Origin: Sphingomicrobium sp. XHP0239
Lineage (GTDB): Bacteria; Pseudomonadota; Alphaproteobacteria; Sphingomonadales; Sphingomonadaceae
NCBI RefSeq assembly: GCF_039555325.1
Contig: NZ_CP154608.1
Location: 1,302,001-1,366,000 of the forward strand
Direction of reading: 5' to 3'
DNA length: 64,000 nt
Below are positions 1 to 64,000 of the stretch, in pieces. The first letter of the stretch is position 1. Every line of letters begins with the position of its first letter. Position numbers and translations under genes: made by a program. Under the pieces are notes generated by a model, which saw only the letters and a list, made by a program, of their open reading frames with translations, searched no databases and was not told the DNA's origin.

Positions 1-1195
1 GCAGGAGAATGGTGAACGCCCCGAGAAAGGTCGAGATTTCGCTGGCCGCCTCAGGAGCCAACGCTTCCTCGGCTCTTGCCAGCAGACTATCGATGCGAGC
101 CCTTAGTTGCTGTAGTTCGGATGGATTCGCACCGGACTCTATTCCGGCCCGGAATTGCCCGAGCGCCTGTTCTACCTCCCGCATCAAACCGCCATCGCGC
201 GTTGCCAGGAGGGCCTCCAGGGGTTCAAACCCGTCGAGATAGGCAGACAGGGCAAGCTGCCGCGCTTCCTCTCGGTTGCCAGCCCGATAAGCTGACAGGC
301 TGCGATCGAGCGTATCGCGAACGAAGGCGAGCGAACCTGCGTCATTTGCCTGTCCCACCGCATCGGGATTGGCGCGAAGATAGGCCATGACGGCGAGCGC
401 ACGGTCCTCGCCGATCTGCTCGGCCAGACTTTCCGGTGTGAGCGCGGCGAGCGTCTCGAGATCGGGGACAAGCTGGCGTATGCCATCATCTTCCCGCCAA
501 ATACGCTCGCCCTTGGCCACATCTTCAAAAGCAATGCTGCCGGCATGGAATGCAAGCGCCCAGCGATCCTCGTCGGACAGCGATGCGAAGCTGGCCATGG
601 ACGTTCCTTCCAGCCCTTGCGCGATGACCTGGTAAAGCCCGAACGCACTGCGCTGCCGCGCCCGGTCGATATCGGTGAAGTCGATCGGCGGGGGATCAAG
701 TGCCTGCATTGCGGCCGGTGGCGCACTTCCGGCGGCGCCGTGACACGAGGCGCAGTTCTGCGCGAAGAGAGTGCGGGCGCGGTCAAGGTCGGGCGCTTGC
801 GAAGGGGCAAGCGGAACCGGGTAGGCTGTCAGCAACGAGGCTGCCAGCGCGCGCGCTAAGCGCCCAACTCGCTCGGCGGGTTCCTTATTGGCGATCAGAG
901 CTCGCAGCTGGTCCGATCGGCGGATGAGTGCTCGATTGTCTTTAGTATCCGGCAATGCAGCGATCTGCCGCGCCACGACATCGGAAAACTCCACCATTTC
1001 GCGATATTCGAATTCGTCGGCAACACGTCCCTCGGAAACGGCGGAGGCGTAGTCGACCGCGATATAATCGAGCAGACGCCAGGTGGTTCGCACGTCGGGT
1101 TCTTCCGCGTTCGCGGTGACGGACAGACACAGCGCAAGCGCCAGCAGAATGAGCCGCAGTGCCGGATGGACGGTGGCGGAGACGATGCGATGCAT
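1..1195 (-). CDS. Cytochrome c / FTR1-type iron permease fusion, 5' part
   Basis: The reading frame is open from an ATG at 1195 down to the left edge, so only about the first 398 residues are visible. A signal peptide (MHRIVSATVHPALRLILLAL then CLSVTANA) is followed by an alpha-helical periplasmic segment. A c-type haem site (Cys-Ala-Ser-Cys-His near 736-756) sits in a region resembling the cytochrome c domains fused to bacterial FTR1 permeases. The last visible residues, ending in SEISTFLGAFTILL, look like the start of the first permease helix. Known family members carry high-affinity Fe transport with an oxidase-like partner. Whether the substrate here is iron or another metal is inference. 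It is followed downstream by metal-related genes. Translation was done by eye. Confidence 0.72.
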   Translation of the reverse strand, partial: MHRIVSATVHPALRLILLALALCLSVTANAEEPDVRTTWRLLDYIAVDYASAVSEGRVADEFEYREMVEFSDVVARQIAALPDTKDNRALIRRSDQLRALIANKEPAERVGRLARALAASLLTAYPVPLAPSQAPDLDRARTLFAQNCASCHGAAGSAPPAAMQALDPPPIDFTDIDRARQRSAFGLYQVIAQGLEGTSMASFASLSDEDRWALAFHAGSIAFEDVAKGERIWREDDGIRQLVPDLETLAALTPESLAEQIGEDRALAVMAYLRANPDAVGQANDAGSLAFVRDTLDRSLSAYRAGNREEARQLALSAYLDGFEPLEALLATRDGGLMREVEQALGQFRAGIESGANPSELQQLRARIDSLLARAEEALAPEAASEISTFLGAFTILL

Positions 1196-1291
1196 GAGGG
1201 GTCTCTATATCTGTTGCAATTAATTCGCAATAGCAGGGTGTAGACGGAAATGTATTTCCTCCAACCCCCGATTGCGGGGATATTCTGGAGT

Positions 1292-1909
1292 TTAGGTAGA
1301 GCGCAGTTCGCCACGGGCCTGTTTGGAGACTTCGGCACTTCCCCACACCGCCAGTCCTGCCATGATGCTCGCCACAACCAGATCGGGCCACGCACGGCCG
1401 GTGCCGAAAACGCCAATCGCTGCCGCCAGCACGGCGATATTACCGATCGCGTCGTTGCGCGAACAGATCCACACCGAGCGCATGTTCGCATCGCCCGAGC
1501 GATACCGGAACAGCATCGCGGCGACGGCGAGATTTACCGCCAGAGCAAGAGAACCGATGGCGCCCATCGTTCCCGGGTCGGGCGACGCCCCGACAAAGAA
1601 ACCCCAGATGGCCGAGCCGAGCACCCACAGGCCGAAAGCCAGCATGGTCGCCGCCTTTACGAGAGCCGCACGCGCGCGCCAGACGAGCGCCATCCCCGCT
1701 ACACCGAGACTGATAGCATAGTTTGCCGCATCACCGAGAAAGTCGAGCGCGTCGGCCTGCAAGGCGCGCGAATCCGCAGCAATGCCTGCCACGATCTCCA
1801 CGCCGAACATGATTGCATTAAGGCCCAGTGCGATCCACAGAATGCGCCGCCATGTCGGATCGTTGTTGTTTGCACCGGCCTCATCGGGGCCGCAGCAGGT
1901 CTTTCCCAT
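1292..1909 (-). CDS. Short cation diffusion facilitator-type transporter
   Basis: A 205-residue membrane protein starting MGKTCCGPDE, with about six hydrophobic segments and an Asp-containing helix (ALQADALDFLGDAANYAISL) matching the HxxxD/DxxxD-type metal-site helix of CDF transporters. The second site helix (CSRNDAIGNIAVLAAA) also fits. There is no C-terminal cytoplasmic metal-sensing domain, so it belongs to the short CDF-like group commonly found beside MerR regulators. Such proteins export divalent metals (Zn, Co, Cd) by proton exchange. The gene is divergent from the merR at 1985 and shares the palindromic promoter at 1935-1966. The Cys-Cys near the N terminus may help bind metal. The exact substrate is not readable. 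Confidence 0.8.
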   Translation of the reverse strand: MGKTCCGPDEAGANNNDPTWRRILWIALGLNAIMFGVEIVAGIAADSRALQADALDFLGDAANYAISLGVAGMALVWRARAALVKAATMLAFGLWVLGSAIWGFFVGASPDPGTMGAIGSLALAVNLAVAAMLFRYRSGDANMRSVWICSRNDAIGNIAVLAAAIGVFGTGRAWPDLVVASIMAGLAVWGSAEVSKQARGELRST

Positions 1910-1934
1910 TTACTCGACTCCTTGCGTCGATCCG

Positions 1935-1966
1935 CCCTATGCACCTTGTAGTAACTACAAGGTCAA
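1935..1966 (-). promoter_or_regulatory. MerR-type operator-promoter for the CDF transporter
   Basis: A perfect 21-bp palindrome (ACCTTGTAGTAACTACAAGGT, 1943-1963) lies between the divergent transporter and merR genes. Read toward the transporter, TTGACC (1966-1961) serves as the -35 box. A weak CATAGG (1941-1936) sits 19 bp downstream, the over-long spacer typical of MerR-activated promoters. CTACAAGG-type dyads are known for CadR/PbrR/ZntR-like metal regulators. Confidence 0.8.
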
Positions 1967-1984
1967 GCGGCAGGAGCCTTTGTC

Positions 1985-2383
1985 ATGAGAATTGGTCAAC
2001 TTGCCCGGATAACCGGCGTCAAATCCGAAACAATCCGCTTCTACGAGCGTGAGGGTATCCTCGCTGCCCCTCCACGCACGCGGGCCAATTATCGCGATTA
2101 TGGACCAGCAGAGGAAGCGCGCCTTAACTTCATACGGCGCGCGCGTGATCTCGGCTTCTCCATGGCACGCATCAGGGAATTGCTCGATCTCTCCGATGAT
2201 GCCGACCGGTCCTGCGCGGGCATCGACGCTCTGGCCAGAAGCCATCTCGGCGAGGTCGAGCGCAAGATCGCGAGCCTGGAGGCGTTGCGGACGGAACTTG
2301 GGCGTATGATCGCTGCCTGCGAGCAAGACACTGTAGGCGATTGCCGCATCATCGATGCACTTGCGGGTACCGCCGAGCCTTGA
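1985..2383 (+). CDS. MerR-family heavy-metal-responsive regulator
   Basis: This 132-residue protein has the MerR winged-helix at residues 1-70 (MRIGQLARITGVKSETIRFY start, then REGILAAPPRTRANYRDY). A dimerisation helix and the C-terminal metal-binding loop follow, with Cys near residue 77, Cys in IAACEQD and Cys in GDCRIID. Three such Cys positions are typical of the Cd/Pb/Zn/Co-sensing members (CadR, PbrR, ZntR). Length is normal. It is divergent from the CDF transporter and very likely activates it through the palindrome at 1943-1963. The metal sensed cannot be chosen from the sequence. Confidence 0.9.
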   Translation: MRIGQLARITGVKSETIRFYEREGILAAPPRTRANYRDYGPAEEARLNFIRRARDLGFSMARIRELLDLSDDADRSCAGIDALARSHLGEVERKIASLEALRTELGRMIAACEQDTVGDCRIIDALAGTAEP

Positions 2384-2520
2384 TGTCCGCGCCTCGTGCG
2401 CCAGTTCGGTCAGGCTCGCCAATGCACGGCTTTTGTCGGCCGCCCATAAGAGACTTAACTTCGGGAAAGGCCGACGAGTGCGAAGCTGCCCGTGTCGCCA
2501 TCCCGGGTCTGTCGAACGGG

Positions 2521-2735
2521 CTATGATGCCGCCGCAGGCCAGTTCCAGACGGCCATTTTTTCAATGCTCATATCCGCCATAGTGTAGGGGATCCCGCCGA
2601 CGCCAAGCCCGGAGCGGCGCAGCCCTGCAAAAGGCATCCAGTCCACGCGGAATGCCGTATGGTCGTTCACCATCACAGCCGATCCCGCCAGAGACTGGTT
2701 GACCCGTTTTGAGGCTTGGCGCTTCGCCGTCTACC
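2521..2735 (-). pseudogene. Aldehyde dehydrogenase C-terminal remnant
   Basis: Minus-strand translation ending at TAG 2521-2523 gives ...SAVMVNDHTAFRVDWMPFAG..RSGLGVGGIPYTMADMSIEKMAVWN. This is the conserved C-terminal end of NAD(P)-dependent aldehyde dehydrogenases of the lactaldehyde/phosphonoacetaldehyde group. An in-frame stop appears just upstream of about 2735, and no N-terminal or catalytic region follows. Only about 65 residues remain, so it is a dead fragment brought in or left by rearrangement. Its upstream edge coincides with the start of the next plus-strand fragment near 2700. Confidence 0.75.
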
Positions 2736-2929
2736 TTGCGACCGGCCTCGTAATAACGGCTTTCGTCGAAATCCTGGCGGTCGGCGCCGATTGGGGATGG
2801 ACGTACAGCGAGAGCATGCCTCTGCTGCCGGGGACCGACATTGGCCTAGTCCCCATGCTGATGTGGATTGTGGTCCCTTCAGCGACTTTGTGGTTCGCGC
2901 GGCGAATGGGAACCGGACCCGCGCGATAG
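2699..2929 (+). CDS. Small membrane protein, probably 5'-truncated
   Basis: The 76-residue frame (FEAWRFAVYLATGLVITAFV... GLVPMLMWIVVPSATLWFAR) has two transmembrane segments joined by a WGWTYSESMPLLPGTDIG loop. I do not recognise a named family. It resembles small membrane proteins seen in metal-resistance and mobile regions. The only start is TTG at 2699, which lies inside the aldehyde dehydrogenase remnant, so the true N terminus may have been lost at a recombination junction. It ends in TAG, and the MerR remnant that follows is in the same frame. Confidence 0.45.
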   Translation: MTRFEAWRFAVYLATGLVITAFVEILAVGADWGWTYSESMPLLPGTDIGLVPMLMWIVVPSATLWFARRMGTGPAR

Positions 2930-3223
2930 GAAGTTGATCAACTGGTTCAGCAGCAACTAGCCGAGGTGGAGCGCAAAATCTCCGATCTAATGGCTTTACG
3001 AGACGAGCTGGGACAGATGTTACGGTCCTGCGAGTCGGACAAGATCGGTGAATGCAAGGTCATCGGATGCCTCGGGCACCATAGCGTTGTGCAAGATCTC
3101 AATGGCTGTCCGCTTGTGGATCACCCATGGAAGGAGTGGAACGGCCGAAATGGGGCGCGAAGCGGTCATCAAGAAATGTTGCGGGCTTCACGACATCTCG
3201 TCCGCGAAAGGATAGTTGAGTAA
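2930..3223 (+). pseudogene. MerR-family C-terminal remnant
   Basis: From about 2936 the frame reads DQLVQQQLAEVERKISDLMA then LRDELGQMLRSCESDKIGEC KV. This is the dimerisation helix and metal-binding loop of a MerR metal regulator, clearly related to the intact copy at 1985-2383 (EVERKIASLEALRTELGRM). The DNA-binding half is missing. After about 3090 the similarity ends, and the frame runs through unrecognisable residues to a stop at 3223. It is probably the leftover of a second metal-resistance locus. Confidence 0.7.
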
Positions 3224-3317
3224 TGTCATTGGAGGACTGAGTGGCTGACGCCGAAAGGTGAAAATTCCACTGAGGCGCGCAGACTTGCAGCCGGCTGCGC
3301 GCCGCCTCGAGACTCCC

Positions 3318-3842
3318 ATGACAAAGAAAGAAACCAAAGGAAGAGCGTCCTACGCTGGCGCTCTCCTTATCTGTCGTAACCTTGCCCAGCTTACTGCCTA
3401 CGAAATGGTCGGCGACCAGATCATGATGCCGGATAATGGCGGCAGCCAAACCAGCATCTCACAATCGCTGATCCTCATGCCGGGCGTTCGGCTCGCATCT
3501 GATGAGATGGCGAGGGGCATCGCGAAGCTCGGAACCACCGCCATCGGCGTCAGGTGCCTTCACTCTCCCGATGCTCAACGAGTTGCCGACTTCACCGTGC
3601 TGTTCGTTGCGAACGGCAACGCCGAGCGATTTGCCGCCATGCGCGCGTGGATCGATCAAGATGGCGGCCTTTATCTCATACCCGATGAAGACACCGCCAA
3701 GGCCGGCGACACATGCTTCAAGTTCGATCGCGGCCTGCGCAAGGCCACGCGACCCTGGACGGACGACGCCGACCGCCAGCGCGGTCTTGCAGAAGCAATG
3801 GTCCTGCTTCTGGCTGAAGGGGCCGACCAGCGGCCTAGCTGA
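3318..3842 (+). CDS. Hypothetical accessory protein
   Basis: A 174-residue soluble protein starting MTKKETKGRASYAGALLICR. A GTG at 3258 would add 20 residues but lacks a good ribosome site. I do not recognise a domain. It contains a mixed alpha/beta pattern (TAYEMVGDQIMMPDNGGSQT; IGVRCLHSPDAQRVADFTVL) with no signal peptide or membrane segment. It is the first of four same-strand hypothetical genes (3318-5595) that look like one mobile-element cassette. The 102-bp gap to the next gene could contain a separate promoter. Confidence 0.6.
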   Translation: MTKKETKGRASYAGALLICRNLAQLTAYEMVGDQIMMPDNGGSQTSISQSLILMPGVRLASDEMARGIAKLGTTAIGVRCLHSPDAQRVADFTVLFVANGNAERFAAMRAWIDQDGGLYLIPDEDTAKAGDTCFKFDRGLRKATRPWTDDADRQRGLAEAMVLLLAEGADQRPS

Positions 3843-3944
3843 TCCCAGAATGAAGAGAAGGCTCGGCGTGTAGGCCGAGTAGATAATGAAACTAGAGGGG
3901 AGAGCGAGCTCGGCCAGAGCGACCTCCTCGAAGGATATTTCCCA

Positions 3945-4469
3945 ATGAACATGATTACCCTGAACCGCCCGCTCGAGGGCGAACCCTTGCGGCCGTGGAT
4001 TACGCACCGGACGCGCAGCCGTTTTGCCTCGCTCGTGACGTCCTGCGGTCTTGCCAGTGTCGAAGCTGCTCGCATCAACGAGAGTATCGCGCGCGGCTTC
4101 TTCGCAGACGACGAAGCGGGCGTGGTGCTGACTGCAACCTCCTGTGATCGCCCCCTGTTCTATCCCGAGTGTGAATTGCTGTCGCAATTCCTGAGCCAGG
4201 ACCTTGTCCTGATGCGCTTCGACCCGCTGAAGGGCGCATCCTTCGATGTCTTGCTGGAAGGTAGCCAGACCTGGCTGTGCAAATACCTTGCCTGGCGCCG
4301 CGATGGCGAAGCCCTCTGGCTAGTTCCCGCACATACCGCAGGCCCCTTCTTTCGGTTGAACAAGGAAGGGCTCGATACCTTCGAAGGCGCGCCTTACGAG
4401 AACGGGTCTCAGCGCTATGCCGGGATCATCCGGACGGTCGACATGCCCTCTTTCGAAGGGAGGTTCTGA
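3945..4469 (+). CDS. Hypothetical accessory protein
   Basis: A 174-residue soluble protein (MNMITLNRPLEGEPLRPWIT...). ATG at 3945 follows an AAGGA-like site by about ten bases, and a second ATG at 3951 is possible. No domain was recognised. It has a beta-rich middle (VLMRFDPLKGASFDVLLEGS, then TWLCKYLAWRRDGEALWLV). Only two bases separate it from the MobA/MobL-like gene, so the two are almost certainly co-transcribed. Confidence 0.65.
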   Translation: MNMITLNRPLEGEPLRPWITHRTRSRFASLVTSCGLASVEAARINESIARGFFADDEAGVVLTATSCDRPLFYPECELLSQFLSQDLVLMRFDPLKGASFDVLLEGSQTWLCKYLAWRRDGEALWLVPAHTAGPFFRLNKEGLDTFEGAPYENGSQRYAGIIRTVDMPSFEGRF

Positions 4470-4471
4470 TC

Positions 4472-5095
4472 ATGGCAAAAGCAAAAACCAAAGATACCAA
4501 GATCGCTCAGATCAAAGCGGTGCCTCCCAAGGTCAAGATGAAGATCTTCGAACACGAGCCGTGTGACGAGCACCCTGACTTTAGCTGGTTCCGTTACTGG
4601 TACGAGACCGAATTCGACCGTGCGACCGTGACCGACTGGATCGAGAAGAAGAGCGTCCCCGGCGACGATCCGAAGTTCGGCCGTGCGGCGCGGATCGAGG
4701 TCTTGCTTCCGCCCAGCGCGCCGGCTGATTACACAAATATCGAGTTCTTGACCCGGCGGTTCGACGAGACCTTGCCGCCTTTCGAGAAGCACGCGTTGAT
4801 CCAGGCCAAGATCATGCTCGACGACGATGAAGCCTGGCACATCGGCTATGAGCGGGTACGCAGCTTTGCTCGTTCCCATTTCGCTCACCGGTACGTGGTC
4901 ATCCTCATCGCGCATATCCCTGGCACGGCCGGCCTCAAGGGTCAGGGCAATCACATTCACTGTGCGGTTCTCTCGAGGACGATCAATATCAATGGCTTTG
5001 GCGGAGCATGCACGAACCTGTGCAGCGATCGGGGCTACGAGGCGGCGGTCGCTGCGTGGCAGGAACACAAGAAGACTTGGGACGTGGCGGCATGA
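4472..5095 (+). CDS. Stand-alone MobA/MobL relaxase-like protein
   Basis: 207 residues starting at ATG 4472, two bases after the previous stop. The C-terminal half (ERVRSFARSHFAHRYVVILI, then AHIPGTAGLKGQGNHIHCAV) resembles the core of MobA/MobL relaxases. The HxH pair in GNHIHC corresponds to the metal-binding histidines of the HUH nickase, followed by a glycine-rich turn. The usual N-terminal tyrosine motif is not obvious, and there is no helicase or primase domain, so it is much shorter than a functional relaxase. It could be a domesticated DNA-nicking or processing protein of a mobile cassette. The fold assignment is by eye and moderate. Confidence 0.5.
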   Translation: MAKAKTKDTKIAQIKAVPPKVKMKIFEHEPCDEHPDFSWFRYWYETEFDRATVTDWIEKKSVPGDDPKFGRAARIEVLLPPSAPADYTNIEFLTRRFDETLPPFEKHALIQAKIMLDDDEAWHIGYERVRSFARSHFAHRYVVILIAHIPGTAGLKGQGNHIHCAVLSRTININGFGGACTNLCSDRGYEAAVAAWQEHKKTWDVAA

Positions 5096-5595
5096 GCGCG
5101 GAAGAGGACACCAAGCCCTCCGAATTTCTGGCTAACCATTTGGCCCGCAAAGGGCCGGACGAGGTCAAAAAGGTGCAAGCCTCGGTCGACCGCGCTCGCG
5201 AGCTTTTAGCAAGCGGCGAGGTCCAGCTATACCGGGAAGGGGAGAACCCTTTCGAGCTGGCTCCGTATCCATGGGAGGTCAGCGAGGTTCCGGCCAATGC
5301 TCCCAGACGCATCTTTCTCGGGACGGTGAGCGATTTGGCGACAGGGCAGGGCCACACGGTCTATTTTGCGGCCGCCCTGGCGTGGAATGAAGACGAGTTT
5401 CGCCGGAAGATGGCTGCTCACATCGGGCACGCGCTCGCCAACGGTGCCAAGGTAAATCCCGGCGTGGAAGACTTCCACTTCTCAAAGACCTTCATCTCGC
5501 CGTCACTCCGGCAGACCTTGGAGAAGTTCGACGAGGGGAAGGATGCGCCGGCAGCGTTCTTTTTTCTCAGCCAGTGGCATGAAAATCGGTCTTGA
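5092..5595 (+). CDS. Hypothetical protein coupled to the MobL-like gene
   Basis: A 167-residue protein beginning MSAEEDTKPSEFLANHLARK. Its ATG overlaps the preceding stop (ATGA at 5092-5095), indicating translational coupling. No known domain was recognised. It has an N-terminal charged helix, a beta-rich core (APRRIFLGTVSDLATGQGHT), and ends in FFFLSQWHENRS. It closes the cassette and is followed at once by a strong intrinsic terminator. Partner status with the MobL-like protein is inferred only from overlap. Confidence 0.65.
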   Translation: MSAEEDTKPSEFLANHLARKGPDEVKKVQASVDRARELLASGEVQLYREGENPFELAPYPWEVSEVPANAPRRIFLGTVSDLATGQGHTVYFAAALAWNEDEFRRKMAAHIGHALANGAKVNPGVEDFHFSKTFISPSLRQTLEKFDEGKDAPAAFFFLSQWHENRS

Positions 5596-5605
5596 ATTGA
5601 AGCAG

Positions 5606-5647
5606 CTGCCGCTCAGCGCTAGACCATTTAGCGGGAGCGGCAGTTTT
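5606..5647 (+). terminator. Intrinsic terminator after the hypothetical cassette
   Basis: Perfect arms CTGCCGCTC (5606-5614) and GAGCGGCAG (5635-5643) enclose a second short stem (CGCTA/TAGCG) and are followed by TTTT. The hairpin begins ten bases after the stop codon at 5595. Confidence 0.85.
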
Positions 5648-5889
5648 GCGCCCTAATGTCGGTCATTCGCGGTTTCTGCCTATTCGCCCCATCTCGGACA
5701 TCCGACGGCGTGACGAGCCCCTTTTGATTTGGAAGATTGCCACAGTGTGCAAGACTAATTCGCTCGTCTCCTCGACGATCGACTCGTCCAACATCTCTGT
5801 TGCTGCATTCAAAAGCGACGATCGTCCGGCATTCAGGATGAGAGCCGACGAGCTATCTTACGCCAGTGTTCGTCCATTTCCATCAACTT
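5648..5889. other. Intergenic stretch, no gene supported
   Basis: About 240 bases lie between two converging terminators. One short frame spans 5646-5891, but it has no ribosome site, no recognisable sequence and poor codon use. I see only noncoding DNA here. This marks the boundary between the plus-strand cassette and the minus-strand operon at 6085-8883. Confidence 0.5.
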
Positions 5890-5923
5890 GAAAAGAAAAG
5901 GCCCGGCGGTTTATCGCCGAGCC
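5890..5923 (-). terminator. Intrinsic terminator of the KGGVGR ATPase operon
   Basis: Read on the minus strand, GGCTCGGCG (5923-5915) and CGCCGGGCC (5908-5900) form a nine-pair stem with one G-T wobble and a six-base loop. The T-rich run CTTTTCTTTTC follows. It lies about 160 bases beyond the stop codon of the ATPase gene. Confidence 0.75.
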
Positions 5924-6084
5924 TCACTCGTCCTAATATATATTGATGTTAGGAGTCGGCCCCTGAGTCATCTACCATTTCACTGCTCCTACTTTCACCA
6001 CTAATAGCTCTTATAAGTTAACCGATGATGGATATCGCTCGTTCCATGCCGAGTTAGCGGCCAGTCACACCTTGTGCAAGTGAC

Positions 6085-7941
6085 CTAGTTACGATTGTCA
6101 GTACCGAGGAATGGCGGTTTGAGGGGCTCACCACGTTTCATTGCTATCTCCATCTCCGCCAAATCCCGCCGGAAATCTTCAGCCGTGCAATATAGGTACG
6201 TCCAGCAGCTGAAGACGAAGAAGCCGAATTCGGATCGAGCGTGCGCTTCGTCGAGTTGCACCAGGGAGTCGTCGACTTGCTTTGCCAATGCACACGCCAG
6301 CGCGGCGCATTGGTGCCGATTCGCCTCCGATTTAGATGTCGAGTGCAACACCCCACAGAGAAAGCTCACGTCTTTCTCGTGTACAGCCCTTTCGTTCCCC
6401 CATTTTGCCATCAGCAAATTGAAGCGCGATGCCAAATCTTCGGGCCTGTCTTGTAGTACCTTGCGGATCAGATCGATCGCCTCGCTGAAACGCCGTGCAC
6501 CGATGAGAGCGATCGAGGCTGAATTGATGATGTCCCGCCAGAATTCATCTGAGATGTCGGTATTGTTAAGCTTTTCAATGAAGCCGTCGGCTACGAAATC
6601 GAGATTCTCTCGTTTAGTCATCAGATAAGGAGAGAGCTCGATCATAGCTCGAGATTTGGTTTCGGGATTTCCAAAGATTTGCCGTGCGACCGCCTCAGGC
6701 TCTTTGGTGACGGAACTCAACAAGCGAGCAGCGGGCATGAAATCGAAGGATGAAGCGTCTTTTGAGGTGAGAACATCGATCAAATCGGTAAGCGCCTCGT
6801 CCTTTTTGTTGAGGTTGATCCGCGCCACGGCCCGCAGAAGTCTGTGTCGTACGCCATCCGAGCCATGCTTGATCGCCACCGACAATGAGTGCTCCTCGTC
6901 TTCATAAAGCTGGGCTTCGGAAAAGACTTCCGCGGCGAGCGATGCGATCTCTGAATCCTCAGGGTGCCTTCTTTGAATCTGTTTGGCCTTTTCTGGGATC
7001 GCAGTGCTTGCCTGACTGCTCTTCACTTTTCGCGCAGCCTCGAAAATCTCGGGCATTCGAGTGAGCGCAACGATCGCTCCGTCGCGGTCTTCGCGGTTTT
7101 CCGCCATGATCGCGTGAGCCAGTTTTCGATACTGGCGTGCGAGCTTCGATTTTTCGCGCGACAAGGCGATCACCGGAAGGTCGAGAAGCGCCATATTCGC
7201 CCAATGCCCGATGGTGACGACGGGTGGCTCCAGTTGCGTAGGATCGCCATATCGCAATTCTTCGCGAGCGGATTGGAGCGATCGGCCGAGAATGTCGTCC
7301 TCGTCAAAAGCTTCAGGCAAGTTGGAAGGGCAGAAAAGCAATTCGATATGCCTGCCTCCGCGCTTGGGTTCAGTGCGGATGAGCTCCACGATCGGCCCTA
7401 GGCCGACGATGTTCTGACGCGTGGGGATGAACATTAGGACCACAACGTCCGGGATCTGGCGCGTGCAAATGCCACTGACGTCTGTATTGCCAGTACGACT
7501 GTCGACCAAGACATAGTCGAACCCCTTGCCTTCAAATTGCGCCCATTGATTCTTGAGGTCTTCGATTAAGAGGTATCCCTCGCGCTCTTCGTAGAGATGT
7601 GCCCAATCGATGGATGAAAAAGCTTGGGAATAATGCGGCGACGTATTGTCTCCGGCCGGCATCACCCAGACCGGGATGTCGGGCGCAATCTCGCACTTGG
7701 TGATGTAGCCGGACACCGCCGGTGCTGCATTGGTCTCCAGATAATCGTGGACAAAGTCCACGATGCCGGGTTTGCCGCGCACTTCTTCGAAGGGCCCGTA
7801 GCTCGGGATGCCCGGTGCCTCCAGATCGAAGTCGACGATGAGGACGCGGCGCCCCATTTCGCTGAGGATCGCCGCGACATTTGCGAGGGCCATCGTGCGA
7901 CCCACGCCGCCTTTATAAGAATAGAAGGTGGTGACAAACAC
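6085..7941 (-). CDS. KGGVGR-variant P-loop ATPase with C-terminal helical repeats
   Basis: A 618-residue protein. Residues 1-270 form a MinD/ParA-like (SIMIBI-class) ATPase: deviant Walker A KGGVGRT at 10-16, VLIVDFDLEAPG at 34-45, and VLVDSRTG as the switch region. The final Lys-Thr of a standard ParA Walker A (KGGVGKT) is replaced by Arg-Thr, which defines the KGGVGR variant group. Residues about 290-610 are all-helical with TPR-like periodicity (AIDLIRKVLQDRPEDLASRF). No effector domain such as nuclease, TIR or membrane helix is visible. It is the last gene of a minus-strand operon and begins two bases after the HTH gene stop. Variant ATPases of this group often occur in conflict systems. 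A defence role is inference from that and from the adjacent CBASS. Confidence 0.8.
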   Translation of the reverse strand: MFVTTFYSYKGGVGRTMALANVAAILSEMGRRVLIVDFDLEAPGIPSYGPFEEVRGKPGIVDFVHDYLETNAAPAVSGYITKCEIAPDIPVWVMPAGDNTSPHYSQAFSSIDWAHLYEEREGYLLIEDLKNQWAQFEGKGFDYVLVDSRTGNTDVSGICTRQIPDVVVLMFIPTRQNIVGLGPIVELIRTEPKRGGRHIELLFCPSNLPEAFDEDDILGRSLQSAREELRYGDPTQLEPPVVTIGHWANMALLDLPVIALSREKSKLARQYRKLAHAIMAENREDRDGAIVALTRMPEIFEAARKVKSSQASTAIPEKAKQIQRRHPEDSEIASLAAEVFSEAQLYEDEEHSLSVAIKHGSDGVRHRLLRAVARINLNKKDEALTDLIDVLTSKDASSFDFMPAARLLSSVTKEPEAVARQIFGNPETKSRAMIELSPYLMTKRENLDFVADGFIEKLNNTDISDEFWRDIINSASIALIGARRFSEAIDLIRKVLQDRPEDLASRFNLLMAKWGNERAVHEKDVSFLCGVLHSTSKSEANRHQCAALACALAKQVDDSLVQLDEAHARSEFGFFVFSCWTYLYCTAEDFRRDLAEMEIAMKRGEPLKPPFLGTDNRN

Positions 7942-7943
7942 GA

Positions 7944-8594
7944 TTAGTGCATCGCTGCAATTGGAGGATGGAGAAAGTCGACTCCCCTCGGTTTCATGCT
8001 CTGTACGTCAGTACGAAATGTAGGTCTTCCACCGCGGCGTCTTGGCATCGAAGGTGTCGCAGTACGATATTCACTCCGCGCTGGTACCAGTGCACATTGC
8101 TCCTGCGGCAACGCTCTTGACAGTGCTGGAGCCAACTCGGCGTTCATCGCCTCAATCGCCTTGGCCTCATCGACTGCGTCCCGCTCAAGCTTGTCATTAT
8201 CTGCGAGCCATGACGCTACGTCGCTCCAGTTCCACAAGGGGCGCTGACTTGTCAGGCTGACCACCGGGCTCGGGAAATCTTTCCCCCGGCTCCCATTTGC
8301 GTAAAGCGAAATGACTTGCCGGGTGAGACCTGCACGATCGGCGATGTCGCTCGCTGAGACGAGCGGATCCGGTTCTACCCGCAGGACATGTGCGCCCGCT
8401 TTCTCGACGCTTTCTTTCGCGCTGCGAAGCGCCTTTGCAAAGCTGGAGGATTCACGGTCGAAGCGAATGACGAATCGTCCGCGCTGGATGGCCACCAACG
8501 CATCGTCACAGCCGGCATCGAGAAAGCGATCCTGCCATTCTTCATCGTCTAGCGACAGGCCGTCAGCGACGATTGTGAATTCATAGGTTTTCAT
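7944..8594 (-). CDS. HTH DNA-binding protein with HicB/ferredoxin-like N terminus
   Basis: 216 residues from ATG 8594, chosen because AGGAGG sits six bases upstream. ATG 8597 would leave only three. Residues 1-75 (MKTYEFTIVADGLSLDDEEW, then FLDAGCDDALVAIQRGRFVI) look like a compact alpha/beta domain that recurs beside HicA-like proteins. Residues 80-128 are a helix-turn-helix (VSASDIADRAGLTRQVISLY) ending in the LWNWSDVASWL motif common in such regulators. The C terminus is disordered and basic (MPRRRGGRPT). The start overlaps the end of the HicA-like gene by 14 bases. Likely role: antitoxin and autorepressor binding the palindromes at 8904-8950. This is inferred, not shown. Confidence 0.7.
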   Translation of the reverse strand: MKTYEFTIVADGLSLDDEEWQDRFLDAGCDDALVAIQRGRFVIRFDRESSSFAKALRSAKESVEKAGAHVLRVEPDPLVSASDIADRAGLTRQVISLYANGSRGKDFPSPVVSLTSQRPLWNWSDVASWLADNDKLERDAVDEAKAIEAMNAELAPALSRALPQEQCALVPARSEYRTATPSMPRRRGGRPTFRTDVQSMKPRGVDFLHPPIAAMH

Positions 8595-8883
8595 CATCAG
8601 CCTCCTTTTCGTTTTCACTCTTCGTCTTTTCCGGCGCCCCTTCGCCCGCCGTCGGGCGGTGCGGGCAGGCATCGATGGCCCTTAAGATCTGCTTGGCGTG
8701 GTTGGCGGCGCTCTTGGGCGTGCTCCAGATCGACATCCGACAGCCGTCGCGAGACGCCTGGGGGCACTTGACGGCTCCCCAAGGCTTGGCGCGCGGGCCT
8801 GCTTTCTCGATCTTCCAACCCATGTCCTCCGCCCGGCGAAGCGCATCCTCGATCTCGGATTTTGAATGCTTCGGCCGAGTCAT
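8581..8883 (-). CDS. HicA-like small protein, candidate toxin
   Basis: 100 residues, first gene of the minus-strand operon. The layout helix (KSEIEDALRRAEDMGWKIEK), beta strands, then SIWSTPKSAANHAKQILRAI and helix follows the HicA double-stranded-RNA-binding-like fold. MGWKIEK corresponds to the Gly-Phe/Trp strand, and STPK...QILRAI to the C-terminal helix of HicA. The Gly-Ser-His active-site motif of classic HicA is absent: GPRAKPW stands in its place, and two extra Cys (KCP and GCRM) could bind a metal. The tail (75-100) is acidic. It may therefore be a divergent or non-catalytic relative. It pairs with the overlapping HTH gene as toxin-antitoxin genes do. Confidence 0.6.
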   Translation of the reverse strand: MTRPKHSKSEIEDALRRAEDMGWKIEKAGPRAKPWGAVKCPQASRDGCRMSIWSTPKSAANHAKQILRAIDACPHRPTAGEGAPEKTKSENEKEADDENL

Positions 8884-8903
8884 TTGCCCCTGCTAGGCCC
8901 TTC

Positions 8904-8950
8904 GTTGACGAGCGTCAACAATATGTAGTGAAGTGTTGACAAATGTCAAC
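8904..8950. promoter_or_regulatory. Twin palindromic operators between HicA-like operon and CBASS
   Basis: Two copies of GTTGAC-N4-GTCAAC occur at 8904-8919 and 8935-8950, with centres 31 bp apart (about three helical turns), so a protein could bind both on one face. TTGACA (8949-8944, minus) with CATATT (8925-8920) 18 bp downstream is a plausible promoter for the minus operon, overlapping both palindromes. The plus strand also carries TTGACA at 8936-8941, aimed at the CBASS genes, but its -10 (TAAATG) is weak. Autoregulation by the HTH protein is inference. Confidence 0.75.
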
Positions 8951-9032
8951 GCCGGGGGTAAATGAGGCGCAAGGCCGGTGTGGTATCGGTCGTTCCCACC
9001 CGGCATTCGCCGACGACAGATAGGCTTTGAAC

Positions 9033-10397
9033 ATGGCGACCCTTCCCGATATTTCCCAATCGCCCTTCGGCAATCTCGTGCAGATCGACCCCGTTGAGGC
9101 TGCGCTAATGGACTTGGCCCGCGCGCTCCAGTTGACGCCGTCCATGCATCGCGAGGCGACCCGCCGCTATGACGCGCTCGCCGTGCATGTCGATCGCAAT
9201 GGAAGCCCGCTCGAAGACAGGGTCAGCGAAGTTTATCCCTCAGGAAGCTTTGCCATCCATGCCGCGATCCGCTCGGACATCACGCGCGACCAGCATGACG
9301 TCGATGCCGTTCTCGAACTGTGTGTCAGGTCGGAGGCGGACCCCGAGCGTGTGCTCGACGAGCTCTATTCGGCGATCGTTTCGACGGACGACGAAACCTA
9401 TCGCGGACTGAAGGTGGAACGGAACAGCCGCTGCGTGACGGTGCATTATACGGATGGGGTGACGGTCGATTTGATGCCCGTCGTGCGATTGGCTGGCCAG
9501 GAACCCCGGGTTGCGAAGCTGTTCCACTCCAAGCCCGAAACGGGCGAGTGCTATCACAAGGAGGTGAACCCCTGTGGGTTCGCCAAGCATTTCAACAAGA
9601 CCGTTGAACTAAGCGCGACGTTCCAGATGCGTTTCGACCATCGCCGGACGCTGGTCGAGGGCGCAAGCTTCGCTGACCAGCAGGCCGGCTATAGCGTGAT
9701 GGAGAAGGCCGACACACAGCCCATGCCTGATCATGTGCCGCTGGACCAGAAGGCGCCGAGGGTGGTTGCCCTGCAGATCCTCAAGCGCTTTCGCGACAAG
9801 CGGTATCGCAATTGCGATGACCATAAGGGCTGCCGAAAGCCGCCGTCGATTGTCATGGCCGCTCTTGCGCTGGAGGCACCTCCCTCCTCGTCCAACCTGA
9901 CCGATGAGGTCATTGCTGTCGCCACGGCAATTCGAAATTCGATCGTGGCGGCCGATCGGGTTGGGCAACTCATCGAAGTGCGCAATCCGTCGCATCATCC
10001 CGACCTCTTTACCGATCGCTGGCCGGAGGATCAGTCGGCACAGCGCTTGTGGGCTGCCGACCTCCAGCATTTCATCGGGAGCATTACCGAGTTGCGCCGA
10101 AATGGATTCGATCCGGTACGCACCAAAAGGGTGTTTGATGATCTCTTCGGTGAGAAGGTCGGCACGCGGGTCCTTGAGGATCATTTCCGCGTCCAGAACA
10201 AGGCGATCGATGAGGGCCGAGCCGGCATGACAAGGGACGGCCGGCCCGTCTCGCCTGCCATGCCTGCTGGAGCGGCCTCTGCCGGCAAGGCAGGGGTGGC
10301 TGTGGCGGCGGGCCTCGGAGCGATGGCGAACGATCACGCGCCTTCGATTATCAAGCCGCTTCGCTCGAACACCGGGATGGGTGATCGGCCCCGATGA
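9033..10397 (+). CDS. CBASS CD-NTase (cGAS/DncV-like nucleotidyltransferase)
   Basis: 454 residues. It carries the nucleotidyltransferase fold with Gly-Ser at 71-72 (YPSGSFAIHAAI), the catalytic Asp pair at 89/91 (RDQHDVDAVLEL) and a third Asp near 146 (VTVDLMPV). A helical C-terminal lobe completes it. ATG 9033 is preferred over TTG 9027. Such enzymes make cyclic di- or trinucleotides on phage infection. The product cannot be read from sequence. The C-terminal 55 residues are Gly/Ala-rich and likely flexible, ending in GMGDRPR rather than a terminal Gly/Ala, which matters because an E2-like gene follows. The gene overlaps the E2-like gene (ATGA at 10394-10397). Confidence 0.9.
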   Translation: MATLPDISQSPFGNLVQIDPVEAALMDLARALQLTPSMHREATRRYDALAVHVDRNGSPLEDRVSEVYPSGSFAIHAAIRSDITRDQHDVDAVLELCVRSEADPERVLDELYSAIVSTDDETYRGLKVERNSRCVTVHYTDGVTVDLMPVVRLAGQEPRVAKLFHSKPETGECYHKEVNPCGFAKHFNKTVELSATFQMRFDHRRTLVEGASFADQQAGYSVMEKADTQPMPDHVPLDQKAPRVVALQILKRFRDKRYRNCDDHKGCRKPPSIVMAALALEAPPSSSNLTDEVIAVATAIRNSIVAADRVGQLIEVRNPSHHPDLFTDRWPEDQSAQRLWAADLQHFIGSITELRRNGFDPVRTKRVFDDLFGEKVGTRVLEDHFRVQNKAIDEGRAGMTRDGRPVSPAMPAGAASAGKAGVAVAAGLGAMANDHAPSIIKPLRSNTGMGDRPR

Positions 10398-10864
10398 TGA
10401 TTTCGATAGAGCGCCAGATCGCGGATATGGCCGCGCATCTTCCAGACTGGACCGTCGAACTCCTAGATGCGCGTTCGGCCGTTTGGATAGGATCGCTCCA
10501 ACCTTACACGACGCGCTATACGATCCGTATCGAGCAGCGCATACCCTACTTGGTCGAAAACCGAACTCTGATCGATGTACAGCCCTTGATTGAAGTGCTT
10601 TCTCCGAAGTTGATGCTTCAACCCGGCAACCCGGAAGGGGATTTGCCACACGTATATTGGAGCTTGCCGCAGACCGAGCGCGCAGGTCCCTTCTTGTGCG
10701 TGTTCGATGCTGAGGCGCGCGAGTGGACGCTTGATGATCCTTTGTCACACAGCATCGTTCCTTTTACGCTTCATTGGCTCCAGTCCTACGAGGGCTGGTT
10801 GGCGTGCGGCGACTGGTTAGGATTCGGCCGTCATACAGGAGGAAAAAGAACCGGTGTCTGCTAG
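10394..10864 (+). CDS. Stand-alone E2-like CBASS accessory protein
   Basis: 156 residues. The pattern LPHVYWSLPQTE, GPFLCVFDAEAREW, IVPFTLHWLQSYEGWLACGD W-LGFGRH matches the short E2-like (ubiquitin-conjugating-fold) proteins of type II-short CBASS. Cys102 in FLCVF is the likely conjugating cysteine. There is no E1 (adenylation) domain and no JAB peptidase gene nearby, as expected for the short form. Known homologues attach the CD-NTase C terminus to targets and raise its activity. That this one does so is inference. The start overlaps the CD-NTase stop and the end overlaps CapV by 11 bases, so the three genes are translationally coupled. Confidence 0.75.
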   Translation: MMISIERQIADMAAHLPDWTVELLDARSAVWIGSLQPYTTRYTIRIEQRIPYLVENRTLIDVQPLIEVLSPKLMLQPGNPEGDLPHVYWSLPQTERAGPFLCVFDAEAREWTLDDPLSHSIVPFTLHWLQSYEGWLACGDWLGFGRHTGGKRTGVC

Positions 10865-11972
10865 TTCGACAAGCGCCGAGCGCGCTTTAGCGCCGCTTCC
10901 AACCCACCTCCGCTCTGATGGGCTCCGACAAGATCGGCGCCAGCAGCTCCCTTGGCAGCAGGAGGAATTCAGGATCCTATCGATTGACGGCGGCGGTATT
11001 CGTGGCATTCTCCCGGCGAGCATTCTGACCGAGTGCGAACGTGCTTTTACCGGTGGTACGTCGGCGGGCCGATATTTCGATATGATCGCTGGCACGTCGA
11101 CAGGCGGCATTATCGCGTTGGGCCTGGGACATGGCTTACCCGCATCTCAGGTTCTCGATCTTTATCTCAAGCACGGCGGCGAGATTTTCCCGTCGAAGCC
11201 CAAGCGCACGGGGTGGCGGGAGAAGATGGCCGGATGGATCGCGCTGGCCCGTAATGTACGGAAGGTACGTTATCGACCCGATGTCCTTAATGAGCTGCTG
11301 GTGGAGACGTTCGGCACGAGCGTTCTTGGAGAATCAACGCGCCGATTGGTTATTCCGACCTTTGACGGGAATACCAAGGTGAATGTTCTTAAAACGCCGC
11401 ATCACCCCGATTTCCAACAGGACTGGAAGCAAAGCATGGTCGATGTAGCACTGGCCACGTCTGCCGCGCCGACCTACTTCCCGCCGCACAAGGTGGATGA
11501 GAAGGTTTACGCCGATGGGGGCGTCTGGGCGAATAACCCGGTCATGCTGGCCCTCGTCGATGCTCTCACCTGTTATGATTTAGATCGTCACTCGGTCCGC
11601 ATCCTCTCGCTTGGTTGCAGCTCGGGAAAGTTGAGTATTAACGAGAAGCAGATCAACCGAGGCGGACTATGGGATTGGCGTGAGGTCGTGACCGCGGCTA
11701 TGGATCTGAGCGGACAGAATGCCGATGGACAGGCTGGCCTGCTGATTGGGCGTGAGCGCCTATTGCGTATCGACCAATGTGATCAGAAAAAATCGATTGC
11801 ACTTGACGATTATGCCGAGGCTAAGTCCGCGCTCCCGTCGCTGGCGAAAGAATTGTTCAATCGCCATCACGCGAAATTGCAGGAGTTCTTTTCTGTCGCC
11901 CGCCCCGAAACCAACGCCTACTATGGGCCCCGGTCCCTTCTTGAGACCAGTGAGCCCAGTCGGTTGGCGTGA
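10854..11972 (+). CDS. capV: CapV patatin-like phospholipase, CBASS effector
   Basis: 372 residues from GTG 10854, with AGGAGG about 11 bases upstream. Patatin hallmarks are present: oxyanion loop GGGIRG at 46-51, nucleophile elbow GTSTG at 80-84 (Ser82) and catalytic Asp221 in ADGGVWANNP. The length matches CapV. In known CBASS, CapV is switched on by the CD-NTase product and degrades membrane phospholipids, killing the infected cell. The gene overlaps the E2-like gene and ends the CBASS operon. The 126-base gap to the convergent rtcR gene shows no clear terminator. Confidence 0.92.
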   Translation: MSASSTSAERALAPLPTHLRSDGLRQDRRQQLPWQQEEFRILSIDGGGIRGILPASILTECERAFTGGTSAGRYFDMIAGTSTGGIIALGLGHGLPASQVLDLYLKHGGEIFPSKPKRTGWREKMAGWIALARNVRKVRYRPDVLNELLVETFGTSVLGESTRRLVIPTFDGNTKVNVLKTPHHPDFQQDWKQSMVDVALATSAAPTYFPPHKVDEKVYADGGVWANNPVMLALVDALTCYDLDRHSVRILSLGCSSGKLSINEKQINRGGLWDWREVVTAAMDLSGQNADGQAGLLIGRERLLRIDQCDQKKSIALDDYAEAKSALPSLAKELFNRHHAKLQEFFSVARPETNAYYGPRSLLETSEPSRLA

Positions 11973-12098
11973 GTATATCATGGCGGCAGCCCTTTCTTAA
12001 CGATACGATCGATCGCAAGACCATATTCGTATGGGACGAAGTCGGTGTCAGTCAGGGCCTCATTTTCACCTGAAACAAGACCGTCCGCTATCGGCCCA

Positions 12099-13688
12099 TT
12101 AGCTGATACCGTCCCACGTAAGTCCAAACCGCGCCAGAAACTTGCGCAGACGATCGGCGTCGTTCGTCGATTTGCGCTCACCCCGCGAGACCGCAAACAG
12201 TTCTCGCCCCGCAGCCGACAACGACGCACTGCGACGGCAGACCGCGATTACATGTTCCAACTGCGCCTGGTCGAAGGGGTCGATCCGGGCGATGGTATCG
12301 GCTGGCAGGACTTCGGCAAGCGCACTGTCACCAGCTCGGTCGCCCTCGCCGTGCCAAAGTCGCCCGAGCCGCGCGATTTCTGAGGTAACCGTAGCCGCGT
12401 CGATCCGTCCGTCCTGGCTGAGCGTCGCCATGCGGGTGATGCTGGCCGACAGGTCGCGAAAGTTGCCGTTCCAAGTTGCCTCATTGCTCGTTGCGAAGGC
12501 GAGGTAGGCCCTGCGCGCCTCGGCGTTGAAGGTGACGCGCAGGTCTTCCGCCTTGGCGAAGCGTTCCAGTTCATAGTCGAGGTTGGGCTCGATGTCCTCG
12601 CGGCGCTCGGCAAGGCCGGGGAGAGCGAAGGTCCATAGGTTGAGCCGGGCGAACAGGTCTTCGCGGAAACGACCTTCTCCGATCTCAGCGACGAGGTCGC
12701 GGTTGGTGCCGGCGATTAGCTGGAAATCGCTTGCCACTTCCTTGTCCGATCCCACGGGAAGGAAGCGCTTGTCCTCCACCGCGCGCAAGATCATCGCCTG
12801 CTCGTCGAGGCCGAGTTCCCCGATCTCGTCGAGAAACAGCATGCCCTTATCGGCGCTGCGGAGCAGGCCAGCGCGTTCGGCGACCGCGCCGGTGAAGGCG
12901 CCCCTAGTGTGGCCGAACAGGGCGGCCATCGCGTTGTCGCCTTTCAAAGTCGCGCAGTTGACCTCGACGAACGGACCGGAGAGGCGGTGGCGCTCGACCT
13001 TGAGTTCGTAGATTCGGCGGGCGAGCGCGCTCTTGCCCGCGCCGGTCGGTCCCATCAACAGAAGTGGCGCGGAAGAGCGCGTTGCGACCTGCTCGATTTC
13101 GTCGATCATGGTGTTGAAGGCCGCGTTGCGCGTCTCGATCCCGCCCTTGAGAAACGACGTGCTTACCCGGCTGCCTTCGGCAAAGCGCTGCGCGATAGTG
13201 TCGTAGCGAGATAGGTCGAGGTCGATCGCGTTCCAAACACCCGAGGGGTCGGGTGCGCCGCGCTTCGGCTGGGTCTGCAACAGCTTGCCAGGAATGAACC
13301 GGGCTTCGGTCAGCAAGAACATGCAGATTTGCGCAACGTGGGTGCCTGTAGTGATATGGACGAGGTAGTCCTCGCCCTCGGGATCAAATTCGAAGCTCTG
13401 CGCAAAGTCGAGTAGCTCGGTGTAGACCTCCTCAAAATCCCAAGCATCGTCAAAATTCATCACGCGCGGTTCGACACTCGTCTCCGGCGAGACGCCGGCG
13501 ATGTCGTCGGCGATGAAGCGTGCCAGCCCCTCGTGCTGGCGTCCGTGGAGCAGGATCAGCCGATCAACGCGCAGGTCCGGCTGCATGCACAACCCCACCG
13601 TTGGTCGCCACTTGCTCCACCGTGACGCGTCACGCTTGCTCGCGTCGAGTGTCGAGCCGAGGAATCCGATTACCGTCGTGCGCCGCAT
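12099..13688 (-). CDS. rtcR: RtcR, sigma-54 activator of the RNA repair operon
   Basis: 529 residues. The N terminus (1-180) is the CARF-type sensor domain of RtcR (VIGFLGSTLDASKRDASRWS, then WRPTVGLCMQPDLRVDRLIL). The AAA+ core has Walker A GPTGAGKS at 213-220, the sigma-54 contact loop GAFTGA at 263-268 and Walker B LFLDEIGE near 285-291. A C-terminal helix-turn-helix follows. RtcR is thought to sense damaged-RNA ends or oligonucleotides through CARF and then turn on rtcBA. It is divergent from rtcB and is paired with a sigma-54 promoter at 13827. Inverted repeats directly upstream of its start may mediate binding or autoregulation. Confidence 0.95.
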   Translation of the reverse strand: MRRTTVIGFLGSTLDASKRDASRWSKWRPTVGLCMQPDLRVDRLILLHGRQHEGLARFIADDIAGVSPETSVEPRVMNFDDAWDFEEVYTELLDFAQSFEFDPEGEDYLVHITTGTHVAQICMFLLTEARFIPGKLLQTQPKRGAPDPSGVWNAIDLDLSRYDTIAQRFAEGSRVSTSFLKGGIETRNAAFNTMIDEIEQVATRSSAPLLLMGPTGAGKSALARRIYELKVERHRLSGPFVEVNCATLKGDNAMAALFGHTRGAFTGAVAERAGLLRSADKGMLFLDEIGELGLDEQAMILRAVEDKRFLPVGSDKEVASDFQLIAGTNRDLVAEIGEGRFREDLFARLNLWTFALPGLAERREDIEPNLDYELERFAKAEDLRVTFNAEARRAYLAFATSNEATWNGNFRDLSASITRMATLSQDGRIDAATVTSEIARLGRLWHGEGDRAGDSALAEVLPADTIARIDPFDQAQLEHVIAVCRRSASLSAAGRELFAVSRGERKSTNDADRLRKFLARFGLTWDGIS

Positions 13689-13690
13689 TA

Positions 13691-13741
13691 TTATCCTTTA
13701 GGATAAATCACGATAAAAAACTATAAGAAATACAGTTATAG
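13691..13741. promoter_or_regulatory. Inverted repeats in the rtcR-rtcB control region
   Basis: TTATCCT-TT-AGGATAA (13691-13706) starts three bases upstream of the rtcR ATG and includes its AAAGGA ribosome site. CTATAA-N9-TTATAG (13721-13741) lies just beyond. Both are AT-rich in a GC-rich genome and lie 85-135 bases upstream of the sigma-54 promoter, where an enhancer-binding activator would bind. Assignment as RtcR sites is inference. Confidence 0.55.
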
Positions 13742-13826
13742 AGGCACGTACGATCTTAGTGCTGTCTCATCATGAACCCCTGCGATCCCGGATCCCTGCG
13801 GGCATTTCCGTCTTCCCGAATGAGTT

Positions 13827-13842
13827 TGGCACGCTGCCTGCA
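13827..13842 (+). promoter_or_regulatory. Sigma-54 promoter of rtcBA
   Basis: TGGCACGCTGCCTGCA matches the sigma-54 consensus TGGCACG-N4-TTGCA at every fixed position except T to C in the -12 element. The GG and GC dinucleotides are correctly spaced. It is oriented toward rtcB and matches the RtcR dependence known for this operon. Transcription should start near 13853. Confidence 0.85.
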
Positions 13843-13888
13843 AAGCTAGGAGCGCCGGGTTTATCGAACGCCCGGTGACGATGACGCC

Positions 13889-13916
13889 GGGGTGGCCGGA
13901 ATGGGCCGGCCACCCC
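13889..13916 (+). promoter_or_regulatory. Stable hairpin in the rtcB leader
   Basis: A perfect 11-bp stem, GGGGTGGCCGG / CCGGCCACCCC, with loop AATGGG lies between the sigma-54 promoter and the rtcB start (13943). It is preceded by a weaker GCCGGG...CCCGGT stem (13854-13876). There is no T-run, so it is not a simple terminator. It could be a leader control element or a small RNA related to the Y-like RNAs found beside some rtc operons. Confidence 0.6.
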
Positions 13917-13942
13917 TAAGGCTGCCGCAGCAAGGACAAATG

Positions 13943-15169
13943 ATGACTCAGACAGGCTACGAACTTCAGCAGGTAGACGGCGGAGCGCCGATCAAGATGT
14001 GGACGCGCGGCGTTCCCGTCGATGACAAGGCGCGCGACCAGCTCTCCCGAGCGGCGAAGATGCCGTTCATCTTCAAACATGTTGCTGCCATGCCCGACGT
14101 CCATGTCGGCATCGGGGCGACCGTCGGTTCGGTCATCCCGACCAAAGGCGCGGTGATCCCCGCGGCCGTCGGCGTGGATATTGGCTGCGGCATGATGGCT
14201 GCGCGCACTTCGCTTATGGCCAGTGACCTTCCCGACAACCTTGAAGACATCCGCTCGACTATCGAGAAAGCCGTGCCGCATGGCCGTTCCGCGGGCCGCG
14301 GCGGACGCGATAAGGGCGCCTGGGGCGATCCGCCGTCGGAGACGGTCGAGGCTTGGGCAACCCTCGTTCATCGGTTCGATCGGATTGTGGTGAAGTATCC
14401 CAAGCTGGAGCGCGCCAATCACCTCGTGCATCTCGGCACGCTGGGGACGGGCAACCACTTCATCGAACTGTGCCTCGACGAGGAGCAGCGCGTCTGGGTG
14501 ATGCTACATTCCGGCAGCCGCGGCGTCGGCAACGCGATCGGGCGTTATTTCATCGAACTGGCGAAGGGAGATATGCGCAAGTGGCATATCAACTTGCCGG
14601 ACGAGGACCTTGCCTACTTCCCGGAAGGCACCGACCATTTCGACGATTACGTCGAGGCGGTTGAATGGGCGCAGGACTTCGCCAAGCTCAACCGGCACGT
14701 GATGATGACGCACACGATCGCGGCGCTTCGCAGCCAGATCGCCAAGCCCTTCACGGCGGAATGCGAGGCGGTGAACTGCCATCACAACTACGTGACGCGC
14801 GAAAACCACTTCGGTGAGAACGTTCTTGTCACCCGCAAGGGCGCGGTGCGCGCGGCGAAGGGAACGATGGGTATCATCCCCGGATCGATGGGTGCGAAGA
14901 GCTTCATCGTGCGCGGCCTCGGCAACGCGGACAGCTTCGACAGCTGTTCGCACGGCGCTGGCCGGGTGATGAGCCGGACCCAGGCCAAGAAAGAGGTCTC
15001 GCTCGAAGAGCATATCGCCGACACGGCTGGGGTCGAATGCCGTAAGGATGCAGGGGTGATTGACGAGACGCCCCGGGCCTACAAGCCGATCGAAAAGGTC
15101 ATGGCCGCGCAGGCCGATCTGGTCGAAATCGTCCACACGTTGAAGCAGGTGGTGTGCGTGAAGGGATAA
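13943..15169 (+). CDS. rtcB: RtcB RNA-splicing ligase
   Basis: 408 residues, the same length as the E. coli enzyme. ATG 13943 (MTQTGYELQQVDG) follows AAGGA, and an in-frame earlier start at 13892 would run into the leader hairpin. Conserved motifs include PDVHVGIGATVGSVIPT, the metal-binding VDIGCGMMA, LGTLGTGNHFIE, the HSGSRGVGN loop and CHHNYVTRENH. RtcB joins 2',3'-cyclic phosphate or 3'-phosphate ends to 5'-OH ends using GTP and Mn2+, healing nuclease-cut tRNA and rRNA. It is the first gene of rtcBA. Proximity to CBASS suggests a repair arm against toxin or phage-triggered RNA cleavage, which is inference. Confidence 0.96.
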   Translation: MTQTGYELQQVDGGAPIKMWTRGVPVDDKARDQLSRAAKMPFIFKHVAAMPDVHVGIGATVGSVIPTKGAVIPAAVGVDIGCGMMAARTSLMASDLPDNLEDIRSTIEKAVPHGRSAGRGGRDKGAWGDPPSETVEAWATLVHRFDRIVVKYPKLERANHLVHLGTLGTGNHFIELCLDEEQRVWVMLHSGSRGVGNAIGRYFIELAKGDMRKWHINLPDEDLAYFPEGTDHFDDYVEAVEWAQDFAKLNRHVMMTHTIAALRSQIAKPFTAECEAVNCHHNYVTRENHFGENVLVTRKGAVRAAKGTMGIIPGSMGAKSFIVRGLGNADSFDSCSHGAGRVMSRTQAKKEVSLEEHIADTAGVECRKDAGVIDETPRAYKPIEKVMAAQADLVEIVHTLKQVVCVKG

Positions 15170-15207
15170 TCCCTTCACGCCGCCATCCGATTATCCAGGA
15201 TTACGCC

Positions 15208-16227
15208 ATGATCACTATCGACGGCTCCGAAGGCGAAGGCGGCGGGCAGATGCTGCGCAACGCCTGCGCGCTGTCGCTCGTCACAGGCGAGCCTTTCATC
15301 ATCGAAAAAATCCGCGCGGGCCGCGATCAGCCCGGGCTTATGCGCCAGCACCTGACCGCGATCGAGGCCGCCTGCGCCATTGGCGGGGCCGATTGCGAGG
15401 GATTGCAGCTCGGCTCCAACCGCATCACCTTCAAGCCAGGTTCGGTGACGCCGGGCGATTATCGCTTTGCCGTCGGAACGGCGGGCTCGACCGCGCTCGT
15501 CCTCCAGACGATACTCGTGCCGCTCGCGCTGGCCGACAAGCCGTCGCACCTAATTATTGAGGGCGGCACCCATGCCAACATGGCCCCCCCGTTCGACTTC
15601 ATCGCGAAGTGCTTCCTTCCCATCTTTGAGCGTATGGGGCCGCGCGTCTCAGCCCGCATCAAGCGACACGGTTTCTTCCCGCGCGGGGGCGGCCGGATCG
15701 AAATCGACATCGAGCCTTCACCGTTGCGTCGGATCGAATGCATTGAGCGGGGCGAACTCCGCGAGCGGTCGGGCATGATTGTCTCCGCCTCGCTCGGCGA
15801 CGGCAAGATCCCGCAGCGCATTCGAAAGGCGACACTTAAAGCGCTGACCGAGTGGGACGAAACCATGGTGTCCATTCGGGATTTGCCTGCCGACCAAGGC
15901 CCGGGCGTGGCGATGACGTTGGAAGCCGCCTACGAGCATGTGACCGAGGTCGTTTCGGGTTTCGGCAAGCTGGGCGTGTCGGCAGAACGGATTGGAACCA
16001 CCGCGGGCAGGCGTATGGCCGGTTACCAGGCGTCGAGTGCCTTTGCGGGACCGTACCTGCAGGACCAACTCCTCCTGCCAATGTCGATAGCGGGTGGCGG
16101 CACCTTCACTAGCGTGAAGGTCAGCGAGCACACTCGCACTGCGGCAGACGTTATCACCAAATTTACGGGACGCAGCGCGCAATTCGAAGATGCGGACACA
16201 AGGGGAACTTTGGTCCGGTTATCCTAG
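15208..16227 (+). CDS. rtcA: RtcA RNA 3'-terminal phosphate cyclase
   Basis: 339 residues from ATG 15208 (MITIDGSEGEGGGQMLRNAC), 38 bases after rtcB. Signature stretches include the IDGSEGEGGGQ N terminus, RAGRDQPGLMRQHLTAI, GTAGSTALVLQT, HGFFPRGGGRIE and the C-terminal SEHTRTAADV containing the histidine that is adenylylated. RtcA converts RNA 3'-phosphate ends to 2',3'-cyclic phosphates with ATP and can adenylate 5'-phosphates. Together with RtcB it forms the RNA repair pair controlled by RtcR. Confidence 0.96.
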   Translation: MITIDGSEGEGGGQMLRNACALSLVTGEPFIIEKIRAGRDQPGLMRQHLTAIEAACAIGGADCEGLQLGSNRITFKPGSVTPGDYRFAVGTAGSTALVLQTILVPLALADKPSHLIIEGGTHANMAPPFDFIAKCFLPIFERMGPRVSARIKRHGFFPRGGGRIEIDIEPSPLRRIECIERGELRERSGMIVSASLGDGKIPQRIRKATLKALTEWDETMVSIRDLPADQGPGVAMTLEAAYEHVTEVVSGFGKLGVSAERIGTTAGRRMAGYQASSAFAGPYLQDQLLLPMSIAGGGTFTSVKVSEHTRTAADVITKFTGRSAQFEDADTRGTLVRLS

Positions 16228-16428
16228 AGACGATTCAAAAGCGGACAGTCCACACACGGCCCCAAAGCTACCGCGCCCAAGCCTAGGCTACGTGTCACTT
16301 TTTTCCGTAGGTCCGCCAGCTTCTTCAACGGCTCTCGTTTGGGGATAAAAGCTGGGTAACTATCGAACCCTCTCGACTCTGGCGGGGAGTCGCGGAATCA
16401 TGTCGGGGTCTGTCCTGAAAAGACGAAA

Positions 16429-16453
16429 GCCCAGCGGTAGGACGCTGGGCCTT
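16429..16453. terminator. Hairpin terminator downstream of rtcA region
   Basis: Perfect arms GCCCAGCG (16429-16436) and CGCTGGGC (16443-16450) with a six-base loop are flanked by AAAG and CTT. It stands within the 350-base gap 16228-16581, where I found nothing else except an unassigned AT-poor stretch. Confidence 0.6.
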
Positions 16454-16581
16454 CAGATCAGGAGAGCTTCGCAAAACCGGTCGTAGGGGCGCGAAGCTGA
16501 GGTAACCTGACGCGCACTATCTGCGCTGACTGAAAGCCTTCGTCAAGCCTCTGCGTCGTGCCAGACCAAAGAGGTAATACT

Positions 16582-16770
16582 ATGGCACGCAAAGAAGGGC
16601 GCAACCGCGCCAAACTAACCGATGAAACGATTCGCGCCATCTGGGATCGTCTTCGCCTAGGCGAGATCCAACACGATATCGCGGCGGACTTTGGCATCAA
16701 CCAAGGCCGAATTTCTGAGGTCAACACTGGAAAGCGGGGTGGCCATATCACTGGCCTTCGCCCGGTCTAA
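16582..16770 (+). CDS. Tiny HTH protein
   Basis: 62 residues from ATG 16582 (MARKEGRNRAKLTDETIRAI). The rest (WDRLRLGEIQHDIAADFGIN, then QGRISEVNTGKRG) is a resolvase- or CENP-B-like helix-turn-helix. GAGGTAA lies upstream of the start. Such single-HTH proteins are common in prophage and island DNA and usually lack a known role. The neighbouring HsdR_N gene begins 142 bases downstream, in the same direction. Confidence 0.6.
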   Translation: MARKEGRNRAKLTDETIRAIWDRLRLGEIQHDIAADFGINQGRISEVNTGKRGGHITGLRPV

Positions 16771-16912
16771 GCCGGAGAGGGGTGGGTCTCGGCCCGCCCC
16801 TCATTCACCGGACAAGCCGCCCGCAGCAGAGTATTGTCAGCCTCAAAGTTCGTTAACCGATTGACGAAGCTACCTCATCTATTAGCTTCCCTCACAAACA
16901 GGGGGGGAACTA

Positions 16913-17965
16913 ATGGAAATCGAAGCCAGCATCGCAGAACTGCAAGCAACTTTGCGGAAGCACCGCGAAAAGCTCGCTACCAAAGAAGCCGCTAAGACTA
17001 CGCTTGTTCTGCCGTTCCTCAGAGCGCTCGGTTACAACATCTTCGACCCAGACGAAGTTGTGCCGGAATTCACTTGCGACGTTGGCACCAAGAAGGGTGA
17101 GAAGGTCGACTACGGGATTTGTGTTGGCGGCGAGATCAAGATCCTAGTCGAATGCAAACCTGCCAACGGCGACCTTTCAATTAAACATGCGAGCCAGCTC
17201 TATCGGTATTTCGCTGCCACCGATGCGCGACTTGCCCTGCTGACGAATGGCGTCATCTATCGGTTCTTCACGGATGCCGAGAAAACCAACATGATGGACG
17301 ATCGGCCGTTCTTCACATTCGATCTCGATAACTACAAAGCCTCTGATCTTCGAACACTTGCAACTTTCCAGCGCGCTGACTTCGATCTTGCTCGGATTGT
17401 CTCACATGCCGGAGCGCTAAAACTTCAGTCTGAAGTTTTGGCAGAGCTACGCAAGGAGTTCGATGAGCCTTCGGACGATCTTGTCAAAATCATCGCCGGC
17501 CGGCTGCATGATGGGATCATCACTAAAGGTGTCAGGGACCGATTTCGGTCTGCTATTACCCAAGCCTACGGTTCGTTGATTAGGGACGGAGTCCACCAGA
17601 GACTTGAGAAGGCGATTAGCGGGGGCAGTGACGAACCAGACCATCAAATGGCTGAGGTCGATCAAGGCGCGGTCGAGACTACAGACGTAGAGATTGAGGG
17701 TTTCAACATCATCCGGGCCATTTGTGCAGAGAAGGTCGATCCCTCTCGCATGGTGATGCGAGACGCTAAGTCCTACTGCGCGATCCTCCCGGACGATAAC
17801 AACCGGCGTACGATTGCACGGATGCATTTCAATAGTCCTACCTCGCGCTATCTGGGGCTATTCAGCGGAAAGGATGAAGCCCGGGAAGGCGTTATGGGGC
17901 CGGTAGATATCTTCAAGCACAAGCGGGCAATTTTGAAGCGTGTAGCTGAGCTTGAGGAAGAGTGA
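16913..17965 (+). CDS. Orphan HsdR N-terminal-type restriction nuclease
   Basis: 350 residues. Residues 1-190 match the HsdR N-terminal nuclease domain: a helical start, FLRALGYNIFDPDEVVPEF, and the PD-(D/E)xK core with Asp67 (VDYGIC), Glu80 and Lys82 (ILVECKP). A QLYRYFAATDARLALLTNG segment follows. The C-terminal part (260-350; AICAEKVDPSRMVMRDAKSY) is a second small domain seen in solo members. There is no helicase domain and no HsdM or HsdS gene nearby, so it is not a type I restriction complex. The solo family occurs in prophages and islands with unknown function. A defence role is plausible. A GGGGG-rich ribosome site precedes the ATG. Confidence 0.8.
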   Translation: MEIEASIAELQATLRKHREKLATKEAAKTTLVLPFLRALGYNIFDPDEVVPEFTCDVGTKKGEKVDYGICVGGEIKILVECKPANGDLSIKHASQLYRYFAATDARLALLTNGVIYRFFTDAEKTNMMDDRPFFTFDLDNYKASDLRTLATFQRADFDLARIVSHAGALKLQSEVLAELRKEFDEPSDDLVKIIAGRLHDGIITKGVRDRFRSAITQAYGSLIRDGVHQRLEKAISGGSDEPDHQMAEVDQGAVETTDVEIEGFNIIRAICAEKVDPSRMVMRDAKSYCAILPDDNNRRTIARMHFNSPTSRYLGLFSGKDEAREGVMGPVDIFKHKRAILKRVAELEEE

Positions 17966-18194
17966 GGGCTGTTCCTAAAATGTGCCAGCAGACTTATCGC
18001 TAGCTGCCCGTCCCCTTAGATAGCGAAATCACGTCGGCAACGTCTGATGACTTTACCACGGAAGGCTGAGAGATCGCCGCTGAGTGGCTGAACCAACAGC
18101 GAATCATAGTTCTCCTCCCAATGGGCGCCCGGGATAGCCAACTTCATGGAATTTTCATGGATTAGACGGTCGCACATACGAAGTGCTTGAAAAA
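17966..18194. other. Intergenic stretch, nothing recognised
   Basis: About 230 bases between the nuclease gene and the tRNA-Thr remnant. I see no reading frame with coding character, no strong hairpin and no known RNA. The stretch 18257-18458, on the other side of the remnant, is likewise featureless apart from the small hairpin at 18241-18256. Confidence 0.4.
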
Positions 18195-18240
18195 TGGTGC
18201 TGCTGGGGAGGATTGAACTCCCGGCCTCACCCTTACCAAG
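18195..18240 (-). tRNA. tRNA-Thr(GGU) 3' fragment, likely att remnant
   Basis: On the minus strand this reads CTTGGTAAGG (anticodon loop with GGT), a GTGAGG variable region, the T arm CCGGGAGTTCAATCCTCCC, the 3' acceptor strand AGCAGC and CCA. This is the 3' half of a tRNA-Thr. The 5' acceptor, D arm and a matching anticodon 5' strand are missing, so it is not a working tRNA. 3' tRNA halves of this kind are classic leftovers of tyrosine-recombinase integration. A small hairpin, GCAAGC-GTTA-GCTTGC (18241-18256), abuts the broken end. Confidence 0.75.
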
Positions 18241-18458
18241 GCAAGCGTTAGCTTGCGGTCTCGGACGCCAAGCCGATTACGATTAGCGCTCGCGCCAACC
18301 GTAGAAGTTTGGACCCTTGCCGAATCAGGCGGCGAAGGGCTCGCGCAACACATGTATCGTGCGCCGCCATCCACATGAGTTCGGGGGCGTCCACCGATAA
18401 TCGATTACATGCGCATTCCATACAAAATAGAATTAGCATCGCTAAGTCATTGAAAATA

Positions 18459-18535
<77 letters not shown>

Positions 18536-18906
18536 CTCGTGTCAAACTGGTCTGCCCGATACCCAATGGGACGGCCCGACACAAATGAAAAAGCCCTCGC
18601 CGTCCGCCCTTCGGTCCAGTTGCGATTCGCTACCCGACCACGGGCGAAACGAGTGCAGAGAGCAGCGTGACAAATCTGCATCCCGAACGAACTTTCGACC
18701 GGGCTGCATTCTGACGCTTTCGATAAAGCCTTTGTTATTCAATGCGTTGCGAGACCTTGCACGAGATCGGGACATCCTCGGTTCGCGATCCGATACCGTC
18801 AGTCTTGCTGTTGCAACAATTGCGCGCTTAAGGGCGCGAGCGTCCGGGCGAACGACATCCGCCTATCTGATCAATGACACACCAACCCTTGGGGGGAATT
18901 GGACAC
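18536..18906. other. Upstream region of the TonB receptor
   Basis: About 370 bases without a supported gene. The last part (GGGGGGAAT near 18892-18900) holds the ribosome site of the receptor gene at 18907. A promoter is expected here, but I could not pick a convincing -35/-10 pair or a Fur-like box by eye. Confidence 0.4.
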
Positions 18907-21411
18907 ATGAATAAGTTTCTGCTCAGCAGCAGCGCGCTCGCTGCCTGCGCGCTCGTTCCGGGCGTTGCGCACGCCCAGTCCACCGGCTCCATCGAGTTCG
19001 ACGACGATGACGCCATCATCATTACCGGGACGGCCGCGACCGACGCCGAGGGCGTCGAGATCCCCGACGATCCCAAGGCCAAGCAGGTCCTCGGCGAAGA
19101 GATCATCCGTCGCCAGCGCCCGGGTCAGACGGTCAACGACATCGTCAACCTCGTTCCCGGCGTCAGCTTCCAGAACAACGACCCCTGGGGTTCCTCGGGC
19201 GGTGGCTTCACCATCCGCGGCTTCACCTCGGACCGCATCTCGCAGACCCTCGACGGCCTGCCGCTGAACGATTCGGGCAACTACGCCCTCTACACGAACC
19301 AGCAGGTCGATCCCGAAGTCCTCGAGGAAGTGAACGTCAACCTCGGCGTGACCGACGTCGACAGCCCCACGGCCTCGGCCGTCGGCGGCACCATCAACAT
19401 CCGCACGCGCCTCCCCGCGCGCGATCCGGGCGTCGTTTCGACGCTGACCTACGGTAACGTCGCGGCCGAGGGCAATTCGTTCGACAGCCCCTATTATCGC
19501 GCGTTCGGCATGGTCGATTTCGGTGACCTGACCGGAAGCGGCACGACCGCCTTCTTCTCGGCCAGCTATCTCAACTACGACGTGCCCTACAACTCCTACG
19601 GCCAGGTCGACAAACAGCAGTACAACGGCCGCGTCTTCCAGGAACTCGACAACGGCAACTTCATCTCGCTGTCGGGCCACTACAACGAAAATCGCAATAA
19701 CTTCGCGGGTTCGGTCAATTATCAGGAACTGCTCGACGCGTTTGCCGCAGGCGACGGTGCCGCTCGCTTCCGTCTCGACGAAGATGATCTCAATTTCCCC
19801 TGCACCGTGGACAGCGTTCCCGGTACGCCGGGCGTCGCCGACGGCGTCAACGGCTGCGGCGCGGAATTCTCGCGTCGCTACAACCCGTCGAACACCGGCA
19901 ACCTGCGCGTATCCTCGCTCGTCAACCTCACCGACCGGCTGACGCTCACGATTGATCCCAGCTATCAGTATGTGAAGGCCAACGGCGGCGGCAACGAAGA
20001 GCTGATCGAGGGCGTCTGCTTCCTCGGCGTCGGCAACCGCTGTAACGGCAACCCCGCCACCGCGCCCCAGCTGACCGGCTTTATCCGCGGCGGCTATTAC
20101 TACGGTCGCGATCTCAACGGCGACGGCGATACGCTCGACCAGCTCAGCGGTTTCGACCCCAGCCAGACGCGAACCCACCGCGTCGGCGTGATCTCGAACC
20201 TGATCTACGACCTCAGCGACGATCACCGCGTGCGCGTCGCGTACACGCTCGATCATGCCAACCACCGTCAGACGGGCCAGACCTCGATCGCCGAAATCGA
20301 CGGCGAGATCCCCGACGTCTTCCCGGTCAATGATCCGGTCCGCACCCGCGACGGTTTTGAACTGAACAAGCGCGATCGCCAGTCCTACGCGATTCTCAAC
20401 CAGGTTTCGGCCGAATATCGCGGTCAGTATCTCGATGACGATCTCACGACCGTCGTCGGGCTGCGCGCGCCGTTCTTCGTCCGCGACCTCGACCAGAACT
20501 GCTTCACCACCTCGGCTTCGGGCTTCATCGATTGTATCGGCGACCCGCGTCTCGTGGAAATCTATCGCGCGAACAACCCCAACGTGTCGGCGCCGCAGGA
20601 GCGTCGCTACACCTACAACGAGCTGCTGCCGAATGTCGGTTTCACCTACGCGTTCGGTGATGCCTCGGTCTTCGGCAACTACGCGCGCGGCCTCTCGGTC
20701 CCGGGCACCGACACCCTGTACGACAGCTTCTTCTTCCCCGACACGGACGATGCCCGTCCCGATCCGGAGACGACCGACAGCTTCGACGCCGGCGTTCGCT
20801 ACCAGAACCGTCAGTGGCAGGCGCAGATCGCGGGCTACTTCACCAAGTACAATAACCGCCTCGCGGTCTCGTACGACCCGCTTCTCGATGAATCGATCAC
20901 GCGCAACCTCGGCCCGGTCGACAAGTATGGCTTCGATGCCTCGATCGCCTACAGCCCGGCCCCCGCGACCCTGTTCTACGTCTTCGGTGGCGTGAACGAG
21001 AGCGAGATCAAGGAAGACGTGATCGACGACGTCGATGCCAACGGCAATCCGATCCTGATCCCGACGGCGGGGAAGAGCGAGAGCGGCGCACCGTTGTGGA
21101 TGGTCGGCGGCCGCGTTCAGCAGGCCTTCGGTCCGCTCGAACTCGGTGTCCAGGCGAAGTACACCGGCAAGCGGTTTGCCAACGACATCAACACCGAGGA
21201 AGTCCCGGGATACATGCTCGTCGATGCGGACGTCCGCTTCGACCTCGGTGAAATCGGTGCGAACAACACCGCGGCATTGCAGTTCAATGTCACGAACGTG
21301 TTTGATGAAGCGTACATCGGTTACGTCTCGCCGAGCTTCGATGCCGAGCCGTCCTTCATCCAGATCGGCGCACCCCGTGCGCTCAGCCTCTCGTTCATCC
21401 TCGGCTATTAA
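18907..21411 (+). CDS. TonB-dependent outer membrane receptor
   Basis: 834 residues from ATG 18907 (MNKFLLSSSALAACALVPGV then AHA, a signal peptide). The mature start carries an acidic DDDDAIIITGT box like the TonB box of sphingomonads. The plug domain follows (RRQRPGQTVNDIVNLVPGVS, then GFTIRGFTSDRISQTLDGLP), then a long beta-barrel rich in Tyr/Asn/Asp. It ends in the terminal aromatic strand (APRALSLSFILGY). Such receptors import siderophores, vitamin B12, sugars or peptides. The ligand is not readable, and no regulator or inner-membrane partner is adjacent. It is a single gene followed by a good terminator. Confidence 0.92.
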   Translation: MNKFLLSSSALAACALVPGVAHAQSTGSIEFDDDDAIIITGTAATDAEGVEIPDDPKAKQVLGEEIIRRQRPGQTVNDIVNLVPGVSFQNNDPWGSSGGGFTIRGFTSDRISQTLDGLPLNDSGNYALYTNQQVDPEVLEEVNVNLGVTDVDSPTASAVGGTINIRTRLPARDPGVVSTLTYGNVAAEGNSFDSPYYRAFGMVDFGDLTGSGTTAFFSASYLNYDVPYNSYGQVDKQQYNGRVFQELDNGNFISLSGHYNENRNNFAGSVNYQELLDAFAAGDGAARFRLDEDDLNFPCTVDSVPGTPGVADGVNGCGAEFSRRYNPSNTGNLRVSSLVNLTDRLTLTIDPSYQYVKANGGGNEELIEGVCFLGVGNRCNGNPATAPQLTGFIRGGYYYGRDLNGDGDTLDQLSGFDPSQTRTHRVGVISNLIYDLSDDHRVRVAYTLDHANHRQTGQTSIAEIDGEIPDVFPVNDPVRTRDGFELNKRDRQSYAILNQVSAEYRGQYLDDDLTTVVGLRAPFFVRDLDQNCFTTSASGFIDCIGDPRLVEIYRANNPNVSAPQERRYTYNELLPNVGFTYAFGDASVFGNYARGLSVPGTDTLYDSFFFPDTDDARPDPETTDSFDAGVRYQNRQWQAQIAGYFTKYNNRLAVSYDPLLDESITRNLGPVDKYGFDASIAYSPAPATLFYVFGGVNESEIKEDVIDDVDANGNPILIPTAGKSESGAPLWMVGGRVQQAFGPLELGVQAKYTGKRFANDINTEEVPGYMLVDADVRFDLGEIGANNTAALQFNVTNVFDEAYIGYVSPSFDAEPSFIQIGAPRALSLSFILGY

Positions 21412-21440
21412 GCCGTCGACGAGACGATCGTCTTACGAGG

Positions 21441-21470
21441 GGGGCGGTGCCGAAAGGCGCCGCCCCTTTC
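21441..21470 (+). terminator. Intrinsic terminator of the TonB receptor gene
   Basis: GGGGCGGTGCC (21441-21451), GAAA loop, GGCGCCGCCCC (21456-21466) with one G-T pair, then TTTC. It begins 30 bases after the stop. Confidence 0.9.
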
Positions 21471-21565
21471 GTTTGCGCTATTGGAGGATCGCGATTGATT
21501 GAGACGGCCCCGGTCGTGGACGCGCGTCCCCGCATCCATACCGTCGGCACTGCCAGAACTTCAGG

Positions 21566-22780
21566 TCAGGCCGCCGGCCATGTCTCGAGGCGAGCGACAA
21601 AATCGCTCAGCCACGCATTGGTCTGGTGCCCGTCGACGACGCGATGATCGATCGTGAGCGTGACATAGGCCATCGGACGGATGACCATCACGTCCTGTCC
21701 ATCCAACTCGCGCACCACGACCCGCTTCTCCAGCTTGCCGACGCCGAGGATCGCCGCCTGTCCTTGGTGCAGGATGATCGGGGCAGCCAGCAGGCTGCCC
21801 GACACGCCATGGTTGGAAATGGTGAAGCTTCCGCCCGTCACCTCGCTTCGCTGAAGCTTGTTGTCGCGCGCGCGGTTCGTGAGATCGCCGAGCTTCTCGC
21901 CGATCTGCTCCAGCGTGAGGGCGCCGGCATCCTTCACGACCGGAACGACAAGACCCTTGTCGCCGAGCGCCGTGCCGACCCCGATATCGATCGTGTCCGA
22001 AACCGCGATGCGATCTTCTTCCCATCGCCCGTTGATCGCCGGCACCATCGCCATGGCCTGCGCGGCGGCCTTCACGATGTAGGCGGTGTAGCTGAGCTTG
22101 ACGCCCCTCGCCTTCATCGCGGCCTTGTGCGCGGCGACGGCGCTGAAATCGGCTTCGAACAGGGCGGTGACATGCGGCGCGTCCGTGACGGCTTTCAGCA
22201 TGTTGTCCGCGATCGCGCGGCGCATCCGGTCGTGCGGAATATCGTCCGACGCAAAATCCTCGACCACGCGCGGCTGCGCGGTGGTGGGCTTGCCGACATG
22301 GGCGACGGTAGCGCTCGCTACCGCCTTGTCGACATCGGCCAGCGTCACGCGCCCGTCGCGGCCCGTTCCTTCGATAATGTCGGGATCGAGATCGTGCTGG
22401 ATCACCGCCCGTTTGACGGCGGGCGACAGGCGCGTTTCTTTCGCGATCCGTCGCCTTGAATCCGTTGATGGCCGCGGCGCCGCTTCCGGACCCTTCACCT
22501 CCACGCTCGCCGTCTCGGTAGCAGCGTCGGTTTCCGCTTCTCCCTCCGGATCGATCCGCGCCAGCAGCGCCCCCGGCTCGGCCTCGGCGTCGCTGTCGAG
22601 CAAAATCTCGCGCAACACCCCATCGGCGGGGGCCGGCACTTCCTGCGTCACCTTGTCGGTTTCCAGCTCGACCAGCGGATCGTTGACGCGGACCCGTTCG
22701 CCCACCTTGGCCAGCCAGCCGCGCACGACCGCCTTGGTCCCTTCCTGTTCGTCGGGAACGACGACGTCGATCAGGCCCAT
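21566..22780 (-). CDS. 2-oxo acid dehydrogenase E2 (dihydrolipoyl acyltransferase)
   Basis: 404 residues from ATG 22780, sharing one base with the E1 stop (TGATG). One lipoyl domain (residues 1-80) has the LVELETDKVTQEVPAPADG lipoylation lysine. A peripheral E1/E3-binding domain follows (LSPAVKRAVIQHDLDPDIIE, then GTGRDGRVTLADV), then the acyltransferase core ending in TIDHRVVDGHQTNAWL with the catalytic HxxxD. The length suits branched-chain or 2-oxoglutarate-type E2. It is the last gene of a long minus-strand operon with a fused E1, an aminotransferase and paa genes. The substrate could be branched-chain 2-oxo acids or phenylpyruvate, see findings. Confidence 0.93.
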   Translation of the reverse strand: MGLIDVVVPDEQEGTKAVVRGWLAKVGERVRVNDPLVELETDKVTQEVPAPADGVLREILLDSDAEAEPGALLARIDPEGEAETDAATETASVEVKGPEAAPRPSTDSRRRIAKETRLSPAVKRAVIQHDLDPDIIEGTGRDGRVTLADVDKAVASATVAHVGKPTTAQPRVVEDFASDDIPHDRMRRAIADNMLKAVTDAPHVTALFEADFSAVAAHKAAMKARGVKLSYTAYIVKAAAQAMAMVPAINGRWEEDRIAVSDTIDIGVGTALGDKGLVVPVVKDAGALTLEQIGEKLGDLTNRARDNKLQRSEVTGGSFTISNHGVSGSLLAAPIILHQGQAAILGVGKLEKRVVVRELDGQDVMVIRPMAYVTLTIDHRVVDGHQTNAWLSDFVARLETWPAA

Positions 22781-24837
22781 CAGAAAGCCACCATTTCGTC
22801 GATCTTGGCGCGGATATCCTCGACGCTGGGCACCGCCGCCTCCAGCAGTGTAGGATGATGGGGCGAGGGAATGTCGGGCATCGTCACCCGTTCGACCGGC
22901 GCGTCGAGATCGAGGAACGCCTCGTCCGCCACAACCGCCGCAATCTCCGCACCGAACCCGCCGGTCCGCAGATCCTCGTGCACGATCAGACAGCGATGCG
23001 TTTTCGCAATGCTGTCCAGCACCATCTCGCGGTCCCACGGTTGCAACGTGCGCAGGTCGATGACGTCGGCCTCTCCGTCCTTCGCCGCTTCCTCGCAGCG
23101 AGGAACCATCGCCCCCCAGGTCACGATCGTGATCTTGTCGCCCTCACGCGTTTTTTTCGCGCGTCCGAACGGAAGGACATAGCCCTCGCCCGGCCACGGC
23201 CGCCGTGCCCAGCTGTCGTCGAGCATCGCCCTGTGTTCGAAGAAGATCGTCGGGTCGTTTCCGCGCAGCGCCATGCGCAGCAGTCCTACCGCATCCTCGG
23301 CATTCGACGGCACCGCGACGCGCCAGCCGGGATTGTGGACGAACTGCACCTCGTTCGTCTGGCTGTGCCACGGATCCCCGCACTTGAAGAAGCCGCCGGG
23401 CACCCGCAGCACCATCGGCGCGGCGAAGCGATTATCGGTGCGCCAGCGGATCGTGCCGCAATCGTTGATCTGTTCGGTCGCGGGTTCGGCATATTTGCGG
23501 AACTGGATTTCGGGTACCGGCAACAATCCCGCCATCGCCATTCCCACCGCGCGCCCGACAATGCCTTCCTCGTTCAGTGAGGTATCGAAGACGCGGTCGT
23601 GCCCGAACTTTTCCTGCAACCCCAGCGTGACCGCATGAACCCCGCCCTTGGGACCGACATCCTCGCCGAACACGCTCATTCTCGGGTTGGCGGCCAGTTC
23701 CTGGTCCAGCGCCCGCCGGATCGCAGTGACCATGTTGATGCGCTGACCATCGGGCCGCGGGTCTTCGTGCGTTCCATCAAGGCTCAGCCCGGCCTGCCCG
23801 CCGACCTGCGCGTGTTCGCCTTCGAAGAACACGTCCTGCGTGATCGTCGCGGGATCGGCCACGCCCCGCGCTTCGGCTCGTTCGCGCGCCTTGTCGACCT
23901 CGTGCGCGACGGAGGCTTCGATCCTGTCCCAATCGAGATTGTTGTTCAGCGCCTTCAGCTTGGGCAACGGATCGCGCGCCCATTCGGCCGCGATCTCGTC
24001 CTCGCTCTTGTAGGTCTGGGTATCCTGCGCGCTGTGCCCTTCCAACCGCGGCACCGTCAGCCGGCATAGCACCGGACCCTTGCGCGAGCGGACATGCGCC
24101 ACCGCCTGGCTAATCTGCCGCGCCGCCGACTCGGGCTCGGTCCCGTCTCCGTCGAGGATCGTCAGACCTTCGAAGCTCGCCAGGTTCGCCGCGATGTTCT
24201 GACCGGGCGTCTGATAGGTGGAAGGCACCGAAATCCCGTATCCGTTGTCCTCGATGAAGAAGAGCATCGGCAGTTGCTGCGTCGTTGCAATGGTCAGCGC
24301 CGACCAGAAGCCGCCCGTCGCACAGCTGGCATCGCCGCCCAGCACGACCGCGATGGCGCCGTCATCCTCCTCGCCCAGGACGCTGGCCTTGTAGGTGATC
24401 GACTGCGCCCACCCGGCGGCAGGCGTATATTGCGCGCCGACGCCTCCGCACATTGGCAGGGCGTGGCATCCCCCGGGATTGGGATAGTTGAAAACGACCC
24501 CGATATCCTTGCCGTTCGAATAGCCGCCGGCACGGCCCATGCCGGATCCCAGCGCGTCGGCAAGATCGACGCCGAGCGCCAGCAGCATGGGGCGCGAGCG
24601 ATAATAGCCGCAGGCCGCATCTCCGTCGCGCAGGTGAAGCCCCAGCAGGACTTGCGCCATGTCATGCCCGCGCGCGGAAAACTGGTAGAGGACCTTCTTT
24701 GCCGGAACGAGTTCCTCTTCCTCCAGCCGATCCATCTCGCGACTGGTCAGAACGAGGCGCGCGACCTCTTCCCAGCTAAAGGCGGGGTCGTCGCTCGACG
24801 CCCCCTCGGTATCGCGGCGTGGATCGGCCTCAGCCAT
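22780..24837 (-). CDS. 2-oxo acid dehydrogenase E1, alpha-beta fusion
   Basis: 685 residues containing both E1 subunits in one chain. The alpha half (about 1-340) has the thiamine diphosphate motif GGDASCATGGFWSALTIA...N and LFFIEDNGYGISVPS. A linker of about 25 residues leads to the beta half (370-685) with MSVFGEDVGPKGGVHAVTLG and FDTSLNEEGIVGRAVG. It decarboxylates a 2-oxo acid and passes the acyl group to E2 lipoate. Sequence style is closest to 3-methyl-2-oxobutanoate (branched-chain) dehydrogenases, where alpha and beta are normally separate. The start overlaps the aminotransferase end by eight bases. No E3 gene is next to it, so lipoamide dehydrogenase must come from elsewhere. Confidence 0.92.
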   Translation of the reverse strand: MAEADPRRDTEGASSDDPAFSWEEVARLVLTSREMDRLEEEELVPAKKVLYQFSARGHDMAQVLLGLHLRDGDAACGYYRSRPMLLALGVDLADALGSGMGRAGGYSNGKDIGVVFNYPNPGGCHALPMCGGVGAQYTPAAGWAQSITYKASVLGEEDDGAIAVVLGGDASCATGGFWSALTIATTQQLPMLFFIEDNGYGISVPSTYQTPGQNIAANLASFEGLTILDGDGTEPESAARQISQAVAHVRSRKGPVLCRLTVPRLEGHSAQDTQTYKSEDEIAAEWARDPLPKLKALNNNLDWDRIEASVAHEVDKARERAEARGVADPATITQDVFFEGEHAQVGGQAGLSLDGTHEDPRPDGQRINMVTAIRRALDQELAANPRMSVFGEDVGPKGGVHAVTLGLQEKFGHDRVFDTSLNEEGIVGRAVGMAMAGLLPVPEIQFRKYAEPATEQINDCGTIRWRTDNRFAAPMVLRVPGGFFKCGDPWHSQTNEVQFVHNPGWRVAVPSNAEDAVGLLRMALRGNDPTIFFEHRAMLDDSWARRPWPGEGYVLPFGRAKKTREGDKITIVTWGAMVPRCEEAAKDGEADVIDLRTLQPWDREMVLDSIAKTHRCLIVHEDLRTGGFGAEIAAVVADEAFLDLDAPVERVTMPDIPSPHHPTLLEAAVPSVEDIRAKIDEMVAF

Positions 24838-26005
24838 CCATCACCGCCTTCACGGCCTGGCAGAAATGATCGACCTGGTCGTCGCCCATCCCGCAAACAT
24901 TGAACCGCCCCGAACCCGCCACATAGATGGCGAACTCCTCGCGCAACCGCTCGACCTGCTGAGGGTTGATCGGCAGCATCGAGAACATGCCCTTCTGCGC
25001 GCCGATATAATCGAGGCGCGGGTCACAGGCGGCGATCTTGCTGCGCAGCGAATTGATCCGGTCGCGCATCCCATCGAGTTCGGCACGCCAGATGTCGCGC
25101 AATTCCTCGTCCTCCAGAACGATGCGCACGCACGCCGCACCATGATCGGGCGGCATCGACCACATCTCGCGGGCGAGCTGCTGCATATGGTCGAGCGCCT
25201 TCTCCGCAGCCTCGCCGCTCGCCGCCTTTACGAACAGCGCGCCGACGCGGTCGCGGTACATGCCGAAATTCTTGTCGCAGCTTTGCGCCACGATCGCCTC
25301 GTCGACCGCCTCGACGACACTGCGCATCCCTGCCGCATCCTCGTCCAGCCCGTCGCCCAGTCCCTGATAGGCGATGTCGATGAAGGGGATCAGCCCTTTG
25401 TCGGCGACGACCGCGCGGACCTTCGCCCACTGCCCGGCGTCGAGGTCAGCGCCCGTGGGGTTGTGACAGCAACCGTGCAGCAGCGCGATGTCGCCTTCGG
25501 CGGCATTTTCGAACGCCTCCATCATCGCATCGAAGCGGATGCAGGTCTGCGACTTGGCGTAATAATCGTAGGTCGCGATCTTGAGACCCGCTCCCGACAG
25601 GATGGGTTCGTGGTTGGGCCAGGTCGGCGTACCGACATGAACCGTCGCGTTCGGGCGCGCCGTCTTGACGAGCTTCGCGCCCAGCGTGAGCGCACCGCAG
25701 CCACCTGGCGTCTGCAATCCGACGATCCGCTCGCCCGTCGCATGTCCGAATACCAGTTCCCCGACGAGTTCGGCGTACCGCTTGTCGCCGCGCATCCCGA
25801 GATATTTCTTGCTGTCCTGCGCCTCGTGCAACCGCGCCTCGGCGGTCTTGATCGCCGCCATGACCGGGGTATCGCCGTCGCTCGTCTTGTAGATGCCGAC
25901 GCCCGCGTCGATCTTGATGTCGCGATGGTCGGCGGCGGCCATCACCATGAGCTGCAACAGCGCATCGGTCTCGATGGCGGGGAGGCCGGAAAAGAGGTCC
26001 TGCAT
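24830..26005 (-). CDS. Aromatic amino acid / aspartate-type aminotransferase
   Basis: 391 residues, class I fold type I PLP enzyme. Visible are VGIYKTSDGDTPVMAAIK at the N terminus, GCCHNPTGADLD, the PFIDIAYQGLGDGLDEDA segment and the PLP-lysine site SCDKNFGMYRDRVG. The C-terminal substrate arginine region is SGRFNVCGM. These features place it with TyrB/AspC-type enzymes that convert aromatic or acidic amino acids and 2-oxoglutarate. It lies 41 bases from paaE and overlaps the E1 gene. Feeding its 2-oxo acid product to the E1/E2 complex is a reasonable inference. Confidence 0.92.
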   Translation of the reverse strand: MQDLFSGLPAIETDALLQLMVMAAADHRDIKIDAGVGIYKTSDGDTPVMAAIKTAEARLHEAQDSKKYLGMRGDKRYAELVGELVFGHATGERIVGLQTPGGCGALTLGAKLVKTARPNATVHVGTPTWPNHEPILSGAGLKIATYDYYAKSQTCIRFDAMMEAFENAAEGDIALLHGCCHNPTGADLDAGQWAKVRAVVADKGLIPFIDIAYQGLGDGLDEDAAGMRSVVEAVDEAIVAQSCDKNFGMYRDRVGALFVKAASGEAAEKALDHMQQLAREMWSMPPDHGAACVRIVLEDEELRDIWRAELDGMRDRINSLRSKIAACDPRLDYIGAQKGMFSMLPINPQQVERLREEFAIYVAGSGRFNVCGMGDDQVDHFCQAVKAVMDG

Positions 26006-26046
26006 GGCGACCCGCTTAGCCCTAAGCCGCGCATTCCGTAAAGGCG

Positions 26047-27126
26047 TCAGGCATCATAATCGACGCGCACGTCGTCTCCGACCGGCACCGACTGGCAGGT
26101 CAGCACGTAACCGGCCTCGATCTCCTCGTCGGTCAGGCCGTACCGTGCGCCCTGCTCCACTTCGCCTTCGGTGACCTTGGCACGGCAGGTCGCGCACACG
26201 CCCGCCTTGCAGGCATAAGGCGCCGGCAGTCCCGCCGCCCGCGCGCTGTCGAGGATATTGTCGCCGTCGAATTCGACCTTTCGCGCTCGCCCGTCGAGCG
26301 TGACCCAGAAGGTGTGCCCCGCCGCTTCCTGCTTGGCCGCCGCGACCTTCTTCGCCTGCCCCGCGGAGGGTGCGGAAGCGGTGAACCGCTCGATGTGGAT
26401 CCGGTCCTTGGCAACGTCATGGTCGAGCAGCGCCGCCTCCGCCGCGTCCATCATCGGTCCGGGACCGCAGATGAAATAGGCATCGACCGACTGGGGGTCG
26501 TCGAGCAACGTCTCGATCACCCGGTCGCACGTCGTCCGATCGAGCATCCCGTTGAACAGGTCGACGTCGCCTTCCTCGTCGGACAGGAAGTGGAACGGCT
26601 GGAAACGCGACAGGTACCGGTCCTTCAGGTCGCTGATACCGTCGAGGAAGATGACGCTCGAGCTGTCGCGATTGCCGTAGAACAACGTGAAACGCGCGTT
26701 CGGCTCAATGTTGAGCGCGGTCCGAACGAGGCTCATCACGGGCGTGATACCCGATCCGCCGGCAAACCCGACGTAGTGGCGCGGCGGGGCGGCGGGATCG
26801 AACTCGATCGTGAAACTGCCGTGCGGCGGCATCACTTCCATCGTGTCGCCTACCGACAATTCGTCGCCGACCCAGTTGGAAAAGCGACCGCCCGCGATCC
26901 GCTTGACGGTCACCTTCAACTGGTCCTCGTGAGGCGCGACGCACAGCGAATAGTTGCGCCGCAATTCCTCGCCGTCGACCTCGGCCTTCAACGTCAGATG
27001 CTGGCCGGCCTTGAACGCGAACAGCGGCTTGTGCTCGTCCGGCACGTCGAAGCGGATCGAATTGGCGTCCCGCGTCTCGCGAACGATTTCCGCGACCCGC
27101 AACGGGATGAAATGGTCCTTACTCAT
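26047..27126 (-). CDS. paaE: PaaE, phenylacetyl-CoA epoxidase reductase
   Basis: 359 residues. The N-terminal FAD/NAD(P)H reductase has FAFKAGQHLTLKAEVDGEEL, RRNYSLC, GGSGITPVMSLVRT and YFICGPGPMM. The C-terminal 2Fe-2S ferredoxin domain (from about 275) carries the CKAGVCATC cluster motif with a distal Cys in VLTCQSVPVG. This matches PaaE in order and length. It carries electrons from NADPH to the di-iron oxygenase PaaA. It starts ten bases after the paaC stop, the place where paaD is normally found. Confidence 0.95.
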   Translation of the reverse strand: MSKDHFIPLRVAEIVRETRDANSIRFDVPDEHKPLFAFKAGQHLTLKAEVDGEELRRNYSLCVAPHEDQLKVTVKRIAGGRFSNWVGDELSVGDTMEVMPPHGSFTIEFDPAAPPRHYVGFAGGSGITPVMSLVRTALNIEPNARFTLFYGNRDSSSVIFLDGISDLKDRYLSRFQPFHFLSDEEGDVDLFNGMLDRTTCDRVIETLLDDPQSVDAYFICGPGPMMDAAEAALLDHDVAKDRIHIERFTASAPSAGQAKKVAAAKQEAAGHTFWVTLDGRARKVEFDGDNILDSARAAGLPAPYACKAGVCATCRAKVTEGEVEQGARYGLTDEEIEAGYVLTCQSVPVGDDVRVDYDA

Positions 27127-27136
27127 GCCAGAGCCA

Positions 27137-27991
27137 TCACCATTGGGCGTCGGGATAGGTGCGCGGCAGATACTGCATTACCGCAAGCAGATGGCCGAGG
27201 TGCTCCGAATGATGCCCGCGACGCCCGCCCATGATGGGGCGATGGTCTTCGGGCACACCGATGGTGGCCTCCTCGAACGCCGCGCGGATCGCCTCGCGAT
27301 ACTCGTTCTCGAAGCTGCGCGGATCGGCGGCGATCCCCCGCTCGACCAGCGTCTCCAGATCCTCGGTCACCTCGAACAGTTCGGGTACGAATCGCCAGTT
27401 CCAGTCGATCCCGGCGACCATCTTTTTCCGGCTCTCCTCTGTCCCGTCGCCCAGCCGAACGAGCCAGTCGCGCGACAGTTCGCGGTGATAGGCGACTTCC
27501 TTCACGCTCTTCGCTGCGATGCCGGCGATGGCCTCGTCGCTCGATCCGGCCAGACGCTGCAGCAGCATGTGTTGCCAGGTCGAGAACAGGAATTGCCGCG
27601 CCATCGTCTGCGCAAAGTCGCCATTGGGCTGTTCGACCATGAGACAATTCCTGAAATCGAGCACGTCGCGCCGAAAGGCGAGGGCATCGGCATCGGCGAC
27701 ACTGTCGTCGTGCTGCGCTGCGAGGCCGAGCCAGTTGGTGGCCTGCCCGATCAGGTCGAGACCGATATTGGCCAGGCTAAGATCCACTTCGACCGATGCC
27801 GCATGCCCGGCCCATTCGCCGAGCCGCTGGCCCAGGATGAGTGCATCGTCGCCGAGCATCGTGACGTAAGCGGTCGTCGCCTCGTCATGCGCGCCCGCCG
27901 TCGGTGCGTCGAACTCCCCCTTGGGCGTACCCGCGTCCTTCGCCCGCGCTTTGGCTTCATCCTTTTCGCTGATCGTCGGTAGGCTCGGCAT
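27137..27991 (-). CDS. paaC: PaaC, phenylacetyl-CoA epoxidase structural subunit
   Basis: 284 residues from ATG 27991, sharing one base with the paaB stop (TGATG). An unusual N-terminal stretch of about 45 residues (MPSLPTISEKDEAKARAKDA, then GTPKGEFDAPTAGAHDE) precedes the ferritin-like core (YVTMLGDDALILGQRLGEWA, FLFSTWQHMLLQRL, KEVAYHRELSRDWLVRLGDG). PaaC lacks the metal site but scaffolds PaaA in the epoxidase. It is about 35 residues longer than E. coli PaaC, all at the N terminus. It lies between paaB and paaE in an operon. Confidence 0.93.
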   Translation of the reverse strand: MPSLPTISEKDEAKARAKDAGTPKGEFDAPTAGAHDEATTAYVTMLGDDALILGQRLGEWAGHAASVEVDLSLANIGLDLIGQATNWLGLAAQHDDSVADADALAFRRDVLDFRNCLMVEQPNGDFAQTMARQFLFSTWQHMLLQRLAGSSDEAIAGIAAKSVKEVAYHRELSRDWLVRLGDGTEESRKKMVAGIDWNWRFVPELFEVTEDLETLVERGIAADPRSFENEYREAIRAAFEEATIGVPEDHRPIMGGRRGHHSEHLGHLLAVMQYLPRTYPDAQW

Positions 27992-28272
27992 CAGATATGT
28001 TTCACCTCGTCGGGAATTTCGTAAAAGGTCGGGTGGCGGTAGATCTTGTCTTCCGCAGGTTCGAACACCTGGCCGCTCTCGTCGGGATCGCTCGCGACGA
28101 TATGGTCGGATTTCACCACCCACAGGCTCACGCCCTCCATCCGCCGCGTATAGGTGTCGCGCGCATGGTTGAGCGCCATGTCCTTGTCGGGCGCATGGAC
28201 GCTGCCGACGTGGCGATGCGACAGTCCGCCCTTCGCGCGAACGAACACTTCCCATAGCGGCCAATCGGACAT
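27991..28272 (-). CDS. paaB: PaaB, phenylacetyl-CoA epoxidase small subunit
   Basis: 93 residues from ATG 28272 (MSDWPLWEVFVRAKGGLSHR), the usual size. The sequence HVGSVHAPDKDMALNHARDT and YRHPTFYEIPDEVKHI are typical PaaB motifs. A GGAGGTATC ribosome site precedes the start. It is the first gene of the paaBCE-aminotransferase-E1-E2 operon. Its promoter must lie in the 85-base gap shared with the divergent lysA. Confidence 0.95.
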   Translation of the reverse strand: MSDWPLWEVFVRAKGGLSHRHVGSVHAPDKDMALNHARDTYTRRMEGVSLWVVKSDHIVASDPDESGQVFEPAEDKIYRHPTFYEIPDEVKHI

Positions 28273-28357
28273 GATACCTCCTGCACTCCCGAACGGATGA
28301 GGGGGACATAGGGATGCACGAGGGAACAAGGCAAGCGATGCTGCGGTTGCGAATTGC

Positions 28358-29629
28358 ATGACCGATCAATCCGTCCGCGCCTTCACCCCCCGCGATGGCG
28401 TCCTGCACTGCGAAGGCGTGTCGCTCCTTACGATCGCGGAAGCGGTCGGCACGCCCACCTACGTCTATTCCGCCGCCATGCTGCGCGGCGCGGCCCGTTC
28501 GATGCAAGCCGCGCTCGCGGGGCTCGACGATCCGGTCATCGCCTATGCCATGAAGGCGAACAGCAATCCCGCCGTTCTCCGCCTTCTGGCCGAAGAGGGC
28601 TTGGGCGCCGACATCGTGTCGATCGGCGAATATCGCCGTGCTCGCGCCGCCGGGATCGCGACCGACCGCATCGTCTTTTCGGGGGTCGGCAAGACTGTGG
28701 CCGAGATGGAAGAGGCCCTTGCGGGCGGCCTGCTTCAGTTCAACGTCGAGAGCGTGGAGGAATTGCGCGACCTGTCGGCTGTGGCGGCGCGCATGAACCT
28801 GACCGCGCCCGTGGGGCTGCGCATCAACCCCGATGTGGCGGCGGGAACGCATGCGAAGATCACGACCGGCACCGCCGATACCAAGTTCGGCATCCCCGCC
28901 GCCGACGCGATGGCAGCCTTTCGCGAGGCCCGAACGCTGCCCGGCATCGCCGCCCACGGGATCACCATCCATATCGGCAGCCAACTGACCAGCCTCGATC
29001 CGCTTGAGCAGGCGTTCGCGCGCCTCGGCGAACTGATCGTCGATCTCCGCGCCGACGGCAGCGACATCCGCCTCGCCGATCTCGGCGGCGGGCTGGGAGT
29101 GGACTACGGCCCCGATCAGCCCAATCCACCCACCCTCGCCGACTATGGCGCGCTGGTCGAGAAGGCCACGCGAGCGTGGAACGTGCGGCTGGCGTTCGAG
29201 CCGGGCCGCCTGATCGCGGGCGAGGCCGGAGTGCTGCTGGCGCGGGTGGTGCGGATCAAGCCGGGGGCGAAGGCGCCTTGGCTCATTCTCGATGCGGCCA
29301 TGAACGACCTGATGCGGCCTACGCTCTACGACGCTTACCATCTGATCGAGGCGGTGCGCCCCGGTGGCAAGCGGGAACGGTACAATGTCGTCGGACCCGT
29401 ATGCGAGAGCGGAGACACGTTCGCGCGCCGCCGCGAGATGGATCATGTCGAACCGGGCGAACTGGTCGTGTTCCGCACCGTCGGCGCCTACGGGGCGGTC
29501 ATGGCCAACGGCTACAATTCACGTGCGCTCACACCCGAAGTGATGGTCGATGGCGACCGTTGGGCACTGGTGCGCGAGCGCGTCGATCTCGCCGCCGTGA
29601 GCGACGTGAAGGACCCGGCTTGGCGCTGA
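28358..29629 (+). CDS. lysA: Diaminopimelate decarboxylase
   Basis: 423 residues, alanine racemase-like fold type III PLP enzyme. Key parts: the PLP lysine in IAYAMKANSNPAVLRLLAEE, IHIGSQLTSLDPLEQAF, the Gly loop ADLGGGLGVDYG, EPGRLIAGEAG and the catalytic Cys in GPVCESGDTFARRREM. It makes L-lysine from meso-diaminopimelate. It lies on the plus strand between paaA and paaB, which are both minus. Its 3' end is five bases from the paaA stop, so the two genes converge. Confidence 0.95.
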   Translation: MTDQSVRAFTPRDGVLHCEGVSLLTIAEAVGTPTYVYSAAMLRGAARSMQAALAGLDDPVIAYAMKANSNPAVLRLLAEEGLGADIVSIGEYRRARAAGIATDRIVFSGVGKTVAEMEEALAGGLLQFNVESVEELRDLSAVAARMNLTAPVGLRINPDVAAGTHAKITTGTADTKFGIPAADAMAAFREARTLPGIAAHGITIHIGSQLTSLDPLEQAFARLGELIVDLRADGSDIRLADLGGGLGVDYGPDQPNPPTLADYGALVEKATRAWNVRLAFEPGRLIAGEAGVLLARVVRIKPGAKAPWLILDAAMNDLMRPTLYDAYHLIEAVRPGGKRERYNVVGPVCESGDTFARRREMDHVEPGELVVFRTVGAYGAVMANGYNSRALTPEVMVDGDRWALVRERVDLAAVSDVKDPAWR

Positions 29630-29633
29630 ACGC

Positions 29634-30641
29634 CTAGGCGACCTGCTTGGCTTCCTGCTTGGCCTGGTAGGCGTCTGCGGCCTCGCGGACCCATGCCTGG
29701 CTTTCCCAGGCCTCGCGCCGCGCCTTCAACCGTTCCTTGGCGACCGGACCTTCGCCGCGAACGACGGCGTAGAATTCTTCCCAGTCGATCGCACCGAAAT
29801 CGTAGCTGCCCTTTTCCTCGTTCCACTCGAGGTCCGCGTCGGGAACCTTGAGTCCGAGGAAATCCGCCTGCGGCACCGTGATATCGACGAATTTCTGGCG
29901 CAACTCGTCGTTGGTCTCGCGCTTGATCCTCCAGCGCATCGACCGTTCGGTGTTGGGCGACTTGTCGTCGGGCGGTCCGAACATCATCAGGCTCGGCCAC
30001 CACCAGCGGTTGAGCGCATCCTGCGCCATGCGCCGCTGCTCTTCGGTTCCGTTGGCGAGCGCGATCATCGCTTCGTAACCCTGCCGCTGGTGGAAGCTCT
30101 CTTCCTTGCAGACGCGGACCATCGCGCGGGCGTAGGGGCCATAGCTGGCGCGTTGGAGCGGCACCTGGTTCATGATCGCCGCACCGTCGACCAGCCAGCC
30201 GATCGCGGCGATGTCCGCCCACGTCAGCGTCGGATAGTTGAAGATCGTCGAATATTTGGCGCGCCCGTCATGAAGCGCCTCGATCATCTCCTCGCGGCTG
30301 GTGCCGAGCGTTTCGGCGGCGCAATAGAGATAGAGACCATGTCCCGCCTCATCCTGCACCTTCGCCAGAAGAATGGCCTTGCGGCGCAGGCTCGGCGCGC
30401 GGGAGATCCAATTGCCCTCGGGCAGCATGCCGACGATCTCGCTATGCGCGTGCTGCGAGATCTGCCGCACGAGCGTCTTGCGGTACGCCTCGGGCATCCA
30501 GTCCTTGGGTTCGATGAACTCGTCCGCCGCCACCCGCGCCTCGAAGGCGTCGACGAGATGCTGCGGCTCGCCCCCGTCGATCGAGGTGACCTTGGAACCT
30601 TTGTCAGGTCCGTTTTGCTTGTCGAGTTCTGTCGTATACAT
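29634..30641 (-). CDS. paaA: PaaA, phenylacetyl-CoA epoxidase catalytic subunit
   Basis: 335 residues. The di-iron carboxylate site is built from Glu and His pairs: [20 protein letters not shown] supplies ExxH, and [20 protein letters not shown] supplies the second ExxH. With [13 protein letters not shown] and [16 protein letters not shown] it is clearly PaaA. It epoxidises phenylacetyl-CoA to ring-1,2-epoxyphenylacetyl-CoA together with B, C and E. The gene is separated from paaBCE by lysA and must have its own promoter in the 73-base gap shared with the sensor kinase at 30715. Confidence 0.96.
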
Positions 30642-30714
30642 ATGCTAGACATAGTGGAGAGACACGCCCGGTTCAATTCGGTCGTTAGATGGTAGGACGC
30701 CGGGGACCGATGAA

Positions 30715-31824
30715 ATGAGGGCGAAAACGCATCCGCAACAGGAGGAACGCCTCGCTGCGTTGCGTCGATACGAGATTCTCGACACGCCGAGAGAGAAGGA
30801 ATTCGACGACGTCGTGAAGTCGGTCGCCGCGATGTGCGGGACGCCCGTTTCGGTCGTGAACTTCATCGACGCCGACCGGCAATGGTTCAAGGCGGAAACC
30901 GGGCTGGGCGTTCGCTCCACTCCGCTCGACACCAGCCTGTGTAGCCACGTCATTCTCGAAAATGACTTCGTCGAGATTCCGGATACCCTCGAGGATCCGC
31001 GGATGTCGGACAACCCGCTCTGTACCGCCGAAGACGGGTTTCGCTTCTACGCCGGGGCTCTTCTCAAGTCCGCGGACGGCTTCCCCTTGGGAACGTTGTG
31101 CGTCCTCGATCGCGTGCCGCGGCGACTTACTGCGGACCAGCGCGATCTGATGAATGTACTCGCCGCCAGGGTTGTCCGAGAGCTGGAATTCCGTCTGGCG
31201 CTGCGGACGCAGGAAGTGCTTCGGCGCGAGATCGACCATCGCGTGAAGAACAGCCTGACGATGATGGCGGCCATTCTCCATCTCGAAGGCAAGCGCGCCA
31301 AGCACGAGGAGACGCGGCATGCGATCGAGGCGATCAACCACCGGCTGGGATCGCTAGCGTCGCTGCACGAGGAAGTCTATCGACATGCTGACGGCGAGTA
31401 TATCGACGCGGACAAGCTTCTCGAGCGCAGCGTGGAACATATGCGCGCCTTCGTGCCCGACAATGTCGCGATCGAGACACGAGTCGATCCCGTTCGTGTC
31501 TCGACCTCGAACGCCAATCCGATCGTGCTGATCGTCAACGAGTTCGTCAGCAATTCGGGCAAGCACGGCTTCACCGAGGGCAAGGGCGGCACCATCACCA
31601 TCTCGCTGGACGAGCATGAAGACGGCAGCGCGACCCTCACCTGCCGGGACGACGGTTCGGCGGACGAAGACAGCCTTCGCGCGCTGCAAGGGAGCGATGG
31701 CCTCGGGCAGAAGGTCACCGAAACCCTCGCCCGATCACTGGGAACCCACGCCCACTGGTCGCTCGCCCGGCCGGGCCTCGCGCTCAGCGTGGGTCCCTTC
31801 CACGGCGGAGCTTCGACGCCGTGA
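30715..31824 (+). CDS. GAF-domain HisKA_2-type sensor histidine kinase
   Basis: 369 residues. GAF domain at about 12-165 (RRYEILDTPREKEFDDVVKS; DTSLCSHVILENDFVEIPDT), then the HisKA_2 phosphoacceptor helix with His in EIDHRVKNSLTMMAAILHLE. The ATPase domain has the N box IVLIVNEFVSNSGKHG. There is no membrane segment, so it is cytoplasmic. Such kinases in alphaproteobacteria often feed the general stress response. No response regulator is adjacent. It is divergent from paaA and overlaps the next gene by one base (TGATG). Confidence 0.9.
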   Translation: MRAKTHPQQEERLAALRRYEILDTPREKEFDDVVKSVAAMCGTPVSVVNFIDADRQWFKAETGLGVRSTPLDTSLCSHVILENDFVEIPDTLEDPRMSDNPLCTAEDGFRFYAGALLKSADGFPLGTLCVLDRVPRRLTADQRDLMNVLAARVVRELEFRLALRTQEVLRREIDHRVKNSLTMMAAILHLEGKRAKHEETRHAIEAINHRLGSLASLHEEVYRHADGEYIDADKLLERSVEHMRAFVPDNVAIETRVDPVRVSTSNANPIVLIVNEFVSNSGKHGFTEGKGGTITISLDEHEDGSATLTCRDDGSADEDSLRALQGSDGLGQKVTETLARSLGTHAHWSLARPGLALSVGPFHGGASTP

Positions 31825-32030
31825 TGCGCGAGTGCCCCAAGTGCCAGTCGATGCAGACCGAGGAAGGGTTCATCGTCGACCACGGCTATGGCGAAAAGCA
31901 CGTCGCCGCCTTCAATCGCGGCGCGCCCGACAAGAAATGGTGGGGGCTGAAGTCGAAGAAGCAGGACCGCCTGGCCATCGCGACCTACCGCTGCACGCGG
32001 TGCGGATATCTTGAGAGTTATGCGAAGTGA
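31824..32030 (+). CDS. Small zinc-ribbon protein
   Basis: 68 residues from ATG 31824, sharing a base with the kinase stop. Two CxxC pairs (RECPKCQSM near the start, YRCTRCGYLE near the end) make a zinc ribbon with a Trp-rich middle (DKKWWGLKSKKQDRLA). Short ribbon proteins of this layout are widespread and unstudied. Translational coupling suggests it is made with the kinase, which is unexplained. Confidence 0.75.
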   Translation: MRECPKCQSMQTEEGFIVDHGYGEKHVAAFNRGAPDKKWWGLKSKKQDRLAIATYRCTRCGYLESYAK

Positions 32031-32470
32031 CCGCGAACAGTCCGAGGACCAAAACAACGATGGTCGCCTTGATGCTCGCTGGATGCAGTGCCGAGGTATC
32101 GCCCTCCGATAGGCTTACAGGATGTCAGAAAGCTGAATTAGCCGGAGAGCTTCTTGACGGTTCGGTCGAATGTTGGGCCGATCAACCGGTACAAAGATAT
32201 TCGGGCTTCATAAACTATGAGCAAGAAGCCGTCTTGTTCTTCGAGGCGCTTCCCGATGATAGTCTCTCTTTCGATGAGCTTGTGGAGCATCCGTGGGCGT
32301 ACCTACCCAGCGATTTTGAACAGCGCGCAAATGGTCGGGGGCTGTATGCTGTGATAGTGCGAGGACGTCGGTCAGTCGAAGAGGGCGCATATGGTCACTT
32401 TAATCTTTTCCATCACGCGATCGACATCATTGCCGTTGAAAAGATCGAAAAACTCGAAGCCTACGAATGA
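32027..32470 (+). CDS. Hypothetical lipoprotein of atypical composition
   Basis: 147 residues if GTG 32027 is used, which overlaps the zinc-ribbon stop (GTGA). An ATG at 32060 is the alternative. The sequence MVALMLAGCSAEV is a lipobox with Cys20. The mature part (VECWADQPVQRYSGFINYEQ, FFEALPDDSLSFDELVEHPW) matches no family I know. The DNA is noticeably richer in A and T than its neighbours, suggesting recent arrival. It sits between stress kinase and paaG genes without evident functional link. Confidence 0.55.
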   Translation: MTANSPRTKTTMVALMLAGCSAEVSPSDRLTGCQKAELAGELLDGSVECWADQPVQRYSGFINYEQEAVLFFEALPDDSLSFDELVEHPWAYLPSDFEQRANGRGLYAVIVRGRRSVEEGAYGHFNLFHHAIDIIAVEKIEKLEAYE

Positions 32471-32538
32471 GTAGCCCAATCTTTCTCAGCTGATACGGTA
32501 CTATGGCAAATTCGCGATGAATTCGCTTTAACGAATAA

Positions 32539-33315
32539 ATGACCGACACCATCCTCCTAACCCGCCACGACCACGTCGCAACGATCACCCTCAACCGCCC
32601 CGATCGGCTGAACAGCTTCACCGCCGACATGCATCGCGAACTGCAGGCGGCGCTCGACGAAACGGGCGACGCACGGGTGATCGTCCTGACCGGCGCGGGC
32701 CGCGGCTTTTGCGCGGGGCAGGATCTCAATGATCGCAAGGTCGCGCCGGGCGAAAAGGTCGACCTCGGCGAAACGGTCGAGGCGAGTTGGAATCCGCTGA
32801 TCCGTCGCCTCGCGACGATGGACCAGCCGGTTATCTGCGCGGTCAATGGCGTGGCGGCGGGTGCGGGCGCGAATATCGCGTTGGCGTGCGACCTGACCTT
32901 CGCGGCGAAGAGCGCCAAGTTCATCCAGAGCTTTTCCGCGCTCGGCCTCATCCCCGACAGCGGCGGAAGCTGGCACCTGCCGCGCCTCGTCGGACAGCAG
33001 CGCGCGCTGGGACTTGCCCTGACGGGCGAACCGCTGATGGCGGAGCAGGCGGCCGACTGGGGACTGATCTGGAAAGCAGTCGACGATGATGAGTTGATGG
33101 ACGAGGTCATGACGACCGCGCAAAAGCTGGCGAGCCTTCCGCCACTCGGTCTTGCGGCGATCAAGAACATCGTTCGCACCACTGGATCGCGGACGCTGGA
33201 CGAGGAACTCGACCTGCAGCGTGACGAAATGCGTCGCCTGGGGTACACCCACGACTATGCGGAGGGCGTCGCAGCCTTTCTCGAGAAGCGGAAGGCGACG
33301 TTCGAAGGCCGCTGA
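32539..33315 (+). CDS. paaG: PaaG-type ring 1,2-epoxyphenylacetyl-CoA isomerase
   Basis: 258 residues, crotonase fold. The oxyanion motif GFCAGQDLNDRKVAPGEKVD and the second loop GAGANIALACDLTFAAKSAK are present, and the catalytic Asp lies in LGLIPDSGGSWHLPRLVG. The NDRKV.PG segment is characteristic of PaaG rather than general enoyl-CoA hydratases. It isomerises the epoxide to an oxepin-CoA, the step after PaaABCE. It lies on the plus strand 569 bases before paaZ. Confidence 0.9.
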   Translation: MTDTILLTRHDHVATITLNRPDRLNSFTADMHRELQAALDETGDARVIVLTGAGRGFCAGQDLNDRKVAPGEKVDLGETVEASWNPLIRRLATMDQPVICAVNGVAAGAGANIALACDLTFAAKSAKFIQSFSALGLIPDSGGSWHLPRLVGQQRALGLALTGEPLMAEQAADWGLIWKAVDDDELMDEVMTTAQKLASLPPLGLAAIKNIVRTTGSRTLDEELDLQRDEMRRLGYTHDYAEGVAAFLEKRKATFEGR

Positions 33316-33409
33316 GTGCCGACCTCGCCTTCATGGCGAAAAAATCCGGCAGACGGAGCTCGGTTGCCGCCTGCCGGAAGCCGGATCGTTCAACCCCAGT
33401 CCGTGCGCG

Positions 33410-33760
33410 TCAGACGATCGACAGCAACGCGCGCGCCCCGATCTCCAATGACTGCACGAGCGCGATCGTCGTCACCACGCCCGCGACCGCGATACCGAAC
33501 CAGAAAAACAGTCCCGAACCACTATCTTCCGGTTCGGATGCGTCCATCGTCGTCGAGGCGCCGGCCCGCTCGATAAAGCGTCGATCCGCTTGCTGACGTG
33601 TCAGCAGAGTTCGGTCACGATCGGACGTCTCGCCTTTCGCATCGCGATGCGACCGTTCAGCCTCGTCGGCGTCGATCCGCAGGATCGACCGACTGTTCTC
33701 GACGCGGCGGGGGAAGGACCGGTCGTCGGTCATAACAGCGAACTGGTGACGCATTTCCAT
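33410..33760 (-). CDS. Hypothetical single-pass membrane protein
   Basis: 116 residues if ATG 33760 is used, while ATG 33733 (MTDDRSFPRRVENSRSILRI) gives 107. A charged cytoplasmic part is followed by one C-terminal transmembrane helix (GLFFWFGIAVAGVVTTIALV). No family was recognised. It lies opposite to and between paaG and paaZ. Support is codon use and the clean membrane helix only. Confidence 0.45.
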   Translation of the reverse strand: MEMRHQFAVMTDDRSFPRRVENSRSILRIDADEAERSHRDAKGETSDRDRTLLTRQQADRRFIERAGASTTMDASEPEDSGSGLFFWFGIAVAGVVTTIALVQSLEIGARALLSIV

Positions 33761-33883
33761 CCGTGCGGGATAGCGCGAAGCACCGCTCGACGCCCGGCAA
33801 AGCCGGTCCGATGCGGAGCGACCCGCCGCCTTGTCGCGCCCCGCCGCGCGTCCTAAGCGCCTCTACCGAAGGAGACGCCCGCG

Positions 33884-35905
33884 ATGAAAACGCTCGAATT
33901 GATGAACTATGCTGCCGACCAGTGGGTGCGCGGCGACGGTGAATTACGCTCGATCCCGAGTGCGATCGATGGCGCACAAGTCGCGAAAACGGGGTCGGAC
34001 GGTCTGGATTTCGCCGCGATGCTGGCGCACGCGCGTGACGTCGGCGGACCTGCACTGCGGGCGATGACTTTTCACGAACGTGCCTGGATGCTGAAGGATC
34101 TGGGTCTCGCCATCATGGAGCGGAAAGAGGAGCTGTACGCACTCAATCCTCATTCGGGAGCGACGCGCGGCGACGGGTGGATCGACATCGACGGCGGCGC
34201 ACTGACGCTGCTGTCCTACAGCTCGACCGGCCGCAAGAAGTTGCCCGACGCCCACGTCATGCTGGAAGGCGAACAGGAAGCGCTCGCCAAGGACCCGGGG
34301 TTCGTCGGCCAGCACATCATGACGCCCAAGCAGGGCGCGGCGGTGCACATCAACGCCTTCAACTTCCCCGTGTGGGGCATGCTGGAAAAGGTCGCCCCAA
34401 CATTACTCGCCGGCATGCCGTGCATCGTGAAACCGGCCACCGCGACCAGCTATCTTGCCGAAGCGGCGTTCCGGATCATGATCGAGACGGGCGTCCTTCC
34501 CGAAGGCGCGGTGCAATTGATCGTCGGCGGTGTCGGCGACCTCTTCGACCATCTCGGCGGACAGGACGTGGTCAGCTTTACCGGATCGGCGGCGACGGCT
34601 GGCAAGCTCAAGAACCATCCCACGGTATTGCGCGAAAGCGTGACCTTCGTGGCCGAACAGGACAGCCTCAACGCCAGCGTGCTGGGACCCGATGCGGGGC
34701 CGGACACGCCGGAATTCGAGCTATTCATCGCCGAAGTCGCTCGCGAAATGACGGTCAAGGCGGGACAGAAATGCACCGCCATCCGCCGCGCGCTGGTGCC
34801 TGGGGCGCACTTGGATGCGGTCGAGGCAGCCTTGAAGGACAAGCTGGCGGCGCTGACCATTGGCGATCCGCGCGAGAAGGACACGACGCTCGGCGCGCTG
34901 GTCAGCTGTTCGCAGCGCGACGACGTTCGGGAGAAGATCGGCGAACTGGTTTCGGGCGGGGCGCGCATCGTCCACGGCGATCCCGATGCGGAACGCGGCG
35001 TCGCGGGCGGAGCCTTCATCGATCCGGTCCTGCTCCGTGCCGACGATCCGTGGAAGGCCGATGCGGTGCACGACGTCGAAGCGTTCGGCCCGGTGGCGAC
35101 CATCATGCCCTATCGCGACCTCGACGATGCGATCGCGCTGGCGAACCGCGGGATGGGTAGCCTTGCCCTGTCGATGTTCAGCAATGATCCCGACGCCGCG
35201 GGCCAGTTCGTTCGCGGCGCGGCGGCCTTTCACGGGCGAATACTGGTCATCAATCGCGACAATGCGAAGCTGTCGACGGGGCACGGCAGCCCCCTCCCCG
35301 TCCTCGTTCACGGCGGCCCCGGACGCGCGGGCGGCAGCGAGGAGATGGGCGGGCTTCGCGGTCTGCACCACTACATGCAGCGCACCGCGATCCAGTCGAC
35401 CCCCGCGATGATCGCGGCGATCAGCCAGCAATATGTCGCGGGCGCGCCGAAGCACGAAAGCGCGGTCCATCCTTTCCGCCTCAAGATGAGCGAGATGGAT
35501 CTCGGCCAGACCTTCTTCTCCGAGGCGCGCAAGGTCACGGTCGAGGACATCGAGCATTTCGCGGAGTTCACCGGCGACAAATTCTACGCCCACATGGACG
35601 AGGAAGCCGCGAAGGCCTCCCCGATCTTCGAAGGCCGCGTGGCGCACGGTTATCTGATCCTGAGCTTCGCCGCGGGTCTGTTCGTCGATCCCGATCCGGG
35701 CCCCGTCTTGGCGAACACCGGGCTCGAGGACCTCAAATTCCTCACGCCGCTCTATCCCGGTGACACGATGCGGGTCGAGCTGACGGTCAAGTCCAAGTCG
35801 ATCAAGTCCGACGAGACCGGGGTCGTGAAGTGGGCCGTCGAGATTTTCAACCAGGACGACGACGCCGTCGCGACCTATACACTGTTGACCGAAAATACGC
35901 CCTAG
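33884..35905 (+). CDS. paaZ: PaaZ, oxepin-CoA hydrolase / aldehyde dehydrogenase
   Basis: 673 residues. The aldehyde dehydrogenase domain (1-520) has Glu in FVAEQDSLNA and Cys in GQKCTAIRRA as catalytic residues. A C-terminal MaoC-like hydratase domain (540-673) has the hotdog signature EHFAEFTGDKFYAHMDEEAA and GRVAHGYLILSFAAGLFV. This full two-domain form opens the oxepin-CoA ring and oxidises the aldehyde to 3-oxo-5,6-dehydrosuberyl-CoA. An AAGGAGA site precedes the ATG. Thiolase, PaaF, PaaH and the ligase PaaK are not in the window. Confidence 0.96.
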   Translation: MKTLELMNYAADQWVRGDGELRSIPSAIDGAQVAKTGSDGLDFAAMLAHARDVGGPALRAMTFHERAWMLKDLGLAIMERKEELYALNPHSGATRGDGWIDIDGGALTLLSYSSTGRKKLPDAHVMLEGEQEALAKDPGFVGQHIMTPKQGAAVHINAFNFPVWGMLEKVAPTLLAGMPCIVKPATATSYLAEAAFRIMIETGVLPEGAVQLIVGGVGDLFDHLGGQDVVSFTGSAATAGKLKNHPTVLRESVTFVAEQDSLNASVLGPDAGPDTPEFELFIAEVAREMTVKAGQKCTAIRRALVPGAHLDAVEAALKDKLAALTIGDPREKDTTLGALVSCSQRDDVREKIGELVSGGARIVHGDPDAERGVAGGAFIDPVLLRADDPWKADAVHDVEAFGPVATIMPYRDLDDAIALANRGMGSLALSMFSNDPDAAGQFVRGAAAFHGRILVINRDNAKLSTGHGSPLPVLVHGGPGRAGGSEEMGGLRGLHHYMQRTAIQSTPAMIAAISQQYVAGAPKHESAVHPFRLKMSEMDLGQTFFSEARKVTVEDIEHFAEFTGDKFYAHMDEEAAKASPIFEGRVAHGYLILSFAAGLFVDPDPGPVLANTGLEDLKFLTPLYPGDTMRVELTVKSKSIKSDETGVVKWAVEIFNQDDDAVATYTLLTENTP

Positions 35906-35986
35906 ACCCGGAACGACCCGCGGCTTTCTCCCATTGATTCATTGAGATGGCGCCGTTGGTGCCACACAAAAAAGGGAGTTACCATT

Positions 35987-36418
35987 ATGCAGATCGATCA
36001 GATCATGACGAAGAACATCAAGACCGTTGCGCCGAGCGCGACGGCCAAGGACGCGGCGAGCTTCATGCTGTCGGAAGATACGGGTTTCGTGCCGGTATGC
36101 GATGGACAGAAACTGGTCGGGACCATCACTGATCGCGACATCGCCGTTCGTGGCGTCGCGTCGGGCAAGGGTGCCGACTGCAGCGTGTCCGAACTGATGA
36201 GCGACAGCCCCGTCTTCCTGTCGGTGTCCGACAGCGTCGAGGAAGCCGCCAAGAAGATGAAGGAATATCAGGTACGCCGCTTGCCGGTGATTGGTGAAAA
36301 CCAGGAACTCGTCGGCGTCGTTAGCCTCGGCGACATCGCCCGCGAGACCGGACAGAGCTTCGACGAGATGGCGCTTGAAGGCGTCAGTGCGAAGGGTTCG
36401 CTCAACCAGCAGGGCTAA
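35987..36418 (+). CDS. Tandem CBS-domain protein
   Basis: 143 residues from ATG 35987 (MQIDQIMTKNIKTVAPSATA) with an AAGGGAG site upstream. Two CBS repeats are seen: one with TDRDIAVRGVASGK and one with VRRLPVIGENQELVGVVSLG D. CBS pairs bind adenosine nucleotides and regulate partner proteins. No effector domain is attached. Solo CBS proteins of this type are common in sphingomonads, often linked to stress. It is followed by a terminator shared with the ATP synthase genes. Confidence 0.9.
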   Translation: MQIDQIMTKNIKTVAPSATAKDAASFMLSEDTGFVPVCDGQKLVGTITDRDIAVRGVASGKGADCSVSELMSDSPVFLSVSDSVEEAAKKMKEYQVRRLPVIGENQELVGVVSLGDIARETGQSFDEMALEGVSAKGSLNQQG

Positions 36419-36441
36419 CCCCCCCCACCACACAAACGAAA

Positions 36442-36476
36442 GGGCCCGGGAGCATGACGCTTCCGGGCCCTTTTTC
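36442..36476. terminator. Shared terminator between CBS gene and atpF
   Basis: GGGCCCGGGA (36442-36451) and TTCCGGGCCC (36461-36470) make a ten-pair stem, then TTTTTC. In reverse it is followed by CCCTTTCGTTTG, so it may also end the convergent atp operon. Confidence 0.9.
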
Positions 36477-36496
36477 GTCTCCACAACGTGGAGCGA

Positions 36497-37045
36497 TCAG
36501 CCGAGCCGGGTGATCGCCTCGTCGATCAACTTCGCATCGGTATCGCTGTCGGCCTTCGCAGCGATGATCTGCGCGGCGGCAGCCTTCGCAGCCATCGCGG
36601 TTTTCGCCTTCAGTTCCGCGACAGCGGCGCGCTGTTCCGAAGCGATCTTCGCCTCGGCCATCGCTTTCTTCCGCGCGACCATGTCCGTCGCGTCGGTCTC
36701 TGCCTTGGCGATGATCTGCGCGGCTTCCTCGTCGGCACGGGCGCGGATCGCGGCGGCGTCCTTTTCGGCGGCCTTAGCCTTGCCTTCATATTCGGTGCGC
36801 AGCTTCTCGGCCTCTTCGCGCAGCTGCCGGGCTTCGTCCAGTTGTTCGCGGATCGCCGCGATCTTGGCATCGAGGCTTTTGCCGATCGCGCCCGGGACCC
36901 GCTTCCAGACCATCAGCAGGATGACGAGCGTCATGGCGATGGCGACCCACACTGCGCCGTCGGCGAAGTAGCTGGGATAGCCTTCCTCGTGCGTGGTGAT
37001 CGGCAGTTCGGCGATCGGTTCGCCGGGCGGGTTCTGGCTAGCCAT
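36497..37045 (-). CDS. atpF: ATP synthase F0 subunit b
   Basis: 182 residues. One transmembrane segment (AVWVAIAMTLVILLMVWKRV) follows an N-terminal stretch of 30 residues, then a long Ala/Glu/Lys-rich coiled coil typical of the peripheral stalk (LDAKIAAIREQLDEARQLRE). It is the last gene of atpIBEF'F and overlaps the b' gene by eight bases. Confidence 0.93.
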   Translation of the reverse strand: MASQNPPGEPIAELPITTHEEGYPSYFADGAVWVAIAMTLVILLMVWKRVPGAIGKSLDAKIAAIREQLDEARQLREEAEKLRTEYEGKAKAAEKDAAAIRARADEEAAQIIAKAETDATDMVARKKAMAEAKIASEQRAAVAELKAKTAMAAKAAAAQIIAAKADSDTDAKLIDEAITRLG

Positions 37046-37532
37046 CGGCCAGCTCCTTCTTCACCGCGCTGGTGGCGGTACGCTTGTCGACGGTGAGGCC
37101 CGAGACCTTGGCGACCATCGCCTGCGTGGCTTCGGCGGCCAGGCTCTCCAGCTCGGCCAATGCGGCCTCGCGCTGGGTCGCCAGGTCGGCGGCGGCGGCG
37201 TCGAGCTTCTTGTCGATATTGCTGTCGGCGCGCTGCATCTTGGCGGCGGTTTTCTTGGCAGCCTCGGCCTTCGCGTCGGCATTGGCCTTGGCCGCCTCGC
37301 TGCGGGCAGCATCGAGGGAGGCGCGATAGTCCTCCTCGAGCTTGTCCGCATTGGCTTGCGCCTGTTCGGCTTCCTTGAGGTCGGCCGCGATCTGGTCGTC
37401 GCGCCGATCCACCGTCTGCTGGATCTTGGGCACCATGCCATAGCCGATGAAGACCAAGATGGCGCCGAAGAAGACCGTCAGCCAGAAGATCTGCGAGGCG
37501 TAGATTTCCGCGATTTGCGCGATTTGCGGCAT
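37038..37532 (-). CDS. atpF': ATP synthase F0 subunit b'
   Basis: 164 residues. An N-terminal helix (FWLTVFFGAILVFIGYGMVP) is followed by KIQQTVDRRDDQIAADLKEA and coiled coil. Alphaproteobacteria and photosynthetic bacteria have a divergent second b subunit, which pairs with b in the stator stalk. The order c-b'-b is usual for them. Confidence 0.93.
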   Translation of the reverse strand: MPQIAQIAEIYASQIFWLTVFFGAILVFIGYGMVPKIQQTVDRRDDQIAADLKEAEQAQANADKLEEDYRASLDAARSEAAKANADAKAEAAKKTAAKMQRADSNIDKKLDAAAADLATQREAALAELESLAAEATQAMVAKVSGLTVDKRTATSAVKKELADG

Positions 37533-37572
37533 GAACCGACCTCAAGAAGCCTTTTGGGGTACGCTTCGACGC

Positions 37573-37800
37573 TTAGGCGACGAAGAGCAGGATGATCGCG
37601 ACGACGAACGCGAGCAGACCGAGAAGTTCGGCGGCGGCGAAGCCGATGAACAGGCGGCCCTGCTGGCTGTCGGCCGCGGCCGGGTTGCGCAGCGCGCTTT
37701 CGAGGAACGAGCCGAACACGTTACCCACGCCGATGGCGGCCATGCCGGCACCGATGGCGGCGAGACCCGCACCGATCAATTTTGCAGCTTCTGCGTCCAT
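37573..37800 (-). CDS. atpE: ATP synthase F0 subunit c
   Basis: 75 residues, two transmembrane helices. The first is Gly/Ala-rich (LIGAGLAAIGAGMAAIGVGN), the polar loop is RNPAAADSQQ, and the second helix holds the proton-binding Glu in IGFAAAELLGLLAFVVAI. A Glu, not a Gln-supported sodium site, points to H+ translocation. Confidence 0.97.
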   Translation of the reverse strand: MDAEAAKLIGAGLAAIGAGMAAIGVGNVFGSFLESALRNPAAADSQQGRLFIGFAAAELLGLLAFVVAIILLFVA

Positions 37801-37829
37801 GATAAGACTCCCAGTTGAAATATGCGTGA

Positions 37830-38621
37830 TTAGTGAAGGTTGATCGCGTCGTTGAGGTACAGCGACGTGAGCAGGGCGAAAACATAGGCCTGGATACCGG
37901 CGACCAGGATCTCGAGCATCGAGACGCCGACCATCAGCAGCATCGAGGGAAGGCTGACGACCGCCAGCGTGGCGATCCCGCCCGCCGACCCGTTGATGAC
38001 GAACCCCGCGAGCACCTTGAGAAGGATATGCCCAGCGGTCATGGCCACGAACAGTCGCAGGCCGAGGCTGATCGGGCGGAACAGGAAGCTGAACAGCTCG
38101 ATCAGGAAGATGAGCGGGATCATCGGCTTGGGCGTGCCGTGCGGAATGAACAGGCTGAAGAAATGCAGCCCGTGCTTCGCGAACCCGACGATCAGCACCA
38201 GCGCGAAACTCACCACGGCGAGCACGCCGGTGATCGTCAGGTGGCTGGTCACGGTGAAGGCATGGACGCCGAACAGGGCCGTCGGGAACAGCCCCAGCAG
38301 GTTGGCAAACAGGATGAACATGAACAGCGAAAAGACATAGGGCACGAAGGCGCGGCCGTTCTTGCCGATGTTGGTATCGATCATGTCGGTGATGAAGCCG
38401 GTGAAGCCCTCTACCGCCATCTGCCAGCGACCCGGGATCAGCTCGCGCTTCAACCCGCCCAGCATGAACACGAACAGGACGACGAGCGTCGCTGCCATCC
38501 AGGCGGCGGAATTGGTAAAGGGGATTTCGTAGCCGGCGATCTGCCAGCCTTCGCCGAACATGGGATGCACCTCGAACTGGTACATCGGGTCGATCTTGCC
38601 GCCTTCTGCCTCGGTCGCCAC
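37830..38621 (-). CDS. atpB: ATP synthase F0 subunit a
   Basis: 263 residues, starting at GTG 38621, with ATG 13 residues later as an alternative. It has five to six membrane helices and the essential arginine in RPISLGLRLFVAMTAGHILL. The C terminus AGIQAYVFALLTSLYLNDAI is conserved. It forms the proton half channels with the c ring. It begins two bases after the atpI stop. Confidence 0.97.
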   Translation of the reverse strand: MATEAEGGKIDPMYQFEVHPMFGEGWQIAGYEIPFTNSAAWMAATLVVLFVFMLGGLKRELIPGRWQMAVEGFTGFITDMIDTNIGKNGRAFVPYVFSLFMFILFANLLGLFPTALFGVHAFTVTSHLTITGVLAVVSFALVLIVGFAKHGLHFFSLFIPHGTPKPMIPLIFLIELFSFLFRPISLGLRLFVAMTAGHILLKVLAGFVINGSAGGIATLAVVSLPSMLLMVGVSMLEILVAGIQAYVFALLTSLYLNDAINLH

Positions 38622-38623
38622 TG

Positions 38624-38968
38624 TCAGTCGTTCCCGTCTCTACCGAGCCCGCTCTGCGTGCTCGAAAATCTCACGATGCTCCAGAAGCCGCCGACGATCC
38701 CGAGGACGAGACCGACGACCAGAGCGATGCCTCCGGTGTCGAACAGGCGATCCACCGCCCACCCCACGAAGGCGCCACCAAGCACGCCGCCGAGAAGGTA
38801 GGACAGGACCCGACTGCCGGCCGCCTCGTTCTTGTCGGGCGGCGGGCGATTGGCCCCGGTCCGTTCCGCTTCCTTTGCCTGCGCTCGTCGGAGCCGCTCT
38901 TCGAGCGAATCGATTCGCGCATCCTCGGGAAGGTTCGACGCCTGCTTGTCGGGTCTGTCGTCGGCCAC
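38624..38968 (-). CDS. atpI: AtpI-like ATP synthase assembly protein
   Basis: 114 residues from GTG 38968 (GGGAGA upstream). A charged N-terminal part leads to two transmembrane helices (VLSYLLGGVLGGAFVGWAVD; GGIALVVGLVLGIVGGFWSI), the AtpI/AtpZ layout in alphaproteobacteria. It is thought to aid c-ring assembly or ion supply. First gene of the F0 operon. Confidence 0.88.
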   Translation of the reverse strand: MADDRPDKQASNLPEDARIDSLEERLRRAQAKEAERTGANRPPPDKNEAAGSRVLSYLLGGVLGGAFVGWAVDRLFDTGGIALVVGLVLGIVGGFWSIVRFSSTQSGLGRDGND

Positions 38969-39130
38969 CGTATCTCCCTTACATCAAGTGCCAGCGTTTC
39001 GGGGGAAAGCTGGCACCGGGAGCCGGGGCGTTCAGGCAAGCCCGCCAAGGCAGCGCCCCTTTATGAAGCGGGGGGATGGGTGTCAACCGTTGGCGGCGGA
39101 ACCGCAGCGCCGTTCGCTCGCTCCCTTTCC

Positions 39131-39943
39131 ATGACAAACCCTGCCCCTTTCCCGGTCGGCGTCGCGTTCCTGTTGTGCGCCTGCGCGCCGCAGGACGACG
39201 GCGCTCTCGGCCAGCCCGAGACGACGCCCGAGCCTCCCGTCGCCATGTCCGATCCGCCCGCGCCCCAGGCACAGCCCAGCGCAGTCCGCATCGTCGAACA
39301 GAACGCCCTCATTGATTTTACCGCATCATGGCCCGCGGAAGCCGCTGCGGTCGAGGCGATCGACGCGCGCTTTCGCGAGCAGGCCGCCACCAGCAAGGCC
39401 GAACTGATCCGAATGGCGGAGGAGGAAGGCTCGCTCAGCACGCAGCAGCAGCGCGAATTCAATGGGCTGTCCACCTCGACCGAATGGACCACCGCGGGTG
39501 AGAGCGAGTTGCTCCTCAGCCTGAGTGCGGCCGTTTCCAGCTATACCGGCGGAGCGCATCCCAATTACGGGACCGCCACCCTCCTCTGGGATCGCGCGGC
39601 AAACGAGGAGCGCCGGGTCTCCGCCCTGTTCGGTGGAGCCGGCTCGATGACGCAGACGCTCGGCACCCGCTTTTGCGACCGTCTCGATGCCGAGCGTGAC
39701 GATCGCCGCGGCGGCATCGCGGTCGACGGTATGTTCGGCGAATGCCCGCCTCTGAGCGATATTTCCGTCATTCCGACCGACAGCGACCGCAACGGACTGT
39801 TCGACCAGTTCGTCCTCGTCGCCGACCCCTATGTCGCCGGACCGTATGCAGAGGGGGAATATCGGATCACCCTGCCGGTCGATGCCGCCATCGCCGCGGC
39901 GCTCGACGCACGTTACGCCGGCGAATTCGAGACCGTTCGCTGA
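39131..39943 (+). CDS. DUF3298/DUF4163-type lipoprotein
   Basis: 270 residues from ATG 39131, chosen because the lipobox (FLLCAC, Cys near residue 15) follows at the right distance. The upstream GTG/ATG starts would bury it. The mature part has the beta-rich pattern SAAVSSYTGGAHPNYGTATL, in which YTGGAHPN is the hallmark of the DUF3298 family. A preceding DUF4163-like half (FREQAATSKAELIRMAEEEG) is present. Function is unknown; the family includes peptidoglycan-associated and anti-sigma-type proteins. Confidence 0.8.
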   Translation: MTNPAPFPVGVAFLLCACAPQDDGALGQPETTPEPPVAMSDPPAPQAQPSAVRIVEQNALIDFTASWPAEAAAVEAIDARFREQAATSKAELIRMAEEEGSLSTQQQREFNGLSTSTEWTTAGESELLLSLSAAVSSYTGGAHPNYGTATLLWDRAANEERRVSALFGGAGSMTQTLGTRFCDRLDAERDDRRGGIAVDGMFGECPPLSDISVIPTDSDRNGLFDQFVLVADPYVAGPYAEGEYRITLPVDAAIAAALDARYAGEFETVR

Positions 39944-40029
39944 ACCTTGGCGCGGCGCACACGCGTCGCTAGGCTGCGGCACGCTCGGGCTCCGGGAGGC
40001 ATCGCCTTCTCGATCGAGGACACGTGCCT

Positions 40030-40713
40030 ATGAGCGAAGCCGATCCTGCCTCTCCCGCCGGTCATCGGCAGCGGTTGCGCGAGCGATTTCTGGAAAGCGG
40101 CGAGCAGGCTTTGCTCGATCACGAGCTGGTCGAATATCTGCTGACCGTCACGCTCCGGCGGGGCGACACCAAGGCGATGGCGAAGCGTCTACTGGCACAG
40201 TTCGGCGGATATGCCGAATTGCTCGATGCCGATGTCGGTACCCTCCGGGCCGAAGGAGTCACCGAGGCACAGATCGGCGCGCTGAAGATCGCGGCCGCCA
40301 CCGCCCGCCGCCTTCTCGAGCAACGCGCCCGCAAGGACGATGTCCTATCGAACTGGCAGGCCGTGCTCGACTATCTCCAGGCCAAAATGGCATGGCGTGG
40401 GACGGAGGAGGTGCGCGCACTGTTTCTCGACACCAAGAACCGGCTGATCGCCAATGAGCGCTTGTGGGAGGGCACGGTCGATGAAAGCGCGGTCCATGTC
40501 CGCGAGGTACTGAAGCGCGCGCTCCAGCTGGAGGCGGCGGCGCTGATCCTCGTGCATAACCACCCATCGGGCGACCCCACCCCCAGCCGCGCTGACAAGC
40601 AGATCACGCGCGAGATCGTCGAGGCGGGTCGGCCGCTGCGGATCACCGTCCACGACCATCTCGTCATCGGCGGCGCCACGCCGTTTAGTTTCCGCCAGCA
40701 GGGCCTGCTCTAA
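40030..40713 (+). CDS. radC: RadC/JAB-domain protein
   Basis: 227 residues from ATG 40030 (GTG 40024 is possible). An N-terminal helix-hairpin-helix half (LLTVTLRRGDTKAMAKRLLA, then QFGGYAELLDADVG) precedes the JAMM metalloprotease-like motif LVHNHPSGDPTPSRAD. RadC function is unsettled; it was wrongly tied to DNA repair and often occurs in mobile elements. Here it appears chromosomal, next to purB. Confidence 0.92.
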   Translation: MSEADPASPAGHRQRLRERFLESGEQALLDHELVEYLLTVTLRRGDTKAMAKRLLAQFGGYAELLDADVGTLRAEGVTEAQIGALKIAAATARRLLEQRARKDDVLSNWQAVLDYLQAKMAWRGTEEVRALFLDTKNRLIANERLWEGTVDESAVHVREVLKRALQLEAAALILVHNHPSGDPTPSRADKQITREIVEAGRPLRITVHDHLVIGGATPFSFRQQGLL

Positions 40714-40786
40714 CATCGGATGGCGGACGGTTGTGAGGGCAGATCGGTGCTGCTAATCGGCGCTCTCCTTCCTTCCGGAGCTCTCC

Positions 40787-42106
40787 ATGGTCCCCCGCTA
40801 CGCCCGCCCCGAGATGACCGCCATCTGGTCGACGGAAAACCGCTACCGCATCTGGTGGGCGATCGAAGTCTTCGCCGCCGAAGCGATGGGCGACATCGGG
40901 ATGATTCCCACCGAAGACGCGCAGAAGATCCGCAAGGCCTACGACGAGGATGTCCTCGGCGAGATCGACGTGCCCGCCATCGACGCGATCGAAGCGGTCA
41001 CCAAGCATGACGTCATCGCCTTTCTGACCTGGGCCGGCGAAAAGCTCGGACCTGAGCGACGGTTCCTGCACCAGGGCATGACGTCGAGCGACGTGCTCGA
41101 TACCAGCCTCGCGGTCCAGCTGACCCAGTCCGCCGATCTCCTGATCGAGGGCATGAAAACGCTGCTCGAGGTCATCGAGCGCCGCGCGCACGAACACAAG
41201 CACACCCCGACGATGGGTCGCAGCCACGGCATCCATGCCGAACCGACCAGTTTCGGTCTGAAGCTGGCGGGCGCCTATGCCGAATTCGACCGCGGTTTGG
41301 CGCGGCTCCGGTCGGCGCGCGAGGAAATCGCGACCTGCGCCATTTCCGGCGCGGTCGGCACCTTCGCGAACATCGATCCCGCGATCGAGGAACATGTCGC
41401 CAAGGAATTGGGCCTGACGCCCGAACCCATCTCGACGCAGGTCATTCCCCGCGACCGCCACGCCGAATTCTTTTCGACCCTCGCGGTCATCGCCAGTTCG
41501 ATCGAACGCGTCGCGGTCGAAGTGCGCCACCTGCAACGCACCGAGGTTCTGGAGGCAGAGGAATATTTCTCGCCCGGCCAGAAGGGCTCGAGCGCGATGC
41601 CGCACAAGCGTAATCCCGTCCTCACCGAAAACCTCACCGGCCTCGCCCGCATGGTGCGCGCCTACGCCCTGCCGGCGCTGGAGAATGTCGCGCTGTGGCA
41701 CGAGCGGGACATCTCCCATTCGTCCGTCGAGCGGTTCATCGGACCGGATGCGTGCATCACTCTCGATTTCGCTCTCGCGCGGCTGACGGGCGTCGTCGAC
41801 AAGCTGCTCGTTTATCCCGAACGGATGCAGGCCAACCTCGACCGGATGGGCGGCCTCATCCATTCGCAGCGCGTCCTGCTGGCGCTGACGCAGAAGGGCC
41901 TCACGCGCGAGGAAAGCTACGCCATCGTCCAGCGCAACGCGATGAAGGTCTGGGACAGCGACGGGCGACTGAAACTGCTCGACCTCCTGAAGGACGACGA
42001 CGAGGTATCGGAGCGCATGGACGAGGACGAGCTGGAAGCGCTCTTCGACCTCGACCACCATCTCGCCCGCGTCGACACGATCTTCGAGCGCGTCTTCGGG
42101 TCTTGA
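40787..42106 (+). CDS. purB: Adenylosuccinate lyase
   Basis: 439 residues, the usual length. The fumarase-superfamily signature SSAMPHKRNPVLTENLTGLA and GRSHGIHAEPTSFGLKLAGA are present. It acts twice in purine synthesis, removing fumarate from SAICAR and from adenylosuccinate. Its stop overlaps the TTG start of the heme oxygenase, so the downstream photoreceptor genes may be partly transcribed with it. Confidence 0.97.
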   Translation: MVPRYARPEMTAIWSTENRYRIWWAIEVFAAEAMGDIGMIPTEDAQKIRKAYDEDVLGEIDVPAIDAIEAVTKHDVIAFLTWAGEKLGPERRFLHQGMTSSDVLDTSLAVQLTQSADLLIEGMKTLLEVIERRAHEHKHTPTMGRSHGIHAEPTSFGLKLAGAYAEFDRGLARLRSAREEIATCAISGAVGTFANIDPAIEEHVAKELGLTPEPISTQVIPRDRHAEFFSTLAVIASSIERVAVEVRHLQRTEVLEAEEYFSPGQKGSSAMPHKRNPVLTENLTGLARMVRAYALPALENVALWHERDISHSSVERFIGPDACITLDFALARLTGVVDKLLVYPERMQANLDRMGGLIHSQRVLLALTQKGLTREESYAIVQRNAMKVWDSDGRLKLLDLLKDDDEVSERMDEDELEALFDLDHHLARVDTIFERVFGS

Positions 42107-42639
42107 GCGTTCGTTTCGCCCTTCGCGACGGCACGCACGACAAGCATCAGGCACTCGATGCCCGCTTCGCCGCGCTCGACCTGTCCAACCGTGCCGATTA
42201 TGTGCATTTCCTGAAGGCGCAGGCCGCCGCGCTGCTGCCGCTCGAGGCGACCCTCGACCATGCCGGCGCCGCGCAGCTTCTCGACGATTGGCCGGGGCAT
42301 CGGCGGGGCGCCGCGCTGGTTGCCGACCTCGACGCCTTGGGCGAACGGATCCCGACCCCCGTTCGCGTCCCTTCGTTTCTGGGTCCGCCCGACATTCTCG
42401 GCGCGCTCTACGTACTCGAAGGCTCGCGGCTGGGCGGCAAGATGCTCGTCAAACAGGTTCCCGACGCCCTGCCGACGGCATTTCTTTCGCATCGTCCGCC
42501 ACTTGCGTGGCGAGACTTTGTTGCGCTTCTTGAACAAAATCTCGCCAGCCCCGTTGACCGTGCGGTAGCATTACGTGCAGCAGAGGCCGCATTCGACGTC
42601 TTTTCCGACGCAGCGTCTCGTATCGCGGGGAATGAATGA
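42103..42639 (+). CDS. bphO: Heme oxygenase for bilin synthesis
   Basis: 178 residues from TTG 42103, overlapping the purB stop by three bases. The likely proximal histidine is His15 in DGTHDKHQALDARF. The C-terminal ALYVLEGSRLGGKMLVKQV motif is the conserved distal helix of bacterial heme oxygenases. It would cut heme to biliverdin IX alpha, the chromophore of the bacteriophytochrome encoded next. Its stop overlaps the bphP start by four bases (ATGA). Confidence 0.9.
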   Translation: MSVRFALRDGTHDKHQALDARFAALDLSNRADYVHFLKAQAAALLPLEATLDHAGAAQLLDDWPGHRRGAALVADLDALGERIPTPVRVPSFLGPPDILGALYVLEGSRLGGKMLVKQVPDALPTAFLSHRPPLAWRDFVALLEQNLASPVDRAVALRAAEAAFDVFSDAASRIAGNE

Positions 42640-45266
42640 ATAAGGCCGAAGAGTTCGACGGTCCGGTCGACCTGACAAATTGCGATCGTGAACCAATCCA
42701 TCAGCTGGGCGCTATCCAGCCGATCGGATTCCTTCTCGTATTGTCCACCGACTGGCAGGTGATGCGCCACTCGGCGAACGTGCGCGACTTCCTTCCGGAC
42801 CTCCCGGAGGACCTTAATGGCACGCGCGCGCAGGATTTCCTGTCGGGCGAGGCCATTCACACGCTCCGTAACCGCATGGCGCTGCTGCGCGGCCCGGATG
42901 CGCAGGAACGCGCCTTCAACATCGAATTGAGCGAGACCGTCGACCGCAAGTTCGATGTCGCGATTCACATGATCGACGGACAGGTCATCCTTGAGGCGGA
43001 ACCGGCCTCGGAAAAGAACCAGGGCGATGCGACCGGCACCGTGCGCTCGATGGTCAGCCGTCTCGACGGCGCGCCCGACATGGAACGCTTCTTCAACGAA
43101 GGCGCGCGTCAGGTTCGCGCGCTGACCGGTTTCGACCGTGTCATGATCTACCGCTTCGACGACGACGGTTCGGGCGAGGTGGTGGCGGAATCGGCGCGCG
43201 GCGGCATCGGTAGTTTTCTCGGCCTCAACTATCCCTCGACCGACATCCCCAAGCAGGCGCGCGAACTCTACACCCGCTCGCTTCTCCGGGTCATCACCGA
43301 TGTCGACAGCAAGCCAGTTCCGATCGTCCCCGAACTCAATGCCGAGAAGCAGCCGCTCGATCTGTCGCTCTCCGTCCTTCGTGCGGTGAGCCCCATCCAC
43401 ATCGAATATCTCAAGAACATGGGGGTCGCCGCCTCCATGTCGATCTCGCTGATCGTCGAGGGCAAGCTGTGGGGCCTCGTCGCCTGCCACCATTATTCCC
43501 CCCGCTGTCCCAGCTTCGAGCGGCGCTCGGTCGCCGAACTGTTCAGCCAGCTGTTCTCGATGCGGATCGAAAGCCGCGAGCGCGAGGAGGTGATGGAGCT
43601 GGAGCGTCAGGCGCGCGACATGTCCGATCAACTGCTCGGAGCCATCGCCACCGACGATACGCTCCTGCGCGACCCCAGCTGGTTCGCCGATATCGTCACC
43701 GGGGTCATTCCCGCGGACGGTGTCGCGGTCTGGATCAACGGCAATTACGCGTTCGCGGGCCAGACCCCCGCGACCGAGGATTTCGCTCGCATCGTACGCG
43801 CCCTCAATTCCACCGCGGCGGGCAAGGTCTACAGCACCGATCACATCGCCGATCTGGTCGAGGGTGCAGAGAAATATGCCGGCAAGGCGGCCGGCCTTCT
43901 CGCCATTCCCATCAGTCGAACCCCACGCGACTATGTCGTCCTGTTCCGCGAAGAGCGGATCCGTTCGGTCCGCTGGGCGGGCAACCCGCAGAAGCCCGCC
44001 AGCTACGGCCCCAACGGCATGCGTCTCCATCCGCGGCAGAGCTTCGAGGAATGGAAGGAGGTCGTACAGCACCGGTCCAAGCCGTTCGTCCAGGTCGAAC
44101 GCCGGATCGCGGAAACCCTGCGCGCAACCCTCATCGAGGTCGTGCTGCGCCTGTCGGACGAAGCCAGTGCCGAGCGAAAGGCCGCCAACGACCGGCAGGA
44201 ACTGCTGATCGCCGAGCTCAATCACCGCGTCCGCAACATTCTCTCGCTCATTCGCGGCCTCATTCGCCAGTCGAAGCCCAGCGCCGACGTCAGCATCGAG
44301 GAATTCGTCCAGCTGATCGACGGGCGCATCCACGCGCTCGCCCGCGCCCACAACCAGATCACCGAGGATCATTGGGGGCCCGCCCAGTTCCAGCAGCTCA
44401 TCGACGCCGAAGTCGCCGCCTTCCTCGTCAACAAGGCGAACCGAGTGCGTACCAAGGGTCCCGCCGTGCTGCTCAATCCCCAGGCCTATTCGACGATGGC
44501 GCTCGTGATCCACGAACTGGTCACCAACTCCGCCAAATATGGAAGCTTGTCGGATTCGGGCAGCGTCGACATCAAATGGGAAGTCGATGAAACCGGCCAT
44601 CTCCAAATCCGCTGGAGCGAAACCGGCGGCCCGCTGGTGGAAGAACCCACGCGACAGGGGTTCGGCACGACCATCATCGAACGCTCCATCCCCTACGATC
44701 TCGGGGGGAAGGCGACGATGGACTTCCGCCCCGACGGGCTGCACGCGACCTTCCTGATCCCGCCCCGTCATCTGACCCGTCACACGGGCGATGAAGGCAA
44801 GCACGCCGTGACCGCTCGCGACCCGCGACCGGACCGACGTTCCGCGAAGGAAGTCAGCGAGAAGGAAAGCCAGAACATCAACGCCCGCCTGTTGGAGGAT
44901 CGGAAGATCCTGCTGGTCGAAGACAGCCTCATCATCGCGCTCGATGCCGAGGATATTCTGATGCGGCTCGGCGCGGCGGACGTCATTACCGAGGCGACCC
45001 CCGATGGCGCCATTGCGGCGATCGGCAACAACGCGTTCGATTTCGCGCTGCTCGACATCAATCTGGGCGACAGCAACAGCTTCCAGATCGCTGACCAATT
45101 GGCCGCGAACGACATCGATTTCGTCTTTGCCACCGGATACGGGGAACAGGCCGACATTCCGCCGCAGCATCGGAAGCGGATGGTATTCCAGAAGCCCTAT
45201 ACGATCGCGACCGTGTCCCGTCGCCTCAGCGAATATTTCGACGAGAAGGACGCGGCGTCAGCCTGA
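42636..45266 (+). CDS. bphP: Bacteriophytochrome histidine kinase with receiver domain
   Basis: 876 residues. PAS domain with the chromophore-binding Cys (DLTNCDREPIHQLGAIQPIG, residue 16), then GAF with YPSTDIPKQARELYTRSLLR containing the DIP motif. The PHY domain carries the HPRQSFEEWKE tongue (PRxSF). A HisKA_2/HWE kinase follows with LIAELNHRVRNILSLIRGLI and the N box IHELVTNSAKYG. The C-terminal receiver (755-870) has ILLVEDSLIIALDAED and the phosphoacceptor Asp in ALLDINLGD. It senses red/far-red light. The hybrid kinase-receiver arrangement is normal for sphingomonads. Fully coupled with bphO. Confidence 0.96.
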   Translation: MNKAEEFDGPVDLTNCDREPIHQLGAIQPIGFLLVLSTDWQVMRHSANVRDFLPDLPEDLNGTRAQDFLSGEAIHTLRNRMALLRGPDAQERAFNIELSETVDRKFDVAIHMIDGQVILEAEPASEKNQGDATGTVRSMVSRLDGAPDMERFFNEGARQVRALTGFDRVMIYRFDDDGSGEVVAESARGGIGSFLGLNYPSTDIPKQARELYTRSLLRVITDVDSKPVPIVPELNAEKQPLDLSLSVLRAVSPIHIEYLKNMGVAASMSISLIVEGKLWGLVACHHYSPRCPSFERRSVAELFSQLFSMRIESREREEVMELERQARDMSDQLLGAIATDDTLLRDPSWFADIVTGVIPADGVAVWINGNYAFAGQTPATEDFARIVRALNSTAAGKVYSTDHIADLVEGAEKYAGKAAGLLAIPISRTPRDYVVLFREERIRSVRWAGNPQKPASYGPNGMRLHPRQSFEEWKEVVQHRSKPFVQVERRIAETLRATLIEVVLRLSDEASAERKAANDRQELLIAELNHRVRNILSLIRGLIRQSKPSADVSIEEFVQLIDGRIHALARAHNQITEDHWGPAQFQQLIDAEVAAFLVNKANRVRTKGPAVLLNPQAYSTMALVIHELVTNSAKYGSLSDSGSVDIKWEVDETGHLQIRWSETGGPLVEEPTRQGFGTTIIERSIPYDLGGKATMDFRPDGLHATFLIPPRHLTRHTGDEGKHAVTARDPRPDRRSAKEVSEKESQNINARLLEDRKILLVEDSLIIALDAEDILMRLGAADVITEATPDGAIAAIGNNAFDFALLDINLGDSNSFQIADQLAANDIDFVFATGYGEQADIPPQHRKRMVFQKPYTIATVSRRLSEYFDEKDAASA

Positions 45267-45278
45267 CCGTCCGTAACG

Positions 45279-46166
45279 TCAGCGCGGCGAATAATCAGTG
45301 CTGCCCGTGAGGCTTTTGTAGACCGCTTCGATGAACTTGGGTTTGGTGATGAAGCCTTCGCCCACATCGACGTCGTCCATGATTCCGGCCCTCTGCACGG
45401 TATCGAGATCCTCGCCCGCATCGACCCGCATCTTCACCGCGTCGCGCACCATGACCAGCATGTCGTGATAGGCCATCAATTCCGCATGGCCCGCGATGGG
45501 GCCGTGGCCCGGAACGATCGTCCAGCTTTCGTCGACGCGATCGAGGACCGTTTTTGCTGAGGCGATCATGCCGTCGATCCCCCCGCCCGCACCGAGGTCG
45601 ATGAAGGGCAAGGTGACCTGATGGAAGAAGGTGTCGCCCATGTGCACGACCTTCGAACCCATGAAATAGACGTGTGCATCGCCATCGGTATGCGCATGAT
45701 GGACATGGTCGATCCCGATGATCTCGCCGTTCCACTCCAGATCGATTCCGCTCTCGAACGTCAGCACCGGCAGCGCCGCATGGCCCATCTCCTGCCCCAC
45801 GCGCTCGGCGATCCGCGCGCGGACATTGTCGTGCGCCATGATAAGCGCGCGGGTTGCCGCAAGGTTCTCGTTCCCGCCCGTATGATCGCCGTGAAAATGC
45901 GTATTCACGACGAAGGCGACCTCGCCGTCCGCCACTGCATTGGCGGCCGCGAGGATCTTGTCGGTCAGCGGCGCATATTGATCGTCGACGAGGATTTTGC
46001 CGTCGGGACCGTGTTGCAGCGCGATATTTCCGCCTTGGCCGAACAGGACGCACACCCGCTCGCTCACGCATTCTGTCCTGATCTCGACCTCGCTCATGTC
46101 CTGCGCGGACGCCGGCGCGGCGAAGAAAGCGGTGGTAGCAAGTACGCTAAGAATCGCCGTTTTCAT
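45279..46166 (-). CDS. Exported MBL-fold metallo-hydrolase
   Basis: 295 residues with a clear signal peptide (MKTAILSVLATTAFFAAPAS then AQ). The metallo-beta-lactamase core has THFHGDHTGGNENLA (HxHxDH), a His in HHAHTDGDAHVYF, the MGDTFF motif and a final His in VPGHGPIAG. These resemble the quinoprotein-relay and cyclase-type MBL hydrolases rather than beta-lactamases. Substrate unknown. Confidence 0.85.
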   Translation of the reverse strand: MKTAILSVLATTAFFAAPASAQDMSEVEIRTECVSERVCVLFGQGGNIALQHGPDGKILVDDQYAPLTDKILAAANAVADGEVAFVVNTHFHGDHTGGNENLAATRALIMAHDNVRARIAERVGQEMGHAALPVLTFESGIDLEWNGEIIGIDHVHHAHTDGDAHVYFMGSKVVHMGDTFFHQVTLPFIDLGAGGGIDGMIASAKTVLDRVDESWTIVPGHGPIAGHAELMAYHDMLVMVRDAVKMRVDAGEDLDTVQRAGIMDDVDVGEGFITKPKFIEAVYKSLTGSTDYSPR

Positions 46167-46263
46167 GGATCTGTCCCCTGTCGTTCGCGACGAGGATGGT
46201 GGGACGGATCGACGACGTCAACGATGCGCTAAGGTCCGTAGGCGGCGGAGCGGGCACGTCCGA

Positions 46264-47394
46264 TCAGGCGGTGAACGCACCCTTCACCCGCGCGAAGAAC
46301 CCCTTGGTTGCAGGACATTCGTCACCCGTTTCCGTTTCGCGGAATTCCCGCAGCAATTCCTTCTGCCGCTTCGACATGCGCACGGGCGTCTCGACATGGA
46401 CGCGCGCGATCATGTCGCCCCGGCCCGCCGAATTGACGAGGCTCATCCCCGCACCGCGCTTCTGCAGCGTCTCGCCCGACTGGGTGCCGGGGGAAATCCT
46501 GAAGCCGACCTTGTCGCCATCGACGCCCGGCACTTCGATATCGCCGCCGAGCGCTGCCGTGGTGAAGCTCACCGGCACGTCGGCGACCAGCGTCGATCCC
46601 TCGCGCACGAACAGCGGGTGTCGTTTCATGTGCACGAACAGGTAGAGGTCGCCCGCCGGCGCGCCGCGCACCCCCGCCTCGCCTTCGCGGGCGACGCGGA
46701 TGCGGGTCCCTTCGTCGACGCCCGCCGGAATATCAACCGACAGCTTGCGCTTCTTGAGCATCCGGCCGTCGCCGTTGCAGTGGTTGCACGGATCGGCGAC
46801 GACCTGACCCGTTCCCATGCAGGCCGCACAGCCCCGCTCCACGACGAAGAACCCCTGCTGCGCCCGGACCTTGCCCATCCCGCCGCAGGTTTCGCAGCGA
46901 ACGGGCTTGCTGGTTCCCGCCGACCCGTTGCCCTCGCACGGTTCGCAATCGGCCATCGCCTCGATGGTGATGGTCTTCTTCACGCCCGCGAAGGCCTCTT
47001 CCAGTGTCAGGTCGAGATCGTAGCGCAGGTCCGACCCGCGCCCCGGCGCAGGCTGACGGCCGCCGCGCCCGCGACCCGCCATCTCCCCGAAGATCGAGGA
47101 GAAGATGTCGTTGAAGTCCGCGGCGCCGCCGCCTCCCCCGAAGGGACCGCCCGATCCGCCGCCGCCATTCTCGAACGCCGCCTTGCCGAACCGATCGTAG
47201 GCGGCCCGCTTCTGCGGATCCTTCAGAACGTCATAGGCTTCGTTGACAGCCTTGAAGCGCGCCTCCTGGTCGGCGCAGCCCTGATGCCGGTCGGGATGGC
47301 ATTCCATCGCCGCCTTGCGATAGGCGCTCTTGATCGACGCCGCGTCGGCGCGCTTGTCAATGCCCAGCAGGTCGTAATAGTCGGTATCGGTCAC
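46264..47394 (-). CDS. dnaJ: Chaperone DnaJ
   Basis: 376 residues from GTG 47394. J domain with the HPD motif (YRKAAMECHPDRHQGCADQE), a Gly/Phe-rich linker (GGGGSGGPFGGGGGAADF), four CxxCxGxG zinc repeats (CEPCEGNG, CETCGGMG, CAACMGTG, CNHCNGDG) and the C-terminal substrate-binding domain. The zinc repeats and length match DnaJ. It lies 82 bases downstream of dnaK. Confidence 0.97.
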   Translation of the reverse strand: MTDTDYYDLLGIDKRADAASIKSAYRKAAMECHPDRHQGCADQEARFKAVNEAYDVLKDPQKRAAYDRFGKAAFENGGGGSGGPFGGGGGAADFNDIFSSIFGEMAGRGRGGRQPAPGRGSDLRYDLDLTLEEAFAGVKKTITIEAMADCEPCEGNGSAGTSKPVRCETCGGMGKVRAQQGFFVVERGCAACMGTGQVVADPCNHCNGDGRMLKKRKLSVDIPAGVDEGTRIRVAREGEAGVRGAPAGDLYLFVHMKRHPLFVREGSTLVADVPVSFTTAALGGDIEVPGVDGDKVGFRISPGTQSGETLQKRGAGMSLVNSAGRGDMIARVHVETPVRMSKRQKELLREFRETETGDECPATKGFFARVKGAFTA

Positions 47395-47476
47395 GAGAAC
47401 ACTCCGCGTCCGGCAGGAACAGCGCAGCGGGCGGAGAGCCTAATGCCCCCCGCCCGCACGAGGATCCGCACGGACA

Positions 47477-49423
47477 TCAGTCCGCTTTTTCGTTCTGGTT
47501 CTCGTCTTCGTCGACCTCGGAGAATTCCGCATCGACGACATCGTCCTCGGCGGCTTCCTCGGTCGCATCGGCCGTGTCGGCCTGCGCCTCGGCACCCGCC
47601 GACTGCTCGGCCTGGTAGATCGCCTGGCCCAGCTTCATGGCTTCCTGCGCCAGCGCTTCGGACTTCGATTTCACCGTTTCGGCATCATCGCCTTCCAGCG
47701 CTTCCTTGGTCTCGCGCAGCTTTTCCTCGATCGCCGACTTGGTATCGGCATCGACCTTGTCGCCATGCTCCTCGAGCTGCTTTTCGGTCGTGTGGACGAG
47801 GCTTTCGGCCTGGTTGCGGACCTCGGCCATTTCCTTGCGCTTCTTGTCCTCGTCGGCATACTGCTCGGCTTCCGACACCATCTTCTCGATGTCCTCGTCC
47901 GACAGACCGCCGCTGGCCTGGATGCGGATCTGCTGTTCCTTGCCGGTGCCCTTGTCCTTCGCACTGACGTTCACGATCCCGTTGGCATCGATGTCGAACG
48001 TCACCTCGATCTGCGGCACGCCGCGCGGAGCGGCGGGAATGCCGACCAGGTCGAACTGGCCGAGCATCTTGTTGTCGCTCGCCATCTCGCGTTCGCCCTG
48101 GAACACCCGGATTGTCACCGCATTCTGATTGTCGTCCGCGGTCGAGAAGGTCTGCGATTTCTTGGTCGGGATGGTCGTATTGCGATCGATCATCCGCGTG
48201 AAGACCCCGCCCAGCGTCTCGATACCGAGAGACAACGGCGTCACGTCTAGCAGCAGCACGTCCTTGACGTCGCCCTGCAGCACGCCTGCCTGGATCGCCG
48301 CGCCGATGGCGACGACTTCGTCGGGATTAACGCCCGTGTGGGGCTTCTTGCCGAAGAATTCCTCGACCGTTTCGCGCACCTTCGGCATGCGGGTCATCCC
48401 GCCCACCAGCACGACTTCGTCGATCTCGTTCTTCTCGACGCCCGCGTCCTTCAAGGCCTTCTTGCACGGCTCGAGCGTCCGCTTGATCAGCTCGCCGACC
48501 AGCTTCTCGAGGTCCGAACGGCTGATCGTCTCGACAAGGTGCAGCGGGGTGGACGAGCCACCTTCCATGCGCGCGGTGATGAAGGGCTGGTTGACCTCGG
48601 TCGTCGAGGTGCTCGACAGCTCGATCTTCGCCTTTTCGGCCGCTTCCTTCAGGCGCTGCAGCGCGAGGCGGTCCTTCTTGAGATCGATGTTTTCCTTCTT
48701 CTGGAACTGCGCAGCCAGATATTCCACGATCGCGGCGTCGAAATCCTCACCGCCGAGGAAGGTATCGCCATTGGTCGACTTCACCTCGAACACGCCGTCG
48801 CCCAGTTCGAGCACGGAGATATCGAAGGTCCCGCCACCAAGGTCGTAGACCGCGATGGTCTTGTTGCCTTCCTGCTTGTCGATCCCGTAGCCGAGTGCCG
48901 CGGCAGTCGGCTCGTTGATGATGCGCAGCACTTCCAGACCCGCGATCTGGCCGGCGTCCTTGGTCGCCTGGCGCTGCGCGTCGTTGAAGTAGGCAGGGAC
49001 GGTAATGACCGCCTGCGTCACCGTTTCGCCAAGATAAGCCTCGGCGGTTTCCTTCATCTTCTGAAGGATGAACGCACTGATCTGGCTGGGCGAGAAATCC
49101 TTGTCGCCCGCCTTGACCCATGCATCGCCGTTCGATCCCTTAACGATCTCGTAGGGCACCAGCTCGGTGTCCTTCTTCGTCACGGGGTCGTCGAAGCGGC
49201 GCCCGATCAGGCGCTTCACCGCGAAAACGGTATTGTCGGGGTTGGTGACCGCCTGGCGCTTGGCCGGCTGACCGACGAGGCGTTCCCCGTCCTTGGTGAA
49301 GGCGACGATCGACGGCGTCGTCCGCGCGCCTTCGGAATTTTCGATGACCTTGGGTTTTCCGCCTTCCATGACGGCCACACAGCTGTTGGTCGTTCCCAGG
49401 TCGATGCCGATAACTTTGGACAT
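47477..49423 (-). CDS. dnaK: Chaperone DnaK (Hsp70)
   Basis: 648 residues. Hsp70 signatures include [40 protein letters not shown] and [20 protein letters not shown]. The substrate-binding domain follows, with an acidic C-terminal tail. It is preceded by a plausible heat-shock promoter (49526-49496). With DnaJ and GrpE (not in the window) it folds proteins. Confidence 0.98.
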
Positions 49424-49495
49424 ATACTTCCCTCTCTTCTCGGGTCCCCTGATGAGCCCGCACTCGATGCGGCCCCGAAATTGAACTTCGAGGGC

Positions 49496-49526
49496 GATAT
49501 AGGTGTGGCTTTGTCGCCATCAAGGG
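49496..49526 (-). promoter_or_regulatory. Heat-shock (sigma-32-type) promoter of dnaK
   Basis: On the minus strand CCCTTGAT (49526-49519) and CCTATATC (49503-49496) are separated by 15 bases. This fits the alphaproteobacterial RpoH pattern (CTTGAN with CCTATAT-type -10). It is about 73 bases upstream of the dnaK ATG. Picked by eye. Confidence 0.55.
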
Positions 49527-49684
49527 CGCGACTATGTCAGCCTCCGACCGCCGTCGGGGACGGCTGGGACGATTGCGATTGAGATTAATCTGTGTTAACT
49601 GTTTTGGGTCAGCTAGATGCTGTTCCACCGAAGTATGATGACAAATCTAGCCGACTGCCTTGCAACGCTAAGGGAGACGGCACC

Positions 49685-49969
49685 ATGCCCGAATACGGAA
49701 TGATTACCTGCTACAATCACGACCACCATGCCGGCATCATCGAGGCCGAGGAGGACGGCGCGCAGATCGCTGTCGATCAGCATGACCTCGATCGGTCCGA
49801 CACAGACGACCTTAAGCGGCACTATCGGGTCGCATTCGATCGGGTGGAGCGGGAGGACGGCCATCTGCATGCCCGTAACGTTCAGATGCTGCAGCCGATC
49901 GGGACTTGGCGGACGCACCGCCATATCGGCGACCGGCGCTTTCGCGGCCAGTCGCGCAACCCGTTCTAG
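49685..49969 (+). CDS. Divergent cold-shock-like small protein
   Basis: 94 residues from ATG 49685 (MPEYGMITCYNHDHHAGIIE), with AGGGAGA upstream. The layout resembles a cold-shock domain (GMITCYNHDHHAGIIEAEED, DQHDLDRS, HYRVAFDRVEREDGHLHARN), but the RNP1 and RNP2 aromatic motifs are not intact, so nucleic-acid binding is doubtful. The tail (RTHRHIGDRRFRGQSRNPF) is basic. The stop overlaps the stop of fabG in the palindrome CTAG. Confidence 0.6.
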   Translation: MPEYGMITCYNHDHHAGIIEAEEDGAQIAVDQHDLDRSDTDDLKRHYRVAFDRVEREDGHLHARNVQMLQPIGTWRTHRHIGDRRFRGQSRNPF

Positions 49970-50703
49970 GGCATCGCCATGCCGCCATTCACGTGGAGTG
50001 TCTGGCCGGTGATGTAGGCGGCCTCGTCGCTGGCGAGATAGGCGACCGCCGCGCCGATATCGGCGCCCTCGCCCATGCTGCCCATCGGGATGCGCGAGAG
50101 GATCGCCTCACGCTGCTTGTCGTCCAGCGCATCGGTCATCGCGCTCGCCATGAAGCCCGGCGCGACGCAATTGACCGTGATGTTTCGGCTGGCGACTTCC
50201 TGCGCCAGCGCCTTGGACATTCCGACCAGCCCCGCCTTGGCGGCGACATAGTTCATCTGTCCCGGATTGCCCGTCTCGCCGACCACGGACGAAATATTGA
50301 CGATCCGCCCGCCCCGGGCGCGCATCATCGGCTTGACCGCCGCGCGCATCAGCCGGAACGCGGCCTCGAGGTTGACCTTGATGACTTGGTCCCATTCCTC
50401 GTCCTTCATCCGCATCGCGAGATTGTCGCGTGTGATGCCGGCATTGTTGACGAGAATGTCGAGTTTTCCGAGCGCCTCGACCGCAGCCGGAACGAGCCCG
50501 TCGACGCTGTCACCGTCCGATAGGTCCGCGACCAGCGTCACGTGATCGCCGCCCAGTTCGGCCGCGAATGCCTTCAGCTTCTCGTCGTTAGATCCCGACA
50601 GCGCCAGCCGAGCGCCCTGCGCCGCCAATGCCTTTGAGATCTCGCTGCCGAGCCCGCCGCTGGCGCCCGTGACGAGCGCGGTTTTTCCTTCGAGTGAAAA
50701 CAT
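49966..50703 (-). CDS. fabG: 3-oxoacyl-ACP reductase
   Basis: 245 residues, short-chain dehydrogenase. NADP motif TGASGGLGSEI, NNAG in ILVNNAGITRDNLAMRMKDE, and YVAAKAGLVG catalytic Tyr-x-x-x-Lys. The RDNLAMRMKDEEW segment is characteristic of FabG in fatty acid elongation. It lies 17 bases downstream of fabD. Confidence 0.95.
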   Translation of the reverse strand: MFSLEGKTALVTGASGGLGSEISKALAAQGARLALSGSNDEKLKAFAAELGGDHVTLVADLSDGDSVDGLVPAAVEALGKLDILVNNAGITRDNLAMRMKDEEWDQVIKVNLEAAFRLMRAAVKPMMRARGGRIVNISSVVGETGNPGQMNYVAAKAGLVGMSKALAQEVASRNITVNCVAPGFMASAMTDALDDKQREAILSRIPMGSMGEGADIGAAVAYLASDEAAYITGQTLHVNGGMAMP

Positions 50704-50720
50704 CGTCTATCCCCTGTTCC

Positions 50721-51650
50721 TCAGGCGTCCTTCGCGAACGCCTCGATATCCTCGAGCGTGACGAGGCTGACCGTCTCCGCATCGGGCAAAGTCTTGCGGA
50801 CCATGCCCGCCAGGACCTTGCCGCCGACTTCCACGAAGCGGGTGACCCCCGCATCGCCCATCGCCAGCACGCATTCACGCCAGCGAACGCGGCCCGTAAC
50901 CTGCTCGATCAGCCGCCGTTCGATATCCGCCGGATCGCGGCTCGCGCTCGCCGACACGTTCTGCATGAGCGGCACTGTCGGCGTCGCGATGGTGACGTCG
51001 CCGAACGCCTTCGCCATCCTGTCCTGCGCAGGCATCATCAGCCCGCAGTGGAAAGGCGCCGATACCGGCAGCGGGATGGCCCGCTTGGCACCCATGTCCT
51101 TGGCCATGCCGACCAGTCGGTCGATCGCGCTCCGGTGACCCGACACGACCACTTGTCCCGGATCATTGTCGTTGGCGACCGAACAGACTTCGTCCCCCTC
51201 GATCGCGGCTTCGGCGATTTCGTTGGCGCGCATCACGTCGACGCCCAGCAGCGCCGCCATGCCGCCTTCGCCGACCGGCACCGCATCCTGCATGGCATTG
51301 CCGCGCAGCCGCAACAGCTTGGCGGTGGTCGTCAGATCGAGCCCGCGCGCCGCACACAGCGCGGAATATTCGCCGAGGCTGTGCCCCGCCACGAAACCCG
51401 CCTTGTCGGCCAGATCGACGCCCATGACGCGCAGCACGGCGATCGAATGCGCCATGATCGCGGGCTGGGCATTGGCGGTCAGCGTCAACTCGTCCTCGGG
51501 TCCCTCGCGCATGAGGCGAAACAGATCCTCGCCCAGCGCGTCGTTGACCTCTTCGAACGTCTGTCGTGCCCGCGGTTCGGCGTCGGCCAGTTCGGCGCCC
51601 ATGCCGACCTTCTGGCTCCCCTGTCCGGGAAAAATATATGCGTCCATCAC
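50721..51650 (-). CDS. fabD: Malonyl-CoA:ACP transacylase
   Basis: 309 residues. FPGQGSQKVGMGAELADAEP is the N-terminal FabD motif. The nucleophile serine is in VAGHSLGEYSALCAA (GHSxG) with the histidine in PVSAPFHCGLMMPAQDRM. It loads malonate on acyl carrier protein for fatty acid synthesis. Confidence 0.97.
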   Translation of the reverse strand: MMDAYIFPGQGSQKVGMGAELADAEPRARQTFEEVNDALGEDLFRLMREGPEDELTLTANAQPAIMAHSIAVLRVMGVDLADKAGFVAGHSLGEYSALCAARGLDLTTTAKLLRLRGNAMQDAVPVGEGGMAALLGVDVMRANEIAEAAIEGDEVCSVANDNDPGQVVVSGHRSAIDRLVGMAKDMGAKRAIPLPVSAPFHCGLMMPAQDRMAKAFGDVTIATPTVPLMQNVSASASRDPADIERRLIEQVTGRVRWRECVLAMGDAGVTRFVEVGGKVLAGMVRKTLPDAETVSLVTLEDIEAFAKDA

Positions 51651-51837
51651 TGGCTCCCTTTTGTCGGCGGCGGGCTAGACCGACCCGACTTCGGAGGCAA
51701 GCACCCCCTCGGCTCGTCGTAAATATCGTTAACCTTTTGGAACCGATGGTCGAGCGGACGATTGAGCAGCGACCACAGGCCGGTGGGCGGACGTGCCGCC
51801 CTAGAGTTAACGGCCCTTTCATCAGGACTAACTTATT

Positions 51838-52443
51838 ATGATTAAACAGTTTCTGTTTGCCGGTGGCGCCGCTCTGGCGCTCACCGCCAGCCCCGCTTTT
51901 GCCCAGGAAGCTCCTGCCAGCGAAACCGAAATCTATGTCGGCGGCCAGGTCGGCTACCACAGCATCGACGAGATCGACTTCAACGAGATCGGCGTGGACG
52001 CGTCGACCGACATCGACGGCCTCACCTACGGCGGTTTTGCCGGCGTCATCCTTCCCTCGCGTAGCGACCTGCTGCTCGGCGCCGAAGCCAATTACATGGT
52101 CGGCACCGATGCGATCGATCGCGAGTATGGCGTCGCCGGGCTCGTCGGCACCCGCTTCGGCTCGAACAGCCGCGTCTTCCTCAAGGCCGGCTACCAGTGG
52201 GTCGACTTCGACGTCGCCGACATTGCCGGCCAAAGCGCCGACGACCTCGGCCTGTCCGGCCCGGCGCGTGACGCCTTCATCGACGACGTCGCCTTCGTGG
52301 TCGACGGCGACGACGTCGGTAGCGGCTTCCTGATCGGCGCGGGCGTCGACGTGGGCGTCGGCCCCGGCTTCCTGCGTCTCGGCGCGGACACGGTCGAATT
52401 CGACACCGTGCGCGCGACCGCGGGCTTCGGCATCAACTTCTAG
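51838..52443 (+). CDS. Outer membrane beta-barrel protein
   Basis: 201 residues. Signal peptide (MIKQFLFAGGAALALTASPA then FAQE). The mature part alternates hydrophobic and polar residues (SETEIYVGGQVGYHSIDEID; GFAGVILPSRSDLLLGAEAN) and ends in a Phe (TAGFGINF) like OmpA/opacity-type barrels of eight strands. It is very acidic (Asp-rich loops). It starts 187 bases from fabD, is divergent from it, and ends with double hairpins. Confidence 0.8.
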   Translation: MIKQFLFAGGAALALTASPAFAQEAPASETEIYVGGQVGYHSIDEIDFNEIGVDASTDIDGLTYGGFAGVILPSRSDLLLGAEANYMVGTDAIDREYGVAGLVGTRFGSNSRVFLKAGYQWVDFDVADIAGQSADDLGLSGPARDAFIDDVAFVVDGDDVGSGFLIGAGVDVGVGPGFLRLGADTVEFDTVRATAGFGINF

Positions 52444-52452
52444 TGCCAGCCC

Positions 52453-52517
52453 GTTCCCGCTTCGGCGGGAACAAATGAAAAAGGGGCCGGTCGGCAACTC
52501 GCCGCCCGGCCCCTTTT
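52453..52517. terminator. Tandem terminators between porin and SDR genes
   Basis: First hairpin: GTTCCCGC (52453-52460), TTCG loop, GCGGGAAC (52465-52472). Second: GGGGCCGG (52483-52490) and CCGGCCCC (52506-52513) then TTTT. On the minus strand the second is followed by TTTTT, so it can also end the convergent dehydrogenase gene. Confidence 0.88.
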
Positions 52518-52542
52518 CTTGTTTCGATGGAAGGACGTGCGT

Positions 52543-53310
52543 CTAACGCATGATCATCCCGCCATCGACGACATATTCGCTGCCGTTCACGTAGGACGCA
52601 TCGTCCGACAGCAGGAAGGTTGTGACCGCCGCCACTTCCTCCGGATTGCCGAAGCGACCGAGCGCGACCTGCTTCTTGATCCGTTCGGCCATCTCTTTCT
52701 GGTCGTCTTCGTCCATTCCGCCCGATTCCTCGGCAAACTTCGCCATGAAGCCGGTGTCGATCGGTCCCGGCGCCACCGAATTGACCCGGATGTTTCGGCT
52801 GCCGAGCTCGTTCGCCCAGCTGCGCGCCAACGCCGACACGCTCGCCTTGGTCGCGCCATAGACCGCCCCGCCCGGCATGCCCGAATGGCTCGCTACGCTC
52901 CCGGTCAGCAGCACCGCGCCGCCGTCCTTCACGCTGTCGGCCAGTCCGGCCATCTGCAGGATCGGGCCGCGGACGTTGGTGTTCATCATGCGGTCGAACG
53001 CCTCCTGCTCGGTCCCGCCCGCGGGGGTGCGCCCGCCATAGCCGGCATTGAGATACAGGCCGTCGATCTGTCCCATCTGGTCCTTGACCTTCTGCGCCAG
53101 GTCCTTCGCGGCTTCGGGATCGGATGCATCGTTGCGCAGCACCAGGCTGGCATCGGGAAGCTCGCGCCCCGCCTGGTCCAGATGGTCCTGGCTGTGCCCG
53201 GTCACGGCGACCTCGCCGCCCTCCTCGACAATCCGCTTGGCGGTCGCCAGACCGATGCCGTTGGTCCCGCCGGTGATCAGGACACGCTTTCCTTCGAAAC
53301 GATTGCTCAT
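52543..53310 (-). CDS. Short-chain dehydrogenase/reductase
   Basis: 255 residues from ATG 53310 (MSNRFEGKRVLITGGTNGIG; the GxxxGxG motif). The active-site Tyr-x-x-x-Lys is in VYGATKASVS, and LNAGYGGRTPAGGTEQEAF replaces the usual NNAG. The C terminus SEYVVDGGMIMR is typical of classical SDRs. Substrate unknown; no partner gene. It shares the terminator with the barrel gene. Confidence 0.9.
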   Translation of the reverse strand: MSNRFEGKRVLITGGTNGIGLATAKRIVEEGGEVAVTGHSQDHLDQAGRELPDASLVLRNDASDPEAAKDLAQKVKDQMGQIDGLYLNAGYGGRTPAGGTEQEAFDRMMNTNVRGPILQMAGLADSVKDGGAVLLTGSVASHSGMPGGAVYGATKASVSALARSWANELGSRNIRVNSVAPGPIDTGFMAKFAEESGGMDEDDQKEMAERIKKQVALGRFGNPEEVAAVTTFLLSDDASYVNGSEYVVDGGMIMR

Positions 53311-53386
53311 GGGAATTCTCCGTTGATGATGGGTTCGTAAAGGCAACGGAGTGTCGTTCGGCCACGTTCCGCCGACTGCCGGTCGA

Positions 53387-54007
53387 TCAGGCAGGCCGTT
53401 CGAAACCCGCGTGGACGGCGGAGGGTCGAACCCGGATCAGTCGAGCGCGAGTGGAACGCTGGAGAAGCATCGGCAGCAGGTTCACGACCATATTGCCGAG
53501 CATGAGACCGATCGCCCACGCCGGCCATCCTCCCGCCCACGCGGCCAGCGACGATCCCGTGCCGAACCACCAGAAGCCGTGATGCGCCCGTTCGGACCGG
53601 AAACTGCGCCGCGACGCGGCCTCGAGAGCGTCGGGACCGACATGGACACGATAGCCCGGGAAGCGGGCTCGGACCTTGCGATTGATGCGATCGCCGTCGG
53701 TGATGATCGCGCGCAGCCGGTCGAACCCCAGGCGGCGGTAGAGGCGACGCTCCAGGGCCAGCGAGGACGACGCGTACCAACCGCGCGGTAGCAGCGCGAC
53801 CGCGAAGCCCATCGCGATGGCAAGGGCGAGCCACGGTGTGACATCCTGCTCGAACGGCGGCGCCTCCGGCGAACGCATCCCATAGGCGCGAAGCCAGAAC
53901 AGAACGAGGATTCCCAGCCATGCGCCGAACAGGCCGTGCGGCAACGCGTTCAGCTTGCCCGCGTAGGTTTCTGCCTCCGCGCGATCGTGCCGGGAAGTGT
54001 CGCTCAC
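53387..54007 (-). CDS. CrtO-like carotenoid glycoside acyltransferase
   Basis: 206 residues from GTG 54007 with AGGAGG about 12 bases upstream. Four membrane segments are seen, including GKLNALPHGLFGAWLGILVL and PWLALAIAMGFAVALLPRGW. Between them runs the charged motif YRRLGFDRLRAIITDGDRIN and RAHHGFWWFGTGSSLAAWA, resembling the glycosyl-4,4'-diaponeurosporenoate acyltransferase (CrtO) family. That family acylates sugar-bound carotenoids. Enzymatic role here is inferred; no other carotenoid gene is adjacent. Moderate certainty. Confidence 0.6.
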   Translation of the reverse strand: MSDTSRHDRAEAETYAGKLNALPHGLFGAWLGILVLFWLRAYGMRSPEAPPFEQDVTPWLALAIAMGFAVALLPRGWYASSSLALERRLYRRLGFDRLRAIITDGDRINRKVRARFPGYRVHVGPDALEAASRRSFRSERAHHGFWWFGTGSSLAAWAGGWPAWAIGLMLGNMVVNLLPMLLQRSTRARLIRVRPSAVHAGFERPA

Positions 54008-54175
54008 CTGATGCCGCCCCCTCCTGTCCAGGCCTTGCCATCGCGGTCCTTTTCGGGCAAGTGCGCGTTCGACCGGACGGGCCTGCCCGCTTCCGGCGAT
54101 AACGTTTGACGACAGCCGGAGGGGTGGTGCGCATGGTGCGGCCATCAGCGATCGGCCAAAATGAGAGAAGACGAT

Positions 54176-54532
54176 ATGGCTCTTTACGAGCATATCTTCC
54201 TCGCGCGTCAGGACCTTGCGCAAGCGCAGGTCGACACGCTGACCGAGGAAGCATCCAAGATCATCACCGACAACGACGGCAAGGTGGTCGAGACCGAAGC
54301 CTGGGGCGTGAAGTCCCTCGCCTACAAGATCCAGAAGAACCGCAAGGCGCACTTCGTCATGATGCGGCTCGACACGCCCCCCGCCGCGATCGCGGAGCTG
54401 GAGCGTCAGACCCGCATCAACGAGGACGTGGTCCGCTACATGACCATCCGCGTCGACGAGCATGAAGAAGGCCCGTCCGCGATGATGCGCAAGAACGAGC
54501 GCAGCGAACGCAAGAAGAGGGAGCGCAACTAA
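54176..54532 (+). CDS. rpsF: 30S ribosomal protein bS6
   Basis: 118 residues from ATG 54176 ([20 protein letters not shown]), eighteen bases into a longer frame that could start at 54161. Typical motifs include [20 protein letters not shown], and a basic tail. It shares one base with rpsR (TAATG), as is usual for this operon. Confidence 0.97.
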
Positions 54533-54756
54533 TGGCTCGTCCGTTTTTCCGCCGCCGCAAGTCCTGCCCCTTCTCGGGCAACGACGCGCCCGTCATCGAC
54601 TACAAGGACGTCCGTCTGCTGCAGGGCTTCGTGTCCGAGCGTGGCAAGATCGTCCCCAGCCGTATCACCGCCGTCAGTGCCAAGAAGCAGCGCGAGCTCG
54701 CCAAGGCGATCAAGCGCGCGCGTCACATCGGCCTGATGCCGTACGTCGTTAAGTAA
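54532..54756 (+). CDS. rpsR: 30S ribosomal protein bS18
   Basis: 74 residues. [20 protein letters not shown], then [20 protein letters not shown], is the full bS18 sequence. The Cys in the N-terminal SCPF segment is retained, as in forms that can bind zinc. It is followed by rplI eleven bases later, with AAGGAGA between. Confidence 0.97.
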
Positions 54757-54767
54757 GGAGAACAGAC

Positions 54768-55520
54768 ATGGACGTGATCCTGCTTGAACGCGTCGAGAAG
54801 CTCGGCGCCATCGGCGACGTGGTTTCCGTCAAGAACGGTTATGCGCGCAACTATCTGCTTCCCAACAAGAAGGCCCTCCGCGCCAATGCCGCGAACAAGG
54901 CCGTCTTCGAAGCGAACCGCGAGCGCATCGAGAAGGAAAATGCCGAGAAGCGCGACGTTGCCGCTGAAGAAGGCAAGAAGATGGACGGCACCGAACTGGT
55001 GATGATCCGTCAGGCCTCGAACACCGGCCAGCTCTACGGCTCGGTCGCCACCCGCGACGTGGTCGCCGGCATGGAGGAAAAGGGCTTCCAGATCGAGAAG
55101 AGCCAGGTCCAGCTGGTCCGCCCGATCAAGGCCATCGGCATGCACGACGTCAACGTCGTCCTGCACCCCGAGGTGACTATCGTCGTGAAGGCGAACGTCG
55201 CCCGCTCGACCGAGGAAGCCGAACTGCAGGCGCAGGGCGTCGACATCATCCAGCAGATGTACGAGGAAGAACAGGCCGAACTTCGCGAAACCGCCATCGA
55301 AGCGGGCGTCGATGAAGAAGCCGTCCTCGAGCCGGGCGAAGTCGTCAACGAAGACGGCGAGATCGAAGTCGCCGAGGGCGTCGAGGAGCACCCGCTCAAG
55401 GGAACCGCCGACGAAACCCCGAGCGAGGCCGAAGTCGAAGCCGCGACCGACGACACGTCGAGCGACGGCGACGATACCGACGCCGAAACGGCCGACGAAG
55501 ACAAGAGCGAGGAAGAGTAA
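54768..55520 (+). CDS. rplI: 50S ribosomal protein bL9 with long acidic tail
   Basis: 250 residues, while bL9 is normally about 150. Residues 1-148 are a full bL9: VILLERVEKLGAIGDVVSVK, NGYARNYLLPNKKALRANAA, then LYGSVATRDVVAGMEEKGFQ and HPEVTIVVKANVARSTEEAE. Residues 150-250 are an added low-complexity tail rich in Glu, Asp, Ala and Thr, ending DKSEEE. The frame is clean with no shift and ends at a terminator. Longer bL9 tails occur in sphingomonads; the role is unknown. Confidence 0.95.
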   Translation: MDVILLERVEKLGAIGDVVSVKNGYARNYLLPNKKALRANAANKAVFEANRERIEKENAEKRDVAAEEGKKMDGTELVMIRQASNTGQLYGSVATRDVVAGMEEKGFQIEKSQVQLVRPIKAIGMHDVNVVLHPEVTIVVKANVARSTEEAELQAQGVDIIQQMYEEEQAELRETAIEAGVDEEAVLEPGEVVNEDGEIEVAEGVEEHPLKGTADETPSEAEVEAATDDTSSDGDDTDAETADEDKSEEE

Positions 55521-55557
55521 GGCTCTTTCCACCGCTGTCGTCTTCACGACGAACAAG

Positions 55558-55587
55558 GAGCCGCTCGGGAAACCGGGCGGCTCTTTT
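55558..55587 (+). terminator. Terminator of rpsF-rpsR-rplI
   Basis: GAGCCGCTCGG (55558-55568), GAAA loop, CCGGGCGGCTC (55573-55583) with one wobble pair, then TTTT. Confidence 0.93.
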
Positions 55588-55644
55588 CGTCTCGCCGGAA
55601 CGCCCCCCGTCCCTTCCCGTTGGTACGGCGAAGGAGACAATCAC

Positions 55645-55812
55645 ATGAGTGACGACAACAAGAACGACCGCCTCGAAAAGGACCCGAAGCCGAAGAACTA
55701 TTCGGACAAGGCCCGCATCGACGCGATGGACGCCGAGAAGTTCGACACCGTCGACTATCAGAAGGATGCGCAGGGCGAACCGCGCAAGGCCACGACTGAC
55801 GAAGAAGAATAG
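55645..55812 (+). CDS. Small charged protein
   Basis: 55 residues from ATG 55645 (MSDDNKNDRLEKDPKPKNYS; AAGGAGA six bases upstream). Extremely hydrophilic, with no hydrophobic core, so probably disordered. I do not recognise it. The good ribosome site and the hairpin immediately after support a real gene. Confidence 0.6.
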   Translation: MSDDNKNDRLEKDPKPKNYSDKARIDAMDAEKFDTVDYQKDAQGEPRKATTDEEE

Positions 55813-55834
55813 GCCCTCTGTTCTGCCGGAAAAC

Positions 55835-55869
55835 CGGGCGTCGATCCTCTACGGGATCGGCGCCCGTTT
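55835..55869 (+). terminator. Terminator after the small charged protein
   Basis: CGGGCG and CGATCC pair with GGATCG and CGCCCG (arms 55835-55847 and 55853-55866, one mismatch) around a short loop, then TTTC. The tail touches the stop of the convergent glutathione transferase gene. Confidence 0.75.
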
Positions 55870-56534
55870 CATATCCGGCGCGCCACCTCGTGACCGATCT
55901 TGGCGAAATAGGCCTGCTCGCGCTGGACCGAACCGGCCAGCGACGGGCGCGCCAGCATGCGCTTCGTCCATTCGTCGAGCTTGGGATAGCGTGACCAGTC
56001 GACCTTCGCCCCCGCATGGTCGAGGTTGGCGAACGGGCTGGCCAGCGCCAGGTCGGCGATGCTGAGCGTGTCGCCCACCAGATGCTCGCCCCCGGGCATC
56101 TCGCTCTCGAGATAGTCGAGCAACAGGGGCAGTTCCTCCGCCTCCGCACGGTCCGCCATCTCCAGATCGCCTTCCTTGCCCTCGAACCGCGGCGCCACCA
56201 CGCGGTGGAAGAACAACTTGGCGATACAGCCGAACAGAATCGTATCGGCGAACTCCTCCCACCAGACCGCCCGCCCCCGTTCGCGCGCGTCGGCGGGATA
56301 CAACGCGGGATCGGGATGCTTGGCCTCCAGATAGTGCGCGATCGCCGAGGAATCGGACAGGAGATAGTCTCCATCGCGCAGCGCCGGCATCTTGCCCAGC
56401 GGACTGGCCTCGCGGAACTCGGGGTCCCGGTCGCCCCGTCCGACGGTCTTGATCTTGAAGTCGACGTCCTTCTCGATCGCCACCGCGATCACCTTGCGGA
56501 CATAGGGCGACATGCTCGCGCCGTAGATGATCAT
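55869..56534 (-). CDS. Glutathione S-transferase family protein
   Basis: 221 residues. Thioredoxin-like N-terminal domain (MIIYGASMSPYVRKVIAVAI; the Ser in MSPYVR corresponds to the catalytic Ser/Cys position), with PALRDGDYLLSDSSAIAHYL. The helical C-terminal domain includes GEHLVGDTLSIADLALASPF. Role not defined; could reduce or conjugate a hydrophobic substrate. Convergent with the ribosomal cluster. Confidence 0.9.
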   Translation of the reverse strand: MIIYGASMSPYVRKVIAVAIEKDVDFKIKTVGRGDRDPEFREASPLGKMPALRDGDYLLSDSSAIAHYLEAKHPDPALYPADARERGRAVWWEEFADTILFGCIAKLFFHRVVAPRFEGKEGDLEMADRAEAEELPLLLDYLESEMPGGEHLVGDTLSIADLALASPFANLDHAGAKVDWSRYPKLDEWTKRMLARPSLAGSVQREQAYFAKIGHEVARRI

Positions 56535-56553
56535 CGTGCGCTTTCTCCTGGCT

Positions 56554-57069
56554 TCATCGGATCCGGTAGTAATCCGCCACCCGGTCGAGCGCTAGGGTCA
56601 GCACCAGCTTGCCCGACCGCGCGGGCCAGCCCAGCGCCCCCTCCGCCTCGCGCATCCCCTCACCGGCGCAGACGATCCGCCACAAGATATCCGACAGCCC
56701 CGTTCCCGCGTGAGTGAGCGCTTCGTCGAACCGCGCCTTCGCATCGATCTGCGCCCCGCTCAGGTCGGGGGCCGAGCCGCTTCCGCCCCGCGACCGCGCG
56801 ACGGGCGCCGCATCCCACGCCATCGTCGTGCGCTGCGCCAGTTGCGCGCGCTCCCAGTCGGCGCGGAGACGCTCGCCCGCCTCGTACTGCCGCTCGCTGA
56901 CATGACCGCGCGACCGCAACCAGCCGAGCGGGCTTTCATGCCGGTGGACGGTGACGCTCCGCCGAACGGGTCGTCCCCCGACGATGTCGCCTTCGATCCC
57001 CCGCTCCTCCAGGATCCGCGGATCGCTCCATACGCCCGTTTCCGCGCGCTCCTTCCTCGTGTCTTCCAT
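56554..57069 (-). CDS. DUF6456-type protein
   Basis: 171 residues. The stretch SPLGWLRSRGHVSERQYEAG ERLRADWERAQLAQRTTMAW and the C-terminal LSDILWRIVCAGEGMREAEG with RSGKLVLTLALDRVADYYRI match the DUF6456 family of alphaproteobacteria, thought to be DNA-binding. No functional assignment exists. It lies divergent from the XRE regulator at 57173. Confidence 0.8.
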   Translation of the reverse strand: MEDTRKERAETGVWSDPRILEERGIEGDIVGGRPVRRSVTVHRHESPLGWLRSRGHVSERQYEAGERLRADWERAQLAQRTTMAWDAAPVARSRGGSGSAPDLSGAQIDAKARFDEALTHAGTGLSDILWRIVCAGEGMREAEGALGWPARSGKLVLTLALDRVADYYRIR

Positions 57070-57172
57070 GCCATCTCCTCAGGTCGTCCTGCGAATCGTC
57101 GTCGCGAATGGCCTTGCCATGACGGCACATCTGTAGGACAGTGAAAAACCGATCTGGTTACAGGAACGCATC

Positions 57173-57739
57173 ATGCAATCACGAATCCGAGATGTTCGCC
57201 GCGCCAAGGGCCTGACGTTGGCCGAGGTGGCGGAACGCTGCGACCCGCCCACCACGGCGCAGACGATCGGACGCCTCGAGACTGGCACCCGCACCCTGTC
57301 GATCGACTGGGTCAACCGCATCGCCGCCGCGCTCGACGTCGACAGCGCCGATCTCCTCGCCCATGCCGACGCGGACGAGGCGGGGGTCGATGCGCTGCTG
57401 GCAGCCGACGGTCATGCCCGTGCCCCGACGAAGCGGCTCATCGCGCTGCCCCCCGCGAGCCGCGCCGACACCGTTATCGTGCGGGTTACCGGCGGCGTCG
57501 GCGACTATCGCAGCGGCGATGAGATCTGGTGCCGTCGCCTCGACGCCGACCAGTTCGGCCAGGCCCTCAACCGCGACGTGCTCGTTCCCCGACCCGCCGG
57601 CCGTTATGCCTTTGGTCGAATGATCGACCGGTCGGACGGACAATTGTTGATCCTTCCGCCCGGCCCGGGCAACCGTCAGAGCGTCGTGCGGGACCCGGGG
57701 TGGATCGCGGTCGCCGAACGGCTGGTGCGGACGCTTTGA
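57173..57739 (+). CDS. XRE-type regulator with S24-like C terminus
   Basis: 188 residues. N-terminal helix-turn-helix (RIRDVRRAKGLTLAEVAERC), then a C-terminal beta domain like phage CI/LexA (SRADTVIVRVTGGVGDYRSG, DEIWCRRLDADQFGQALNRD). The self-cleavage serine is not in place (GVGDYRSGDEI instead of a GDSM type), so the S24 fold seems non-cleaving. Likely a small-molecule or stress-linked repressor; target unknown. Confidence 0.75.
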   Translation: MQSRIRDVRRAKGLTLAEVAERCDPPTTAQTIGRLETGTRTLSIDWVNRIAAALDVDSADLLAHADADEAGVDALLAADGHARAPTKRLIALPPASRADTVIVRVTGGVGDYRSGDEIWCRRLDADQFGQALNRDVLVPRPAGRYAFGRMIDRSDGQLLILPPGPGNRQSVVRDPGWIAVAERLVRTL

Positions 57740-57758
57740 ACGCGTTTGAGGGGGAACG

Positions 57759-58193
57759 ATGATGAACAAGAATACGCAAGGCTGCATCGGACTGGGCGCG
57801 ATCGGGTTGGTCCTGCTGGTCGTGATCGGGATCGTCATGGCCGTCTGGCCGCAATACCGCGTCTATCAGCAGGAACTGGCGGGCAAGGCCCGCTATGCCG
57901 AGGCCGAGAGCAGCCGCCGCATCGCCATCCTCGAAGCGCAGGCCGCCAAGGAGAGCGCCACGCAGTTCGCGGAGGCCGAGGTCATCCGCGCCCAGGGCGC
58001 TGCCGATGCCAACCGGATCCTCCAGGACAGCCTCGGCGGTCCCGAAGGCTATCTGCGCTACCTCCAGATTCAGGCGATCGACGAAAAGAACGCCTCGCTC
58101 ATCTATATTCCGACCGAAAGCGGCCTTCCCATCACCGAAGCCGGGCGCCTGCCCGCCCCCGCCGCTTCCAGCATCGCTGCATCGGAGGAATAG
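57759..58193 (+). CDS. Membrane-anchored coiled-coil protein
   Basis: 144 residues from ATG 57759 (a second ATG follows at 57762). One transmembrane helix (GCIGLGAIGLVLLVVIGIVM), then an Ala/Glu-rich coiled coil (YAEAESSRRIAILEAQAAKE) and PEGYLRYLQIQAIDEKNASL-like end. The coiled coil and the IYIPTESGLPI end look like the C-terminal half of SPFH/prohibitin-type proteins, but the SPFH domain itself is absent. Function unknown. Confidence 0.65.
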   Translation: MMNKNTQGCIGLGAIGLVLLVVIGIVMAVWPQYRVYQQELAGKARYAEAESSRRIAILEAQAAKESATQFAEAEVIRAQGAADANRILQDSLGGPEGYLRYLQIQAIDEKNASLIYIPTESGLPITEAGRLPAPAASSIAASEE

Positions 58194-58215
58194 CATCGGG
58201 ATCGGGGGACGAACG

Positions 58216-59700
58216 GTGCGACCGAAACCCGCGCTGGAAGGGCGCGAGCGGGCTCTTCTGTGGACCGGTGCGCTGCTCGTCGCTGCCGCCTTCGTCGCCC
58301 GTCCCGTTCTCGAAGCGACCTATTTCCACCAGAGCTGGTGGATCAACTGGAGCTGGCTCGACCAGTTCGCTCGGCAGTTCCTCGCGGGCGATCTCTATCC
58401 GCAATGGCTCGAACAATCGCACGGCGGCCTCGGCGCACCCAGTTTCTATTTCTATCCGCCGCTAACCTTCTACGCGGGCATTCCCTTCATCGCGCTCGGC
58501 TTCTCCACCGATCAGGCGCTGGTTGCCGTCAACGCGCTGATCGTCGTCATCAGCGCCCTTACCGCCCACGCATGGTTCCGCGCCGGCGGCCGACGCGCGC
58601 TCGTTCCCGCTCTTCTTTATGCCTCCGCGCCCTTCTTCCTGTTCGACCTGCTCTATCGCGGCGCGATCGCCGAACAGATGGCCTATGCATGGCTGCCGCT
58701 CATGGGCCTCGGAATATTGCGGGCGCACCAGCGCCGCGGCGGGCACGTCGCCGCAATTGCGGTCGCGTTGGTGCTTCTCAGCCACCTTCTGATCGCCATG
58801 GTCGCGCTGATCCTGCTCGCCATACCCTACGCGCTGTCGCTCTCGCGGCGGCCTGGCGACTGGTGGCGCATGGGATGGCCGTTCGCCGTCGGCCTCCTCA
58901 TCTCGGCCGTCTTCGTCCTTCCCGCCATCGCGCTCGAACCCTATCGCAGCAGCGAGGTCTTGTGGGGCCGCGACTATTTCAAACCCGCTTACTGGAACCT
59001 GCTTCTCCGCCGGTGGGACGATTTCATCGCGCCGTTGGTCGCAATCCTCGCCTTGGGCGCGATCGGTGCCGCGTGGATGTGGGTTCGCACGAAACACTGG
59101 GCCGCCGCGCTGGCGTTCGGTTGCGCCCTCGTTTCGCTCGGCGCGGTTCCGCTGTTCGACCTTCCGCTCCTGTCGCGCATCCAGTTCCCGTTCCGCGCCA
59201 GCGGCTTCGTGACCTTGTGGACCGCCTTCGCGCTCGCGAGCGTCGCCAAGTCCGACCGAACTCTATGGGCGGCGGCAGCGCTCGCGCACCTGATGCTACC
59301 GGTGATGGCCTTCACCGACGTTCGCGAACCCTCGCTCGACCCAGACTTCATCCGCGCCAACCACGCCGACGTCGTCGAAATGCTGCCGCCCGGAACGATC
59401 AAGGACGACTGGACGGGCAACGGCCGCGAAGACGCCGTCGCGGTCCGCCGCTTCGCCAAAGCCGATCCCCTCGTCGTACCCCGCTTCTATTTCCCGATAT
59501 GGGTCGCCGAATGCGGTGGGCGTCGAATGGATGTAACACAGGATACGAGTGGCCTGATCAGGCTTCCGGAGGCGGGATGTTCGATCGGACGGCGCACGCT
59601 ACCGGTCGAATGGTGGGCACGGGGCTTGAGCCTTCTGGGACTCGCCCTGCTGGCCCTGATCGTCACACGGGCGAGGAGGCGATCGCCGGTCAGGCGCTAG
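58216..59700 (+). CDS. Multi-pass GT-C-like membrane protein
   Basis: 494 residues from GTG 58216 (weak GGGGGAC site). About ten membrane helices are visible (LLWTGALLVAAAFVARPVLE, LVAVNALIVVISALTAHAWF, LLISAVFVLPAIALEPY). The first luminal loop resembles the Glu/Asp-containing loops of polyprenol-phosphate-sugar-dependent glycosyltransferases. A soluble C-terminal part precedes the last helix. Probably a membrane transferase; substrate not readable. It ends 48 bases before tRNA-Val. Confidence 0.65.
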   Translation: MRPKPALEGRERALLWTGALLVAAAFVARPVLEATYFHQSWWINWSWLDQFARQFLAGDLYPQWLEQSHGGLGAPSFYFYPPLTFYAGIPFIALGFSTDQALVAVNALIVVISALTAHAWFRAGGRRALVPALLYASAPFFLFDLLYRGAIAEQMAYAWLPLMGLGILRAHQRRGGHVAAIAVALVLLSHLLIAMVALILLAIPYALSLSRRPGDWWRMGWPFAVGLLISAVFVLPAIALEPYRSSEVLWGRDYFKPAYWNLLLRRWDDFIAPLVAILALGAIGAAWMWVRTKHWAAALAFGCALVSLGAVPLFDLPLLSRIQFPFRASGFVTLWTAFALASVAKSDRTLWAAAALAHLMLPVMAFTDVREPSLDPDFIRANHADVVEMLPPGTIKDDWTGNGREDAVAVRRFAKADPLVVPRFYFPIWVAECGGRRMDVTQDTSGLIRLPEAGCSIGRRTLPVEWWARGLSLLGLALLALIVTRARRRSPVRR

Positions 59701-59747
59701 AACCGGCCTCTCCTGCAGAATTGCCCGCACATCGAAAACAATGGGAA

Positions 59748-59823
59748 TGGTGGGCGGTGACGGGCTCGAACCGCCGACCCTCTCGGTGTAAACGAGATGC
59801 TCTACCAACTGAGCTAACCGCCC
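59748..59823 (-). tRNA. tRNA-Val (anticodon TAC)
   Basis: A 76-base cloverleaf on the minus strand: acceptor GGGCGGT / ACCGCCC, D arm AGCTCAGTTGGTAGAGC, anticodon stem TCTCG / CGAGA with loop TTTACAC (TAC), T arm GGCGGTTCGAGCCCGTC, and encoded CCA at 59750-59748. Confidence 0.97.
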
Positions 59824-59868
59824 GACGCCACGCGCTGTATCGCGGCAGGAAGCGCCTCGCAAGCGGCC

Positions 59869-60786
59869 TCACACCGCCGGGATCGACCCTACCTTCGCGA
59901 AATAGGCTCGCAGAGCGCGGCTGGACTGTTCCGACAGCTCGACGAACACGCGGCGCCCGTCGTGGGGATCGCTGCGGCGAACGAACAATTTCTTGTCGAC
60001 CATCGTCTTCATCCAGCGCAGCGCGGTCGTCGGCGGCACCGCGGCCGCCATGCACAGCGACGAGACCGGAACGCGGTGTTGCGCGATCTCGGCGGCCAGC
60101 AGGTCCAGCATCATGTCCCACGCCGGATCATGGAACAGCGACTTGTCGAAGAACTGCTCGCGCATCCGCCGCGCGCGGATCAGCGCGCGAACGGTGTCGG
60201 CGGACAGGTCGCTGTCGGGCGCGTCCAACGCCGCTTCGGGGTTCACCGCGGGCGGGCTGGCATCGTAGCTCTCGTCGCTCAATTGCGCGAGCGCGGCGGC
60301 GATCCGCTGCACTTCTTCCGACAGCTTGCGCAACGCCTCGGGGTCGCTCGAACCGGCCTCGGCCACCCCGTCGATGTCGCGCGATCCCCGCGCGGCCAGC
60401 ATCGAGATCGCCGCCGCGCGCGTCCCCTCGTCCGGCGCGACGAGCAGTTCGACCTGGTCGCCGACCACTGCCTCGACCGCGTCGAGAAGGTCGGCGGACA
60501 AGGCGATCGCACTCGGCACCTCGCCGCTGTCGGAACGGGCATCGAACGCCATGAGCCAATGGTCGAGCGCCGTGCCCGGATCTGTGTCGAGTTCGATCCA
60601 CACCGGTCGATCCCCCAGCCGGTCGACCGTCGTGTCCTGCCACAGAAAGCGTTCGACCACCTCGATGCCGAGCCGCTCGACGAAACGAGCGATCTGATCG
60701 AGCCGTTCGTGATCGTCCGCGACCACATCGATGGCGGGGGGCAGGATCGCCTCGCGGCTGTTCCCGAAGTCCGTTTCACGATTCAC
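59869..60786 (-). CDS. MarR-like winged-helix regulator
   Basis: 305 residues from GTG 60786. The N-terminal part (VADDHERLDQIARFVERLGI; GDQVELLVAPDEGTRAAAIS) looks like a sensory or receiver-like domain without recognisable phosphorylation residues. A linker leads to a C-terminal winged helix (FHDPAWDMMLDLLAAEIAQH, MAAAVPPTTALRWMKTMVDK, RRVFVELSEQ). The same two-part arrangement recurs in sphingomonads as an uncharacterised MarR-like group. The start is uncertain because the frame is open further upstream. Confidence 0.65.
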   Translation of the reverse strand: MNRETDFGNSREAILPPAIDVVADDHERLDQIARFVERLGIEVVERFLWQDTTVDRLGDRPVWIELDTDPGTALDHWLMAFDARSDSGEVPSAIALSADLLDAVEAVVGDQVELLVAPDEGTRAAAISMLAARGSRDIDGVAEAGSSDPEALRKLSEEVQRIAAALAQLSDESYDASPPAVNPEAALDAPDSDLSADTVRALIRARRMREQFFDKSLFHDPAWDMMLDLLAAEIAQHRVPVSSLCMAAAVPPTTALRWMKTMVDKKLFVRRSDPHDGRRVFVELSEQSSRALRAYFAKVGSIPAV

Positions 60787-60923
60787 TGGAATGCACGTCC
60801 CTGTTGCAACGCGATCCGTCGCCGCAAACTGGGCGACCGGGATCGAGTGGGTCCGAGCGCCGCCGATGCTAGCGACTTGAGCCACGGCGCGCCAGCCTCT
60901 TCTCGTTCCGGTCCGATCCGGAG

Positions 60924-61268
60924 ATGTTGGCAAGGCAAATGCAACCCCTGCTGCCGCAGACGGTCTTCGTGAACGACCAGTCCCCACCCCTGACCCAGCG
61001 TACCGCCAAGCGCGCCCGCCGCCTCGCCGAGCTGGAAGATGTTCTGACCGACTGCGCCCGGCTGCTCGACGCCATCGCGCCCGGTTGTCCCGAGGCGCGC
61101 TTGATCGAACAGCGGATCGAACGTGCCCAGCGCGAGATCGACCGGCTACGCAGCCACGGCAACGTCGCCCCCGCCCGCGCGGATCAGCAGCGCGACCTGC
61201 TCGACCAGCTGTCCTACTGGAGCGGCAATGTCCTCGATCTCTATCCCGCGGCGTCGTCGAAGCGCTGA
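60924..61268 (+). CDS. Hypothetical helical protein
   Basis: 114 residues from ATG 60924, with ATG 60942 possible (108 residues). Predicted helical with no known domain (RTAKRARRLAELEDVLTDCA, ARLIEQRIERAQREIDRLRS). Its 3' end overlaps the end of the convergent cysQ gene by 28 bases. Moderate support from codon use. Confidence 0.5.
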   Translation: MLARQMQPLLPQTVFVNDQSPPLTQRTAKRARRLAELEDVLTDCARLLDAIAPGCPEARLIEQRIERAQREIDRLRSHGNVAPARADQQRDLLDQLSYWSGNVLDLYPAASSKR

Positions 61269-62053
61269 AGCGCCCCGATCGCGGGGGGCTGCCACCCCGA
61301 CGTCGCCACGAAGCCGGGATTGAAGAAACGCGGCTTTCCATAGGCGAGCGGTGCCCCGTCCGGCCCGTCGATCCGCCCCCCCGCGGCCAGCAGGATCGCG
61401 TGACCCGCGGCCGTGTCCCATTCCATCGTCGGCGACAGCCGCGGATAGATGTCCGCCCGCCCCTCGGCCAGCAGACAGAATTTGAGGCTCGATCCGATCG
61501 CCAGTCGCTCGTGGCCCTCGGGACAGGCCCGCTCGACATAGCGCAGCGTCTCGTCCGTCAGATGAGATTTCGACGTCAGCGCCATCGCTTTTGCCGATCG
61601 CTCGCGCACCGCGATCGCGCGCCGCTCGCCCGCCCGTTCGACCCATGCCCCCGCGCCCAGAACGCCCGCATAGGTGGCGCCCGACACGGGAACGTGGATG
61701 ACACCGAATGTCGGCACGCCATCCTCGATCAGTCCGATGTTGACGGTATAATCCTCGCCGCCGCGGACGAATTCCTTGGTGCCGTCCAGCGGATCGACCA
61801 GGAAGTAGCGGTCGCCGTGCGCGGGTATATGGCCCGCCTCGACCTGTTCTTCCGCGACGACCGGAACGTCGGGGGCGAGGTCGCGCAGCGCCGCCAGGAT
61901 CACCGCTTCCGCCGCGCGATCGGCGCGCGTGACGGGACTGTCGTCGGCCTTGTGCTCGACCGCGAACCCTTCCTCGACCACCCGGAGGATCGCCGCCCCC
62001 GCCGCCCGCACCGTGGCGGCCAGCGGGTCGACGAGGGCGCGCCGGTCGATCAC
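61241..62053 (-). CDS. cysQ: 3'(2'),5'-bisphosphate nucleotidase-type phosphatase
   Basis: 270 residues from GTG 62053. Inositol monophosphatase fold: PVVAEEQVEAGHIPAHG contributes metal-binding Glu, YFLVDPLDGTKEFVRGGEDY is the DPxDGT metal site, and the C-terminal SPTMEWDTAAGHAILLAAGG is the WDxxAG motif. The family removes 3'-phosphate from PAP in sulfur assimilation. CysQ is favoured over inositol or histidinol phosphatase by KEFV after the DGT, but the substrate is not certain. Confidence 0.85.
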   Translation of the reverse strand: MIDRRALVDPLAATVRAAGAAILRVVEEGFAVEHKADDSPVTRADRAAEAVILAALRDLAPDVPVVAEEQVEAGHIPAHGDRYFLVDPLDGTKEFVRGGEDYTVNIGLIEDGVPTFGVIHVPVSGATYAGVLGAGAWVERAGERRAIAVRERSAKAMALTSKSHLTDETLRYVERACPEGHERLAIGSSLKFCLLAEGRADIYPRLSPTMEWDTAAGHAILLAAGGRIDGPDGAPLAYGKPRFFNPGFVATSGWQPPAIGALQRFDDAAG

Positions 62054-62064
62054 GCCCTTCCGTC

Positions 62065-62844
62065 CTAGCGCGGCGCCATGCGGATACCGCCGTCCAGCCG
62101 GATGCTTTCGGCATTCAGGTAGGTCGTCTGCGCGATGAAGGCCGCCAATTCGGCATATTCCTCGGCCTGGCCCAGCCGCTTGGGAAACGGCACCTGCTCG
62201 CCCAGCGCGGTCTGCACCTTCTCGGGCATCATCGCGACCATCGGCGTCTTGAACACGCCCGGAAGGATCGTGTTCACGCGAATGCCGTCGCCCATGAGGT
62301 CGCGCGCGATCGGCAGCGCCATCGCAAGCACGCCGCCCTTCGATGCGGAATAGGCGGCCTGCCCGATCTGCCCGTCCTCGGCAGCCACCGAAGCGGTGTT
62401 GATGATGCAGCCGCGCTCGCCGTCGTCGAGCGGGTCGAGGCCGACCATCCCGTGCGCCGAATGGGCGATACAGCGGAACGAGCCGATCAGGTTGATGTTG
62501 ATGGCCAGTTCGAACTGGATCATCGGATAGAGCAGCCGCTCCTCGGTTTCCTTGTTCTTGCCGACCGTCTTGGCGGCGTTGGCGACGCCCGCGCAATTGA
62601 CCAGAATGCGCTCCTGCCCGTTGGCCTCGCGCGCCTTTTCGAACCCCGCCTTCACCGCATCGTCGCTGGTGACGTCCACGTCGCAGAAGGTGCCGCCGAT
62701 GTCGCTCGCGACCTTCTCGCCCGCATCGCCGTTCCGGTCAAAGATGGCGACCTTCGCCCCCATGCTCGCCAGCTTGCGCGCGGTGGCTTCGCCCAGACCC
62801 GATGCGCCGCCCGTGACGACCGCTGCTACTCCATCGACCTTCAT
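62065..62844 (-). CDS. HSD10-like 3-hydroxyacyl-CoA dehydrogenase (SDR)
   Basis: 259 residues. TGGASGLGEATARKL is the NAD motif, NCAGVANAAKTVGKNKETEE the NAG variant, and AYSASKGGVLAMALPIARDL the Tyr-x-x-x-Lys. It resembles human HSD10 and bacterial 3-hydroxyacyl-CoA dehydrogenases of fatty or branched acid breakdown, fitting the acyl-CoA carboxylase at the right edge. Starts just upstream of cysQ (12-base gap). Confidence 0.88.
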   Translation of the reverse strand: MKVDGVAAVVTGGASGLGEATARKLASMGAKVAIFDRNGDAGEKVASDIGGTFCDVDVTSDDAVKAGFEKAREANGQERILVNCAGVANAAKTVGKNKETEERLLYPMIQFELAININLIGSFRCIAHSAHGMVGLDPLDDGERGCIINTASVAAEDGQIGQAAYSASKGGVLAMALPIARDLMGDGIRVNTILPGVFKTPMVAMMPEKVQTALGEQVPFPKRLGQAEEYAELAAFIAQTTYLNAESIRLDGGIRMAPR

Positions 62845-63015
62845 GCTCGTTCTCCCGTTGAATGTTGGGTAGCCGACAAAGCGGCTTTTTTCTGCTATAC
62901 GGCTCGTGGGCTAACGGGATGCGGGCCGAACAATCAACCCGAAACCCGAGCCGTATTGCGTTCGCTTGAGGCCTTTTTTGGATCGCCTCGCACCAATCGA
63001 AGAGGGGACAAGACG

Positions 63016-63780
63016 ATGACACATCTTCTGACGACAGCCGCGGCGATGGCATTGCTCGCCCAGCCCGCGATCGCGCAGGATCGCGACGGGTTCGAAGGCA
63101 GCGGCCCGTCCATGAGCCGCGACAATCCGGACGGCGCCACGCAGCGCTCGGCCGCGGCCTATATCAAGATCGGCGACATCAAGGGCGAAAGCACGGACCG
63201 TCGAACCGGCGGCAATGGCGGCGGATTGATGGCCCAGGACGACTGGGTCGAGGCGACCCGGCTGGCTTGGGGCGATGCGGGATCGATGATGGAGGGCCAG
63301 GACTTGCGCCTCGTCCCGGCCGCGGACATCCGCGTCAATCGCTGGGAAACCGCCGCGCGGGCGTCCGACGATGCCGGGACCGGGCTTGCCACCGGCAAGC
63401 GACAGCACCGTGCGGTGACGGCCGGCGGAATTGACGAGGATTGCAACGACAGTTGCGAGGCGCCCCGGCCGGGTGTTCGCGTGAGGCCCCTCGATAAGGC
63501 CAGTCCCTACATCATGCATCGCGACATCGACAAATCGACCCCGCTCCTGATGACGGCGCTTCGCTCCAGCGAATGTCCGGCGGGCGTACAGATGGCCAGC
63601 ATGGACGTTCGCGAGGGCGACCAGACCATCCGGCTCAGCGACGTCACGGTCGAAGGCTGTCAGGCTTCGAGCGGGCCCCAGCAGCCCGGTCAGCCGATCT
63701 ATGACGCGATCGTCTTTTCCTACGGCGAGCGCCAGGCCGGGGACGATCTCACGCTGCGCAAGCGCCCGGGTCGCCGCTAA
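63016..63780 (+). CDS. Exported Hcp-like protein
   Basis: 254 residues from ATG 63016. A signal peptide (MTHLLTTAAAMALLAQPAIA then Q) is followed by SAAAYIKIGDIKGESTDRRT, the same opening as Hcp tube proteins of type VI secretion. Later HRDIDKSTPLLMTALRSSEC and IRLSDVTVEGCQASS match the Hcp tail. A Gly/Asp-rich insert (residues 65-145) separates the halves. Real Hcp has no signal peptide, and no other T6SS gene is visible, so this is probably a periplasmic or outer-membrane relative with another function. Two Cys pairs could form disulphides. Confidence 0.65.
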   Translation: MTHLLTTAAAMALLAQPAIAQDRDGFEGSGPSMSRDNPDGATQRSAAAYIKIGDIKGESTDRRTGGNGGGLMAQDDWVEATRLAWGDAGSMMEGQDLRLVPAADIRVNRWETAARASDDAGTGLATGKRQHRAVTAGGIDEDCNDSCEAPRPGVRVRPLDKASPYIMHRDIDKSTPLLMTALRSSECPAGVQMASMDVREGDQTIRLSDVTVEGCQASSGPQQPGQPIYDAIVFSYGERQAGDDLTLRKRPGRR

Positions 63781-64000
63781 CTAGTCCGCTTTTTCCACGA
63801 CGGCCAGCAGCGCATCGACCGCGACCTGCTGGCCGGCGCTGGCATTCAATTCCGCGACCGTCCCGTCGAACGGCGCGGTCAGCGCGTGCTCCATTTTCAT
63901 CGCCTCGAGCGTCAGCAGTCGATCGCCCGCGCTCACCTTCTGCCCCGCCTCGACCGCGACGCTCGTGACCTTGCCTGGCATGGGCGCGACGATCGCGCCG
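63781..64000 (-). CDS. Biotin-carrier end of an acyl-CoA carboxylase alpha subunit (partial)
   Basis: About 73 C-terminal residues are visible; the gene continues beyond the right edge. The sequence [20 protein letters not shown] and [20 protein letters not shown] holds the biotinylation lysine in EAMKMEH. It is the biotin carboxyl carrier domain of a carboxylase such as methylcrotonyl-CoA or propionyl-CoA carboxylase alpha. Its stop immediately abuts the stop of the Hcp-like gene. Confidence 0.88.

What the first reader, a model, noticed from the sequence alone, without database searches (positions are those of the whole stretch)
6085..8883. Compact three-gene operon: HicA-like protein, HTH protein and KGGVGR ATPase with helical repeats
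The HicA-like and HTH genes overlap by 14 bases and the ATPase starts two bases after the HTH stop, so all three are clearly one transcript with its own terminator. The front pair has toxin-antitoxin layout. The third gene is a 618-residue variant P-loop ATPase with a repeat domain typical of signal-sensing conflict proteins. It is divergent from CBASS and inside a defence island. I know of no described system made of exactly these three, so it may be an undescribed defence or abortive-infection module. Sequence shows the architecture; the role is inference.
Basis: partly seen in the sequence, partly recalled or inferred. Interest (0 to 1): 0.78.

Follow-up and report, generated by a model that had tools for sequence, protein, structure and literature searches.

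The report
Toxin-antitoxin pair with controlling ATPase
Three neighbouring genes look like a toxin, its antidote and a third protein, an unusual ATPase that elsewhere partners a quite different toxin pair, which suggests a control unit that bacteria plug into different self-poisoning defence switches.

Summary
The operon is real and as described; best read as a three-part toxin-antitoxin (TA) module. A has a HicA-like predicted fold (PADLOC PDC-M06A), B is an HTH antitoxin-like protein (PDC-M06B), C a KGGVGR-variant ParA/MinD-type ATPase with a TPR-like C-terminus. The exact trio is rare (3 loci). But in all 12 loci found with a full-length C, window included, C directly follows an antitoxin-like gene: 3 the HicA/HTH pair, 9 an MqsR/MqsA pair (MqsR frame interrupted in one). 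The HicA-type loci nest among MqsRA-type ones. The unrelated C-linked antitoxins share a C-terminal tail (PxFRT...F-x-L), missing from the C-free relatives compared: like the chaperone-addiction tail of TAC modules, with an ATPase instead of SecB. B has a predicted operator, GTTGACN4GTCAAC, twice before A and widely conserved; in two loci it lies between the module and two different CBASS operons. Against: this A lacks the loop His that the other 29 relatives keep, the window's tail match is the weakest, and nothing is experimental. No published description was found in the held open-licence library. New variant of a known kind.

The parts
8581..8883 (-). gene A: HicA-fold toxin-like protein (PADLOC PDC-M06A), 100 aa; lacks the loop His that its relatives keep
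   Evidence: (E 1.8e-23)
7944..8594 (-). gene B: HTH antitoxin/autorepressor-like protein (PADLOC PDC-M06B), 216 aa
   Evidence: (E 5.4e-29)
7962..8024 (-). C-terminal tail of B (residues 191-211, PTFRT...FLHPP) that resembles the tail of ATPase-linked MqsA-type antitoxins
   Evidence: coordinates checked
6085..7941 (-). gene C: KGGVGR-variant ParA/MinD-type ATPase with TPR-like helical C-terminus, 618 aa
8904..8919 (.). operator-like perfect palindrome GTTGACGAGCGTCAAC
8935..8950 (.). operator-like perfect palindrome GTTGACAAATGTCAAC, 31 bp from the first, overlapping the predicted -35 box
8920..8949 (-). promoter-like site of the ABC operon (TTGACA, 18 nt, CATATT)
5898..5925 (-). terminator-like stem-loop (11 bp) after gene C
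   Evidence: not above the shuffle expectation as a count
9027..11972 (+). divergent CBASS operon (CD-NTase 9027-10397, E2-like 10394-10864, patatin effector 10854-11972); neighbour that shares the intergenic region, not counted as part of the module

Best explanation
A-B-C is a tripartite toxin-antitoxin module. A is a HicA-fold, RNase-type toxin (fold predicted, activity inferred). B is its antitoxin, an HTH protein that also represses the operon by binding the two GTTGACN4GTCAAC palindromes (inferred from their position and conservation). C is an ATPase with a helical-repeat tail that holds B through B's C-terminal tail (inferred), so that the nucleotide or signal state of C decides whether B keeps A silent; when a phage or other insult perturbs C, B is let go, A acts and the cell stops growing. 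Shown here by computation: C stands directly behind an antitoxin-like gene in 12 of 12 loci (window included); the TA family in front is exchangeable (HicA/HTH or MqsR/MqsA); antitoxins of the two unrelated families carry a similar C-terminal tail when C is present, and the relatives compared lack it when C is absent; each family has its own palindromic operator. Inferred: binding, the direction of control (C protects B, or C strips B away), the trigger and the anti-phage role.
Confidence: 0.6

Rival explanations
1. C is the sensor-effector itself (a conflict ATPase like other KGGVGR proteins), and the TA pair in front is only an addiction and regulatory cassette that keeps the operon from being lost. 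The pair does not talk to C.
For: KGGVGR ATPase domains occur with other C-termini in 11 further loci; no relative of A, B, T or Q was found among their complete ORFs in the few kb held. Mobile settings: plasmids, integrases in L003, L006 and L069, phage genes in L065. TA pairs are common on such elements.
Against: Antitoxin tails of two unrelated families resemble each other only where C is present, and a free-standing MqsA relative in Rhizobium ends before the tail (L076); an independent cassette gives no reason for that. Pfam finds no added effector domain in C.
Confidence: 0.2
2. The module is chiefly a regulator of the CBASS operon next door: B represses the divergent CBASS promoter from the shared operators, and C releases B on a signal (a 'controller of adjacent pathways' like CapH+CapP, CapW or CapK+CapS), with A silent or vestigial in this genome.
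For: In the window and in G198 the module is divergent to two CBASS operons that differ as a set (cyclases without significant BLAST similarity, E 0.08; different gene order; E2 against E1-E2; only the patatins clearly related, 34%), with both palindromes in the intergenic stretch, which is only 90 bp in G198. A of the window lacks the loop His. Regulators upstream of diverse immune operons are known (PMC13373217, passages).
Against: 1 of 3 HicA-type loci (Polymorphobacter) and the three annotated MqsRA-type plasmid loci (L004-L006) list no CBASS beside them; the ORFs of L063-L066, L070 and L071 were listed but not searched for CBASS. The simple scan found no sigma-70-like promoter facing the CBASS in either intergenic stretch. 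The two annotated ATPase-free loci with the palindrome (L007, L008) list no CBASS; the unannotated ones were not scanned for it.
Confidence: 0.15
3. A chance stack of three genes in a defence island.
For: The exact trio is rare: 3 loci.
Against: The order and tight spacing (toxin-)antitoxin-ATPase recur in 12 of 12 loci from different families and elements.
Confidence: 0.05

Closest known systems
TAC (toxin-antitoxin-chaperone) modules, SecB-like (PMC5105189, passages)
   Same: Third gene with a TA pair; TA pairs from the HicAB and MqsRA families (also HigBA); a C-terminal extension on the antitoxin; control transferable between pairs.
   Different: Third protein is a P-loop ATPase with helical repeats, not a SecB-like chaperone; the tails of two antitoxin families resemble each other here, whereas the paper states that the ChAD regions of its TAC antitoxins show no significant similarity.
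PADLOC candidate PDC-M06 (A and B models)
   Same: Genes A and B match its A and B models.
   Different: Those models match A and B only; C matches a different candidate (PDC-M28B) over its ATPase domain. What else PADLOC requires for PDC-M06 was not available to me.
HicAB type II TA, Gerdes class 3 (hicA, then hicB with C-terminal HTH; PMC10865869, passages and section 9)
   Same: Gene order, size and predicted fold of A, HTH antitoxin.
   Different: The paper's list of 14 classes names none with a KGGVGR-type ATPase third gene (class list seen); the window's A lacks the loop His.
MqsRA TA
   Same: Front pair of 9 of the 12 C loci; toxin model matches MqsR; antitoxin in the MqsA family.
   Different: Antitoxin of 167-199 residues against 131 in E. 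coli MqsA, carrying the tail; followed by the ATPase.
CapH+CapP, CapW, CapK+CapS controllers of immune operons (PMC13373217, passages)
   Same: DNA-binding regulator beside an immune operon.
   Different: No protease, WYL protein or kinase seen in the module; the regulator would be a TA antitoxin; beside CBASS in 2 of 3 HicA-type loci only.

Membership tests
KGGVGR-motif variant AAA ATPase (NF047398) | Model score above the curated cut-off | tested here: met
   161.9 bits, cut-off 90
PDC-M06 (PADLOC) | A and B models matched by adjacent genes | tested here: met
   E 1.8e-23 and 5.4e-29; PADLOC's full system rule was not available
[quoted passage not shown]
HicAB TA | Catalytic His in the loop before the second strand (recalled) | tested here: not met
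   No His in the window's loop (Arg at the matching place by my reading); present in the other 29 of 30 distinct relatives (L039 was mis-scored by the script and has the His in the alignment)
[quoted passage not shown]
   No fold was predicted for B; no Pfam hit above cut-off; operator evidence only
HicAB TA | Toxicity of A and neutralisation by B | not testable with these tools
   Needs expression tests
TAC module | SecB-like chaperone as third gene | tested here: not met
   C is a P-loop ATPase with TPR-like repeats
TAC module | Antitoxin with a C-terminal extension absent from two-component relatives | tested here: met
   for the relatives compared
TAC module | Antitoxin depends on the third protein | not testable with these tools
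   Needs co-expression
MqsRA (front pair of the other C loci) | Toxin fold and antitoxin family | tested here: met

The most novel reading that the evidence does not exclude
The KGGVGR-TPR ATPase is a portable control unit that recognises one short C-terminal tail and is plugged into unrelated TA pairs by keeping that tail when the pair is replaced. In two loci the tailed antitoxin also sits on the promoter region of a CBASS operon, so one ATPase would arm both an RNase toxin and cyclic-nucleotide immunity.
Probability: 0.22. Interest if true: 0.88.

Novelty: new variant of a known kind. Interest (0 to 1): 0.72.

Why it matters
How TA pairs sense phages is mostly open. A third protein of a new kind that goes with two toxin families, with a candidate docking tail that can be deleted or grafted, makes the question directly testable, and gives a computable handle (the tail) for finding further pairs under the same control. 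It would also be a second, independent solution to what SecB-like chaperones do in TAC modules, and may link TA control with CBASS expression.

Tried and rejected

Dropped before counting: KGGVGR loci that match only over the ATPase domain (L013, L015-L022, L067, L068: 11 loci) are other proteins and are not among the 12; the two R. phaseoli records with the same place count once; Massilia L006 and L014 are one plasmid. In one search the real-ORF control still held copies of three tested proteins (from L069-L071); without them the tails that score as high are 2, 0 and 1 of 910 for window, L010 and L003. In one search shuffles that HMMER did not report were set to -10. In one search L079 got no score and is not in the range given; the A frame of L080 holds stops and was left out of the His count. 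In one search two weak blastp hits to C (L046, E 4e-4; L059, E 0.004) were seen among the 40 viral loci; tblastn with three C proteins at E<=0.01 found none in 48 ATPase-free loci.

Considered and rejected: chance stack (12 of 12 loci). Housekeeping ParA/MinD role: not searched for as such; no partition protein is listed beside C in the gene tables of L003-L006, though Massilia's replication initiator is three genes on. Tail resemblance as a ribosome-site effect: the FRT part lies some 20-30 codons before the ATPase start.

Papers: searches in the held open-licence PMC library for KGGVGR, PDC-M06 and combinations of MqsRA, HicA/HicB, tripartite TA, TAC and CBASS terms with ATPase or regulator terms showed no description of this trio; most subscription papers are outside the library. 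Seen: PMC10865869 passages and section 9; PMC11980606, PMC5105189 and PMC13373217 passages. Everything else was search listings only.

Full report
OBSERVATION. The three ORFs are at the stated places with the stated overlaps. Gene A matches PADLOC PDC-M06A and B PDC-M06B, while C matches NCBIfam NF047398 above its cut-off and PADLOC PDC-M28B over the ATPase domain only. The divergent neighbour is a CBASS operon with cyclase, E2-like protein and patatin effector, followed by RtcR and RtcB and an ORF that looks like RtcA (by eye).

THE ATPASE GOES WITH TA PAIRS. Searching with C alone gave a handful of full-length relatives: plasmids of Polymorphobacter, Rhizobium gallicum, R. phaseoli and Massilia (24 of 72,556 records matched, 5 over at least 80% of the query), genomes G198 and G312 (3 of 396 genomes of the order, own included), G657 (3 of 385 of the class at E 1e-30: own, G657, and G429, which is domain-only), Massilia again (9 of 398 of the phylum, 7 of them domain-only; 1 of 300; 1 of 369), 1 of 25 around G657, itself, and four of six viral-contig loci. 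These draws overlap. With the window that is 12 distinct full-length loci, rare and patchy. In all 12 the gene directly before C, at -1 to +12 nt, is an antitoxin-like HTH gene. In three (window, G198, Polymorphobacter) it is B with A before it. In nine it is an MqsA-type gene, with an MqsR-like ORF before it in eight; in L063 that frame is interrupted. The MqsR-like ORF is not in the (incomplete) gene tables of the plasmid records. C is alignable end to end: 31-56% identity to the window for the seven relatives aligned, and near full-length BLAST matches for the four viral ones, so the helical C-terminus is shared as well.

THE ANTITOXIN TAIL. B proteins next to C run on past the HTH part and end in PTFRT...FLHPP (window), PKFRT...FDLNP (G198), PKLRV...FDLRRP (Polymorphobacter). 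MqsA-type proteins next to C mostly end in much the same way, for example PTFRT...FSLRP; F-x-L is there in nine of nine, the FRT-like part in seven of nine (not in Massilia or L066). A profile of the nine MqsA-type tails, made without B, gives the three B tails a summed score of 21.4, which none of 20,000 column shuffles of the B tail alignment reached. Singly, 212, 4 and 94 of 20,000 sequence shuffles reach window, G198 and Polymorphobacter. The 30 distinct ATPase-free B proteins of the first set score below zero; of five further ones, four got scores, -0.8 to 1.9, below the linked ones at 3.0, 3.6 and 6.9. E. coli MqsA and a free-standing Rhizobium leguminosarum relative (48% identical) stop before the tail. 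I noticed the likeness by eye first, so these numbers are optimistic. In TAC modules an antitoxin C-terminal extension makes the antitoxin depend on a SecB-like chaperone, and the pairs concerned are HigBA, MqsRA and HicAB (PMC5105189, passages). The parallel is close, but the third protein is unrelated.

EVOLUTION. In a tree of C with three domain-only outgroups the HicA-type loci form one group (100/100) inside a group of six with three MqsRA-type loci (95/99), so one replacement of an MqsR/MqsA pair by a HicA/HTH pair is the simplest reading if the distant outgroup roots the tree rightly. Two other MqsRA-type rows are long branches. The A/B pair itself is widespread without C: tblastn found no C in the DNA of 48 ATPase-free loci, 40 of them viral-contig loci found with B; in L030 nothing is held behind B and in six loci less than 1.9 kb. 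Many are close to the pair of E. coli plasmid locus L008, which has similar neighbours to phage SSU5's.

OPERATORS. GTTGACN4GTCAAC occurs twice in the window within one mismatch, only at 8904-8919 and 8935-8950, against 0.10 expected, and one copy overlaps the predicted -35 of the operon. It lies before A in G198 (twice, again 31 bp apart) and Polymorphobacter, and, within one mismatch, in 35 of 43 ATPase-free loci (L002, L007, L008 and 32 of the 40 viral ones, many near-copies); in five further ATPase-free plasmid loci (L077-L081) it was not found within two mismatches. MqsRA-type loci have another palindrome, GTATCAN2TGATAC, before T in 6 of 9 within one mismatch. This is what autoregulated type II TA pairs look like.

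CBASS. G198's module is also divergent to a CBASS operon, across only 90 bp that hold both palindromes. Its cyclase and E1-E2 protein have no significant BLAST match to the window's cyclase and E2, and the gene order differs; only the patatins are clearly related, 34%. So the neighbourhood arose twice or the CBASS was exchanged beside a fixed module. B may regulate CBASS. Polymorphobacter lists no CBASS there, and no promoter facing CBASS was found by the simple scan.

VERDICT. A real operon and a TA-ATPase module with an exchangeable TA pair; mechanism by analogy with TAC, with the tail as the testable link; defence role likely from the setting, unproven.

Noticed in passing
window 12099-16227: RtcR (CARF-AAA-HTH), RtcB and an RtcA-like ORF (by eye) stand directly beyond the CBASS operon; an RNA repair set next to an RNase-type toxin and CBASS.
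   Followed up: no
window 16913-17965 and tRNA-Arg 18459-18535: HSDR_N-type protein, then a tRNA-Arg that could mark an island end.
   Followed up: no
L069 11839-18052: A different CBASS operon (patatin, cyclase, E1-E2) divergent to the same kind of module, followed by a tyrosine integrase.
   Followed up: yes
L065 4578-8203: MqsRA-ATPase triple beside a D12-type DNA methylase, a portal and a gpP-like terminase gene, so probably in a P2-type prophage.
   Followed up: partly
L070 6153-10781 and L071 9041-14230: Two MqsRA-ATPase triples lie near a lepA-like gene (by eye); perhaps an insertion hotspot, perhaps chance.
   Followed up: no
L004 5099-5458, L005 5112-5471, L006 4045-4407: MqsR-like toxin ORFs that are not in the plasmid collection's gene tables.
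   Followed up: yes
L063 3075-3453: Toxin region present but its reading frame is interrupted, before an intact antitoxin and ATPase.
   Followed up: no
L007, L008: The HicA-like/HTH pair of phage SSU5 and of an E. coli plasmid stands near the DNA polymerase III alpha gene with the same palindrome; B has matches in 282 plasmid records, most of them enterobacterial.
   Followed up: partly
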